IMG/VR virus record: IMGVR_UViG_3300048838_000262
Location: 1 to 41,891 of that record
Length of the DNA: 41,891 bases
From: a virus
Reading direction: 5' to 3' (one strand)
Shown here: piece by piece, positions 1-41,891 of the stretch
How positions within the stretch are numbered: the stretch's first letter is position 1
Layout: every line of letters begins with the position of its first letter
Notes under the pieces: model-generated
The model's input: the letters and a program-made list of their open reading frames with translations, nothing else
The model's database searches: none
What the model was told of the DNA's origin: nothing
Made by a program: the position numbers and the translations under genes

Positions 1-78
1 CTCGACAGGGTGCAACCTGATGCCTACTCCCGGTGGCGCTCTGAGACACCCTCACGAATCGTTCGCTTGCGACGTTGA
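1..78 (+). CDS. C-terminal end of an unidentified gene (partial)
   Basis: The window opens inside a reading frame that runs 25 codons to a TGA at 76-78 and ends in an arginine-rich tail (RIVRLRR). A second open frame runs to 130, but it would cross the promoter-like motif at 99-130, so the shorter one is preferred. Too little is visible to name a product. Confidence 0.35.
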   Translation, partial: LDRVQPDAYSRWRSETPSRIVRLRR

Positions 79-98
79 CCTAACTTTTTACCCCCTCC

Positions 99-130
99 GG
101 TGTAAAAAACCCTCGGGGGTGGTCGTTTAG
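99..130 (+). promoter_or_regulatory. Bipartite promoter-like motif, copy 1
   Basis: TGTAAA (101-106) and GTTTAG (125-130) are separated by 18 bp. The same pair at the same spacing precedes several other small genes in the window. The first box lies in an A-tract between ACCCCC (90-95) and GGGGGT (115-120), an inverted repeat. It lies upstream of the gene at 172, with about 41 nt between the second box and the ATG. Confidence 0.55.
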
Positions 131-171
131 GGTGTAGAACCAACCTTCCTGAACACACAAGAACAAATATC

Positions 172-345
172 ATGGACGAAGAATTCCACATCGACCCCTC
201 CCTCTTCAACGCGGATGCCCACGATTGGGACATCGATCCCATTCTGGACGAGGACGACATGTCGTTTTTCGATGACGAAGACGACCGTGAACACGATTTC
301 GAGCACGATGATCTCGAATCGTCCCTCTTCGACGACGATTTCTGA
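172..345 (+). CDS. Very acidic 57-aa protein, possible DNA mimic
   Basis: This 57-residue protein has 26 Asp or Glu residues and a single Arg with no Lys, spread along the whole chain, with hydrophobic residues (F, W, I, L) at intervals. Small proteins this acidic are often DNA mimics in phages, for example anti-restriction or nucleoid-binding inhibitors; that function is inferred from charge only. The gene follows promoter motif 1 and precedes a hairpin and a second copy of the motif, so it looks like a single-gene early unit. No clear Shine-Dalgarno sequence is seen before the ATG. An acidic chaperone-like or transcription-inhibitor role is equally possible. Confidence 0.6.
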   Translation: MDEEFHIDPSLFNADAHDWDIDPILDEDDMSFFDDEDDREHDFEHDDLESSLFDDDF

Positions 346-354
346 TTTTACCTA

Positions 355-375
355 GTATGCGCGGTTAGCGCATAC
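355..375 (+). terminator. Hairpin downstream of the acidic gene
   Basis: GTATGCGC (355-362) and GCGCATAC (368-375) form a perfect 8-bp stem with a 5-nt loop, followed by GTTTCC. The U-run is short, so this is a weak terminator or an RNA-stability hairpin that separates the acidic gene from the HD gene. Confidence 0.45.
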
Positions 376-390
376 GTTTCCACAAGGGGG

Positions 391-422
391 GGTGTAAAAA
401 CCGACCCCCTTCAGTCGTTTAA
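391..422 (+). promoter_or_regulatory. Bipartite promoter-like motif, copy 2
   Basis: TGTAAA (393-398) and GTTTAA (417-422) have an 18-bp spacer. AAGGGGG (384-390) and CCCCCTT (405-411) make an inverted repeat around the first box. The ATG of the HD gene starts 8 nt after the second box, so if that box is a -10 element the transcript would start at or next to the start codon. Confidence 0.6.
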
Positions 423-430
423 GGGGTAAG

Positions 431-1051
431 ATGGACGCTATGACCAGCGATGTCACCTGCTTCGAGGATGACTTGGGAGACTTCACTCTGACCAGCGATG
501 AAGTCTCTGCTATCGCGGCGCGGTACGCAAAGAACCAGTGCACCTATCACAACTTCGCTCATGTGGCGGACTTGTGTGCCGTCTGGAGACGGGTTTTTGG
601 CCCCCTCTATGCCGATGTGCTACTCGCGATCCTGTTCCATGACGTGGTATATGACCCAATGGCAAAGGACAACGAGGAACGTAGCGTGGAGTTCATGCGA
701 GAGTTTTTTGCTGGGAAGGCTCCCCCGGAGCTTCTTGACAGGGTGGCGGAAATGATCTTGGCCACGAAGTCCCACGACCATGAGGATGAATACGTGCAGT
801 GCTTCCTGGACGTGGATATGTCCGTTCTCGGTCGCCCCTGGGAAGGATTCCTGACCTACTGTGAGCAGATCCGCGCAGAGTATGCCAACGTACCTGATGA
901 TCTGTTCAGCGCGGGGCGAAGGAAGTTCTTCGAGAGTCTGTTGAGCCGACCCTCCATCTACCTGACGGACTTGTTCCGAGACGAGTTCGAAGAGCAAGCG
1001 CGGCATAACGTCAGTCGGTATCTCCGAGAATTTCTTCCAGCCCCGGTGTAA
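431..1051 (+). CDS. HD-superfamily metal-dependent phosphohydrolase
   Basis: This 206-aa protein matches the predicted HD phosphohydrolase family of the COG4339 type. An H-N-x2-H motif at H40-H44 precedes the HD pair H70-D71 in FHDVVYDP, followed by NEERS, a conserved ATKSH segment, a FLDVDMSVLG block and a Y-C-x2-I-R-x-E-Y segment. These residues bind divalent metal in HD enzymes, which usually hydrolyse nucleotides or related phosphoesters; the substrate here is unknown. A role in nucleotide metabolism during infection is inferred. The stop codon overlaps promoter motif 3. An alternative ATG lies three codons downstream (440). The GGGGTAAG before the ATG could be a ribosome-binding site. 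Confidence 0.8.
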   Translation: MDAMTSDVTCFEDDLGDFTLTSDEVSAIAARYAKNQCTYHNFAHVADLCAVWRRVFGPLYADVLLAILFHDVVYDPMAKDNEERSVEFMREFFAGKAPPELLDRVAEMILATKSHDHEDEYVQCFLDVDMSVLGRPWEGFLTYCEQIRAEYANVPDDLFSAGRRKFFESLLSRPSIYLTDLFRDEFEEQARHNVSRYLREFLPAPV

Positions 1052-1075
1052 AAAAACAGGGTTCCAGCCGTTTAA
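1045..1075 (+). promoter_or_regulatory. Bipartite promoter-like motif, copy 3
   Basis: TGTAAA (1047-1052) and GTTTAA (1070-1075) have a 17-bp spacer. The first box is built into the GTG-TAA end of the HD gene. The next ATG (1084) starts 8 nt after the second box, as for copy 2, and no Shine-Dalgarno sequence is visible between them. Confidence 0.55.
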
Positions 1076-1083
1076 TAGATACC

Positions 1084-1617
1084 ATGAGCGAATTCCAAGA
1101 GCGTTTGTCCCGAGTTGCGCAAGCACAGAAGTTGGCCGGACTCGTGTGCCCCGATGATTATCGGATGGTGGATGGGAAGTATGTTCACGTTCCGAGTGAG
1201 CAAGGTGCGATCTGGAAGGTCGCCTATGAGACCCTTCACGATTTGATCGTCTCCTCTCGTCCGACCAAGGTCGTACTCCTGATCGGTATCCCCGGATCGG
1301 GCAAGTCCACCTGGCTCTCCCAGAACGCCCAGGAAGGCGTTGTCTACTTCGATGCTACCATGACGGGGCGCAAGGACCGAAAGCGTTTCCTGGAGGCCGT
1401 GCGGGCCTCTAGCAAGGTCGTCGGATACAACGTCCCCGTGGAAGCCGTGTGGTTGGATACGGCCTTCGGCATTTGTTCCTCGCGGAACGCTGCTCGCCCC
1501 GTCGATCGGCGCGTCCCTGACCATGTGATTGAGTCGATGGCGAGCCGCCTTGCGGAGACGCCCCCAGAGGCTCGTGAAGGCTTTTCCCAAGTCATCCGTG
1601 TCAAGACGCGAGACTGA
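1084..1617 (+). CDS. P-loop kinase, polynucleotide-kinase-like
   Basis: This 177-aa protein has an N-terminal helical part and then a P-loop NTPase fold with Walker A GIPGSGKS at residues 68-75. The following strand reads VVYFDAT, and the C-terminal RRVPDHVIESMASRL and EAREGFSQV segments are the lid and substrate region typical of T4 Pnk-like and related small-molecule kinases. It probably transfers phosphate from ATP to a nucleic-acid end or nucleotide. No phosphatase domain is attached, unlike T4 Pnk. It sits directly behind the HD phosphohydrolase but has its own promoter-like motif. It is followed by a strong terminator. Confidence 0.7.
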   Translation: MSEFQERLSRVAQAQKLAGLVCPDDYRMVDGKYVHVPSEQGAIWKVAYETLHDLIVSSRPTKVVLLIGIPGSGKSTWLSQNAQEGVVYFDATMTGRKDRKRFLEAVRASSKVVGYNVPVEAVWLDTAFGICSSRNAARPVDRRVPDHVIESMASRLAETPPEAREGFSQVIRVKTRD

Positions 1618-1651
1618 TCGAAAGATCGCTCTACAAGCCTCCTACGATTTT

Positions 1652-1684
1652 AGGGAGGGTGCTCAACCGGCACCCTCCCTTCTT
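1652..1684 (+). terminator. Strong intrinsic terminator after the kinase gene
   Basis: AGGGAGGGTGC (1652-1662) pairs perfectly with GCACCCTCCCT (1670-1680), an 11-bp stem with a 7-nt loop, followed by the pyrimidine-rich tail TTCTT. It closes the accessory cassette. Confidence 0.8.
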
Positions 1685-1880
1685 CATTGGTTCAACCCCC
1701 CTCTATCAACCCTTTCTGATCAAGCTGGTCTTATCAACCCCTTCGAGAGATCAAGACTTCCTACGTTTTTTCTCTCAACTCCCTTTGTTCTCAACCCAAG
1801 AGATCAAGTCTCTCTGTCTCGTTTTCTTTCAACCCTTTCTGTCTGATTTCTCTTCAATCCCATTCTCTCACACTGACCTA
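1685..1880 (+). other. Pyrimidine-rich noncoding tract
   Basis: The + strand is dominated by C and T. TCAACCCTTTCTG occurs twice (near 1707 and 1831) and GAGATCAAG twice (near 1747 and 1800). Two open frames cross it (to 1846 and 1907), but the first starts inside the kinase gene and the second inside the terminator, and neither has a ribosome-binding site, so the tract is treated as noncoding. Strand-asymmetric tracts like this can mark origins or unusual single-stranded structures, but nothing proves that here. Confidence 0.4.
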
Positions 1881-1897
1881 ATTAACTTCCCTATCCC

Positions 1898-1907
1898 TTG
1901 GGTATAG
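1898..1907 (+). promoter_or_regulatory. Possible promoter (-10 like GTATAG) for a noncoding RNA
   Basis: TTGGGTATAG resembles the TTGG(A/C)GTATAG element found before genes at 3247, 13693 and 14988, but lacks one base. No clear -35 box is seen. It lies just ahead of a hairpin-rich stretch that ends in a terminator. Confidence 0.3.
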
Positions 1908-1912
1908 TTACT

Positions 1913-2143
1913 TGCTGCTTTGACTCAATTTCTTAATTGAGTTAGTTCTCTCAAGGAGACTCTAGGCAACTAGAAGAGAGACAAGATAGCACTATCGGAA
2001 ATCTTGGATTGAATAATCAGGTTGACCTAAATCACTACTCCTAGTCTCTGGTCAACAACAATCAAGAATCACAAAGAAGTGTTATGCTGAGTAATCAGTG
2101 GTGTTAGTCGAAACAAACCCAAAGCAGCCTTGAAGGCTTTTTT
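1913..2143 (+). ncRNA. Candidate structured noncoding RNA
   Basis: About 230 nt lie between a -10-like GTATAG and a small terminator, with no credible reading frame. Stems seen are ACTCAATT/AATTGAGT (1923-1942, perfect 8 bp); TCTCTC (1947-1952) with GAGAGA (1976-1981), enclosing TCTAG-GCAA-CTAGA (1961-1974), a GNRA-capped hairpin; GTTGACC (2021-2027) with GGTCAAC (2050-2056), perfect 7 bp; and CTGA-GTAA-TCAG (2087-2098), a second GNRA-type loop. The last stem is the terminator. The hairpins are direct observations. That they form one transcript, and any function such as a regulatory RNA, is inference. A replication-origin region is an alternative. Confidence 0.35.
2126..2143 (+). terminator. 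Small intrinsic terminator
   Basis: AGCCT (2126-2130, with G2127-T2130 as GCCT) and AGGCT (2134-2138) form a 5-bp stem with a TGA loop, and the run of six T ends at 2143. The stem is short, but the U-run is perfect. Confidence 0.5.
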
Positions 2144-2400
2144 CATAAGACAAGTCAGTCCCACTCTTCCCAGAAGGATTTTCAAGATGATCAAGATGAT
2201 TTTCAAATCTTTGGACTCCAAGTCTACTTGGTCACTATATACTCTAACCTTCTTTTCTCTTTCATCTTCCTACTTACCTCTCAGTCTGATTACTGATGTC
2301 AAGTATCTAGATGGATCTAAGTATCTAACTCTGAATTAAGAGTTAAAGAGAATTAAGAACTAACTAGAGTAGTTGTCTTATTCACACCAACACAACAACC
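2144..2400 (+). other. AT-rich noncoding stretch with small hairpins
   Basis: No convincing gene is seen; an open frame to 2339 starts inside the terminator and lacks a ribosome-binding site. CCAAG-TCTA-CTTGG (2218-2231) forms a hairpin. AAGTATCTA is repeated near 2300 and 2320, and AACTCT/AGAGTT pair around 2330-2345. The base composition is clearly more AT-rich than the flanking gene blocks. Confidence 0.4.
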
Positions 2401-2525
2401 AATACTTATTCTACTACTTCTACAAATACTTCTCACTCTACTACTACTGATACTTATTCTACTACTCTGAATACTAATACTTATCATTCTACTACTGATA
2501 CTTCTACTACTAGTACAGATACAAC
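2401..2525 (+). repeat. Low-complexity ACT/TAC repeat tract
   Basis: Imperfect tandem repeats of ACT, with the recurring units ATACTTATTCTACTAC and TCTACTACTGATACTT, fill this stretch. One + frame reads as a Thr/Ser-rich chain to a TAA near 2551, but it has no start codon after its upstream stop, so it is probably not translated. It looks like a simple-sequence expansion. Confidence 0.6.
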
Positions 2526-2560
2526 AGACAGACACACTCGACAGAATACTTAATTACCCA

Positions 2561-2580
2561 AATACCCCCGGAGGGGTATT
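2561..2580 (+). terminator. Perfect 8-bp hairpin, possible terminator or RNA structure
   Basis: AATACCCC (2561-2568) and GGGGTATT (2573-2580) form a perfect stem with a CGGA loop. There is no T-run after it, so it may be a processing or protective hairpin at the 5' side of the next gene rather than an intrinsic terminator. Confidence 0.4.
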
Positions 2581-2622
2581 GAAACTCGATAAATACACTA
2601 TCAGTATGTCTTTAATAGAGAC

Positions 2623-3033
2623 ATGCCTGGGATAGCTCAGAGAAGATTTGGTAGGGGGATGAATTTGACTCCTACTGAAGCAAGAGATAAATTAGCAGTA
2701 CCCGTCTTGTACATACTGCTTGGAATAGCTGTACCTATTTATCGAGGAACGAATAGAGGAAGTAGTTCTACGTTAGTAGACATACGTCCTACAGTTGGAG
2801 TACCGGAATATTTGACATCCGTTACTGTTCCAGGATTTCCTGTGACAGTAAATGGAGTTCAATGGGATAAGGCTGTCTATCCAGTCTTGATCGATCCAAG
2901 ATGGAATCCAGCAAACAAACCGAACTTCCTTCTCTTGTTGAAGGGAAATGCTCCAGAGTTAGTGAAGATTATTGGGACAGAGTTAGCCTTGAAATTTCAT
3001 CAAGCAGGTTATGGTCCTCTACCATTGGATTGA
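2623..3033 (+). CDS. Hypothetical protein, 136 aa
   Basis: I do not recognise this protein. It has a basic N-terminus (RRFGRG), a hydrophobic stretch around residues 26-41 (VPVLYILLGIAVPIY) that could be a membrane segment or a buried strand, and a C-terminal part rich in Pro and Leu. The ATG is held in a small hairpin (ATGTCT 2606-2611 with AGACAT 2619-2624) and has no clear Shine-Dalgarno sequence. Codon use is more AT-rich than in the replication block, as in the preceding noncoding kilobase, which suggests a different recent history. The next gene starts two bases after its stop. Confidence 0.55.
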   Translation: MPGIAQRRFGRGMNLTPTEARDKLAVPVLYILLGIAVPIYRGTNRGSSSTLVDIRPTVGVPEYLTSVTVPGFPVTVNGVQWDKAVYPVLIDPRWNPANKPNFLLLLKGNAPELVKIIGTELALKFHQAGYGPLPLD

Positions 3034-3035
3034 AA

Positions 3036-3245
3036 ATGCCAAGTAACAAAGAACCACCAAAAAAGAAGAACCCTCCAGGGTTTGAGTTCCCGGAGAATGA
3101 GACGGTATGGATGGCTTGTAGAGGAGGGAATTCTTGTCCCTCGAATAAATGCAAGGTTGAGTTCAAACAGAAACTCCCTACAGGGAGTACCTATATTCGG
3201 TACACTTGTCTCCTCTGTAAGAAAATGTTCGGAATCACAATCTGA
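3036..3245 (+). CDS. Small Cys-rich, probable zinc-binding protein
   Basis: This 69-aa protein starts with a Lys/Pro-rich segment (KEPPKKKNPP) and then carries five cysteines as C-x5-C-x4-C, a spacer, and C-x2-C (YTCLLCKKMF) near the C-terminus. That pattern suggests a single zinc-ribbon or zinc-finger fold, which in small phage proteins often binds nucleic acid or RNA polymerase. The ATG lies two bases after the stop of the previous gene, so the two are probably cotranscribed. A longer frame open from 2901 overlaps the previous gene and is unlikely. The function is otherwise unknown. Confidence 0.6.
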   Translation: MPSNKEPPKKKNPPGFEFPENETVWMACRGGNSCPSNKCKVEFKQKLPTGSTYIRYTCLLCKKMFGITI

Positions 3246-3246
3246 T

Positions 3247-3257
3247 TTGGAGTATAG
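3247..3257 (+). promoter_or_regulatory. TTGGAGTATAG promoter-like element
   Basis: The same 11-bp string occurs at 14988-14998, and a one-base variant at 13693-13703, each in a gap just upstream of a gene. Here it leads into the clamp-loader pair. The GTATAG part probably acts as a -10 element. Confidence 0.5.
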
Positions 3258-3265
3258 AGAGGGTT

Positions 3266-3877
3266 GTGAGAGAAAAACCCTCGTATACGATGGCGATGTT
3301 ATTTCATGGACCAATGGCTCGGGAGCGTGCGCTTCGGAAAGCGCGAGAGCTTGGAGCCTTGGTCCATGAACCCTTCGGTGAGGAGGGATTGAAAATTGAT
3401 GATTCTAGAGAGATCGTGGAGTTGATGTCTACCGTCTCTGTTGGGGACAAGGTTGGAACCTTGGTGATCGGTCCCTTGGACCAAGCACGACAAGCCGCTA
3501 CGGATGCGTTGCTAAAATCCTTGGAGGAGTTCAACCCGGAGATCATCTGTCCCGTTCTTTGGGCGAACGATGCAGGGGATGTGAGTCAGACGATTCGTTC
3601 CCGCTGTAGAGAGGTTTTCTGCCCTGGCAGCATCCAACTAGAGGACGAGGACTTGGAACGCGCTAGGGAGCTTGTAGAGGCTTCCATACGAAGGGACCGG
3701 GCGACGGTCATAGAGTTGTGGAAGGAGATGGGAGAACAGAAACTCATTCCGGCTCTGACCAAGGTATTGTCATCATCCCTGGACAGCAAACGAACCCTTG
3801 CCTTGTGGGAGAAAATCCGTCCCGCTTTGCAACACCATGAACCAACCAAAAATGAGATTCTAGCGGCCCTCCTATGA
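3266..3877 (+). CDS. DNA polymerase III delta-prime-like clamp-loader subunit
   Basis: This 203-aa protein resembles the AAA+ core of HolB/DnaX-family clamp-loader subunits. LFHGP marks the first strand, DALLKSLEEF corresponds to the sensor-helix region LLKxLEEP, and QTIRSRCREV is the SRC motif that supplies the arginine finger to a neighbour. Walker A is missing (GPMARERA where GxxGxGKT would be), as expected for a non-hydrolysing delta-prime. It is shorter than bacterial delta-prime (about 330 aa). The start is GTG at 3266, 8 nt after the GTATAG element. An ATG at 3290 is a good alternative and fits the family's N-terminus. It overlaps the delta gene by 4 bp (ATGA). Confidence 0.75.
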   Translation: MREKPSYTMAMLFHGPMARERALRKARELGALVHEPFGEEGLKIDDSREIVELMSTVSVGDKVGTLVIGPLDQARQAATDALLKSLEEFNPEIICPVLWANDAGDVSQTIRSRCREVFCPGSIQLEDEDLERARELVEASIRRDRATVIELWKEMGEQKLIPALTKVLSSSLDSKRTLALWEKIRPALQHHEPTKNEILAALL

Positions 3878-4869
3878 GCAAGTGGAAGAACCCTCCCCCG
3901 GTTTGTATTCTCTCTGGAAGTGAGGAGTACTTACGGAAGCGAGAACAAAACGAAGCCGTATCTATGTGTATCCAAACGGGACGCTTGGTTGAATACTTGA
4001 ATGGCGATGATGATTCACTTTCGGACGTGTTGTCCAACACGGGCGTTTTGTTCGATGAGAAAACCCTTGTATTTCTCTCCAACCCAGAAAAGGCTAATCT
4101 CGATTTGTTAATCGAACATCATCAAGGTGGGGAGAATGATGTAGCGGTCGTGGTTTTAGTGGAGGGTGAGATTAAGAGCAAGAGTAAACTCGAAAAGCTG
4201 TCGAAGGCTTTGCCTGAAAAACTGACGGCGAAGTTTTCTTCACCGAAGCCTTGGGAGAGAGACGAGTGGGCGATGAAATTTGTGATGGATGATTTCCGTC
4301 GAAACGACAAAGCGATCTCCTCGGAGTTGGCGATGGCCATTGTGAACGTGATTGGGACTGACCTTGGGGTGTTACATTTTGAGGTCATGAAGGTGTGTTA
4401 CTTATTGGATTCGAAGGGAGTTCGAGATGCAACACCCGAAGATCTACGGAGTATCTTGGCATCATTTTCAGAGGCGAGTGCCTTACCATTGATTGAGGCG
4501 ATTGGTGAGAAAAGCATAGCAAGAGTATCGAAGCTATTGCTTCAGATTAAGAAAACCACGGGTGGGCCAAAGTCGTCAACAGTGCTAAAAACGATGGCCT
4601 TGTTGAACTCCAACTTGGTCAAGTGGATACTGATACGAGACCTCTTGGATCGTGGGATTGGAACGTCCGAAATATCGGAGCGTAGCGGTTTGAATGAGTA
4701 CGTCTTGAAAAAGAACGTGCTTCCTCTTGTGAGGAAATGGAGTCAGAACTCTCTCTTGAGCTTCTTCTCGAAGTTGGTAGAAATCGAACGTGGTGTGCGT
4801 TTAGGCTGGGTAGATACGTGGTCTGTGTTCGAGTCTGTAATCTTCGAGCAAGTAACAACGTTAGAGTAA
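3874..4869 (+). CDS. holA: DNA polymerase III delta-like clamp-loader subunit
   Basis: This 331-aa protein is the right length and layout for HolA, the delta subunit that opens the sliding clamp. The N-terminus reads ILSGSEEYLRKRE, matching the family's start (LxGxExxLxxE). A KSKLEKLSKAL segment follows, then the W-A-M-K-F helix region and a C-terminal helical collar domain. It has no P-loop, as expected. It overlaps the delta-prime-like gene by 4 bp. A DnaX-like subunit and a DnaN-like clamp are encoded 18-22 kb downstream, so the phage carries the full set of loader types. The assignment rests on the pattern of the N-terminus and on context. Confidence 0.75.
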   Translation: MSKWKNPPPVCILSGSEEYLRKREQNEAVSMCIQTGRLVEYLNGDDDSLSDVLSNTGVLFDEKTLVFLSNPEKANLDLLIEHHQGGENDVAVVVLVEGEIKSKSKLEKLSKALPEKLTAKFSSPKPWERDEWAMKFVMDDFRRNDKAISSELAMAIVNVIGTDLGVLHFEVMKVCYLLDSKGVRDATPEDLRSILASFSEASALPLIEAIGEKSIARVSKLLLQIKKTTGGPKSSTVLKTMALLNSNLVKWILIRDLLDRGIGTSEISERSGLNEYVLKKNVLPLVRKWSQNSLLSFFSKLVEIERGVRLGWVDTWSVFESVIFEQVTTLE

Positions 4870-4879
4870 TTAACCCTCT

Positions 4880-4941
4880 TATAGCTTGAGAGCTATACCG
4901 GCTCTCGTTGATGAGAGCTACTATTTTGGGATTTTTCAGAC
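4880..4941 (+). promoter_or_regulatory. Leader with competing hairpins ahead of the reductase
   Basis: TATAGCT-TGAG-AGCTATA (4880-4897) is a perfect 7-bp hairpin. GAGAGC (4888-4893) inside it can instead pair with GCTCTC (4901-4906), which can in turn pair with GAGAGC (4913-4918). The last hairpin is followed by TATTTTGGGATTTTT. This layout allows mutually exclusive folds, as in attenuators. No B12-box is seen, so it is not a recognisable cobalamin riboswitch. Regulation is inferred. Confidence 0.5.
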
Positions 4942-7900
4942 ATGACGAAAACAGCGTTAGAGAAAGCTAATTATTCAACCTCCGTGTTGTACACCTATGA
5001 CCAAGCCTACAAGGCGTCTCTTGAGTATTTCAGGGGGGATGCTTTGGCGGCGAATGTCTTTGTGACCAAGTATGCGTTGCAGGACGGTAACAATGGGTTT
5101 TTGGAACTAACTCCAGATGACATGCACCAGCGATTGGCGAGGGAATTTGCTCGGATTGAGCAGAAGTATCCTAACCCGATGAGTTATGAGGAGATCTACA
5201 ACCTGTTCAAGAACTACGATGAGGTAGTGGCACAGGGGTCTCCTCAATCCGCGATTGGGAACCCTTTCAAGGTGCAAAGCACCTCCAACTGTTTTTTAGT
5301 GGCCCCACCACACGACTCTTATTCTGGTATCTTGATGACAGACCAAGAACAGGTTCAAATCATGAAACGTCGTGGTGGCGTAGGATTTGACATCTCTACT
5401 CTTCGACCTAAAGGGATGGCTACGGCTAATGCAGCAGGCACGACGGATGGGATTGAGATCTTCATGGATCGGTTTTCCAATTCGTGTCGAGAGGTCGCAC
5501 AATGTTTGGCAGAAGGGACTTTAGTTCTAACACGTAATGGATTGCAACCAATCGAAGATATTTCTCCAGGTTCATTAGTGTGGACAGCCAATGGTTGGGT
5601 TCCTGTACAAAAAGTTCTCAAGAACAGGAAACTTGTCCATAAAATGGTTACCCATAATGGGTATGAGATTTATGCTTCTGAGGACCATGTTTTTCACACA
5701 ATGGAAGGTGAGCTAGCTGTTGGAGAGCTAGGTCCGAACTCCCCTGTTTCCAACATTTTAGGAGAAGGTTGGGAAGGTTTTTCCATTGAAATGTCTTTAC
5801 CTAACATGGAAAACAGTGGGAACAGATTAAAGTCCTACTCGCTGCCCACGAAGATGACAACAGAGTTGGCCTATTTTCTAGGCCAACTCTATGGGGATGG
5901 TTCTATTAGTGTTGTCCCTAGAGTAACTACATCCAATCATGAATTGTCGGTTGCGTTGTCTAACGATTGGCCAACAGTAATTGACAAGATTAGAAATTGT
6001 GTGGAGACCACGTTTGTTGGCATTACTGCGAAAATTGAGCCGGGGGACGGTGATTGTCAGAGACTTCGAATCAGTTCCGAACAGATTGTTCAGTACTTGA
6101 AAGTCAATGGGTTCTTTAAGGTCAAGTCCCAGGACATCACATTCCCAACTCAGTTTTTGTCCGCCGATAAAGCATTGTTAGCAGCATTTATTGGTGGGTA
6201 TTTCGATGCGGACGGTTATGCGTCTGGTGCGAAGAAGGGTTACACATTTTCATCAACATCGAGGGATTTCCTTCAGACACTTAAAGTTGTTTTGGCGGCA
6301 CACGGGATTACGTCTTCTTGGCATCGCGAAGATCGTAGTGCGAAAGGGTGGAGAGACCTCTACAGTCTTTCCGTTGTTGGGGCGTCTAGTCAAAGACGGT
6401 TCATTGAACTCTTGAATGGTGAAAGTGAGAAAGTAAAAGAGAAGAATTTTGTTGCGAAACGTGATTGCACTCTGTCTATTTTTAGAAGTGCAGACTTAGG
6501 GGTGTCTTACAACAAATTCTTTTTTTGCCCAGACAACTCTCATTTATTGTCACGCAACACAGTGGATAGACTACGTGTTGAGGGTGTTTTACTACCTGAA
6601 GACAGTTCACGACTTGTTTTTGATAGAGTCTCTTCGATTACGGTGGCACAAGAGGAAAACACCTATGATCTTGTACTAGACGACGTTCACTTGTTTTTTG
6701 CTAATGGTCTGTATGCACATAACTGTGGTCGGCGTGGAGCTTTGATGTTGACGTTAAGTGTTCACCACCCGCAGGTTCGTGACTTCATCAACATCAAGAA
6801 GAACAGAACACGAGTCACCGGGGCGAACATTTCTCTACGCCTTTCAGACGAGTTCATGCGTGCAGTAGATGCCGGAGAAGACTATCGGCTTCGCTGGCCG
6901 GTTGACTCTAAGGAGCCTGTTGTTAGCGAGATGGTTTCTGCCAGAGAGATCTGGGACTTGATCAATCAGGCAGCATGGGAGTCAGCGGAACCAGGGTTGC
7001 TTTTCTGGGATACCGCGAAAAACATGACTCCCTCGGACATCTACTCGGACTATGGTTTTGCATCTACATCAACCAATCCGTGTATTGTAGGCGACACCCT
7101 GATTGCAGTAGCAGATGGTAGAAATGCTGTTTCTATTCGTCAGTTGGTGGAGGAGGGTAAAGACGTTCCTGTGTACTCCACTAACATAGAAACAGGTAAA
7201 GTGGAGATTAAATGGGGACGTAACCCACGCCTCACTAAGAAAAACGCCGAAGTTTGGAAGTTGATTCTTGATGATGGGAGCTATCTTATTGCCACCCCGG
7301 ACCACAAGATTATGAAGTCAGACTGCTCCTATGTAGAGCTTAAGGATTTACAGTCTGGAGAGTCCGTGTTTCCGTTCTATACCTTTGACTCTAATGGGTA
7401 TCGACAGGTGAGAAACACTGGTGAGAACTTCGTACATCAGGTGGTGAATAATCACAAGGTAGTAAGTGTAGAGAAATATGGTGTAGAGGATGTCTATAAC
7501 ATCACAGTTGATGACAACCATAACTACCATGTAGTCACTTCTACTGAGGACGACAAATACATCACCTCTTCAGGTTTGTGCGTTAAAAACTGCGGGGAAA
7601 TCGTTCTGTCAAATTACGACTCTTGTCGTCTTATGGTGCTCAATGTAACTACTTTTGTTGAGCACCCCTTCACCCCCAAGGCCAAGTTTAATTTCAAGCG
7701 ATACGTAGATTCCGTCATCAAAGCACAAAGACTCATGGATGACATGATTGACCTTGAGCTAGAACAGGTGGACAAGATTCTAGCCAAGATCGAAGTAGAC
7801 CCGGAGCCCGACTACGTAAAAGAAATCGAGCGGAGCCTGTGGTTGAAGATCCGACAGGCGGCGGTCAATGGTCGTCGTACAGGTTTGGGTATTACCGGGT

Positions 7901-9240
7901 TAGGTGATGCTGTAGCCATGATGAACTTGGTCTATGGTAAGGACGGGTCGTTTGAGTTCGTAGAGGATGCCTACAAGCACTTGGCAATTGGGTCTCACAC
8001 AAGTTCCATCATCATGGCCAAGGAACGTGGTGCCTTCCCTGTGTTTAATTACGATTTGGAGAAGGACCATGTGTACATGAAGCGCATTATTGATGCACTT
8101 CCAGAGGACATTCAGAAGCTCTACAAGAAGCATGGCCGTAGAAACATCGCCAACACGACAACAGCCCCCTGTGGTTCAATTTCCACACAGACTCAAACAA
8201 CATCGGGCATTGAGCCCGCGTACTTGATTCACTACACGAGACGAAAGAAAATCAATCCCAGTGAGGCGGATGCCAAGGTGGATTTCGTGGATGAATTAGG
8301 AGACAAATGGCAGCATTTCCATGTTCTCCATCACGGTTTTGAGCAGTGGTGCGTAGCAACGGGTCGAGACCCCAAGGTTGTTGCTCAGGCGTTGTATGAG
8401 GGGGATACCTCAGCTTTGAAGGCAAGCCCCTACTATGAGGCGACCAGTAATGACATTTCCTGGGTCAATAAAGTTCGCATCCAGGGTCTTGCTCAAAAAT
8501 GGATTGACCATGCGATCAGCAACACGACGAACTTGCCCAAGGATGTCACTGTGGATGTTGTGAAGCAGGTGTACATGGAGGGGTGGAAGTCCGGTTGCAA
8601 GGGAGTCACGGTATATCGTGACGGATGCCGTGATGGTGTTCTAGTCAGCGACACGAGCACGCCCAAGGCTGAAGATAAGGGGTTCGAGGAGCATGATGCT
8701 CCCCGTAGGCCCTTGGAGTTGGACTGTGAGGTTCACAGAACCCGAGTTCGTCATGGGGACGATTATGTAGACTGGACGATTTTCGTCGGTCTATTGGACG
8801 GAAAACCCTACGAGATTTTCGGGGGGATGAGTGAGTTCATCGAGTTGTCCAACAAGATTGAATCTGGTTGGATCGTCAAGAGAACCCTCAAGTCAAGTGC
8901 CCGTTATGACTTCCACTACGGAGATAAGGATGAACCCTCCGTAATTCGGGACATCGTAAAGACCTTCGACAATCCTAACCACGGGGTTTTCACCCGGATG
9001 TTGAGTTTGAGTTTGCGGCATGGAGCGGCTGTGCATCATGTGATTGAGCAGCTTCAGAGGGACAAGGACAGCGACCTTTTCAGCTTCAGTAAGGTCATGG
9101 CCCGTGTCTTGAAGAAATACGTCAAGGATGGCACCAAGTCCAGCATCCGTACCTGTCCCGATTGTGGTTCCGAGGGAACCTTGGTCTACCAGGAGGGTTG
9201 TGTGACCTGTACCGCTTGTGGTAGCTCCAAATGCGGGTGA
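4942..9240 (+). CDS. nrdJ: Class II (B12-dependent) ribonucleotide reductase with two inteins
   Basis: This 1432-aa precursor would splice to about 855 aa. It reduces ribonucleotides to deoxyribonucleotides with adenosylcobalamin, supplying DNA precursors. Seen in the sequence: an N-terminal STSNCFLVAP active-site cysteine; GRRGA; the NPCGE motif with the thiyl-radical cysteine, followed by SNYDSCRL; ITGLGDAV; TTAPCGSIS; SGIEPAYL; and a C-terminal Cys-rich tail (CPDCG...CTACGSSKCG) that re-reduces the active site. Inteins occupy residues 188-594 and 714-883. The second lies directly before the catalytic cysteine. A class II enzyme needs no small subunit, and none is found nearby. A hairpin-rich leader precedes the gene. 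Confidence 0.93.
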   Translation: MTKTALEKANYSTSVLYTYDQAYKASLEYFRGDALAANVFVTKYALQDGNNGFLELTPDDMHQRLAREFARIEQKYPNPMSYEEIYNLFKNYDEVVAQGSPQSAIGNPFKVQSTSNCFLVAPPHDSYSGILMTDQEQVQIMKRRGGVGFDISTLRPKGMATANAAGTTDGIEIFMDRFSNSCREVAQCLAEGTLVLTRNGLQPIEDISPGSLVWTANGWVPVQKVLKNRKLVHKMVTHNGYEIYASEDHVFHTMEGELAVGELGPNSPVSNILGEGWEGFSIEMSLPNMENSGNRLKSYSLPTKMTTELAYFLGQLYGDGSISVVPRVTTSNHELSVALSNDWPTVIDKIRNCVETTFVGITAKIEPGDGDCQRLRISSEQIVQYLKVNGFFKVKSQDITFPTQFLSADKALLAAFIGGYFDADGYASGAKKGYTFSSTSRDFLQTLKVVLAAHGITSSWHREDRSAKGWRDLYSLSVVGASSQRRFIELLNGESEKVKEKNFVAKRDCTLSIFRSADLGVSYNKFFFCPDNSHLLSRNTVDRLRVEGVLLPEDSSRLVFDRVSSITVAQEENTYDLVLDDVHLFFANGLYAHNCGRRGALMLTLSVHHPQVRDFINIKKNRTRVTGANISLRLSDEFMRAVDAGEDYRLRWPVDSKEPVVSEMVSAREIWDLINQAAWESAEPGLLFWDTAKNMTPSDIYSDYGFASTSTNPCIVGDTLIAVADGRNAVSIRQLVEEGKDVPVYSTNIETGKVEIKWGRNPRLTKKNAEVWKLILDDGSYLIATPDHKIMKSDCSYVELKDLQSGESVFPFYTFDSNGYRQVRNTGENFVHQVVNNHKVVSVEKYGVEDVYNITVDDNHNYHVVTSTEDDKYITSSGLCVKNCGEIVLSNYDSCRLMVLNVTTFVEHPFTPKAKFNFKRYVDSVIKAQRLMDDMIDLELEQVDKILAKIEVDPEPDYVKEIERSLWLKIRQAAVNGRRTGLGITGLGDAVAMMNLVYGKDGSFEFVEDAYKHLAIGSHTSSIIMAKERGAFPVFNYDLEKDHVYMKRIIDALPEDIQKLYKKHGRRNIANTTTAPCGSISTQTQTTSGIEPAYLIHYTRRKKINPSEADAKVDFVDELGDKWQHFHVLHHGFEQWCVATGRDPKVVAQALYEGDTSALKASPYYEATSNDISWVNKVRIQGLAQKWIDHAISNTTNLPKDVTVDVVKQVYMEGWKSGCKGVTVYRDGCRDGVLVSDTSTPKAEDKGFEEHDAPRRPLELDCEVHRTRVRHGDDYVDWTIFVGLLDGKPYEIFGGMSEFIELSNKIESGWIVKRTLKSSARYDFHYGDKDEPSVIRDIVKTFDNPNHGVFTRMLSLSLRHGAAVHHVIEQLQRDKDSDLFSFSKVMARVLKKYVKDGTKSSIRTCPDCGSEGTLVYQEGCVTCTACGSSKCG
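5503..6723 (+). mobile_element. Intein 1 with LAGLIDADG homing endonuclease
   Basis: The element covers residues 188-594 of the reductase (407 aa). It starts with Cys (CLAEGTLVLT, block A), has block B near EDHVFHT, and ends with an Ala-His-Asn block G followed by Cys of the host protein (CGRRGA). Two endonuclease motifs are visible: LAYFLGQLYGDGS and LLAAFIGGYFDADGYAS, so it encodes a dodecapeptide homing endonuclease. All splicing residues look intact (Cys1, His-Asn, Cys+1). Its codon use is more AT-rich than that of the flanking extein, in keeping with a mobile element. Confidence 0.92.
7081..7590 (+). other. Intein 2, mini-intein without endonuclease
   Basis: The element covers residues 714-883 (170 aa). 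It begins CIVGDTLIAV, contains the block B motif ATPDHKI and block F YNITVDDNHNYHV, and ends in VKN before the extein sequence CGEIVLSNYD. It is far too short to hold an endonuclease. The penultimate residue is Lys instead of the usual His. It interrupts the reductase exactly before the catalytic cysteine of NPCGE, so activity depends on splicing. Confidence 0.9.
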
Positions 9241-9257
9241 TGGATAATCACTCTATA

Positions 9258-9274
9258 CCTGCCTTTTAGGTAGG
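9258..9274 (+). promoter_or_regulatory. Hairpin covering the ribosome-binding site of the next gene
   Basis: CCTGCC (9258-9263) can pair with GGTAGG (9269-9274), with one G-T pair and a 5-nt loop. The 3' arm is the putative ribosome-binding region and touches the ATG at 9275. It could limit translation. No terminator tail follows. Confidence 0.4.
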
Positions 9275-9568
9275 ATGCAAAAAACAGCAAACGTCCAGAA
9301 TAAAGTTCGCCTCGTAAGAGAAAAACTTCTTGACCTTGGAAAAGTTGGCCATGAGGACATCGTATTTGCGGATGCGTTGCACCTCATGGCTGATTTAGCT
9401 AAGGCCATGAGGTTGGACCTAAAATACCAGCACATGCTTTTTATGATCGCAGAGAAGATCATCGACGATCGTTACGAAGACCCCCGTGGGGATGATTCTG
9501 GTATGTCCGAGAAGGACTTGCCACATCGAGTTGCGAGTCAATGGCTCACAGGTAGAAATCGACGTTGA
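9275..9568 (+). CDS. Hypothetical protein, 97 aa
   Basis: I do not recognise this protein. It is predicted to be mostly helical, with a Lys/Arg-rich N-terminal helix (KVRLVREKLLDLGK), a central Ala/Met/Leu-rich helix and a charged C-terminus. It starts 35 bp after the reductase stop and is probably cotranscribed with it. The last 23 bp overlap, tail to tail, a small gene on the opposite strand. A two-way terminator lies about 180 bp downstream. Confidence 0.65.
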   Translation: MQKTANVQNKVRLVREKLLDLGKVGHEDIVFADALHLMADLAKAMRLDLKYQHMLFMIAEKIIDDRYEDPRGDDSGMSEKDLPHRVASQWLTGRNRR

Positions 9569-9689
9569 AGTCTACGTCAGGTTTTTTCGGGGCGGGTTTT
9601 TTCTTTTCCTCTACGGGAGGCGGAGGCAACATCATAGGCAGGGAGATTTGATTCTCCTGGAGAGGTTGGGGTCTATGAGGTTTCCTCAT
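9546..9689 (-). CDS. Small Pro/Lys-rich protein, 47 aa
   Basis: This minus-strand frame starts at ATG (9689-9687) behind GGTAGAGAC and ends with TGA at 9548-9546. The product has a basic N-terminus, a proline run (LPPPPVEEKKKPAPKKP) and an aromatic/acidic tail (DVDFNVDFYL). A sigma70-like promoter is visible upstream. It overlaps the end of the + strand gene by 23 bp. The + strand across the rest of the interval has no credible gene. The protein is unrecognised; the composition suggests a disordered linker or binding peptide. Confidence 0.45.
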   Translation of the reverse strand: MRKPHRPQPLQENQISLPMMLPPPPVEEKKKPAPKKPDVDFNVDFYL

Positions 9690-9698
9690 GTCTCTACC

Positions 9699-9727
9699 AA
9701 TATAGGGATGGGTTATCAGGAAAACAA
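9699..9727 (-). promoter_or_regulatory. Sigma70-like promoter on the minus strand
   Basis: Reading the minus strand, TTGTTT (9727-9722) and TATATT (9704-9699) are separated by 17 bp, with the ATG of the 47-aa gene 9 nt further on. The boxes are close to the consensus TTGACA/TATAAT. Confidence 0.4.
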
Positions 9728-9750
9728 TAGCTCGACCGAATTAAAAGCGA

Positions 9751-9778
9751 AAGGAGCCCGGTGACAGGCTCCTTTTTT
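9751..9778 (+). terminator. Intrinsic terminator, probably two-way
   Basis: AAGGAGCC (9751-9758) pairs with GGCTCCTT (9767-9774), and six T follow the GGCTCC on the + strand. On the minus strand the same stem is followed by TTTCGCTTTT. It would end + transcripts from the reductase and minus transcripts from the cassette at 9778-10760. Confidence 0.8.
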
Positions 9779-9855
9779 CATGCTTGCTCATTGAGCAGAC
9801 CCACAAAGGACAGGATGGGGTGATTGTGGAGGTGAACTTTGTCGAAGATCTGCAT
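9778..9855 (-). CDS. Possible 25-aa peptide
   Basis: An ATG (9855-9853) on the minus strand opens a 25-codon frame (MQIFDKVHLHNHPILSFVGL...) ending at TGA 9780-9778, right at the terminator. A GTGTAAAAAA box like those of the neighbouring genes lies about 18 nt upstream, and GGGA precedes the ATG. The length is too short for certainty. Confidence 0.3.
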   Translation of the reverse strand: MQIFDKVHLHNHPILSFVGLLNEQA

Positions 9856-9872
9856 TGTCTTATCCCACTCCC

Positions 9873-9885
9873 GATTTTTTACACC
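9873..9885 (-). promoter_or_regulatory. Partial copy of the bipartite promoter motif
   Basis: On the minus strand GGTGTAAAAAATC (9885-9873) matches the first box and is flanked by an imperfect inverted repeat (CACCCCCG / CGGGAGTG). No GTTTA box is found at the expected distance; the closest string there is GATAAG. It may be a degenerate promoter or an operator. Confidence 0.35.
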
Positions 9886-9908
9886 GGGGGTGAATCAAGA
9901 TGAGGCGT

Positions 9909-10112
9909 TTAGGCCAGCAAATATACCGTGGCAAGGGAGTCTTCAAGGGAGTGTCGCACAGCGACCTGCTTGTTGTCCTTGAAGATCAGGTACACGGCAC
10001 CATTCCTCTTCTGTTCCAGATCGATGGTGAATCGCCCGCACACAGACGTTTGCACAAAATGTCCCTGGGTGAAGTCGGAGGGGTGAAAGTTGACTAGCTT
10101 TGGACGGTGCAT
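9909..10112 (-). CDS. Hypothetical protein, 67 aa
   Basis: I do not recognise this small protein. It reads as alternating beta-type sequence (FVQTSVCGRFTIDL, AVYLIFKDNKQVAV), so a small beta-barrel is likely. The ATG at 10112-10110 is chosen because GGAGAG lies 6-7 nt upstream; an in-frame TTG at 10127 would add five residues. It follows the 182-aa gene on the same strand but has its own promoter-like motif between them. Confidence 0.6.
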   Translation of the reverse strand: MHRPKLVNFHPSDFTQGHFVQTSVCGRFTIDLEQKRNGAVYLIFKDNKQVAVRHSLEDSLATVYLLA

Positions 10113-10127
10113 GACGAATCTCTCCAA

Positions 10128-10158
10128 GAAAACGTCTTGACCCTCCAGTTTTTACACC
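10128..10158 (-). promoter_or_regulatory. Bipartite promoter-like motif, copy 4 (minus strand)
   Basis: On the minus strand TGTAAA (10156-10151) and GTTTTC (10133-10128) have a 17-bp spacer. CCCTCC and GGAGGG form a perfect 6-bp inverted repeat around the first box (10164-10141). The start codon of the 67-aa gene is 15 nt after the second box. Confidence 0.55.
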
Positions 10159-10176
10159 GGAGGGTGAGGGTAAAGT

Positions 10177-10725
10177 TCAGACGGAGCCCTCGAAGGGGAT
10201 GGTGGACTCCAGGTTGGAGGCGGTGACCCACACCACATCCGCCCAATTCTTGCCCTCCTTGCGGTCGGAGGTGCGGAGACCGACCCGACCATCACGGACC
10301 CAGAACACGATCCCCTTGGTGCCCTTGGCCACCTTGCGGCCCTTGGCTACCACCATCTCCTTACCGATGGTAGGGGCGTTGTGGGCGATCTTGGCCTCGA
10401 TGAGACGGATCTGCTCTCGACGAGCCTTCTCGGCCTCCTCACGGATACGCTCCTCGGCCTCCAGCTTTGCCAGGTAACGATCCATGATCTCCGGGGTCGC
10501 GTCCACGGTCGCGCTTCCACGGTTCATATCACACTCGAACGAGGAAGAGTACTGGATGGTCTCCCACGTACCCTTGGACTCATCCCACGCAATCGCGTAG
10601 TACTCGTCGGCGTAGATATCCGACATGACGCGGTTGCATCGGACGAACTTCTCCACAACACAGCCCTCGTAGGACTTGGTGATGACTCGGTTCGTGTCTC
10701 GGAGGTTGTAGGTCTCGATTGCCAT
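10177..10725 (-). CDS. Hypothetical protein with coiled coil and SH3-like C-terminus, 182 aa
   Basis: This minus-strand protein has three parts: an N-terminal region with two cysteines (residues 1-75), a charged helix rich in Glu, Arg and Ala (about 80-110, YLAKLEAEERIREEAEKA) and a C-terminal domain (about 120-178) whose KGRKVAKGTKGIVFWV...VGLRTSD pattern looks like a small SH3/KOW-type beta-barrel. It may bind nucleic acid or protein; I cannot name it. GAGGG lies directly before the ATG, and promoter motif 5 lies 5 nt beyond, so its mRNA would have almost no leader. It is transcribed away from the RecD2 gene block. Confidence 0.75.
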   Translation of the reverse strand: MAIETYNLRDTNRVITKSYEGCVVEKFVRCNRVMSDIYADEYYAIAWDESKGTWETIQYSSSFECDMNRGSATVDATPEIMDRYLAKLEAEERIREEAEKARREQIRLIEAKIAHNAPTIGKEMVVAKGRKVAKGTKGIVFWVRDGRVGLRTSDRKEGKNWADVVWVTASNLESTIPFEGSV

Positions 10726-10730
10726 ACCCT

Positions 10731-10760
10731 CTAAACGGAGAGACAGGGTTTTTTTTACAG
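10731..10760 (-). promoter_or_regulatory. Bipartite promoter-like motif, copy 5 (minus strand)
   Basis: On the minus strand TGTAAA (10759-10754, inside a run of eight A) and GTTTAG (10736-10731) have a 17-bp spacer. The ATG is only 5 nt beyond the second box. It forms a divergent promoter region with the GTATAG element at 10803. Confidence 0.6.
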
Positions 10761-10802
10761 GGTCGGGAGTATTTTTTCTCTGCGCGAATCCCGCACCCTC
10801 AA

Positions 10803-10814
10803 AAGGGCGTATAG
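10803..10814 (+). promoter_or_regulatory. GGCGTATAG promoter-like element
   Basis: AAGGGCGTATAG resembles the TTGG(A/C)GTATAG elements elsewhere in the window. It ends 6 nt before the ATG at 10821 and merges with AGGAGG, a strong ribosome-binding site. Both readings are possible; if it is a -10 element, the transcript could not include the ribosome-binding site. Confidence 0.35.
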
Positions 10815-10820
10815 GAGGAG

Positions 10821-11366
10821 ATGGAACGCTTACGTGTGCTAAATCTCACAGGTATTTTCTACCTCCAAGATTCGAACACCCCCCATGTCGTAGATGAGAC
10901 TACAGGTGCGACTCCAGTGGACATGTCTTACTATGTAGGCAAAAAAGTCCAAGTGGTTGCCCATCATTTTCCTCCAGAGCCTCCGAGTCGAGAACTATGG
11001 GGTGGGGGATGCTGTTACTACCAGACGAGCTACGAGGGAGCTACCTGTCCGTTCGGACATCACGCAAACCCCAACTCTCTCTATGAGTTATCCGTCTCGG
11101 GCATCCTTCGGCATGAGGGGGATGACTACGTGGTAGAGACCGAGGACGGAATCAAGCATGAGATTAGGCTTGACTATTTGGTAGGTCATCGATCTCGGTT
11201 GCTGATTATCAATCAGCCTGACTTTCAGAAAATGCAGGAGGAGATCAATTCGTTCAACCCAGATAACTTTCAGGATGCGCCTCTTGACGTTCTACTCGAC
11301 AAATTGCAAGGGTTGAAGGCGTATATCTCTGACCTACAAGGGCTTGCAAAGGATAGCGATGAGTGA
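10821..11366 (+). CDS. Hypothetical protein, 181 aa
   Basis: I do not recognise this protein. The N-terminal half is beta-rich (LRVLNLTGIFYLQD, KKVQVVAHHF) and carries a Gly/Cys/Tyr segment (GGGCCYY) and a CPFGHH string, which together with the other histidines could bind a metal. The C-terminal 50 residues are helical (FQKMQEEINSF...LLDKLQGLKAYISDLQGL). AGGAGG sits 4-5 nt before the ATG. Its stop overlaps the start of the helicase gene by 8 bp, so it is translationally coupled to the RecD2-like helicase and may work with it. Confidence 0.75.
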   Translation: MERLRVLNLTGIFYLQDSNTPHVVDETTGATPVDMSYYVGKKVQVVAHHFPPEPPSRELWGGGCCYYQTSYEGATCPFGHHANPNSLYELSVSGILRHEGDDYVVETEDGIKHEIRLDYLVGHRSRLLIINQPDFQKMQEEINSFNPDNFQDAPLDVLLDKLQGLKAYISDLQGLAKDSDE

Positions 11367-13689
11367 GTATTTTTCAGGCAGGGTTCATTCCGTTCTTTTT
11401 GAGAACACCGCTCAAAGTTTCTTCGTGCTTCGAGTCCTTCTCGATGGAAAAACCGAACCCGTCGTAGCTCGGGGGAACATCCCCGGTATCCGTATTAAAG
11501 TTGGAGTCTGGTTTGGGTTCGAAGCTGTTTGGGACATGCACCCACAGTATGGGAAGCAGCTAAAAATCGAAAAGGCTCCAATCGTCAAGGGTGAGTGGGA
11601 CAACGACACTATCATCAACATTCTGTCAGGTCATGGTGTATCGGATGTTCTTCTACGGTTGATTGAGTCCAAGTTCAAGGATCAGTTTTCTCAAGCCTTG
11701 TCTTCCGTTGAAGACTTGCAAACGATCTCCGGGATCAATGAATTCACTGCCCTGCATATCAATGCCCGTTGGAAGAGTGCTCGGACGATGTTTCAGGCGC
11801 TCAACTTCTTGAGCAACTTCAATATTCCCAAGGTCAAGATTGACCAAATATGGAGAACCTTTGGGGATGAGTCAGAGACGATCCTTTCATCGAATCCTTG
11901 GGCCTTGGTTCAGATTGATGGGATTTCTTTCGACCAGGCGGATGAGATTGGGCGAAAACTCCAGTTGCCAATGGACCAGGACAACAGAGTTCAGGGCGCC
12001 ATTCTCTACACATTAAAGTCCCAGCGTAATCAGGGTCATCTTTACATCACCCCGGAGATTCTGACCAACTACATCATGAATCTCATTCCAGGGGCTACCC
12101 CGATGCAGATCGCTACGGTCTTGAAGAAGAGCAAGGAGCAAAAGCTCCTTGTCCTTGACAATAAAACGAAATCGGGCACTATCGCGGTGTATGAACCTTG
12201 GTTCCATCATTTGGAGGAACAGTGCGCTAAGATTCTAGTCGAAAGGAAAAAGCAAGCTCACCTCGAAGGAGAGTCATTGGAGAAGTACCTCGCTAGACTT
12301 GCCACGGTTGGTAAGAAAACCAGGGAACTTTTTGAAGCCGGGGATACACTGGAGAACATCGCCGGTTGTGCTTTGGACGAATGGGGTTCGACTAGCAAGT
12401 TGCTGCTCTCGGACATGCAGAGACAGGGGGCTGTCAATGCCCTGACCTCCGCCGTGTCTATTCTGACAGGGTTACCCGGCTCCGGTAAGACAACGACTTT
12501 GAAGGTCGTTGTGAAGGTTCTTCAGGATGCTGGGATCCCGTTCTTGCTTGTTGCTCCCACGGGTATTGCCGCAAAAAGACTTCAATCAGTCACAGGTGCG
12601 GAGGCTTCTACGATCCATCGTGCCTTTGGAGCTAAAGGCATCGAGGGGGAGGATGACCGGGAGGTTACCTATGCTGGTGTAGTCGGTGAAAACTCCGTAT
12701 CTGGAACGGATGGAGATGGCTCCACGGAATTTTGGGAATTCTCCGAGTCTAGTCCACACCCAGCCGAAGTGGTGATTGTGGACGAAAGCAGCATGGTGGA
12801 TCAACACCTTCTGTTTCGATTACTGTCCTGTACATCCCCTACTACCCGGTTGGTTTTCGTAGGAGATGCCGCTCAGTTGCCCTCCGTTGGTCCAGGGGAT
12901 GTTCTCCACGATTTGATTTCATGCGGGAGATTCCCTGTGGTTTCACTGAAGGACATTTTCCGTCAACAAGACACAAGTGACATTGTAATTGCTGCTCACG
13001 CGATTCAGGATGGTCGTGTTCCTCACTTTGAGGTTCCCTCAAAGGACTTCTCCTTCATGGAGATTAAGGATGAGGGGAAAGTCCTAGACACGCTCATTGA
13101 TATCGCTACCAAGCTCTACGAGAAGCGGGAGAACTTCCAAGTCCTGTCCCCCCGTCACAATGGAACCCTTGGGGTTACGAATCTCAACGTCAAGATTCGA
13201 GAACTTCTCAACCCCATGTCTCCTGGATTGAGGGAGCTACGCTTGGGATCGGATACCGTGAGAGAGGGGGACCGTATCATGGTCTCCAAGAACAACTACA
13301 AGTACGAGATTTTCAACGGCGACGTGGGAAAAATCGTTCGCTTGGACCACAAGCTCAAGGAGGTGGAGATTAAGATTCACGGGCCTCCGGTGTTGCATAT
13401 CAAACTACCCTTCAAGGAGGCTGCAAACCATTTGAGGTTAGCCTACTGTGTGACTTGCCATAAGAGTCAGGGTCAGGAGTTCAATGTGATCCTCATGCCC
13501 ATCGTAGGGTCTTTTAGGAATCAGCTTCAGAGAAACCTTGTCTACACGGCGATCACACGAGCGAAAAAGCGAGTGATCCTCATCGGCCACTGGGATGCTT
13601 TTAAGTCCTCCGTGGACAACAATAAGGTGGACATGAGAAACACCTTGTTCCCACAGAGGATTCAAAAGTTCGCTGAAAACGAGGATTGA
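11359..13689 (+). CDS. RecD2-like superfamily 1 DNA helicase
   Basis: This 776-aa protein resembles RecD2, the 5'-3' helicase found without RecBC. The N-terminal region (FSGRVHSVLFENTAQSFFVL) is the family's beta-barrel start, followed by helix-hairpin-type repeats. The motor has Walker A GLPGSGKTT at residues 371-379, APTGIAAKRL (motif Ia), VIVDESSMVD (motif II), FVGDAAQLPSVGPGD (motif III) and, near the end, a motif V/VI region (VTCHKSQGQEF and YTAITRAKKRV). It probably unwinds DNA in replication or recombination. The chosen ATG overlaps the preceding stop and is preceded by AAGGATAG. It heads the recombination block. Confidence 0.92.
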   Translation: MSEYFSGRVHSVLFENTAQSFFVLRVLLDGKTEPVVARGNIPGIRIKVGVWFGFEAVWDMHPQYGKQLKIEKAPIVKGEWDNDTIINILSGHGVSDVLLRLIESKFKDQFSQALSSVEDLQTISGINEFTALHINARWKSARTMFQALNFLSNFNIPKVKIDQIWRTFGDESETILSSNPWALVQIDGISFDQADEIGRKLQLPMDQDNRVQGAILYTLKSQRNQGHLYITPEILTNYIMNLIPGATPMQIATVLKKSKEQKLLVLDNKTKSGTIAVYEPWFHHLEEQCAKILVERKKQAHLEGESLEKYLARLATVGKKTRELFEAGDTLENIAGCALDEWGSTSKLLLSDMQRQGAVNALTSAVSILTGLPGSGKTTTLKVVVKVLQDAGIPFLLVAPTGIAAKRLQSVTGAEASTIHRAFGAKGIEGEDDREVTYAGVVGENSVSGTDGDGSTEFWEFSESSPHPAEVVIVDESSMVDQHLLFRLLSCTSPTTRLVFVGDAAQLPSVGPGDVLHDLISCGRFPVVSLKDIFRQQDTSDIVIAAHAIQDGRVPHFEVPSKDFSFMEIKDEGKVLDTLIDIATKLYEKRENFQVLSPRHNGTLGVTNLNVKIRELLNPMSPGLRELRLGSDTVREGDRIMVSKNNYKYEIFNGDVGKIVRLDHKLKEVEIKIHGPPVLHIKLPFKEAANHLRLAYCVTCHKSQGQEFNVILMPIVGSFRNQLQRNLVYTAITRAKKRVILIGHWDAFKSSVDNNKVDMRNTLFPQRIQKFAENED

Positions 13690-13692
13690 AGA

Positions 13693-13703
13693 TTGGCGTA
13701 TAG
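13693..13703 (+). promoter_or_regulatory. TTGGCGTATAG promoter-like element
   Basis: One base differs from the elements at 3247 and 14988. TGAAAA lies 18 bp upstream of GTATAG (13674-13679), one mismatch from the TGTAAA box of the other motif class. It ends 44 nt before the ATG at 13748, the same distance as at 14988. Confidence 0.5.
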
Positions 13704-13747
13704 CTCATTGAAAGGAACCCATAGCTTTTCGCATAGGGTAAAATCAA

Positions 13748-14143
13748 ATGTCACAAGAAAACAAAGGTAGTGAAGTTCTAGCTCGCATTGTCAAGAAAAT
13801 CCGTATCACCAAGGTAGTTGCTACCAAGTCCGTCAAGGGCCGTGACGGTGATAGTTTCGCAGGTTTTTCTGCCGCTTGGGACAGTATTCAGGATGACTAT
13901 GGTGGTCCCGGTGCTGATCTGATGAGCACTTCGACAGAGGACCAGGAACAGGCATCCCAGGGGATGACGTTGCAGGAGGCTTCGGTTGCCATGTATGTCG
14001 TGCAAATGAACGCTTCAATGGCGGCACTGGATGCTGCTCGTGCGAATGGTAGTATCACCAAAGACTATTATGCTGACCAGAAGGAAGCCGTGAAGAAGAA
14101 CTTCCAAGGACTCATTCAGGCGGCTCTAGAAAGAATCAAATGA
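13748..14143 (+). CDS. Hypothetical protein, 131 aa
   Basis: I do not recognise this protein. The N-terminus is basic (ARIVKKIRITKVVATKSVKGRDG), the middle is Gly/Asp/Ser-rich and probably disordered, and the C-terminal 60 residues form two predicted helices (LQEASVAMYVVQMNASMAAL, YADQKEAVKKNFQGLIQAAL). It has its own promoter-like element and an AGGGTAA ribosome-binding site, and its stop overlaps the next start (ATGATG), so the two products may interact. Its position before the possible ssDNA-binding protein and RecA suggests a replication or recombination accessory. Confidence 0.7.
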   Translation: MSQENKGSEVLARIVKKIRITKVVATKSVKGRDGDSFAGFSAAWDSIQDDYGGPGADLMSTSTEDQEQASQGMTLQEASVAMYVVQMNASMAALDAARANGSITKDYYADQKEAVKKNFQGLIQAALERIK

Positions 14144-14973
14144 TGCAATCCCGTAAACTTCCAGTTGTAGATCCTCCTCGAATTGAGGAGATCTTCAACG
14201 AGCTAAAAAGCATGAGTGTCCAGTTGGACTCCGATCCGATTCAATTCGGACCCCGGAGATTTAACGAAAAAATCGCCAAGGTCCGATTCCACCTTGATCG
14301 GATTGAGTCAGTTTATTTGCAGGTGAGCCAAGACCTTCATGCCTACAAGCGGTATCTAACGGAGTTGACTGGTATCTACGAGTTGGACAAACTGAATCTA
14401 ATGGTCAATGACCTTGAGGTTCGTCAGGAACGCTCTCAAAAGGAGAGAGAGGCCAAGGCCGATGTTCGGCTAAGACAGTCCAAGGATTTGATTCGAGAGA
14501 TTGAACTCAAGGTCTATGACTTGGAACAGGTGATGATTGTCATCAAGGCCAAACGTACTGACTTGAAGGACATTCAGGGTCGTATGAGGGATCAAATGAA
14601 GCTCATCGACCATGACTTGAGCATGGGAGCCCGATGGGGCAAAGGTTCCGGTCAATCCACTTTTACCGCATCCAATGATCTTGATGCCATGCTCAATGGC
14701 ATTGATAAGCAGAATGAGTGGGGGGACGACGATGACGATCTCCCACCTCCAGAGGAGAACAAAAAGTCACTGGTTGAATTGGCCAAGGATTCCCCCAAGT
14801 CCAACACCTATGATGATTTGATCCCTGCCTCAAAAAAGAACCTAGTGTTAGGAGGTCAGTCTAGTGACGATATAGACTCCTTCCTTTCACGTAAGGATGA
14901 TACAAACAGCCCGAACATTGGGGCAAGCAAAGAAGTGTCTAATGCAGTGAGTTCTTTGCTTGAAGATCTGTGA
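14140..14973 (+). CDS. Hypothetical coiled-coil protein, 277 aa
   Basis: Residues about 20-165 are predicted to be long helices with a coiled-coil pattern (LMVNDLEVRQERSQKEREA, LIREIELKVYDLEQVMIVIK). The C-terminal third is acidic and probably disordered, with a DDDDLPPPEENKK run. I cannot name it. Two ATG codons in tandem (14140 and 14143) could start it. It is coupled to the 131-aa gene upstream and followed by a separate promoter-like element. A scaffold or DNA-replication accessory role is only a guess. Confidence 0.7.
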   Translation: MMQSRKLPVVDPPRIEEIFNELKSMSVQLDSDPIQFGPRRFNEKIAKVRFHLDRIESVYLQVSQDLHAYKRYLTELTGIYELDKLNLMVNDLEVRQERSQKEREAKADVRLRQSKDLIREIELKVYDLEQVMIVIKAKRTDLKDIQGRMRDQMKLIDHDLSMGARWGKGSGQSTFTASNDLDAMLNGIDKQNEWGDDDDDLPPPEENKKSLVELAKDSPKSNTYDDLIPASKKNLVLGGQSSDDIDSFLSRKDDTNSPNIGASKEVSNAVSSLLEDL

Positions 14974-14987
14974 AACATTCACTGTGT

Positions 14988-14998
14988 TTGGAGTATAG
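14988..14998 (+). promoter_or_regulatory. TTGGAGTATAG promoter-like element
   Basis: It is identical to the element at 3247-3257. TGTGAA (14969-14974), one mismatch from TGTAAA, lies 18 bp upstream of GTATAG. A 44-nt leader with AAAAAGGAG follows before the ATG at 15043. Confidence 0.55.
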
Positions 14999-15042
14999 CA
15001 ATTGGCGCGTCATTTCGACAAGCCTAAAAAGGAGAAACAACA

Positions 15043-15834
15043 ATGTCATTCGGTTTTGATAACGATTCCCACATTTCCACACGTATTCCCAAGTTCAAGG
15101 GTGAGAAGGACAAGGTTTACCGCCTTGGGCTTTCTTGGTTCCCCGGTATCGAAAAGGATACCTTCTCGAAGGACTCCCTTGACCCAGAGGCTCTGGGGTT
15201 TTCTGAAAACCCCTCAAAGCTGTCCCCACGTTTCGTAAGTGGGGAGGTAGTCTACATTGAGAAGTTGGGCTACCTCATCATTGATTCGGATGAAATCCGA
15301 AACATCGTGCAGCAAGTGGCCCCTGGTAAAAAGTCAAATCAGCGTGTTGCTACCGTCGTGGTATCATGGCCAACTGATTCAGAGGGCAATGTTACCAAGG
15401 CCCTACTTTTCTCGCAGAAGCCAAAGGTTCAACCTTGGGTGATTTCTGCCGGTAAGTATGAGCAACTGAAGAAGTTCCACATGCGGTCTTACCCACTGCA
15501 TTCCTGGGACTTGCAGGCTGAGCTTGACCCCAAGAAGAATGTGGATTTCCAGGATTGGACTTTCATGCCACAACAGGACTCTCTGTTCCGTAAGATGCTT
15601 TCTGCATCTTCGCCAGAGGCCAAGGAGATTGCGGATTTCGTGATCTCTCGAACACGCCAGATCGTACCTAACTTGGAGGCTGAGTTGGGTAAGCGCATGA
15701 AGCCCCAGGAGCTTCGTGAGGCTCTTGGGTTGGTACCCAAATCATCGGCAACGCCCGATGAGTTCAACAGCGTATCGTCTGATGGTGCTGCTGTGGGTAG
15801 CCTCATTTCAGGGATGCTAGACGACATCGCTTGA
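15043..15834 (+). CDS. Possible single-stranded-DNA-binding or replication accessory protein
   Basis: This 263-aa protein is preceded by AAAAGGAG and its own promoter-like element, which suggests high expression. The N-terminal two thirds is beta-rich with conserved-looking KVYRLGLSWFPG, ATVVVSWPTDSEG and VQPWVISAGKYEQLKKFH segments; the C-terminus ends in a short acidic tail (SGMLDDIA). Strong expression, an acidic tip and a place just before RuvC and RecA fit a gp32-like or SSB-like protein, and several large phages have similar proteins in this position. This is an inference; no OB-fold motif can be proven by eye. Confidence 0.45.
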   Translation: MSFGFDNDSHISTRIPKFKGEKDKVYRLGLSWFPGIEKDTFSKDSLDPEALGFSENPSKLSPRFVSGEVVYIEKLGYLIIDSDEIRNIVQQVAPGKKSNQRVATVVVSWPTDSEGNVTKALLFSQKPKVQPWVISAGKYEQLKKFHMRSYPLHSWDLQAELDPKKNVDFQDWTFMPQQDSLFRKMLSASSPEAKEIADFVISRTRQIVPNLEAELGKRMKPQELREALGLVPKSSATPDEFNSVSSDGAAVGSLISGMLDDIA

Positions 15835-15860
15835 TACTAGATAAGAGAGGGGTCTGACCC

Positions 15861-16538
15861 ATGATTATTCTCGGATTGGACCCCTCCCTTACTAATTACG
15901 GCTGGGCTTTGCATGATACGGAAGCTACTGGAGTAGATAGATGTATCAAGCGAAGTCGATTCAAGACTGCTTCCAAGCAGTTTAAGTATGAGATTGACCG
16001 TTACGTTCATTTGCGTGAATCCCTGAAAGAACTCATTCTGACAGAAAACCCAGACCGTATGGGAATAGAGCATCCAGTGTTGGGGGAGTCTTACTCCGAA
16101 GGCATGTATGCTCTATTCTTATTTAGTCTCGATGCCATCAAACAGACCAAAAAGGATGTTGTGATGTATGCACCTCCACAGGTGAAAGCATTTGCCAGAG
16201 AACTTGTCACCCGACCCGATGGTTGGAAAATGATGAAATCTGACATGGTAGATGCTGCAAAGGAGGATACAGGAGGAAAGGGTAAATGGGATCACAATGA
16301 AGCTGATGCTTATCATGTTGCAAGAGCAGCCGGACGTTTTTGGATGCTCCACGATAACAAGATTCAAGAGAGTGACTTGTCACCTTACGAATTGAAGGCG
16401 TTCACGCATATACACACGTACCAACGGGGTAAAAAGGCAGGTCAAACTGAGATGAAGGGAATTCTTCATCGTGAGAACGACCGTTTCTTTCTGTTTTCCA
16501 AAGAGGATGATGACAATGGCACTAACAAAAAAACCTAA
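15861..16538 (+). CDS. RuvC-like Holliday-junction resolvase
   Basis: This 225-aa protein has the RNase H-like resolvase layout. The first acidic residue lies in GLDPSLTNYGWA (D7), the second in GIEHPV (near residue 74), a YAPPQVKAFA segment matches RuvC's P-x-x-V-K, and HNEADAYHVA carries the last acidic residues. It probably cuts branched DNA made by recombination-dependent replication before packaging. The C-terminal extension of about 60 residues is basic then acidic and unlike cellular RuvC (about 170 aa). Its last 23 bp overlap the RecA gene. Confidence 0.85.
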   Translation: MIILGLDPSLTNYGWALHDTEATGVDRCIKRSRFKTASKQFKYEIDRYVHLRESLKELILTENPDRMGIEHPVLGESYSEGMYALFLFSLDAIKQTKKDVVMYAPPQVKAFARELVTRPDGWKMMKSDMVDAAKEDTGGKGKWDHNEADAYHVARAAGRFWMLHDNKIQESDLSPYELKAFTHIHTYQRGKKAGQTEMKGILHRENDRFFLFSKEDDDNGTNKKT

Positions 16539-17748
16539 AAAGGCTGAATCACAGGGATCTTCTAGCAACCCACTTCTCCAGGCTAAGTCGGCTTTGAGCC
16601 AAGCCCTGAAGTCGGAGGACTGGCAGACCAAGCTAGATGTCAGTCAGCTATCACAATCACTACCACATCTTCCTACGGGTTCGATGGTCATCGACTATCT
16701 AATCGGAGGTAAACCAAATAAGCATGGTGTGTCCCCATGTCCAGGTTTGCCCAAGGGGCGAATCATTAACCTGTACGGACATGAATCGAGCGGGAAAAGC
16801 TCCTTAGCTTTGACTGCCGCTGCTACTACCATCAAGAACGGTGGAACGGTGTGCTATATTGACTGGGAAAACGAAATTGTCCCTGAATACGCAGTAGCGT
16901 TAGGTGTCCCGGTACATGATGACACGAAGTTTCTGTTGTCCCAGCCGGAAACCCTTGAGGATGGTATGGCGGTGGCCTTTACAATGGCTTCAGCGGGTGT
17001 GTCCCTTATCGTGTTCGACTCGGTTGGTGCTGGTGTGTCGAGGGCGTACTTCGACAAGTCCATCAAGGAGACTGGAGACCGCGCTCAGGTAGGTGCTAAT
17101 GCTTTGCTATGGTCGCAGTTCCTTCCCAAACTCCGATCCCGCACTCAAAAGACGGGAAGTACGATCATCGGCATTTCACAGATGCGTGATGCAATCAATA
17201 CAATGGGCTATGGGGACACCTCCACGGTTCAGGGTGGTAAGGCGTGGAAATTCTACTCCGCGCTTCGTATGAAGCTCCAGAGAATCAAGACTGAGAAATC
17301 CTCGGATTATTCTTCACTCTCCAACTCAACGGAGGAACGTGTGATTGGAGCAGTCATCAAGGCGAAGCTCGACAAGTGCAAGGTGTCTCCACAACAGGGC
17401 AACGAGGAAACCTTCTACATCCGATGGGGTGAGGGAATTGATGATCTTCGTTCCATGATGGAAATCGGTATTGCTCACAATCTGATCAAGAAGTCCGCTT
17501 CTTGGCTGGAGTGGAACAAGCCCGATGGGGACTCCATTCGTCTACAGGGTGTGGAAAAGCTCCGCGCTATGATGATGGCAAACCCCGAACTCATCAGTGT
17601 CCTGGAGGCACAGGTGAAGCCGTACATGGCCGGTGAGGGTGTTCTTGCCACCTCCACGTCGAAGGAAATCTTCGATGATGGTGACGGGGATGAAGATGGG
17701 GATGACAACTCCCTTGATGCAGAGGTGCAAGCCCTCCTAAACGGGTAA
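16516..17748 (+). CDS. recA: RecA recombinase
   Basis: This 410-aa protein is a RecA/UvsX-type strand-exchange ATPase. Walker A GHESSGKS is at residues 88-95, the aromatic CYIDWENE segment follows, and SLIVFDSVGA is Walker B. The loop regions include VGANALLWSQF and TIIGISQMRD, with TVQGGKAWKFYSALRM further on. The last 25 residues are very acidic (DDGDGDEDGDD), like the regulatory tail of bacterial RecA. The ATG at 16516 is chosen because AGAGGA lies 8 nt upstream; ATG 16510 is possible. The overlap with the resolvase suggests coupled translation. Confidence 0.92.
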   Translation: MALTKKPKKAESQGSSSNPLLQAKSALSQALKSEDWQTKLDVSQLSQSLPHLPTGSMVIDYLIGGKPNKHGVSPCPGLPKGRIINLYGHESSGKSSLALTAAATTIKNGGTVCYIDWENEIVPEYAVALGVPVHDDTKFLLSQPETLEDGMAVAFTMASAGVSLIVFDSVGAGVSRAYFDKSIKETGDRAQVGANALLWSQFLPKLRSRTQKTGSTIIGISQMRDAINTMGYGDTSTVQGGKAWKFYSALRMKLQRIKTEKSSDYSSLSNSTEERVIGAVIKAKLDKCKVSPQQGNEETFYIRWGEGIDDLRSMMEIGIAHNLIKKSASWLEWNKPDGDSIRLQGVEKLRAMMMANPELISVLEAQVKPYMAGEGVLATSTSKEIFDDGDGDEDGDDNSLDAEVQALLNG

Positions 17749-17760
17749 CGTGGTAGACCC

Positions 17761-18843
17761 ATGCCGATTAAAGTACGTGTCCAGAACTTCCAGTCGTTGG
17801 AAGACGTGTCTCTGACCATTGACGGCTTTACGGTTGTCACTGGTACCAACAATGCCGGAAAATCGGCGTTGTTCAGAGCCATACAAGGTGTGTTTATGAA
17901 CACACCGGGCACTAGCTTTGTTCGGCATGGGTCGAATCATTCTTCGGTTGAACTCCAATTCGACGAAAACCATACGGTGGTATGGGAGAAGGGGAATAAA
18001 GTCAACCGATATGTGATCAATGGCAAGGTGTTCGATAATGTTGGGGCTGGGACACCTTTGGAGCTAACCGAGTTCGGTGTGAACCCTGTCACGCTTCAAG
18101 AACAGAAATACTGGCCCCAGATTGCCCCTCAGTTGAGGGGCGTCAATTTCCTGTTGGATAAACCCGGTTCCGTACTAGCGGAAGCTATCGCTGACGTAGA
18201 TAGGGTCAACCAACTAAATCGTGCTCTCAAGCTCTGTGACAGCGACCGAAAGAAAGCCAAGGGGGATCTTCGAGTTCGGCGTGAAGACGCCAAGGAACTA
18301 CAACAGAAGCTCACTCATTACCACGGGTTGGATACTTGGGTAGAGAAAATCTCCCAAGTGGAGACTAGGAAAACCAAGCTCGAAAAAATGATGGCTTTGT
18401 GTGAGGAGCTAGCTACCCTGAAAGCTCGTCGAGATCGAGCGCGTCTTGAACTTGATGCTCTTGACGGTGTGGGCTCTCTGTCTGTACCCTCTGAAAATCA
18501 AGCACAGAAAATTCGAGAGGTCAAGCAAAGACTGATAGAGGTTCGGGAGTTGAGCAAGCGATTGTCTACGGCTCGACAGGCGGTAGATGTCGCCAAGGAT
18601 GTCCCCGAGATCTCTATCCCCGACATGGCGAAAGCACAGAAGGCGCAAAAAATCAAGCACCTTTTGGATGAGTGTGTTTCTCTCCGTACTAGACTACGAA
18701 ACGCGCAAGTCGCGCAAAAAGACGCGGATACCCAGGCCGCAGCCTCACAAGGCAAGCTGGAGCAAGCCTTAGCAGAGATTGCTTCCATGTTTGACGGGGT
18801 GAATGAGTGTCCTACTTGCGGACAGATCCTCTGTAAAGAGTAG
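17761..18843 (+). CDS. Rad50/SbcC N-terminal half ending at the zinc hook
   Basis: This 360-aa protein has an ABC-type N-lobe: the strand FQSLEDVSLTIDG, Walker A GTNNAGKS at residues 28-35 and a Q-loop region (TLQEQKYWPQ). From about residue 150 it is a coiled coil. It ends with CPTCGQ (Cys350 and Cys353), the CxxC zinc hook, only seven residues before the stop. The returning coiled coil, signature motif and Walker B of a normal Rad50 (600-1300 aa) are absent here, but a matching C-terminal half is encoded at 23409-24068. The two probably assemble with the Mre11-like nuclease at 20033. Confidence 0.85.
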   Translation: MPIKVRVQNFQSLEDVSLTIDGFTVVTGTNNAGKSALFRAIQGVFMNTPGTSFVRHGSNHSSVELQFDENHTVVWEKGNKVNRYVINGKVFDNVGAGTPLELTEFGVNPVTLQEQKYWPQIAPQLRGVNFLLDKPGSVLAEAIADVDRVNQLNRALKLCDSDRKKAKGDLRVRREDAKELQQKLTHYHGLDTWVEKISQVETRKTKLEKMMALCEELATLKARRDRARLELDALDGVGSLSVPSENQAQKIREVKQRLIEVRELSKRLSTARQAVDVAKDVPEISIPDMAKAQKAQKIKHLLDECVSLRTRLRNAQVAQKDADTQAAASQGKLEQALAEIASMFDGVNECPTCGQILCKE

Positions 18844-18861
18844 GTCTACGATGGCGTTTAG
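18831..18861 (+). promoter_or_regulatory. Bipartite promoter-like motif, copy 6
   Basis: TGTAAA (18832-18837) and GTTTAG (18856-18861) have an 18-bp spacer. The first box lies inside the end of the Rad50 N-half gene. The ATG of the nucleotidyltransferase gene is 8 nt beyond the second box, as for copies 2 and 3, with no Shine-Dalgarno sequence between. Confidence 0.5.
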
Positions 18862-18869
18862 ATCTTGTC

Positions 18870-20036
18870 ATGCACTTCGACATTGACCAGCACACGATTT
18901 TCTTGGGGTTGTCCGGTTCCCATGCGTATGGGATGGCTCGACCTACGTCGGACGTGGACGTTCGAGGTGTGTGTGTCCCACCGGATACGGTGCGTCGGTC
19001 GTTTTGGAAGACTTTCGAGCAGTATCAAACCATGAACCAGGAAGGTTCATGGGGTCCACGCTCCACCGAGGCGATGCACAAGATTTTCGTGCATCCTACG
19101 GCTGGCCCTTCCTACGAGGTTCACCGGAAGCTCGATCTGACGATTTTCGACATCACGAAGTATGTTCGTTTGGCTGCTGATGCCAACCCCAACGTGCTTG
19201 AGTTGATTTTCCTCGACCAGCGTGACGTTCTCCAGTCTACAGACGAATGGGATTTGCTCCGCGCAAACCGTGACCTTTTCTTGAGCAAGAAGGTCAAGTA
19301 TACGTACACCGGGTACGCGCACTCGCAACTCCAGCGTATTGAGTCTCATCGTAAGTGGTTGCTCAATCCCCCCAAGCAAGAGCCCACTCGTGCGGACTTC
19401 GGACTACCAGAGTCGTCCCTAATCCCCTCGAATGTTCGGGACCAGATTGAGGAGACTGTCCAGTTGATGATTCGTCAATGGCTGTCCGAGGACAACTTGG
19501 AGTTGAGCGGGGCAGCACAGGACGTGCTACGGATGCGTATTCAGGATTTCTATGCCGCTTCGATGGGCGTCGATGTCAAGGATCTACAGGAGTCGATGTA
19601 CCTTGTGGCGGCTACGACACTTGGAATTACGGATGACGTGCTCCATGTTGTCAAGCAGGAGAAGCGATACCGTAGCGCCCGTCAAAACTGGCAGAAATAC
19701 CAGACGTGGAAGCGTGAACGAAACGAGGCTCGTAGTGAGCTAGAAGCCAAGCATGGATTCGACACTAAGCACGCTAGTCACCTAATTCGACTGATGCGCA
19801 CGGGGTTGGAAATTTTGCAGGGGAAGGGGCTGCAAGTGAAGCGCCCTGATGCCGAGGAATTGATGTCTATTCGTGACGGCGCTTGGTCCTATGAGCATCT
19901 AATGGAGCAGGCAAAAATGCTGGAGGATCAGATTTCCGAGGCGTACAAGACGAGCGTATTGCCTAATTCCCCAGACCGTGAGAAAATCGATCAGGTGCTC
20001 ATGAACGCCATCGAAATGGCGTATAAGCATGGATGA
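18870..20036 (+). CDS. RlaP-type nucleotidyltransferase (pol-beta superfamily)
   Basis: This 388-aa protein has the pol-beta fold signature GLSGSHAYGMARPTSDVDVRG: the GSxxxG turn and the paired Asp residues that bind metal and nucleotide. Next come FDITKYVRLAADANPNVLELIFLD and a helical region, as in the predicted nucleotidyltransferases of the COG3541/RlaP type seen in many large phages. The target of nucleotide transfer is unknown; RNA or protein is possible. It lies between the two Rad50/Mre11 partners yet carries its own early-type promoter motif. Its stop overlaps the Mre11 start by 4 bp. Confidence 0.8.
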   Translation: MHFDIDQHTIFLGLSGSHAYGMARPTSDVDVRGVCVPPDTVRRSFWKTFEQYQTMNQEGSWGPRSTEAMHKIFVHPTAGPSYEVHRKLDLTIFDITKYVRLAADANPNVLELIFLDQRDVLQSTDEWDLLRANRDLFLSKKVKYTYTGYAHSQLQRIESHRKWLLNPPKQEPTRADFGLPESSLIPSNVRDQIEETVQLMIRQWLSEDNLELSGAAQDVLRMRIQDFYAASMGVDVKDLQESMYLVAATTLGITDDVLHVVKQEKRYRSARQNWQKYQTWKRERNEARSELEAKHGFDTKHASHLIRLMRTGLEILQGKGLQVKRPDAEELMSIRDGAWSYEHLMEQAKMLEDQISEAYKTSVLPNSPDREKIDQVLMNAIEMAYKHG

Positions 20037-21046
20037 TTAGGTTAGTCTGGCGCACGGACGTTCATTGCTCCGACCATACTCCGTCCAGTCGCACTGACGA
20101 TTGGATGACAGAGGTACTAGATAGTCTCCAACAGGTAGGTGATATCGCCCTACGTGTTGGAGCTAATGCTATTTTGGACGGGGGAGATTTTTTTGATCCC
20201 AAGGTGCCCATGCGCATTAGTCACAAGCTGATGCAACGGGTTATTTCTCTCCATTCGACATACCCTTGTCCGGTCTATGCAAATGTCGGTAATCACGATT
20301 GTCGTCAGAGTCAGCTATCGGCCCTTCCAGAAGGCCCCTTGGGCTCCCTCATGGAGTCAGGGGTGTTCAAGCGATGCTACACGGTTCGAGATAAGGGACA
20401 GATCGTAGATCGACATTCGGTTGTGTTCGACGACTATGCCCGTAAGGTCAGGGTTGAAGGAATACCCTACCACGGACCTAAATACGACATGTCCTACTTC
20501 AAGGACATCCAGAAGGGGGACGCTGATTATTTAGTGGTCATGGCCCACGTTCTAGCCTCACCCCAGGGCGGGTCTATGTTTGCCGGAGAGGATATTGTTC
20601 GTTACTCCGACCTACTGGAGTTAAACCCGGAGGTGGATGTATGGATGTTCGGTCACTGGCATCAGGACCAGGGGGTTACTGAGATCGCTCCGAACAAGTG
20701 GGTCGTGAATATTGGTTCATTGACGCGAGGTTCCTTGACCCAAGATAACATCACTCGGATTCCAGGGGTCGCAGTCATCTCCTTTGGAGAAGTCGGTAGT
20801 GGTGGCAGGATTGATGTTCAAGTAGAGCGGCTGAATGTACGGCCCGCAGAGGAGGTGTTTGATCTCCAGAAGCGAGTCCGTGAGGAGGCCAAGGCGATGA
20901 CAATTGATGCCTTCGTGAACGAGGTACAGGAGTCATTGACCAAACGTGAGAAGGGTGAACTCACGGAGAGTATTCAGGGAATGAACATCCCCAACGCAGT
21001 GAAAGAAAGGACTTTGGAGCTACTAGAGAGGGCTTCTAAGCGGTAA
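20033..21046 (+). CDS. Mre11/SbcD-like nuclease
   Basis: This 337-aa protein is a calcineurin-like metallophosphoesterase of the Mre11/SbcD type (T4 gp47). All metal-binding motifs are visible: DVHCSDH (D9, H11), ILDGGDFFD, VGNHD, MAHVLAS and FGHWHQDQG. The C-terminal part (about 250-337) is the capping and Rad50-binding region, with charged helices. It processes DNA ends together with Rad50. It is translationally coupled to the nucleotidyltransferase gene and followed within 8 bp by a Cas4-like nuclease. Confidence 0.9.
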   Translation: MIRLVWRTDVHCSDHTPSSRTDDWMTEVLDSLQQVGDIALRVGANAILDGGDFFDPKVPMRISHKLMQRVISLHSTYPCPVYANVGNHDCRQSQLSALPEGPLGSLMESGVFKRCYTVRDKGQIVDRHSVVFDDYARKVRVEGIPYHGPKYDMSYFKDIQKGDADYLVVMAHVLASPQGGSMFAGEDIVRYSDLLELNPEVDVWMFGHWHQDQGVTEIAPNKWVVNIGSLTRGSLTQDNITRIPGVAVISFGEVGSGGRIDVQVERLNVRPAEEVFDLQKRVREEAKAMTIDAFVNEVQESLTKREKGELTESIQGMNIPNAVKERTLELLERASKR

Positions 21047-21054
21047 TATCAAGC

Positions 21055-21996
21055 ATGGCAAACATGAAGCCTTTGTTCTGGTCGCATTTGTACGACTACG
21101 AAAACTGCCCCCAGAAATTCCTGTGGACTTATGGGTGGGTTACTATTGACCTTGGAAATGGTTTGGGCAAGGGTAAGACCAAACCAGAGAGTTCTCGGCA
21201 TCATGCCGTCATGGGAATTGTCATCCAGGGTGTGTTGGAAGACTTGTACAACAAGGAGCTATGGAAGGATACGTCCGCTCCCCTGGAAACCACGCTTCGT
21301 AAGCTCACCGCTGAAAAACTATCCAAGGAACTTCAGAGAAATTACGTCGATTGGGGGAAGATCTCCTTTGAGGAGATTCATGACACTTGCGAGAACGGTG
21401 TCCTGGGGTATTTGAAGACCATGAAGGGTCAAAAGCTACTTGGACCTTATGCGAAGTCCGAGGTTGAGCTAAAAGCTCAGTTGACGGATGACCTAGTGAT
21501 TTCTGGACGTGCGGACTTCATCATTCAGAGGGAGGACAGCGGGGTGATGATCTTGGACGGCAAGAACAGCAAGACCAAGATGAAAAACGTGAACCCTGAC
21601 CAGTTGCGCTACTACGCCCTGTGTTTCTCTCTGATTCACCAAGCCTTACCCGATCGTTTGGCCTTCGTGTGGTTTCGCTACCCCTATGACGAATCCATTG
21701 GGGAGTCCGGGGTGGATTGGATTGAGTACACAAGCAGGGACTTGAAGTCGCTTTCGGATAGAGCAGTTGTTGCTCGTCAGGGTATGATCAAGGAGGATTT
21801 TCCCGCAAATCCTCAACCCTCCTACTGTAAAAACTGTGACTTTGAGGACATGTGTCCAGAGCGACAGGCACAGAAGGAAAATAACCGGAGAAAACGGGGT
21901 AAGAAAGGTTCGTCACTCCCTATCGTGACGGACAACAACTATCTGAAAAATGGTCCGGTCGAGATTGGGTTTTCCATAGACGACCTTTTGGAGTAA
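21055..21996 (+). CDS. PD-(D/E)XK nuclease with Fe-S cysteines (Cas4/RecB-like)
   Basis: This 313-aa protein starts with an S-x-L-x-x-Y-x-x-C-P motif (SHLYDYENCPQKF, Cys18) and has the nuclease core SGRADFIIQ...VMILDGKNSK, which supplies the Asp, Asp and Lys of PD-(D/E)XK, followed by the motif III helix QLRYYALCF. Three more cysteines sit at 258, 261 and 267 (YCKNCDFEDMC). One N-terminal and three C-terminal cysteines are the 4Fe-4S pattern of Cas4 and AddB. It probably acts as a single-strand exonuclease in recombination or end processing. No CRISPR array or other cas gene is present. Confidence 0.87.
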   Translation: MANMKPLFWSHLYDYENCPQKFLWTYGWVTIDLGNGLGKGKTKPESSRHHAVMGIVIQGVLEDLYNKELWKDTSAPLETTLRKLTAEKLSKELQRNYVDWGKISFEEIHDTCENGVLGYLKTMKGQKLLGPYAKSEVELKAQLTDDLVISGRADFIIQREDSGVMILDGKNSKTKMKNVNPDQLRYYALCFSLIHQALPDRLAFVWFRYPYDESIGESGVDWIEYTSRDLKSLSDRAVVARQGMIKEDFPANPQPSYCKNCDFEDMCPERQAQKENNRRKRGKKGSSLPIVTDNNYLKNGPVEIGFSIDDLLE

Positions 21997-22003
21997 TACG
22001 GAT

Positions 22004-22273
22004 ATGGATTTGGATGACAAACTGAGTTCGCTGATTAAGCGACGGAGTTCGCTTGAAACTGAAGTCCAGCGATTGCAGGGACGTAAGGAGCAAGCGGAGA
22101 AAAACCTGGCCCAGATTGAGGAGGAATGTCGGTCGAAAAAGATTGATCCCTCCAAGATTGATGAGGTCATTGCAGAGCTAGAGAGACTTTACGTGTCTCA
22201 AGTCGAAGAACTTGAGACTGACATCAAAAATGCTGAGCAGGCTTTGAGTGCATACACAGGAGATTCAAGATGA
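22004..22273 (+). CDS. Small coiled-coil protein, 89 aa
   Basis: The whole chain has a heptad pattern: LIKRRSSLETEVQRLQGRKEQ, a short break at KKIDPSK, then IAELERLYVSQVEELETDIK. It is one long helical hairpin. It lies between the Mre11/Cas4 genes and the clamp gene and overlaps the clamp start by 4 bp. Given the split Rad50 on either side, it could supply missing coiled-coil material or bridge the halves, but this is speculation. It has no zinc-hook cysteine pair. Confidence 0.7.
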   Translation: MDLDDKLSSLIKRRSSLETEVQRLQGRKEQAEKNLAQIEEECRSKKIDPSKIDEVIAELERLYVSQVEELETDIKNAEQALSAYTGDSR

Positions 22274-23412
22274 AAATTGAGGTTACTAAGAGAGATTTAG
22301 AGAGTGCCCTACAGGTAGTGACTATTGCGGCGGCTAGCACGGGTAGTGATTTGACCACCCACCTAGTTTTCCGTACACAGAACGAGAGAACCGAGGTTCT
22401 AGCCAACAATGGTCGCATTGGTTTGGTTTCCCCCTTGATTTGTAAGTCCTCCGATGAGGGGTCTTTTACGGTTGAGGCGTGGCGACTGAAACAGTGGATT
22501 TCTGCCGTCGAGGATTCGGTACTTACCCTAGAGTACGAAAACCACAAGGTTACGGCGTCTAGTCCCAAGGGATCGGTCAAGTTCAGTTCCTTGGACCCCG
22601 AGCATTTCCCCTATTGGGATGAGACCTTCTCCGCGACGGAGAAGGGGTACACGATGAAGGCCCGTCAGCTACATGCCGCCCTAAATCACGTCAAGATGTT
22701 CATTTCGGACAAGGACGTGAAGCGCCCTGCCTTGGCCGTGACCGAGATTAAGGAAGTCAACGGCAAGCGGCTACTCATGGCAACGGATAAGGCTTCTCTG
22801 GGCGTTGTAGAGCTTCCCGTGTTCGCAACCGCAAATTTCCGAGTGCATGGGAAAGACATCCCCTCCCTCAATGCGTTTCTAGGCGCATCCGGTGAGGAAG
22901 ACGTGGAGGTTCGTGAGCATTCGTCCCGTATGTTCATTATTCGTGGGGATGGGAGCATCCTCAATGTTGGACGCCCCGCTCATGCCTTCCCTGATATCAA
23001 CGTCTCGGATGAGGAGGACCAGTATCTTGTGACTGTCAAGGTAGCAGACCTAAAATCCTCGCTTAGCGCGCTCGCTGCTGGTGCATCCAAGGAGGATACC
23101 CGAGTATCTTTCCGAGTCGGAAAGGGCGAGTTGTACGTCAGTATGGCTAGCGCATCGGGTTCCAAGGACACTCTCCACATGGAGATTCAGGAGTTGAAGA
23201 TTAAGGAGGAGGCCCCCTCCCTTCCAGACACAGGGTTCGATCTTCCCAACACTTACGTCCTCAAGGCCCTGTCACAGACCAAGAATGACACGATCACCCT
23301 TGGTGTGAACGCAAAACTCAATGACCAGGGCAAGGTCAAGAGTGGATACGTCCGCATTAAAGAATCGCGTGACAGTGGGGTATACACGACAGTCCTAGTC
23401 TGGTTGACATGA
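22270..23412 (+). CDS. dnaN: DnaN-like sliding clamp (beta clamp)
   Basis: This 380-aa protein has the length and three-domain layout of a bacterial beta clamp. Seen are the N-terminal KIEVTKRDLESALQVV, the LLMATDKASLGVVELP segment matching the ATDGHRLA region, AHAFPDI matching the RFPD motif, and repeated VTVKVADLKSSL / ADL-type domain starts. The C-terminus ends VLVWLT rather than the usual MPMRL. The clamp tethers DNA polymerase to DNA and is loaded by the delta, delta-prime and DnaX-like proteins also encoded in this window. Genes on both sides overlap it by 4 bp. Confidence 0.8.
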   Translation: MKIEVTKRDLESALQVVTIAAASTGSDLTTHLVFRTQNERTEVLANNGRIGLVSPLICKSSDEGSFTVEAWRLKQWISAVEDSVLTLEYENHKVTASSPKGSVKFSSLDPEHFPYWDETFSATEKGYTMKARQLHAALNHVKMFISDKDVKRPALAVTEIKEVNGKRLLMATDKASLGVVELPVFATANFRVHGKDIPSLNAFLGASGEEDVEVREHSSRMFIIRGDGSILNVGRPAHAFPDINVSDEEDQYLVTVKVADLKSSLSALAAGASKEDTRVSFRVGKGELYVSMASASGSKDTLHMEIQELKIKEEAPSLPDTGFDLPNTYVLKALSQTKNDTITLGVNAKLNDQGKVKSGYVRIKESRDSGVYTTVLVWLT

Positions 23413-24068
23413 GTTCGTTGACTCCCCCACCTTCCGTTTCCAAGGCTACCGCTCTTCTTCACCGGGCGGTAGCCTTGCGTGACGCTATCCAAAATCAGGT
23501 GGTGGAAAACGACTCTAAAATCAAGGCTCTGGAGAATGAGGAGCAGCTACTTGAATTGGTAGCTGCCCTCATCAAGCGTTTAATTGACGAGGAGGTAACG
23601 GATGGTGTATCAGCGATTGAGAAACTGCAAACCGAGGGCTTGCAGGAAATTTTCTATGACCAGAACCTCTCCGTGAAGACCGAACTCGACGAACAGCGTG
23701 GTAAAATATCCGTGACCATGTACACGGTAGAGAAACGGGAGGATGGGACCGAAATCCAAGGGATGAGCGATGACCTTTTCGGAGGTGCTGTTCTTACTAT
23801 GGAAGAGGTTTTCATGCGTATCTCGGTTATCTACCGTCGAGGGTTACGTCCCTTCCTCATTATGGATGAGACTTTGGCAGCGGTGGCAGATAAGTATGTG
23901 GACAGGGCGGCTGGCTTTTTGTCTACTCTGTGTGAGCGTTTAGGTTTCGACATGCTCCTTATCAGTCACGATGATGCGGTTGTGGGAGCGGCACAGACGG
24001 CGTATCATGTAGACAAGGTTGGGACAAAAGCGAAATTTAAACCTCTGGTCAGAAAGGCTAGCGAATGA
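23409..24068 (+). CDS. Rad50/SbcC C-terminal half (ABC ATPase C-lobe)
   Basis: This 219-aa protein begins with a coiled coil (about residues 12-75), then has the C-lobe of an SMC/Rad50 ATPase: a degenerate signature LFGGAV (about 123-128, where LSGGE or LSGGQ is usual), Walker B FLIMDE (149-154) with the following D-loop, and the H-loop LLISHDD (near 190). It has no Walker A and no zinc hook. These are exactly the parts missing from the protein at 17761-18843, so the two should form one ATPase head. It overlaps the clamp gene by 4 bp. A stand-alone ABC-type fragment with another job is less likely. Confidence 0.8.
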   Translation: MSSLTPPPSVSKATALLHRAVALRDAIQNQVVENDSKIKALENEEQLLELVAALIKRLIDEEVTDGVSAIEKLQTEGLQEIFYDQNLSVKTELDEQRGKISVTMYTVEKREDGTEIQGMSDDLFGGAVLTMEEVFMRISVIYRRGLRPFLIMDETLAAVADKYVDRAAGFLSTLCERLGFDMLLISHDDAVVGAAQTAYHVDKVGTKAKFKPLVRKASE

Positions 24069-24535
24069 AAACCGAGAGTCAAATTCGCCACAAGCTGAAG
24101 CAGGTTATTTTCCGTCACAAGAAGAAATTTCTTGAGGCGAGAATGAAGTGCTCTCCAGAAAACTGTGCTAGCAATAAGCTAGTCAAGTTACGAACCCCTC
24201 ATGGTCACCAGAATTTCCGAGTCTGCGCATTCAAAAATGACAGCGTGGATCAAACAGACATGATCTGCGACCCGAACATGGGAGGGATGAAACAGGCGGA
24301 ATCCTGCCCTTATTTCACCCTTCGCTATGAGGCAGAGATCTTGAAAGACATGTTTGCGTCAAGGCTTGGGCTGGATGGGACCGAGGTTGAGTTCAGTTTT
24401 TTGGCCAAGGAGTACCCGGATGTAATCGCCCTCCTGTGGGTGTTAGGGGATTCGACCCCGGATAAGCAAGGGGTGTTTAGCCTCTCTCGTGTGTTCCAGA
24501 ACATAGACTTGGAGAATGAAGATGACGGAACCTAA
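24065..24535 (+). CDS. Hypothetical Cys-containing protein, 156 aa
   Basis: The basic N-terminus (IRHKLKQVIFRHKKKFLEAR) is followed by five cysteines spread over residues 29-81 (MKCSPENC, RVCAF, MICDP, ESCPYF), so a zinc or Fe-S site is likely. The C-terminal half is helical and acidic. I cannot name it. It is coupled by 4-bp overlap to the Rad50 C-half and overlaps the next gene, which in turn overlaps the primase. It might supply a nucleic-acid-binding zinc module to the primase, which lacks one, but this is a guess. Confidence 0.6.
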   Translation: MKTESQIRHKLKQVIFRHKKKFLEARMKCSPENCASNKLVKLRTPHGHQNFRVCAFKNDSVDQTDMICDPNMGGMKQAESCPYFTLRYEAEILKDMFASRLGLDGTEVEFSFLAKEYPDVIALLWVLGDSTPDKQGVFSLSRVFQNIDLENEDDGT

Positions 24536-25058
24536 CAACTCGATTGCCGAATTGGTCAACCTGAACCACCTGATCAAAAACAAGCAGGTTCCTCTCCTCA
24601 TGGAGTTTGAGGTAAACCCGGATTTAGCCCCCTTCTTGGTGAGTTCCCCCAAGGGCCTGATATGGATCGAGAAAGCCGGAGAAAACAGTCAAGTCCGGGC
24701 GGCTCCTACAAAAATGAGTTATCTTCAGAGGAACCTGCTATTGGACCTTCTGGAGAAGTCTATTGAGGAACGGTGGGGAAATGTGTTCCCTATGTCAGAG
24801 GAAGGCGTAAAAGCCTGCCTCGAACATCTCAATGAATTTGGGGAGATTGAGATTTTAGCTCATCCGAAACAGGACACTTTTGGACAAGAAGTTGTTCAGG
24901 TTTCTTGGGTTCCCAAGGGATGCCTTGTATTCGTTCCAAAGGAACGAGGGTACCTTGGAAGCATTGGGGTATTCAGAACGGGTGAGAAGGTTGTGTTGAT
25001 CCACAATCCTAGACTTGGGGTTGCAATCGCCTATGACAATGCAACAGTGGTTGAGTGA
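24522..25058 (+). CDS. Hypothetical protein, 178 aa
   Basis: I do not recognise this protein. It has an N-terminal beta-rich part (PLLMEFEVNPDLAPFLV, LIWIEKAG), a middle helical stretch (SYLQRNLLLDLLEKSIEERWG) resembling a small winged-helix, and a C-terminal beta part. The ATG at 24522 is preferred because GGAG lies 7 nt before it; ATG 24516 adds two residues. It overlaps the upstream gene by 14 bp and the primase gene by 26 bp, so it is part of the same translationally coupled run and may be a primase partner. Confidence 0.65.
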   Translation: MTEPNNSIAELVNLNHLIKNKQVPLLMEFEVNPDLAPFLVSSPKGLIWIEKAGENSQVRAAPTKMSYLQRNLLLDLLEKSIEERWGNVFPMSEEGVKACLEHLNEFGEIEILAHPKQDTFGQEVVQVSWVPKGCLVFVPKERGYLGSIGVFRTGEKVVLIHNPRLGVAIAYDNATVVE

Positions 25059-25716
25059 AGCCTTTCGTGACTCTTATTTGAGCGAGGAGGCTCGGGACTA
25101 CCTTTTGGCTCGTGGGGCTTTGTCGAACACGATTGAGGAGATGGGGGTGGTAACTTTTGTCCCTCCTGTGTCAGAGTGTCCTAGCCCCGAGTTCGCTACT
25201 AAGTTCGGGAAGCACTTCGAGTTTTTTGAGGGAAAACTCATGTTTCCGATTTACAGTCCTCTGGGAGCCCTCATTGGTTTCGACTCCCGAAGCGTTGAGG
25301 CCAAGGATTTGATCCGTTTCCACTTGAAGGAAGCCTCCTGGAATCCCGTGTTTCATGGGATGCCCAAAGCGATGCACCGGATCTGGAAGGGGGCGGACAT
25401 TTGGATTGTCGAGGGGGTGTTCGATTTGTTCGCCCTGGAACATATCCTCCCTGACTGTGCTATTATCGGGGTTGGACCAGCGCACTTGAACTTTAAACAC
25501 TTGGAGTTCCTACGAAGGTGGAAAAACCATGTCAACCTTTGCTTGGACCAAGATGATGCGGGTCGGAGAGGGATGAAGAAAGCCTTCGAGGATCTACAAA
25601 GATGGAAGATCTCGTGTAGAATGGTCGCGTATGGTAAGACCGGGGATGATCCCGGTGCAATTTGGACTCGCGGAGGCGTAAAGAGCTTGCAAGAGTCATT
25701 CAAACTCTACTTGTGA
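25033..25716 (+). CDS. DnaG-like primase core with Toprim domain
   Basis: This 227-aa protein has a KLMFPIYSPLGALIGFDSRSV segment split by its usual turn (the DnaG G-R-x-x-F-P-I / G-F-G-G-R region) and a Toprim domain with IVEGVFDLFAL (catalytic Glu) and CLDQDDAGRRG (the DxD pair). It probably makes RNA primers for replication. It lacks the N-terminal zinc-binding domain and the helicase-binding C-terminus of bacterial DnaG (about 600 aa), so partners are expected. The ATG at 25033 is chosen over an upstream in-frame TTG. It overlaps the preceding gene. Confidence 0.8.
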   Translation: MTMQQWLSEAFRDSYLSEEARDYLLARGALSNTIEEMGVVTFVPPVSECPSPEFATKFGKHFEFFEGKLMFPIYSPLGALIGFDSRSVEAKDLIRFHLKEASWNPVFHGMPKAMHRIWKGADIWIVEGVFDLFALEHILPDCAIIGVGPAHLNFKHLEFLRRWKNHVNLCLDQDDAGRRGMKKAFEDLQRWKISCRMVAYGKTGDDPGAIWTRGGVKSLQESFKLYL

Positions 25717-25730
25717 AAGGAAACACTACT

Positions 25731-26261
25731 ATGGCAATGGATATGTGGAAAGCGGGTCCAGAGACCCAAAAGATGATGATCGACCTTATCAATCAGTATC
25801 ACCCAAGTCTCGTTCTGATCCAGGATGAGATCGTGATTATCTTCCGTGAGAAGGCAAGTGCCTCCAACGGGCAGGTGTGCTTGGGTAAGACGAAGAAAGC
25901 ACCTCCGTCGTTGGCTCTCTTGACGGACAAGAACTATCAGTACCGTTTCGTCATCGAACTTGCTGGGGACCAGTGGAACACTCTGAACGACACGCAGCGA
26001 ATGGCCCTTATCGACCATCACCTGTGCTCCATTGTCGTGGAGGAGGATGCTAACTCGGGTGAGATCAAGTGCTCGATTCGTCAGCCGGACTTCACGGGAT
26101 TCAAGGATGAGGTTGCTCGCTGGGGTATGTGGCGTCCGCTGGACGATGAAACCCTTACCGCCGTCGAGAAGATGTTCGAGGGTGCGGCTAAGGACGCTCC
26201 CAAGAAGCGTAGTCGCGCTGCGGGTGACGCTGCCGACATTATTGACAACGCGATGAACTGA
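25731..26261 (+). CDS. Phage metallopeptidase-like protein with degenerate active site
   Basis: This 176-aa protein matches the layout of the putative phage metallopeptidase family: an N-terminal strand region, FVIELAGDQWNTLNDTQRMALIDH, then VVEEDANSG and PDFTGFKDEVARWGMW. Family members carry HELCH after the helix; here the string is HHLCS, so the catalytic Glu and second His are both missing. It is therefore probably not a peptidase and may have a binding role. The C-terminus is basic and Ala-rich (KKRSRAAGDAADII). AAAGGAAA precedes the ATG. Confidence 0.65.
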   Translation: MAMDMWKAGPETQKMMIDLINQYHPSLVLIQDEIVIIFREKASASNGQVCLGKTKKAPPSLALLTDKNYQYRFVIELAGDQWNTLNDTQRMALIDHHLCSIVVEEDANSGEIKCSIRQPDFTGFKDEVARWGMWRPLDDETLTAVEKMFEGAAKDAPKKRSRAAGDAADIIDNAMN

Positions 26262-26269
26262 GGTGTTGT

Positions 26270-27691
26270 TTGAGCCTTGACGACAAATACCGTCCTAGAG
26301 CGTACAGTGATGTACTAGGGCAGAAATCGACCATTTCTGTTCTAAAGGAGTTGGTCAAAAAGCGTCAAGGCTTTCGGCAAAGCTATGTCTTTGCTGGACA
26401 GTTTGGCTCTGGCAAAACTACCCAAGCACGTATTTTTGCCAGAGCCCTACTGTGCGAATCCCCTGTGGATGGGGAGGCATGTGACAAATGCCCCTCCTGT
26501 TTGACTATGCTTGATCCCATGAGAACCCACGAAGATTTCGTGGAGGTGGATGCGGCGAATCACTCCAAAAAGGAGGACATCGCCCAAATCGTGGAGGATA
26601 TCAAGTACGGCTCCTTTTCTGGCAGACAACGGCTCTACCTTTTTGACGAGAGCCATGAGTTGTCCAAGTCAGCGATGGATGCCCTTCTACTTCCCCTGGA
26701 GAATACTCGCCCTGGTACCGAGGATAAACAGCTAGTCTGTATTTTCTGTACTACGGAGCCCTCGAAAATGCGGGGTGCTATTCTTTCTCGTTGCGCTCCT
26801 GTGTTCAAGATTGAGGTGATGCCTCCAGACGCTATTGCAGACTATCTGGCGATGATTTGCGATAAAGAGGGGTTCGAGTATGAACCCCAGGCGTTGAAGA
26901 TTATTGCCGAGTCTACCGAGTGTCACATTCGTGACTGTCTGAAAGCCCTAGAGGGGATCTCTACTGTTGGCAAGGTGGACGTGACCAATGTTACGACCTA
27001 CCTCCAAATGGACGCTAATCCGTTGTTCCTCGACGTGTTAGATAACATCGGAGGCGACTTTGCGAAGGTTCTTGATGCCTGTCAGCAATTGTCCATGAAG
27101 GTGTCTCCCGCAACGGCTTATGAGAGCCTGGCAGAGTTGTCCATGTTGGCGTACCGCACGGTCCATGCTCCAGGCGTGGCAATCCCATCTTTCTGGGATT
27201 CCGCTAGGATCAAGCAAGTGGGGACCAAGCACTCTGAATTCTTAATTCAGTTCGCACAGGTGTTTGGGTCACGCCCCGCACACTCGAACCACTCGATGCT
27301 TTTGTGCGACATTTCTTCGCTGCACCAAAAAAGAACGGGGTTGGTGGTTCAGGCGACTTCAACCCAAGTCGTAAATCTACCCGTACAACAGGCACAAGGC
27401 CCTGAAATCGGGCATAGTCAACTTAAACAGATTGACTTGTCGAATTCTGCGCCGATCGCGGATCAAAAACCAAGTAACTATGGTAATATGGAACCAGTAG
27501 TCACAGCACTTGGGGTCTATGTAGACCCAAGAGCCCAAGGTTTAAACTCACATGTTCCAACGATCGGAAATTCGAAAGTACCTGCTTTGTCCTCGAACGA
27601 ATTCGCTGATATTCTGCACCGTAGGGTTGTGGAGTTGACGGAGGAAAACCGTGGCGGATCGTCGAGACGGAATAACGTGGGTAGCTCTTGA
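26270..27691 (+). CDS. dnaX: DnaX-like clamp-loader ATPase (gamma/tau)
   Basis: This 473-aa protein has the DnaX layout: KYRPRAYSDVLGQ at the N-terminus, Walker A GQFGSGKT at residues 43-50, a zinc motif C-x8-C-x2-C-x2-C in CESPVDGEACDKCPSC, Walker B LYLFDESHEL, LLLPLENT, sensor 1 FCTTEP and the SRC motif ILSRCAPVF. The region after about residue 360 is Gln/Ser-rich and not conserved. It drives ATP-dependent clamp loading. The start is TTG at 26270, supported by GAGG about 6 nt upstream and by the fit to the family's first residues. It overlaps the NusG-like gene by 41 bp. Confidence 0.9.
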   Translation: MSLDDKYRPRAYSDVLGQKSTISVLKELVKKRQGFRQSYVFAGQFGSGKTTQARIFARALLCESPVDGEACDKCPSCLTMLDPMRTHEDFVEVDAANHSKKEDIAQIVEDIKYGSFSGRQRLYLFDESHELSKSAMDALLLPLENTRPGTEDKQLVCIFCTTEPSKMRGAILSRCAPVFKIEVMPPDAIADYLAMICDKEGFEYEPQALKIIAESTECHIRDCLKALEGISTVGKVDVTNVTTYLQMDANPLFLDVLDNIGGDFAKVLDACQQLSMKVSPATAYESLAELSMLAYRTVHAPGVAIPSFWDSARIKQVGTKHSEFLIQFAQVFGSRPAHSNHSMLLCDISSLHQKRTGLVVQATSTQVVNLPVQQAQGPEIGHSQLKQIDLSNSAPIADQKPSNYGNMEPVVTALGVYVDPRAQGLNSHVPTIGNSKVPALSSNEFADILHRRVVELTEENRGGSSRRNNVGSS

Positions 27692-28211
27692 ACTCACTCG
27701 ACCCGGTGAAAGACTGGTCGAGGAGGGTTTATTTGAAAGCGAAATAAGACGGGTTCTAGGTGTAGATGACACCTGGCCCGTCTTTGTCCCATCTAAAATC
27801 TACGAAAAGAGAGGCAAAAAAGTAGCCGTCCATCTCATGGAGGGGTATGCTTTTGTTGGAACGGGCTTGGATGAAGTCCGTTATTTTCGTTTAGAGGGGT
27901 CGAAGTACATTGAAAAGGTTATGGCTCAAGTAGGTGTAAGGAATATGCGGGTTCTGTCCGTTATTCCTGATGCCCACATACGTGAGTTAAAAAAGCAATT
28001 GGCTCAGGAGGTGTCCACGGATATTGTGCCTGGGATGGTAGTCAAGGTGACCGAGGGGGTGTATGCGAAACTCGAAGGGGAGGTCAAGGATGTGGAGGGC
28101 GATCATGCGGTCGTCCATTTTGTGCTTCGTTCGTTAGAGGTATTGGCGAAGATACCCAAAGTGTTTTTAGATACGAATTGGAGCGAAGATGATGAAGTCG
28201 TCGTGGAGTGA
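27651..28211 (+). CDS. NusG-like transcription factor
   Basis: This 186-aa protein has an N-terminal NGN-type domain (WVALELTRPGERLVEEG, FVPSKIYEKRGKKV, LMEGYAFVG) and a C-terminal KOW domain (PGMVVKVTEGVYAKLEGEVKD split over residues 130-150, then HAVVHFVLRSLEVLAKIPKVFLD). NusG proteins bind RNA polymerase and control pausing and termination, so this one probably modifies transcription of phage genes. The start is GTG at 27651 behind GGAGG. It is nested at the end of the DnaX gene and overlaps the sigma-like gene by 23 bp. Confidence 0.8.
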   Translation: MADRRDGITWVALELTRPGERLVEEGLFESEIRRVLGVDDTWPVFVPSKIYEKRGKKVAVHLMEGYAFVGTGLDEVRYFRLEGSKYIEKVMAQVGVRNMRVLSVIPDAHIRELKKQLAQEVSTDIVPGMVVKVTEGVYAKLEGEVKDVEGDHAVVHFVLRSLEVLAKIPKVFLDTNWSEDDEVVVE

Positions 28212-28806
28212 TTGCAGAACTATTGATCCCTCCGAACTCGAAGCCCGGTATAGCACCGAGGATTCCTTCCTGTTCATGGAGAACTTTTTATTCGAGCCCC
28301 AACAGTCGGAGGAGTCCAAGTTACGACTGGAGAGAGTCCAGAAACTCCTTGAGGGGTTGCCAAACCTAGAGGCCGATTTCTTCGAATTGTATTTTTTCAA
28401 GCATCTGACTCAGACGAATATCGCCCAGATCTTCAAGGTGTCCCAGCCAACCGTCCACTATCGTTTACAGAGGGCTACGGATAGAATCAGGTTCGTTCTT
28501 TCTCTACCGGATATCTCCGTGGAAGAGGTCGAGGAAGCGATGCGGGGTTTTTTGAGCGACCCGGAGGACGTGAGGATTATGACCCTGATGTTTGAGACAA
28601 CCTGTCAATCGGATGTCGCCAAACAGTTGGGAGTTACCCAGGGCAAGGTACGTCATCGCTTCATGCGGTCAACAAAAAGAATGTCAGAAAACCCCAAGAT
28701 GGAAAAATATGCCAAGGTATTTTCTTCCATCGCTGACAATCTGAACATTAAACGTGAGGTCCAGCGGCCCTCTTGGGACTCCAAGGTGTCCTTCGTCATC
28801 GACTGA
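28189..28806 (+). CDS. Sigma-factor region-4-like transcription protein
   Basis: This 205-aa protein has two tandem helix-turn-helix units of the sigma-70 region 4 type: LTQTNIAQIFKVSQPTVHYR (about residues 74-93) and CQSDVAKQLGVTQGKVRHRF (about 143-162), each with a preceding helix (LEGLPNLEADFFELYF). No clear region 2, which binds the -10 box, is visible, so it may be a co-activator or a divergent phage sigma factor. It is coupled to the NusG-like gene. It is the best candidate in the window for recognising the recurring promoter motifs. Confidence 0.75.
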   Translation: MMKSSWSDCRTIDPSELEARYSTEDSFLFMENFLFEPQQSEESKLRLERVQKLLEGLPNLEADFFELYFFKHLTQTNIAQIFKVSQPTVHYRLQRATDRIRFVLSLPDISVEEVEEAMRGFLSDPEDVRIMTLMFETTCQSDVAKQLGVTQGKVRHRFMRSTKRMSENPKMEKYAKVFSSIADNLNIKREVQRPSWDSKVSFVID

Positions 28807-28846
28807 CGATAATTACGTTATGACTATCACACAGGTAGAGGTAAAC

Positions 28847-29398
28847 ATGAAAAAACTCGGAACAATCCTTCTCTCGGTGTGCCTACTTGGGTCATTAGGG
28901 TGCAAGCCATCCCGTAAAACTGCAAACCCAGGTGACTATGAGCTAATCGTCGAGTCCGCCCTGGAGGCAGCCCAGATCGCCGCGATGATCGGGCGAAATG
29001 AGGCAATCAAAAATGACGACTTCGCTGGATGTGTGGTCTCCGACGTGCTGGGTGCGGGTCTAGATTCGGTTCAGGATGCCCTGAAAAAGAACTCGGATAC
29101 GAGCATTTTCGTTCCGGGTTTCGAGGTAGACCTGTCGGAGTGCATGGCCATTCAGGACAAGCGACCCCTTGGGAACGATAAAATCAAGTCTATCGTGGAC
29201 AATGTGGCGGGACTTTCGTTGAGCATGGCGAAGTACTATGCTTCCCAGCTATTGTCGGCCAAATGTGAGAAGGGTGTCGCTATCGTAGGTGCCTTGGCTT
29301 ACTTGGAGAATCTGGTTCCAGCGATTTCGGACGAGATTGCTAACCCGGATGGGAAGTTCAAAGTAGAGGGGCTACGTATCGAAGTAGCTTGTCAGTGA
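28847..29398 (+). CDS. Predicted lipoprotein
   Basis: The first 20 residues form a signal peptide: MKKLG, a hydrophobic core (TILLSVCLLGSLG) and Cys19 or so, followed by KPSRK. The lipobox LGSLGC is imperfect, but the Cys and core are well placed. The mature part is about 165 aa, with helices and three more cysteines. AGGTAGAGG lies before the ATG; an in-frame ATG at 28820 would spoil the signal. Phage lipoproteins include spanins and superinfection-exclusion proteins; which applies here is unknown. It sits between the transcription genes and the virion genes. Confidence 0.7.
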   Translation: MKKLGTILLSVCLLGSLGCKPSRKTANPGDYELIVESALEAAQIAAMIGRNEAIKNDDFAGCVVSDVLGAGLDSVQDALKKNSDTSIFVPGFEVDLSECMAIQDKRPLGNDKIKSIVDNVAGLSLSMAKYYASQLLSAKCEKGVAIVGALAYLENLVPAISDEIANPDGKFKVEGLRIEVACQ

Positions 29399-29399
29399 A

Positions 29400-29702
29400 A
29401 TGTCCAAGTTATCCCTCAAACGAGTCATCATGACCAAGGAGGTAGCCTCTAGTTGGCTGCTTAAACAGGCGCATCCTGAGTACAGGTTTCGAGTGTTTAA
29501 CCCCAACCCAAAGGACTACCCTAACCTATTACGGGCCTTCCGTGATGGTAAAACCAAGATTGCTGGAGTGGGGGACATTCCAGATCTAGGCGTCAAAGAG
29601 GAGTTTGGTGGATTCTACGTGTGGTCGTCGGATGTAGTTGCTTTGGAGCAGTTGAAGAACTTCTTTGAGAAGCGCGGTATGGAAACGTCCTGGATTTGGT
29701 GA
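29400..29702 (+). CDS. Hypothetical protein, 100 aa
   Basis: I do not recognise this small basic protein. It has a SLKRVIMTKEVASSWLLKQ start and mixed alpha-beta sequence (YRFRVFNPNPKDYPNLLRAF, GGFYVWSSDVVALEQLKNFF). The last part looks like an alpha-beta unit of a small ferredoxin-like fold. It starts one base after the lipoprotein stop. A second ATG at 29430 is possible; neither has a strong ribosome-binding site. The end is close to the next gene's start. Confidence 0.6.
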   Translation: MSKLSLKRVIMTKEVASSWLLKQAHPEYRFRVFNPNPKDYPNLLRAFRDGKTKIAGVGDIPDLGVKEEFGGFYVWSSDVVALEQLKNFFEKRGMETSWIW

Positions 29703-29707
29703 TTCCG

Positions 29708-30148
29708 ATGGCAGTGCTGACTCTAAAAGAATCCTGCTTTACGTACCGCGTTGCTACGGGAGATCCCTGTTTAGGGTCTTGGTCGTTCACGGTTGTAGTG
29801 AATCAGAATGGTACGATTGGGGTTCGGAACATTACTAGTCCATACGGGCTTCTTTGCAATTCAATGGCCCAAATCCCCCAGGATGTCTTACAGTCCATCC
29901 AAACTGCACAGAATCAGGTTCAAAATCTCGTGGCACAGACAAGCGCAATCAATGGCACACTGAATTTCGTGAATCAAGTAAGTCAATCGGTAGTATTCTC
30001 CACACCCTTTGTGGATACGTCTTACCGAGTGTATGTCACACTCCAAGACTTCATTGATTACCGAATCACTAACAAAACCACTACTGGGTTCGATGTCGAA
30101 TTGAACGTCACCTACACAGGTCCAGTGCAATACGACGTGTTCGTCTAA
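29708..30148 (+). CDS. Probable appendage or fibre protein, 146 aa
   Basis: An N-terminal domain with two close cysteines (CFTY, DPCLGSW) is followed by a helix (QDVLQSIQTAQNQVQNLV) and a C-terminal beta domain. That last domain (VVFSTPFVDTSYRVYV...NKTTTGFDVEL) matches the end of the next protein, so both share a C-terminal module typical of phage tail-fibre or spike proteins. The ATG at 29708 is preferred over TTG 29696 and GTG 29699. It is the first of the structural genes and lies 10 bp before its partner. Confidence 0.7.
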   Translation: MAVLTLKESCFTYRVATGDPCLGSWSFTVVVNQNGTIGVRNITSPYGLLCNSMAQIPQDVLQSIQTAQNQVQNLVAQTSAINGTLNFVNQVSQSVVFSTPFVDTSYRVYVTLQDFIDYRITNKTTTGFDVELNVTYTGPVQYDVFV

Positions 30149-30158
30149 TAGGTGACTT

Positions 30159-31742
30159 ATGGCCGTTCAACCACCCTTCCGAAGTGATGCTATCCAGATT
30201 GAAAATGCCGACGCCCCGGTAGGACCACGGTTGGTTGAAGCCTCATTGCTTGATGGCTCCCTCCGATTTACGGACCCTCGTGTACCTGGAGGGATCAATC
30301 TTGCCGAGCTTGCTGGATTGCAGCGAGCACAGAACACCATCGTAGTTTCTCAAACGGGAGAGGCTGCCAGCAAGGACGAGGATGGTAATCCAATCACGAC
30401 GATCCAAGGCGGATTAGATGCGGTCCCTGATGGTGCTGACGTGAACAATCCCTGGGTCATCTACGTTGCCCCCGGTCTGTATGCCGAAGATGTCATTTGG
30501 GTCAAGGATGGTGTCGAGCTAGTTGGTCTGTCAAGAGGAGTTCGTATCCGTAACCTGACTCCCCAGAGTTCTATCCGCGTTCGACGTGGGTTGTTCACCG
30601 TCCCACAAGTCCTCAAAATCCGAAACGTCGAGATCGAACAAATCGGCGCTAATGCCTGTGTAGATGTGTCAAGCGCAACGTTTGCGTCCGGGACAGTGAC
30701 TTTTGCATCAGTGCCATTGGTGAACGACACGTTCCTCGTGAACGGTGTAGCTTTGACGGCGGTGGCGGCTGGAACGGCTCCTGGAGCTTTCGAGTTCGAG
30801 CTTGGGGCTACGACTGCGGAGACGGCTGAAAACGCTGTCGAGGCGATTGAGAACCCCCTGAATGGTCTGGTCGGTGTGGTGATCCCTACCGTCGTAGGGA
30901 ACGTAGTCACACTCCGTTCCGTCAACCCAGGACTTGTAGGCAACGCACTTACATTGAATACTACGGTACCCTTGGTCATTGTGATTTCTGGCGCGAACTT
31001 CACGGGTGGTCAGGATGGCGAGCCCAACAGTGCGGTAGCCTCGAACCGTATTTTACTGCAAGACTGTACATTGGTAGCTTCTGTGCCTGGTAGACAATTG
31101 TTAGCTTCCTCGGTAAACTTCCTTCAGATCAAAGACTGTGAGTTCCGAGGTTCCGGTGTAGGGTCTTCCGTAGAGGTAGTGGATTGTGCCGGATTGGACG
31201 TATCTGGAGTTCTTGACATGCAGAATCTTACGTTCTCGTATGACTCTGGAAATCCAAACCTTCCAGCGGTGCTTGGAACAACCTTGACATTGAATAATGT
31301 CCAAGGTGCTTCTGCTGCGGTACTTCTTCAGGGGGTAGGGAGCATGGTGGGATCGAGTTGTCAGTGGACTTCATTGGCATTCAACGGTGACCGTTCGGCG
31401 CAATTGTCCACTTCACGAATCACAAATGTTGTTCTTGGCGGCACCTTTGAGCTTGCCTTGGATCGTTGCTATCGAAACAGTGTAGTAGCTTTACCTACAG
31501 CTACATTGGAGGAGTCTTATGTGGAGGGAACTGCTAGTTTTTTGGTGTCTTCTGTGGTGCCAGTTGTGTTTGCGGCTCCTCAGCCTGATGTGAACTATAC
31601 GGTGTCTTTGGAATCGACGGTTGTACCGGCTCTGATTACTGACATCCCTTTCGTGTCCAACAAAACCGTGAATGGGTTTGACATTCAATTCGGAGCAGCC
31701 CAGACAACGGATGTACGTTATATCGTGACTCGCAATGTCTGA
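30159..31742 (+). CDS. Beta-helix appendage protein (tail spike or fibre candidate)
   Basis: This 527-aa protein contains a right-handed beta-helix of the pectate-lyase type (TTIQGGLDAVPDGADV, IYVAPGLYAEDVIWV, VELVGLSRGVRI, then IKDCEFRGSG and similar coils). Into the helix is set a domain of about 120 residues (from about 170 to 290) with the repeated pattern VNGVALTAVAAG...TAENAVEAIEN...GNVVTLRSVNPGLVGNA. The C-terminus repeats the module of the preceding gene. It probably sits on the virion surface and may bind or cleave a polysaccharide; no catalytic residues can be assigned. Confidence 0.75.
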   Translation: MAVQPPFRSDAIQIENADAPVGPRLVEASLLDGSLRFTDPRVPGGINLAELAGLQRAQNTIVVSQTGEAASKDEDGNPITTIQGGLDAVPDGADVNNPWVIYVAPGLYAEDVIWVKDGVELVGLSRGVRIRNLTPQSSIRVRRGLFTVPQVLKIRNVEIEQIGANACVDVSSATFASGTVTFASVPLVNDTFLVNGVALTAVAAGTAPGAFEFELGATTAETAENAVEAIENPLNGLVGVVIPTVVGNVVTLRSVNPGLVGNALTLNTTVPLVIVISGANFTGGQDGEPNSAVASNRILLQDCTLVASVPGRQLLASSVNFLQIKDCEFRGSGVGSSVEVVDCAGLDVSGVLDMQNLTFSYDSGNPNLPAVLGTTLTLNNVQGASAAVLLQGVGSMVGSSCQWTSLAFNGDRSAQLSTSRITNVVLGGTFELALDRCYRNSVVALPTATLEESYVEGTASFLVSSVVPVVFAAPQPDVNYTVSLESTVVPALITDIPFVSNKTVNGFDIQFGAAQTTDVRYIVTRNV

Positions 31743-32151
31743 TTATGACCCTCGGATGAAAAAACCCCCTTCAACAGTGGAGATTGATCCCTACGTGACC
31801 ATATCCTCCCGATGTGAGGTTTTTGGCCACGTCAAGTTGTTTGACTCTTGCCGAATTATGGATGATGCAAGGGTGTTTGGGTTTTGTCAGATTCGTAATC
31901 AGGCACAGATCTATCGACGAGCTACGGTCTATGGGTACGCGGAGATCAGCGATTTCTCGCTGGTAGGTGGTATGGCGGAAGTCTACGGGAAAGCCAGAAT
32001 CTTTGGTAACGCGAGTATTCGGGGTGCTGCCATTATTTGTGGTACGGCGAGGATTGGGGGAAATGCAGAGATTTTGGGGGGTGTATGGGACGGAACTGAG
32101 GGGGAGATACTTGGGGGAAGGTGGTTGTGTCCGGGGGTCTTTGCTGACTAA
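31735..32151 (+). CDS. Solenoid-repeat protein, 138 aa
   Basis: From residue 20 to 120 the chain shows short repeats of the form V-x-G-x-A-x-I (VFGFCQI, QIYRRATVYGYAEI, AEVYGKARIFGNASI, ICGTARIGGNAEI), the pattern of a beta-solenoid such as the YdcK-like or left-handed helix proteins. No acyltransferase catalytic site is seen, so a structural role is more likely, perhaps as part of the tail spike. It overlaps the beta-helix gene by 8 bp. Confidence 0.75.
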   Translation: MSDYDPRMKKPPSTVEIDPYVTISSRCEVFGHVKLFDSCRIMDDARVFGFCQIRNQAQIYRRATVYGYAEISDFSLVGGMAEVYGKARIFGNASIRGAAIICGTARIGGNAEILGGVWDGTEGEILGGRWLCPGVFAD

Positions 32152-32187
32152 ATATCCTATAATGTCACGTTCGGTAGGAGAATACTG

Positions 32188-32988
32188 TTGAAACCTGATC
32201 CAAAAAGAGTTGCCTTGGCGCATTTAAAGTCCAAAGGCATCAAAAAAACAGCCGGTGAGGTTATTTTCCGAAAGGATATGTCGAATGACGCATCCTCTTG
32301 GGCCTTTGGTGTTGGAGGTGCTTCAGAGCGAAAGCTAGTCCAGGATTTCAACTACTCCCCCAAGAACTTGAAGCCCCTTGCAGCGGTGCTTCGTTCGACT
32401 CTGGGAGCACTAGGGCACACTTTGTCTGCCTACCAGACGTTTGCTAAAATGAAGTCCGCTAGGATTTCCCCGGACGGGAACTTGGGTGGTAAGGGCTACA
32501 TCATGAAGATTTCGGACATGCGCCGCCAGTACATGAACTGTGTTGAGGCGTTGTCCGCATTATCAGATACCTTGTACGATGAAACAAATGCCCCTCATTG
32601 GTCGGCTATTTCTCGTCAGGAAGACCCAGAGGATCGTTTAGAGGTCCAAGAGATGATTCAGGATGCGGAGCAGATTCGTCAGGATCCTCAACAATGGGCT
32701 GAGGAGCAAATCGAAGAAGAATTCGACGATTCCCCCAAGGGTCGAGGGAAAACCGCTTCTCTCGTTAGAATCGTAGCTAAACAGTGGGTAGATCAAATCC
32801 CAGGTGGGTTGTCGGACAAAAAACAACCTTCCGATTTTGATGCCGAACAGTTGGCCAAAGGAATTAAAGTCGAGCTAGAGCATACGGATAATGTGCTCAT
32901 CGCTATTGAAATTGCGATGGATCATCTATCAGAGGACTCTAAGTATTACGACAAACTCGAAAAAATCGAGGGGGGTAGAAATCACTGA
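32188..32988 (+). CDS. Virion-block protein with DUF5661-like C-terminus, 266 aa
   Basis: The chain is mostly helical. The N-terminus is basic (KRVALAHLKSKGIKK), the middle is acidic (EEQIEEEFDDS), and the last 55 residues (FDAEQLAKGIKVELEHTDN, IAIEIAMDHLSEDSKYY) match a domain of unknown function, DUF5661, in which the E-H-T and M-D-H-L-x-E-D motifs recur. The start is TTG at 32188, with AGGAG 8 nt upstream. A TATAAT hexamer lies at 32158, but no -35 is seen. It overlaps the next gene by one base. Confidence 0.7.
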   Translation: MKPDPKRVALAHLKSKGIKKTAGEVIFRKDMSNDASSWAFGVGGASERKLVQDFNYSPKNLKPLAAVLRSTLGALGHTLSAYQTFAKMKSARISPDGNLGGKGYIMKISDMRRQYMNCVEALSALSDTLYDETNAPHWSAISRQEDPEDRLEVQEMIQDAEQIRQDPQQWAEEQIEEEFDDSPKGRGKTASLVRIVAKQWVDQIPGGLSDKKQPSDFDAEQLAKGIKVELEHTDNVLIAIEIAMDHLSEDSKYYDKLEKIEGGRNH

Positions 32989-35423
32989 TGTCTAAGAGAA
33001 AAAAAGCTGAGTCCCGCACTCCATCGGAGTTGAACGAAAACTGGGGCTCAAATTACATGATGGACGGCTTTTTCCATGACATGGATTATGGTCATGGGAA
33101 TGATGACTTCCAGGGCAAGTTGCACATCCCTGTTCCCCCACAGGCTGGTTTTGCGAAGCTCCCGGATGGTGTTATCATCGGTGAGGGTACGGAGTTCTGG
33201 GCGATGGAAGACGTTGAGCAAGAAGGCTCCGCCTTCGACATCACGGACTTTGATGATGTTGAGGATGGTCTGGGGAACGTAGTAAATGACGAAGCCTTGT
33301 TCGAGTTGTCTCGTCAAGCCTCGATTATCTACCCTGACAATGACCGTGAGAACACCGCGATTGTGGATCATTCCTGGTTAGCCGATGCTTTCCAAGACCC
33401 CGCCCGGTTGCCATATGACTCAAATGACGCCTCTGTAGGTCTTCAAGATGCTTGGGGGGATAGAACCGATGGCATCTATCGGTTGGACTACAAGGACCGC
33501 AGAGACATGTTGGAGTCAAAGCGTGGCCCCAATGATGATGATGTGTTAAACGCTGACAAGTTGGCGAAACTGGTTCGCTCCGCTATGCGACGTTCCGCTG
33601 CCGGGGAGAACATCAACACAATCCGGGAGTCGCTGTTCCAACAAGTGGGTGAGAAAGATCTCCCCAAAGTCAAGGCCGCTTTCCAAGTGATTGAAAATGA
33701 GCATGGCTTAGCTGGAAACGTGTTCATTCGTGCATCCGCATACCCTGGACTACATCAAGGTAAGTGGTCGAAATCCTTGCAGAAACACGCCAAGAAAGCT
33801 CGTTACCTGATCGCATGTCCAGGTAAGGATTGTTCGCAGTGCGCTTGTTCGTTGGATCTGAAGGAAGTGGCATCGGTAGACGACATCAATTGGGATGATG
33901 CCTATGCTAAGTATGCTCCGAGACTCAAGGATAACGGACAGCTACGAGAGGCATCCAAGGGCAAGTCCAAGAAGGAAATCTTGCGCAAGGCATTCTTGAC
34001 GGTTAGTGCCGGTCCTCAAATGCACATTGAGTCCACCAAGGTTACTTCCGTCAATCCCGCAGACCTAGTGTCAAAGAAAAAAGCCTTCAAGGCCATCCGT
34101 GAGTACGTCCCGACGAAACACGAGATTGTCTCGATGACACAGAAACTTCATGCCAAGGAGGCCAAGGAAGTCTCTGACAAGTTGGCTAAATGGGTGGCAG
34201 ACAAGCTGATCACCCAAGAGGATGTTGACCAGCTTCGTACACACACGGCAAATCACCGTGAGCTTCTTACCGAGGCTACCAAGAAGATTGCTTACCGGGT
34301 CCACACGAACAAGTATTCCGGCCTTGGTCTATCCAAGGCTAAAGGGGCCAAGATCGCTCTCGATGAGGCTTTGAGACAGGTTCGAGCCTACCAAAAGGAC
34401 ACCTCCTGGAAGAAAGATCTTGAGGAGAGGGCTCAAAAGCAACTCAAGGAAGCCTACGTCAAGTCGGCCACCTATGTTCAAAAGATGGTGTCCGCTGGAT
34501 TGATTTCCGAAGAAGCGGCTCAAAACGTGCTTTCCTCTGGTCTAACACCCGATGAGATTCTGAAGTCCGCTTCTCGCCTTGTCAATCTAGGCAAGTCCGC
34601 TTCATACTCCGGTGGACACAAGGCTGTCATCAACCGGGTCTCGAATGAGCAGGTTCAGTTAGAGATTCAGGCCGCCTTGTCGCAACGTAAGGACAAGCAA
34701 CGCGAGTTGAATGACCACTTGCGTGCGAAGAAGGCCAATGTGCAAGCCCTCTTGGAGCAGAACGCCCCACAAGTACAGGACTACGACGGGGTTGCATACA
34801 CGGCTCATATTTCAGAGTCCACCCCTGTATCGTCTAAAAAGGCCAGTAGAACGAAGAAAGCGGTTCGCTGGTTGAAGCAGACTTTGAGTGAGGGTCACGC
34901 CGGTCCTGAAGTGGACCAGATGCTTCAGCTTCGTTTCTCCAACGAGGTTCTAAAGGAAGCCGCACCCAAGCTAGTCCAGATCCGAAAGAAGCATGAGGGG
35001 CTTGCAGGGCATATCTACGTGGATGCGTCCGCGTACTCTAAAGAGGGAGTCAAGGGCTGTGAGGAAGGGGCTTTAAAGCACCGGGCGAATACGCTCAAGT
35101 ACGTCCTTGCGATGGACAAGTGCTCCACTTGCGTCTACAGGAACGCGAACAATACCTGTCAGAAATACGGCAAGGAGTTAGTCAGCGCCGTTCCTCATGA
35201 TAACCCCAAGGAGCTTCAGAAGGAAATCATCGCTTCCAAGAGCATGTCCGAGGAGGAAAAACTGGCAAGTCTGTTCACCACGAATGACGTTCGACGTGAC
35301 CTTGTATCCCCTGTCGAGGAGTATTCCCTCCACAACGCTAACTTGGACGAAATCGAGTATGAGGAGGAGCCGGGGGACATGGGTTCTTTGAACGGCATCT
35401 TCTTCGGAGGGTTCGATGTCTGA
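32988..35423 (+). CDS. Large virion-block protein with duplicated Cys-containing domain
   Basis: This 811-aa protein is not recognised. Two related segments are clear: residues about 235-292 (ENEHGLAGNVFIRASAYPG, then a cysteine cluster CPGKDCSQCAC) and about 665-730 (KHEGLAGHIYVDASAY, then CSTCVYRNANNTC). Between them lies a long Lys/Ala-rich helical region (about 300-620). The N-terminal 150 residues are acidic and the C-terminus is short and acidic. The cysteine clusters may bind zinc. Its size and place before terminase and portal suggest a head-associated or internal virion protein. GGGGGTAG precedes the ATG. Confidence 0.7.
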   Translation: MSKRKKAESRTPSELNENWGSNYMMDGFFHDMDYGHGNDDFQGKLHIPVPPQAGFAKLPDGVIIGEGTEFWAMEDVEQEGSAFDITDFDDVEDGLGNVVNDEALFELSRQASIIYPDNDRENTAIVDHSWLADAFQDPARLPYDSNDASVGLQDAWGDRTDGIYRLDYKDRRDMLESKRGPNDDDVLNADKLAKLVRSAMRRSAAGENINTIRESLFQQVGEKDLPKVKAAFQVIENEHGLAGNVFIRASAYPGLHQGKWSKSLQKHAKKARYLIACPGKDCSQCACSLDLKEVASVDDINWDDAYAKYAPRLKDNGQLREASKGKSKKEILRKAFLTVSAGPQMHIESTKVTSVNPADLVSKKKAFKAIREYVPTKHEIVSMTQKLHAKEAKEVSDKLAKWVADKLITQEDVDQLRTHTANHRELLTEATKKIAYRVHTNKYSGLGLSKAKGAKIALDEALRQVRAYQKDTSWKKDLEERAQKQLKEAYVKSATYVQKMVSAGLISEEAAQNVLSSGLTPDEILKSASRLVNLGKSASYSGGHKAVINRVSNEQVQLEIQAALSQRKDKQRELNDHLRAKKANVQALLEQNAPQVQDYDGVAYTAHISESTPVSSKKASRTKKAVRWLKQTLSEGHAGPEVDQMLQLRFSNEVLKEAAPKLVQIRKKHEGLAGHIYVDASAYSKEGVKGCEEGALKHRANTLKYVLAMDKCSTCVYRNANNTCQKYGKELVSAVPHDNPKELQKEIIASKSMSEEEKLASLFTTNDVRRDLVSPVEEYSLHNANLDEIEYEEEPGDMGSLNGIFFGGFDV

Positions 35424-35847
35424 GGCGAAGCTACTATGCACCATCCTGTTAGCGAACTTTCGCTTGCAGTACATGGTGTTCCAGAACAACCACTGGGAGG
35501 CTGAAGGTCCGAGCTTTTACGGTCAGCACTTGATGTATCAACGTGCCTATGAATCGACCCAGGAGCATATCGACGCTTTGGCTGAAAAGATGGTAGCTCA
35601 ATTCGGTGCGGAATCTGTCAACCTGTTTAATTCGTGCAACGTCATTCACGCCACGATGGGTTTGCTGGCAGAATTCCCCAACCCCGAACAGAGGGCATTG
35701 AAGACGATTGCCGTCGTAAAGGGTGCGATTGCCAAGATCCTTGAGTGTGGGGGCAACGAAGTGTCCCTTGGTTTGGAGAATGCCCTTCAGACCATTTTCG
35801 ACGAACAAGAGACCACGGAGTACCTGATTCAACAGGTAGCCAAGTAA
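35416..35847 (+). CDS. Dps-like ferritin-family protein
   Basis: This 143-aa protein matches Dps in the ferroxidase region: NHWEAEGPSFYGQH gives H26 and H38 with the Dps spacing of 11 residues, and HIDALAE gives D53 and E57 with 14 residues between H38 and D53. These align with H51, H63, D78 and E82 of E. coli Dps; D67 is replaced by Gln. The length is a little shorter than Dps (about 167 aa), lacking a Lys-rich DNA-binding tail. It may store iron, detoxify peroxide or bind DNA. It lies inside the virion block and overlaps the upstream gene by 8 bp. Confidence 0.7.
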   Translation: MSEAKLLCTILLANFRLQYMVFQNNHWEAEGPSFYGQHLMYQRAYESTQEHIDALAEKMVAQFGAESVNLFNSCNVIHATMGLLAEFPNPEQRALKTIAVVKGAIAKILECGGNEVSLGLENALQTIFDEQETTEYLIQQVAK

Positions 35848-35858
35848 GGAATACGACC

Positions 35859-36455
35859 ATGCCAGGATCTTCGCAACCCAAATTCAAAGTGTTGGTCGCC
35901 AACTTCTCGAAGCCCATGCCAAGCACTCTGAAGGGGTCTTTGCCTGAAGTGGGTCCAGTGAAGATCCGCACCGGGTTTGAGTTCCGTCATCTGCCCATGT
36001 TAGGGTCTACTCCCTACATGTCGCAAACCGGGCAGTATAGCGGTTTGGTGACGCGCACGTACCAAGAGCAGTTTAATCCTTTCGTGGTCAATCCACCTAC
36101 GTTGCCTACTGGCGATGTAGAGGTCGTGGACAACAACTTTCAGGGGACTTCCGCAAGTCTTTGGATTGGTCCCTTTGAATTAGCCGCAAACCGTGACTTT
36201 GTAGTAGGCGGTGGGCCAGCGGCTACCGCTGCTAATATCGGTGCAGCTATTAACAATCTACCTGGGTATTCTGCGAGTGTCGCGGGTAGTATAATTACAG
36301 TGAGTGGTCCAGCGGGGGCAACAGGAGATAGTTTGAGATTCAAGGCTGTCTACAGAGGCGGAACCAGAAACTTCGACTTCACATACGTTCGAAATGACTA
36401 CGAGTTAGGTTACGCGGCCAATAATCCTGTTTTGCCTCCTACCATTTTACCCTAA
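35859..36455 (+). CDS. Hypothetical virion protein with shared insertion domain, 198 aa
   Basis: Residues about 85-175 carry the same kind of domain that is set into the beta-helix protein at 30159: IGPFELAANRDFVVGG, then TAANIGAAINN and SIITVSGPAGATGDSLRF. Domains of this type (short strand, T-x-x-N-I-A-x-A-I-N helix, V-T-V turn, G-x-x-G-x-x) are common in phage tail, sheath and fibre proteins. The N- and C-terminal parts are not recognised. The ATG at 35859 is the first sensible start. A tail- or neck-associated role is inferred. Confidence 0.65.
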   Translation: MPGSSQPKFKVLVANFSKPMPSTLKGSLPEVGPVKIRTGFEFRHLPMLGSTPYMSQTGQYSGLVTRTYQEQFNPFVVNPPTLPTGDVEVVDNNFQGTSASLWIGPFELAANRDFVVGGGPAATAANIGAAINNLPGYSASVAGSIITVSGPAGATGDSLRFKAVYRGGTRNFDFTYVRNDYELGYAANNPVLPPTILP

Positions 36456-36477
36456 ATGAAAAGGAGGGGGTTGAAAC

Positions 36478-37173
36478 ATGACTACCCCACAAAATAACCC
36501 AACACGAGATGAACTATTGAAATTGATTCCACCAAACGCGGTTCGCGTGAAGGTGCAGGATGAGCTAGGCCATGAGAAATGGCGCTCTATCGAGAATGGT
36601 TTTGATGGCATTTTAGACACGGACACTCTTGTAGTGCTTAGTGGTAAGCCTGTTACGATGAGTTCAAGTCCAGGTCGAAAGCGGAAGGGAACATCCCCCT
36701 CCTCAACACCTAGACCCATCAATCATGCGGTTGCTCAGTTGAGCAAGCAAAAATCAAGTCACCTGAAGAATGACCGACTACTGAATAAAGTCAGTCAGGA
36801 CATTGAGTCGGATGAGGTTTTACAGTTGGTTCTAGTGGAGTACGCCAAGGAGGCAGCTTCTTTGGGGTTTGAGCGGTATGAGGCGGAGCGTCAGGGTAAG
36901 GAAACCAGTGCTATCTCGGTTCGTCGAGTCAATGCCTTGAAGGCCATTGGCGAGTTGTTCCTCAAGCGCAAGGAGCAGTTGGCCGATAGGTCCATTGACA
37001 TGAGTTCTCCAGCTTTCGAACGCCTTTTCAAGTTCATCATGGAGACTTTCCAGGAGGCTATGAACTCCGCTGGTCTCTCTGGAGACGAGGTTCAGGTAGT
37101 CATTACCAAGCTCTCCGAGCGCATGAGTGACGATACATGGGAGAATGAAGCCCGTTCAAAGATGAAGGGGTGA
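36478..37173 (+). CDS. Possible terminase small subunit, 231 aa
   Basis: The gene ends three bases before the large terminase gene. The N-terminal 80 residues are mixed, followed by a Ser/Lys/Arg-rich linker (SSSPGRKRKGTSPSSTPRP) and a helical C-terminal half (LLNKVSQDIESDEVLQLVLVEYAK split over helices, then RRVNALKAIGELFLKRKEQL). A basic linker and helical body fit a DNA-recognising small terminase subunit, and the position is typical. No helix-turn-helix can be proven, so the call rests on context. AAGGAGGGGG gives a very strong ribosome-binding site. Confidence 0.5.
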   Translation: MTTPQNNPTRDELLKLIPPNAVRVKVQDELGHEKWRSIENGFDGILDTDTLVVLSGKPVTMSSSPGRKRKGTSPSSTPRPINHAVAQLSKQKSSHLKNDRLLNKVSQDIESDEVLQLVLVEYAKEAASLGFERYEAERQGKETSAISVRRVNALKAIGELFLKRKEQLADRSIDMSSPAFERLFKFIMETFQEAMNSAGLSGDEVQVVITKLSERMSDDTWENEARSKMKG

Positions 37174-37176
37174 CAT

Positions 37177-39069
37177 ATGCCAGCGAAAAAATCGTTTGGC
37201 TCTAACCTAGCCCGTATTGCGTTAAATACGGGTAGCCTCGCTGCCTCGAACTCGGACATTATTGATGTCATCACGTTCGTGGAATCCGATTGGGGCTTAG
37301 GACAGAAGCTCTTCCCCGTTCAGAGGGTCATTCTCAAAGCCCACTATGGCATCCCACTAGATAATGACCCCGCCAACAAATTCGAGGTGACAGACTGGAG
37401 ACGTGAAAATCCCAGAATGATGACCGAGGCAGAGTACCTAGAGTACCTGTATAACGATGGGCGATCCAACATCAAGGAGGTTGTAGAGGGTCAAGAGCGC
37501 CGTAACATGCTCTTGAGCATCGGGCGACGCTCCGGTAAGTCCTTGATGAGTTCGTGTATTGCTGCTTACGAAACCTACAAACTGATCAAGAGAAGCAACC
37601 CCCAGAAATACTATGGGGTAGCAGCATCGAACACGATTCAGTTGGTTGCCGTGGCGACGAATAAAGAGCAGGCATCCTTACTCTACAAGGAGATCTCGTC
37701 GCATTTTAAGCGTTGTACGTTCTTCAAGCAGTTCACGGCGAATAATACCATGTCGTATGCGGCGTTCCAGACGCCCCATGACATCACAACGTACGGGAGC
37801 TATGCCGAGAACGACAAGGCGAAGGCTTCGATTCTCGTGACTCTGAAGGCCGCTAACGCGGGTGGTATCCGTGGTTCCGGTAACATCGTCGTCATCATGG
37901 ATGAGGTTGCCCACTTCGTTGAGAAGGGGGGCGGGTCCGCTGAAGCCGTCTATGATGCTTTGAACCCATCTTTGGCCGCTTTCACGCCCAAAGATGAGAA
38001 GGGTGCTCCTATTTATGGTGTGAAGAACACCATGTCGGATGGTCGCATGATCCTGATTACCTCTCCTCTGGGGAAGCAAGGTCTGTTCTACAAGATGTTC
38101 CAGTTGGGCATGGCCAATGGTGACGGGTCAGAGAATATGCTGTGTATTCAGGCCCCCACTTGGGAAGTCAATCCTACGATTTCTGCCAATGTGTTCAAGG
38201 AGAACTACTCCAAAGACCCTACGGTGTTTTTTACCGAGTTCGGTGGGGAATTCACAGACCGAACTTTGGGTTGGATCGAAGATCCCCAGGACTTGTTTGG
38301 TTGTGTGGACAAGTCTCTTAAACCCCGCTCTCGAAGTGTCGCTCGTAGACCCCACTTCGTTGGATTCGACTTGGGTCTCGTAGGAGACGCCAGTGCGATT
38401 GCCATCGTACATAACGACGAGGAAGGGAAAATCGTTCTGGACTACATTGACCAAATCAAGGCGGGAGAGGGTAAGTTCGCTTCCAAGGAGCGTTTGGACT
38501 TCGATGACGTGGCGGACTGGATTTACCAGTTGAGTCGTAGATTTTACTTTGTTGAAGGAATGTTCGATATGTGGAACGGTATCCCCTTGGAACAGGCTTT
38601 GGCCAAAAAGGGTCTACAACAACTCAAGGGTGAGCATATGACATCGACGAAAAACTCGGAGATGTATCAGAACTTCAAGGCGATGATGTGGGATAATCGG
38701 TTGAAGCTCTATGACATTACGGAAGAGGAGAAGAACGAATATCGTTCAAAAGGGGAAACCCCACCTGAACATGCCCCCTATTTGTTGGAACTTCTGGAAT
38801 TACAGGCGACCTACAAATCCAAGTACGTGATTGAGGTTTCCGCCCCCAATGTGGCAGGGAAGCACGACGACTATTCAGACGCCTTGGTTCGTGCCGTATG
38901 GCTAGCCGCAACAAATGCTGGAAAACTGAAACATATCGCCGGTAAGTCAACCTTACCTGGACAGAAGCATGTAGCTCATAACTCACAGGCCAGAATCAAC
39001 AGTCGTAGAAAAGCCTTGCTTGGTGGATCGGACCCCAAGCGTCAAGTGCCTAAAAGAAGGGGGTTTTAA
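37177..39069 (+). CDS. Terminase large subunit
   Basis: This 630-aa protein packages DNA into the prohead. The ATPase domain has Walker A GRRSGKS at residues 116-122, Walker B VVIMDEVAHF and a coupling motif ILITSPLGK. The nuclease domain has the RNase H-like acidic residues in FVGFDLGLVGDASAIAI and KHDDYSDALVRAV. The order ATPase, then nuclease, and the length are those of headful or T4/SPP1-type terminases. It overlaps the next gene by one base (TAATG). Confidence 0.93.
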   Translation: MPAKKSFGSNLARIALNTGSLAASNSDIIDVITFVESDWGLGQKLFPVQRVILKAHYGIPLDNDPANKFEVTDWRRENPRMMTEAEYLEYLYNDGRSNIKEVVEGQERRNMLLSIGRRSGKSLMSSCIAAYETYKLIKRSNPQKYYGVAASNTIQLVAVATNKEQASLLYKEISSHFKRCTFFKQFTANNTMSYAAFQTPHDITTYGSYAENDKAKASILVTLKAANAGGIRGSGNIVVIMDEVAHFVEKGGGSAEAVYDALNPSLAAFTPKDEKGAPIYGVKNTMSDGRMILITSPLGKQGLFYKMFQLGMANGDGSENMLCIQAPTWEVNPTISANVFKENYSKDPTVFFTEFGGEFTDRTLGWIEDPQDLFGCVDKSLKPRSRSVARRPHFVGFDLGLVGDASAIAIVHNDEEGKIVLDYIDQIKAGEGKFASKERLDFDDVADWIYQLSRRFYFVEGMFDMWNGIPLEQALAKKGLQQLKGEHMTSTKNSEMYQNFKAMMWDNRLKLYDITEEEKNEYRSKGETPPEHAPYLLELLELQATYKSKYVIEVSAPNVAGKHDDYSDALVRAVWLAATNAGKLKHIAGKSTLPGQKHVAHNSQARINSRRKALLGGSDPKRQVPKRRGF

Positions 39070-39329
39070 TGTCAAAGACCATCATGCCGGGAGATCCCAA
39101 TAGGGCTGATCACCGTATCCTCATGTACATTGTCAATTCGTTCTACGGGAAGAACAAGTATGTCCTGACTCCAGAGGTCTGTGACCGGATGACCCGTGTG
39201 TTTGAGAAAGTTGGGGGGTCTTGGGAGAGATTATTTAACGGGTCAACCAACGATATTGTGCTCTTGAAAAAAGTCGTCAAAATGGCTATCAAGATGAAGA
39301 TCGTAGAGAAAACCCCGAAGTTTCGGTAA
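39069..39329 (+). CDS. Hypothetical protein, 86 aa
   Basis: I do not recognise this small basic protein. It has helices (DHRILMYIVNSFYG, PEVCDRMTRVFEKVGG, NDIVLLKKVVKMAIKMKIVE) in a pattern that could be a small DNA-binding or adaptor domain. It overlaps the terminase stop by one base and lies before the coiled-coil and portal genes, so it is probably expressed with the packaging machinery. Confidence 0.7.
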   Translation: MSKTIMPGDPNRADHRILMYIVNSFYGKNKYVLTPEVCDRMTRVFEKVGGSWERLFNGSTNDIVLLKKVVKMAIKMKIVEKTPKFR

Positions 39330-39338
39330 TATAGAGAC

Positions 39339-39806
39339 ATGGTAGATATCGACGAAAAAGACCCTATTGATGCGTTGTCCCAAGATGAGGATGACGTAAT
39401 CATTGAGGTATTGGAGGATGAGGACGTAGGTGAGGCTACGATCCGCGATCTACTCATTGAGAGGGCTAAACTTCGTCGAGAACAGGAACAGTCTCAAAAA
39501 TCAAACCTGATTGAGATCCGCAAGAAGCGGGAAGAACAATTGAAGCAGGTTCAAGAGAAACGAAAGAAGCAAGAGTCCCAGGTCAAACGAAATCGTGCCA
39601 GGAACTCCGTCATGGAGTCCCAACAGTCGATAAAGAAAGCCCTGGGTCACCTGAAAACCGCCGTAGACTCACTACATTCCGTAGATCGGCTCTATGAGAG
39701 CAAAGAGCATAAGAAGGCTATACGAATCCTACAGGAAGCCATTCGAGAAATCCAGGGTGTCTACCAAGAGAAACGCTTGACGAGCGATGGGGAGAATGAT
39801 CAATGA
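39339..39806 (+). CDS. Coiled-coil protein, 155 aa
   Basis: An acidic N-terminus (DEDDVIIEVLEDEDVGEA) is followed by a long, very charged helix (LLIERAKLRREQEQSQKS, then EIRKKREEQLKQVQEKRKKQ) from about residue 38 to 85, and further helices (ALGHLKTAVDSLHSVDRLYE). It is predicted to be a coiled-coil dimer. It overlaps the portal gene by 4 bp. A scaffold or packaging-accessory role is possible from position alone. Confidence 0.7.
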   Translation: MVDIDEKDPIDALSQDEDDVIIEVLEDEDVGEATIRDLLIERAKLRREQEQSQKSNLIEIRKKREEQLKQVQEKRKKQESQVKRNRARNSVMESQQSIKKALGHLKTAVDSLHSVDRLYESKEHKKAIRILQEAIREIQGVYQEKRLTSDGENDQ

Positions 39807-41629
39807 CCGGCAAGAAAAAACACATCGCAGGAAATGGTAGCTCTACCGAGGTTGACCAAGAGGGTCAAGTCGTAAGTAGAATTCCCTCACGTCCTCTTAC
39901 CAAAAGCGTCAAGTCTTCCAAGCTGACCACGAAAAAACTCGCCTCCATGAAGTCTCTGATGAAAAAGACCGCCGCTGCGTGCGGTTCTGGCGGAACGGGC
40001 GGAGGTGGTGTCGGTGGTGGAGGTATGGGAGGATTCTCCGGGGGTGGTGGATCTGGGTACTCGGGGAATACTATCGGAGCGAGTTCGGGGAACTTCTACT
40101 CCCCAGAGCTTTCGACTGACTTCCTTGAGTTGCCCCAGGCGCTCAACGAACAGTGGAACTACTATCGGTTTTTCTACAACAATAACCCCTATGTAGGACA
40201 GGCGATTGACCTCCATACCGAGTTACCGTTGTCCAAGATCCGACTCGCCAAGTCCAGAGTCAAAGACCCCAAAAACAACCAAATGGCGCAAGAAGCCTTG
40301 GAGTTCTGTGATGAATGGGCCGAACGGATTGGTCTACTTCAGAGACTCATGGAGATTGTCCACGAGTTCCATTTGATTGGAGAGGTGTTCATTTGGGCGG
40401 AGGACGGAAACCCTGACATGCCCAAAGAGGTGACTCACAAGGTCATCCACAAAGTCCTAGACAATGGGGAGCTAGTCGAGGACTGGGAACCTCGGGAAGA
40501 TGCCGATGACCGTTTGGTCGCTTGGGTTTCCAGAAACTACAAAGGGTGGACCAACATCCGAACCTTGCCTCCAGAGCAAGTTCAACTACAATCCTTCACC
40601 TTCACCAATCAAGTGATGATGAACCTCATCCCGGATGCCGGGATTAAACACGTCATCGACATGGCTCAACAGGGTGACCCCCAAGCACAACGTATCGTCG
40701 CTACCATCGATCCAGTCATCGTTCGAGCCGTTACAAATGAGGATATCATACCTTTGAATACAGACCCGGATGCGGGCTCATTTATTTACTACATGGCGAA
40801 CAAGAGATCGTCTTACGATCCTCGCGGCCACAGTATCTTGCAGCGTTGTTTGCAGACCTTGGTGTATGCGGATAAGTTGAGACAGGCGCAGACGCAAATC
40901 GCGTCTCGTCACATGACTCCTATTCGTCTCGTGTACGCGGAGAACATGGATGCTGGGGACACGGATGCTCTTCGTGACCAGATTGATTTGGCTCTTCAGG
41001 ATCCTGACTACAGTATCGTGACCAACTTCCAGGTTGTCTGGGAGGAAATGAACAGTAATGGCCGTCTTTTGGAGCTTTCCTCCGAGTACGACCTAATCAA
41101 CCGTCACTCGTATGCAGGTTTGGGGGTTACGGAGTCTCTATTGAATGGAGAATCCAGCTATTCTGGAGACCGCATTAATTTAGAGGTGATTAATACCCGG
41201 TACATGCTTCTTCGGGAGCAGATTCAGAGACTCGTAGAGACACAGTTTTTCAAGCCCATGTGCCGACGTATGGGGTTTGTCGAACTCGACAAGTACGGGA
41301 ATGAGCATGTTTTGTACCCCCGAGTGACGTTCACGAGAATCGCTCTCCGGGACAACTCTGATACTTTCGACCAGCTTTTCAACCTGTATCAGAAGGGGTC
41401 TTTGGACATTGAGACTATTTTTGACACATTGGGGATTGATTCCGCGATGGTTGCGGAAAGACTCAAGCGGGACACCTTCACGGTCAACGATACGAACTTT
41501 AATTCTCTGTTGCAGTCAATGTACGGTCGAATTGCTGATCTTCTGGTGGAAAATACCGACATCGCCCAGCATTTAGCGAAACAGTTGGGGTTGGCGTACA
41601 ATCCTCCAAAGCAGGAAGATCGTTTTTAA
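39803..41629 (+). CDS. Portal protein
   Basis: This 608-aa protein has the order and content of a portal: a basic N-terminus, a glycine-rich stretch (about residues 61-95), then the stem-and-clip type core with NNPYVGQAIDLHTELPLSK, IVHEFHLIGEVFIWAE, DPRGHSILQRCLQTL, and a helical C-terminal wing. A helix-rich RQAQTQIASRHMTPIRLVY segment follows the clip. It forms the ring through which DNA enters the head. It follows the terminase by two small genes. The Gly-rich tract is unusual for the family. Confidence 0.8.
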   Translation: MTGKKKHIAGNGSSTEVDQEGQVVSRIPSRPLTKSVKSSKLTTKKLASMKSLMKKTAAACGSGGTGGGGVGGGGMGGFSGGGGSGYSGNTIGASSGNFYSPELSTDFLELPQALNEQWNYYRFFYNNNPYVGQAIDLHTELPLSKIRLAKSRVKDPKNNQMAQEALEFCDEWAERIGLLQRLMEIVHEFHLIGEVFIWAEDGNPDMPKEVTHKVIHKVLDNGELVEDWEPREDADDRLVAWVSRNYKGWTNIRTLPPEQVQLQSFTFTNQVMMNLIPDAGIKHVIDMAQQGDPQAQRIVATIDPVIVRAVTNEDIIPLNTDPDAGSFIYYMANKRSSYDPRGHSILQRCLQTLVYADKLRQAQTQIASRHMTPIRLVYAENMDAGDTDALRDQIDLALQDPDYSIVTNFQVVWEEMNSNGRLLELSSEYDLINRHSYAGLGVTESLLNGESSYSGDRINLEVINTRYMLLREQIQRLVETQFFKPMCRRMGFVELDKYGNEHVLYPRVTFTRIALRDNSDTFDQLFNLYQKGSLDIETIFDTLGIDSAMVAERLKRDTFTVNDTNFNSLLQSMYGRIADLLVENTDIAQHLAKQLGLAYNPPKQEDRF

Positions 41630-41649
41630 GCTGATAGCTAGCAATTGGC

Positions 41650-41891
41650 ATGGCACACGATGATGACTTCTGGAGTGATTTAATTTCCGGCCAGCATAAG
41701 GTCGCCTCCTCGATTGACGACTACCTATCTGACAAAAAAGCCTCTCCGTTGATGCGTCTTACGGATAGGGGTCGAGAGGAAGCATCTTTACAGACAGAGG
41801 ATTTAGATCCAGGACTTCGAGTCTCATTTTTGACCAATATCGGGTCAGTGCTTTCCTACCCCAACCCACCGGACCCAGAAACCCAGGGCAC
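41650..41891 (+). CDS. Start of a further gene after the portal (partial)
   Basis: An open frame begins at ATG 41650 and runs off the window (80 codons seen). The start (AHDDDFWSDLISGQHKV) is acidic, with a helical stretch, and the frame remains open to the end. It follows the portal by 20 bp, so a head-assembly protein (protease or scaffold) is likely by position, but nothing in the visible part shows it. The ribosome-binding site is weak. Confidence 0.6.
   Translation, partial: MAHDDDFWSDLISGQHKVASSIDDYLSDKKASPLMRLTDRGREEASLQTEDLDPGLRVSFLTNIGSVLSYPNPPDPETQG

Follow-up and report, generated by a model that had tools for sequence, protein, structure and literature searches.

Can a Rad50 encoded in two genes, with the zinc hook at the free C-terminus of the first gene product, be a genuine form of the enzyme? 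This question is raised by the 41,891-base virus record analyzed here (referred to as the window; the genome is a fragment), in which an N-terminal and a C-terminal Rad50-like half are encoded several genes apart (Table 1). Rad50, an ATPase of DNA-break repair, is described as a single hairpin chain: its halves pair in a long coiled coil, and the zinc hook, which joins two Rad50 molecules, marks the turn between them; in E. coli SbcC the hook is located at residue 506 of 1048. Models of signalling from the hook to the ATPase head rest on the continuity of this chain. A natural cut exactly at the hook, together with a probable third small subunit, asks which parts of the arm serve tethering, ATP control and nuclease gating. 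It is highly probable that the window encodes a Rad50/SbcC-type ATPase in pieces which, with the adjacent Mre11, takes part in DNA-end processing and recombination of the phage.

Table 1. Genes and motifs of the split Rad50 locus in the window (N-half and C-half, N- and C-terminal half of Rad50; S, small coiled-coil protein).
Feature	Position	Strand	Residues or size	Remarks
Rad50/SbcC N-half	17761..18843	+	360 aa	P-loop lobe, Q-loop, helical arm, C-terminal zinc hook
Walker A, GTNNAGKS	17842..17865	+	28-35	G28, G33 and K34 in 61/61 homologues
Zinc hook, CPTC	18808..18819	+	350-353	Stop 7 residues past second Cys
RlaP-type nucleotidyltransferase	18870-20036			Between N-half and C-half
Mre11/SbcD nuclease	20033..21046	+		All phosphoesterase motifs; Metallophos 1.9e-13, sbcd subfamily match
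PD-(D/E)XK/Cas4-like nuclease	21055-21996			Between the halves
S, coiled-coil protein	22004..22273	+	89 aa	Probable third Rad50 subunit; homologue in 56/57 loci
Sliding clamp	22270-23412			Between S and C-half
Rad50/SbcC C-half	23409..24068	+	219 aa	72-residue helix, then lobe with signature, Walker B and H-loop
Degenerate signature, LFGGAV	23775..23792	+	123-128	GG in 40-42/43 C-halves
Walker B, FLIMDE	23853..23870	+	149-154	D153 and E154 in 43/43
H-loop His	23967..23969	+	187	After the next strand; kept in 40/43

The N-half was matched by AAA_23 and AAA_15 in the Pfam scan of the window and belongs to phrog_16465 (3.9e-19 with the PHROGs HMM, label 'exonuclease'). Its Walker A motif was found at the residues given in the initial annotation, and the glutamine of the Q-loop (Q124) is kept in 58 of 61 aligned N-halves. 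Both hook cysteines, C350 and C353, are invariant in the same 61-row alignment (P351 in 56/61), i.e. they are kept as strictly as Walker A, and because of this the hook motif is more than a chance occurrence. The C-terminal end of the N-half reads ...NECPTCGQILCKE* (asterisk, stop); the stop, initially placed seven residues after CPTCGQ, actually follows this motif after five residues, seven being the distance to the second hook cysteine. The N-half proteins of Microbacterium phage Magritte (gp155) and of locus L233 are without the hook, which shows that it can be lost. The AlphaFold model of the N-half has a mean pLDDT of 87.5 and a pTM of 0.44; due to the low pTM, the predicted path of the arm is uncertain.

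The C-half was described in the initial annotation as starting in a coiled coil and carrying LFGGAV, Walker B and H-loop without Walker A or hook, and this was borne out. Its long N-terminal helix spans residues 10-81, and both Walker A/P-loop and CxxC are absent from the 219 residues examined. It belongs to phrog_15167 (6.8e-16, label 'ATPase'), and its AlphaFold model is of higher scores (mean pLDDT 94.3, pTM 0.79). In the 43-row alignment of C-halves, the serine position of the signature is occupied by serine in two proteins and the glutamate position by glutamate in none. Two points have to be added to the initial annotation: this loss of the signature Ser and Glu, and the inclusion of S in the module.

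Profile and fold searches placed both halves in the Rad50/SMC class, as expected if the two genes are parts of one Rad50, and neither half fell into an unrelated ABC family. A profile of 12 diverse C-halves was aligned over nearly the full length with the C-half of P. furiosus Rad50 (3qkr_B, E 5e-14; 1ii8_B, 2e-13), the other top matches being multi-piece ABC transporter alignments. The N profile matched Rad50 5f3w_B (1e-12), and its last 70 positions, the hook-proximal end, matched the solved Rad50 fragment 6zff. On the level of predicted folds, the top PDB match of the N model was the Rad50 N fragment 1f2u, and the C model was matched by SMC/Rad50 heads (5h66_B, 1e-8, as the best; 1ii8_B, 6e-7). 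The motifs of the halves are complementary, with Walker A and Q-loop in the N lobe and Walker B, H-loop and the signature GG in the C lobe. With the two-lobed ABC head, the CPxC hook and the Mre11/SbcD partner, the system shares these features with Rad50/SbcC of E. coli and P. furiosus. It departs from the canonical enzyme in being encoded by two genes plus S, in the hook at a free C-terminus instead of within one polypeptide with a hook-joined antiparallel coiled coil, and in the LSGGE/Q signature, of which GG is kept and Ser and Glu are lost. A CPxC hook is present in place of the globular hinge of SMC proteins of the condensin/cohesin type, and no hinge domain was detected in the Pfam scan. 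The top NCBIfam match of the N-half, NF045487, reached 43.5 bits against a cut-off of 300, so that the N-half is not a member of this family by score, nor by its split form.

Gene splitting is a frequent artefact, and the two genes might be a pseudogene or artefact, a single Rad50 that was broken, shifted in frame or wrongly assembled. The probability of this explanation is close to nil, since the split is conserved across independent assemblies. The N-seeded scans of IMG/VR yielded more than 60 N-halves after removal of near-identical ones, and 61 diverse N-halves break at one point, just past the hook, with intact Walker motifs on both sides of the break and other genes between the halves. 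In the first N-seeded survey, 50 of 52 intact N proteins stop 2-18 residues past the CxxC hook. The reciprocal, C-seeded scan gave 106 non-redundant C loci; N was located in 84 of them, and 82 of these 84 N proteins end at the hook, counts which, as those of the N-seeded survey, refer to the split-Rad50 family and not to all phage SbcC. None of the 106 loci contained an extended C ORF bearing Walker A, the form that a fused Rad50 would take, and no ORF from N- or C-seeded scans matches both halves, except for three unrelated ABC proteins in a loose genome scan. A broad alignment of ten N sequences (A3) contained no stretch conserved enough for scanning sequence collections.

The split is also found in isolated phages, namely Tunturiibacter phage Tunturi_5, Microbacterium phage Magritte, Bacillus phage vB_BboS-125 and Microcystis phage Mvi-JY20, as well as in the metagenomic 485-kb phage LR745208. 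A single N locus and a single C locus were found in each of these five genomes. A full-length Rad50 was found neither in the named phage genomes nor in the window, itself a genome fragment, and a phrog_77 search for a full-length SbcC gave no hit in Tunturi_5, Magritte, LR745208 or the window. Among 34 genome-contig matches, L075 (a Syntrophobacteraceae MAG) was the sole hit with N, Mre11 and C; this single scan used a loose P-loop pattern, and the cellular distribution, i.e. plasmids and one MAG, is thus thinly sampled. As judged by these comparisons of sequences, the split Rad50 is not the remnant of a damaged gene and not an isolated case, and is widespread in bacterial viruses and present in some Bacillales plasmids. 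The initial annotation had regarded the architecture as unusual, which holds for the departure from a one-chain Rad50 and does not hold for its rarity.

Besides Mre11 and the small coiled-coil protein, which had been recognized before between the halves, three further gene products are encoded there (the RlaP-type nucleotidyltransferase, the PD-(D/E)XK nuclease and the sliding clamp). N precedes C in all 57 non-redundant two-half loci; an S homologue lies between N and C in 56 of the 57, and an Mre11 gene (M) is likewise present in 56. The gene order is N-M-S-C in 45 loci, N-S-C-M in seven and (Mre11-N)-S-C in three. The Mre11 active-site residues D9, H11, D52, H88, H172 and H210 are found in 55/55 Mre11 homologues of split-Rad50 loci. 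Mre11 and N form a single protein in Paenibacillus, Aneurinibacillus and Geobacillus plasmids; this protein ends with the hook plus approximately 15-20 residues and is followed by S and C. These fusions carry the N-half only, with C encoded two or three genes downstream, and as Rosetta-stone evidence they identify N as the Mre11 partner. Bacillus velezensis p3 has Mre11 after N, S and C, and its C gene carries the label ParA.

S is mostly 77-110 amino acids long, and its two helices flank a turn similar to G-[VI]-D-P or F-G-V-x-T. Searches with S against the PDB gave coiled-coil noise only, and no sequence match to T4 gp46 was obtained. This lack of a gp46 match, the low complexity and poor conservation of S, and its position directly ahead of the clamp gene in the window and close relatives would suit an S that is merely a neighbour of a two-part Rad50, e.g. 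a clamp or nuclease accessory. Such an assignment is unlikely, albeit far from negligible, since S is always located between N and C where it occurs and lies at or near C where the clamp is absent. The gap between S and C is about 1.1 kb in most loci, the size of a clamp gene, and in the window, L002, L005 and L006 a clamp gene indeed occupies this position. Elsewhere S commonly abuts or overlaps C; S at or near C without an intervening clamp was found in L063, L067, L071, L075, L143, L147, L149-L151 and L153, and S touches or nearly touches C also in the plasmid modules with Mre11-N. This genomic context suggests that S belongs to the Rad50 module as a third conserved gene and is probably a subunit.

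In Tunturi_5 and Magritte, the N and C genes are separated by tens of kilobases. Together with the degenerate signature, this distance would be compatible with N and C acting independently, as two SMC-like proteins each with its own job, and not as one ATPase. We consider this very unlikely, as the motifs missing from one half are present in the other and all of them are conserved, every named phage genome has N and C as a one-to-one pair, and C follows the Mre11-N fusions two or three genes on. Joining of the halves into one chain after transcription or translation, by trans-splicing or a split intein, is less probable still and scarcely credible: inteins do occur elsewhere in the window (in ribonucleotide reductase), but no intein/Hint domain was detected in N or C in the Pfam scan, and N has its own stop just past the hook in nearly all homologues. 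Counted against a Rad50 in pieces were the loss of the signature Ser and Glu, the hook missing in Magritte gp155 and L233, the steps in arm length described below and the missing match between S and gp46.

We conclude that the locus encodes a conserved two-gene Rad50, probably of three subunits, that works with Mre11, the assembly of the subunits being predicted from the sequences. For this Rad50 in pieces, we propose that N and C associate non-covalently to form one ABC head, as in the crystals of P. furiosus Rad50 heads, in which N and C are two distinct chains (1f2t, 1f2u, 1ii8). These structures indicate that a covalent link is unnecessary for head formation. Two heads would then sandwich ATP and bind Mre11; with Ser and Glu lost from the signature, the sandwiching of ATP may differ. 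The free C-termini of two N-halves would form a Zn(Cys)4 site and thereby join the two arms. A 14-residue hook peptide forms a zinc dimer with a logK12 of 19.19 compared to 20.74 for 45 residues, and the coiled coil contributes only 2.1 kcal/mol to the hook zinc dimer (PMC5093744). The stability of the 14-residue dimer implies that hooking can do without the return helix, and a hook on a free C-terminus, with only a few residues after it, plausibly still dimerises via zinc. S might pack on the arm or the hook region and stand in for the stretch of the return strand next to the hook, which the split form lacks. The tail (9 residues), S (89) and C up to the signature (~124) add up to ~222 residues; in T4 gp46, ~180 residues separate the hook from the signature. 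The window also encodes RecA, a clamp loader and a RecD2-like helicase near the Rad50 halves; together with the clamp and the Cas4-like nuclease, these neighbours would fit a role in recombination-dependent replication by analogy to T4 gp46/47.

The T4 gp46/gp47 pair is likewise a phage Mre11-Rad50 adjoining a sliding clamp. The arm is short in both cases, with ~252 residues from Walker A to the hook in gp46 and 258-290 in the shortest class of N-halves. In contrast, T4-type gp46, taken from the collection used for the scans, is one chain of 560 aa; its hook lies mid-chain at 288, with ~270 residues beyond it, and its signature (SEGE) also departs from LSGGE, yet retains Ser and Glu. The system is classified as a split variant, which would work like Mre11-Rad50 (SbcCD, gp46/47) and lacks two defining features of canonical Rad50, the single hooked chain and LSGGE. 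Mimivirus R555 is a full fusion of Mre11 and a complete Rad50 in one chain, whereas the Mre11 fusions of the Bacillales plasmids contain the N-half only and the window has separate genes. The archaea-specific SMC-related proteins (ClsN/Sph; PMC9389158) are likewise hook-bearing, but are single archaeal chains with the hook in mid-chain.

No description of a split or bipartite Rad50/SbcC was found in searches of open-access papers, and a review on jumbo phages regards SbcC as a normal ortholog (PMC7824862). The two PHROGs that contain the halves are annotated with unrelated functions and are not linked as one enzyme. One P-loop NTPase segment was reported in 2011 as not observed in proteins of Bacillus phage 0305phi8-36 and Anaerostipes, and the accessible sections of that report describe no separate C-half for them (PMC3175470). 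The 0305phi8-36 protein A7KV18 ranked third among the BFVD matches of the N model and is for this reason very likely an Mre11-N fusion of the split-Rad50 family. A split Rad50 accounts for the misleading phage labels 'exonuclease' and 'ATPase', and would also account for the unexplained observation of 2011.

The distance from Walker A to the hook is not continuous across the N-halves and clusters near 275, 322, 365 and 410 residues, i.e. in steps of about 44-47 amino acids. The vector strength of this periodicity is 0.60 at ~47, compared to ≤0.36 for 99.9% of a smoothed null in which shared phage ancestry is unmodelled. Arm length is uncorrelated with the length of C (rho 0.03, n=43) or S (rho 0.01, n=29), which argues that the distal arm is not a simple coiled coil of N and C. 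It is possible, and held here with less than even confidence, that the arm is formed by the N-half alone from repeat units of ~44-47 residues, with S as a detachable component at the arm or hook. In that case, head and hook would communicate without a continuous return strand, or the communication would be gated by S. A reversal of the helix direction at every phi-x-phi-P loop was considered and dropped, as odd as well as even module numbers occur and would place the hook at alternating ends. The phi-x-phi-P loops themselves recur approximately 44 residues apart (in L069 at 232, 277 and 322).

As judged from the sequences, the zinc hook is lost in some lineages of the N-half, the Rad50/SbcC piece with Walker A, since the homologues in Microbacterium phage Magritte (gp155) and at locus L233 are without any CxxC hook. 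The distance from Walker A to the hook is quantised among N-half homologues, with steps of approximately 44–47 residues, and phi-x-phi-P loops recur along their arms. The N-half is labelled 'exonuclease' in PHROGs, and the Rad50 C-half on Bacillus velezensis plasmid p3 carries the annotation of a chromosome partitioning protein, ParA.

In the window, the genes for the N-half and Mre11 flank one for an RlaP-type nucleotidyltransferase (phrog_388, 1e-64), and a similar ORF is found at the same place in L006. The nucleotidyltransferase is not known to be linked to Rad50. In Bacillus phage vB_BboS-125, an AP2-domain gene (gp33), possibly a homing-endonuclease-like insertion, is located between the N-half and the gene for the small coiled-coil protein.

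As in T4, the Mre11-Rad50 genes of the window adjoin those for sliding clamp and clamp loader. Like Rad50, the primase may be split, because only the last of three short ORFs ahead of the clamp loader matches primase Toprim and, partially, DnaG_N. Inteins appear to interrupt the large subunit of ribonucleotide reductase (1432 aa), with Hint/Intein_splicing signals near residues 188–229 and 722–863 and a LAGLIDADG domain at residues 413–491.

Positions of the features in the window and in related loci
Feature	Locus	Position
N-half without hook, Magritte gp155	L004	9992-11044
N-half with stepped arm length	L069	7065-8300
N-half with stepped arm length	L002	13995-15359
C-half labelled ParA, plasmid p3	L150	5677-6312
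RlaP-type nucleotidyltransferase	window	18870-20036
AP2-domain gene, vB_BboS-125 gp33	L148	7398-7970
Mre11-Rad50, clamp and clamp loader	window	17761-27691
Mre11-Rad50, clamp and clamp loader, T4	L298	30000-36000
Three short ORFs, putative primase	window	24065-25716
Ribonucleotide reductase large subunit	window	4942-9240
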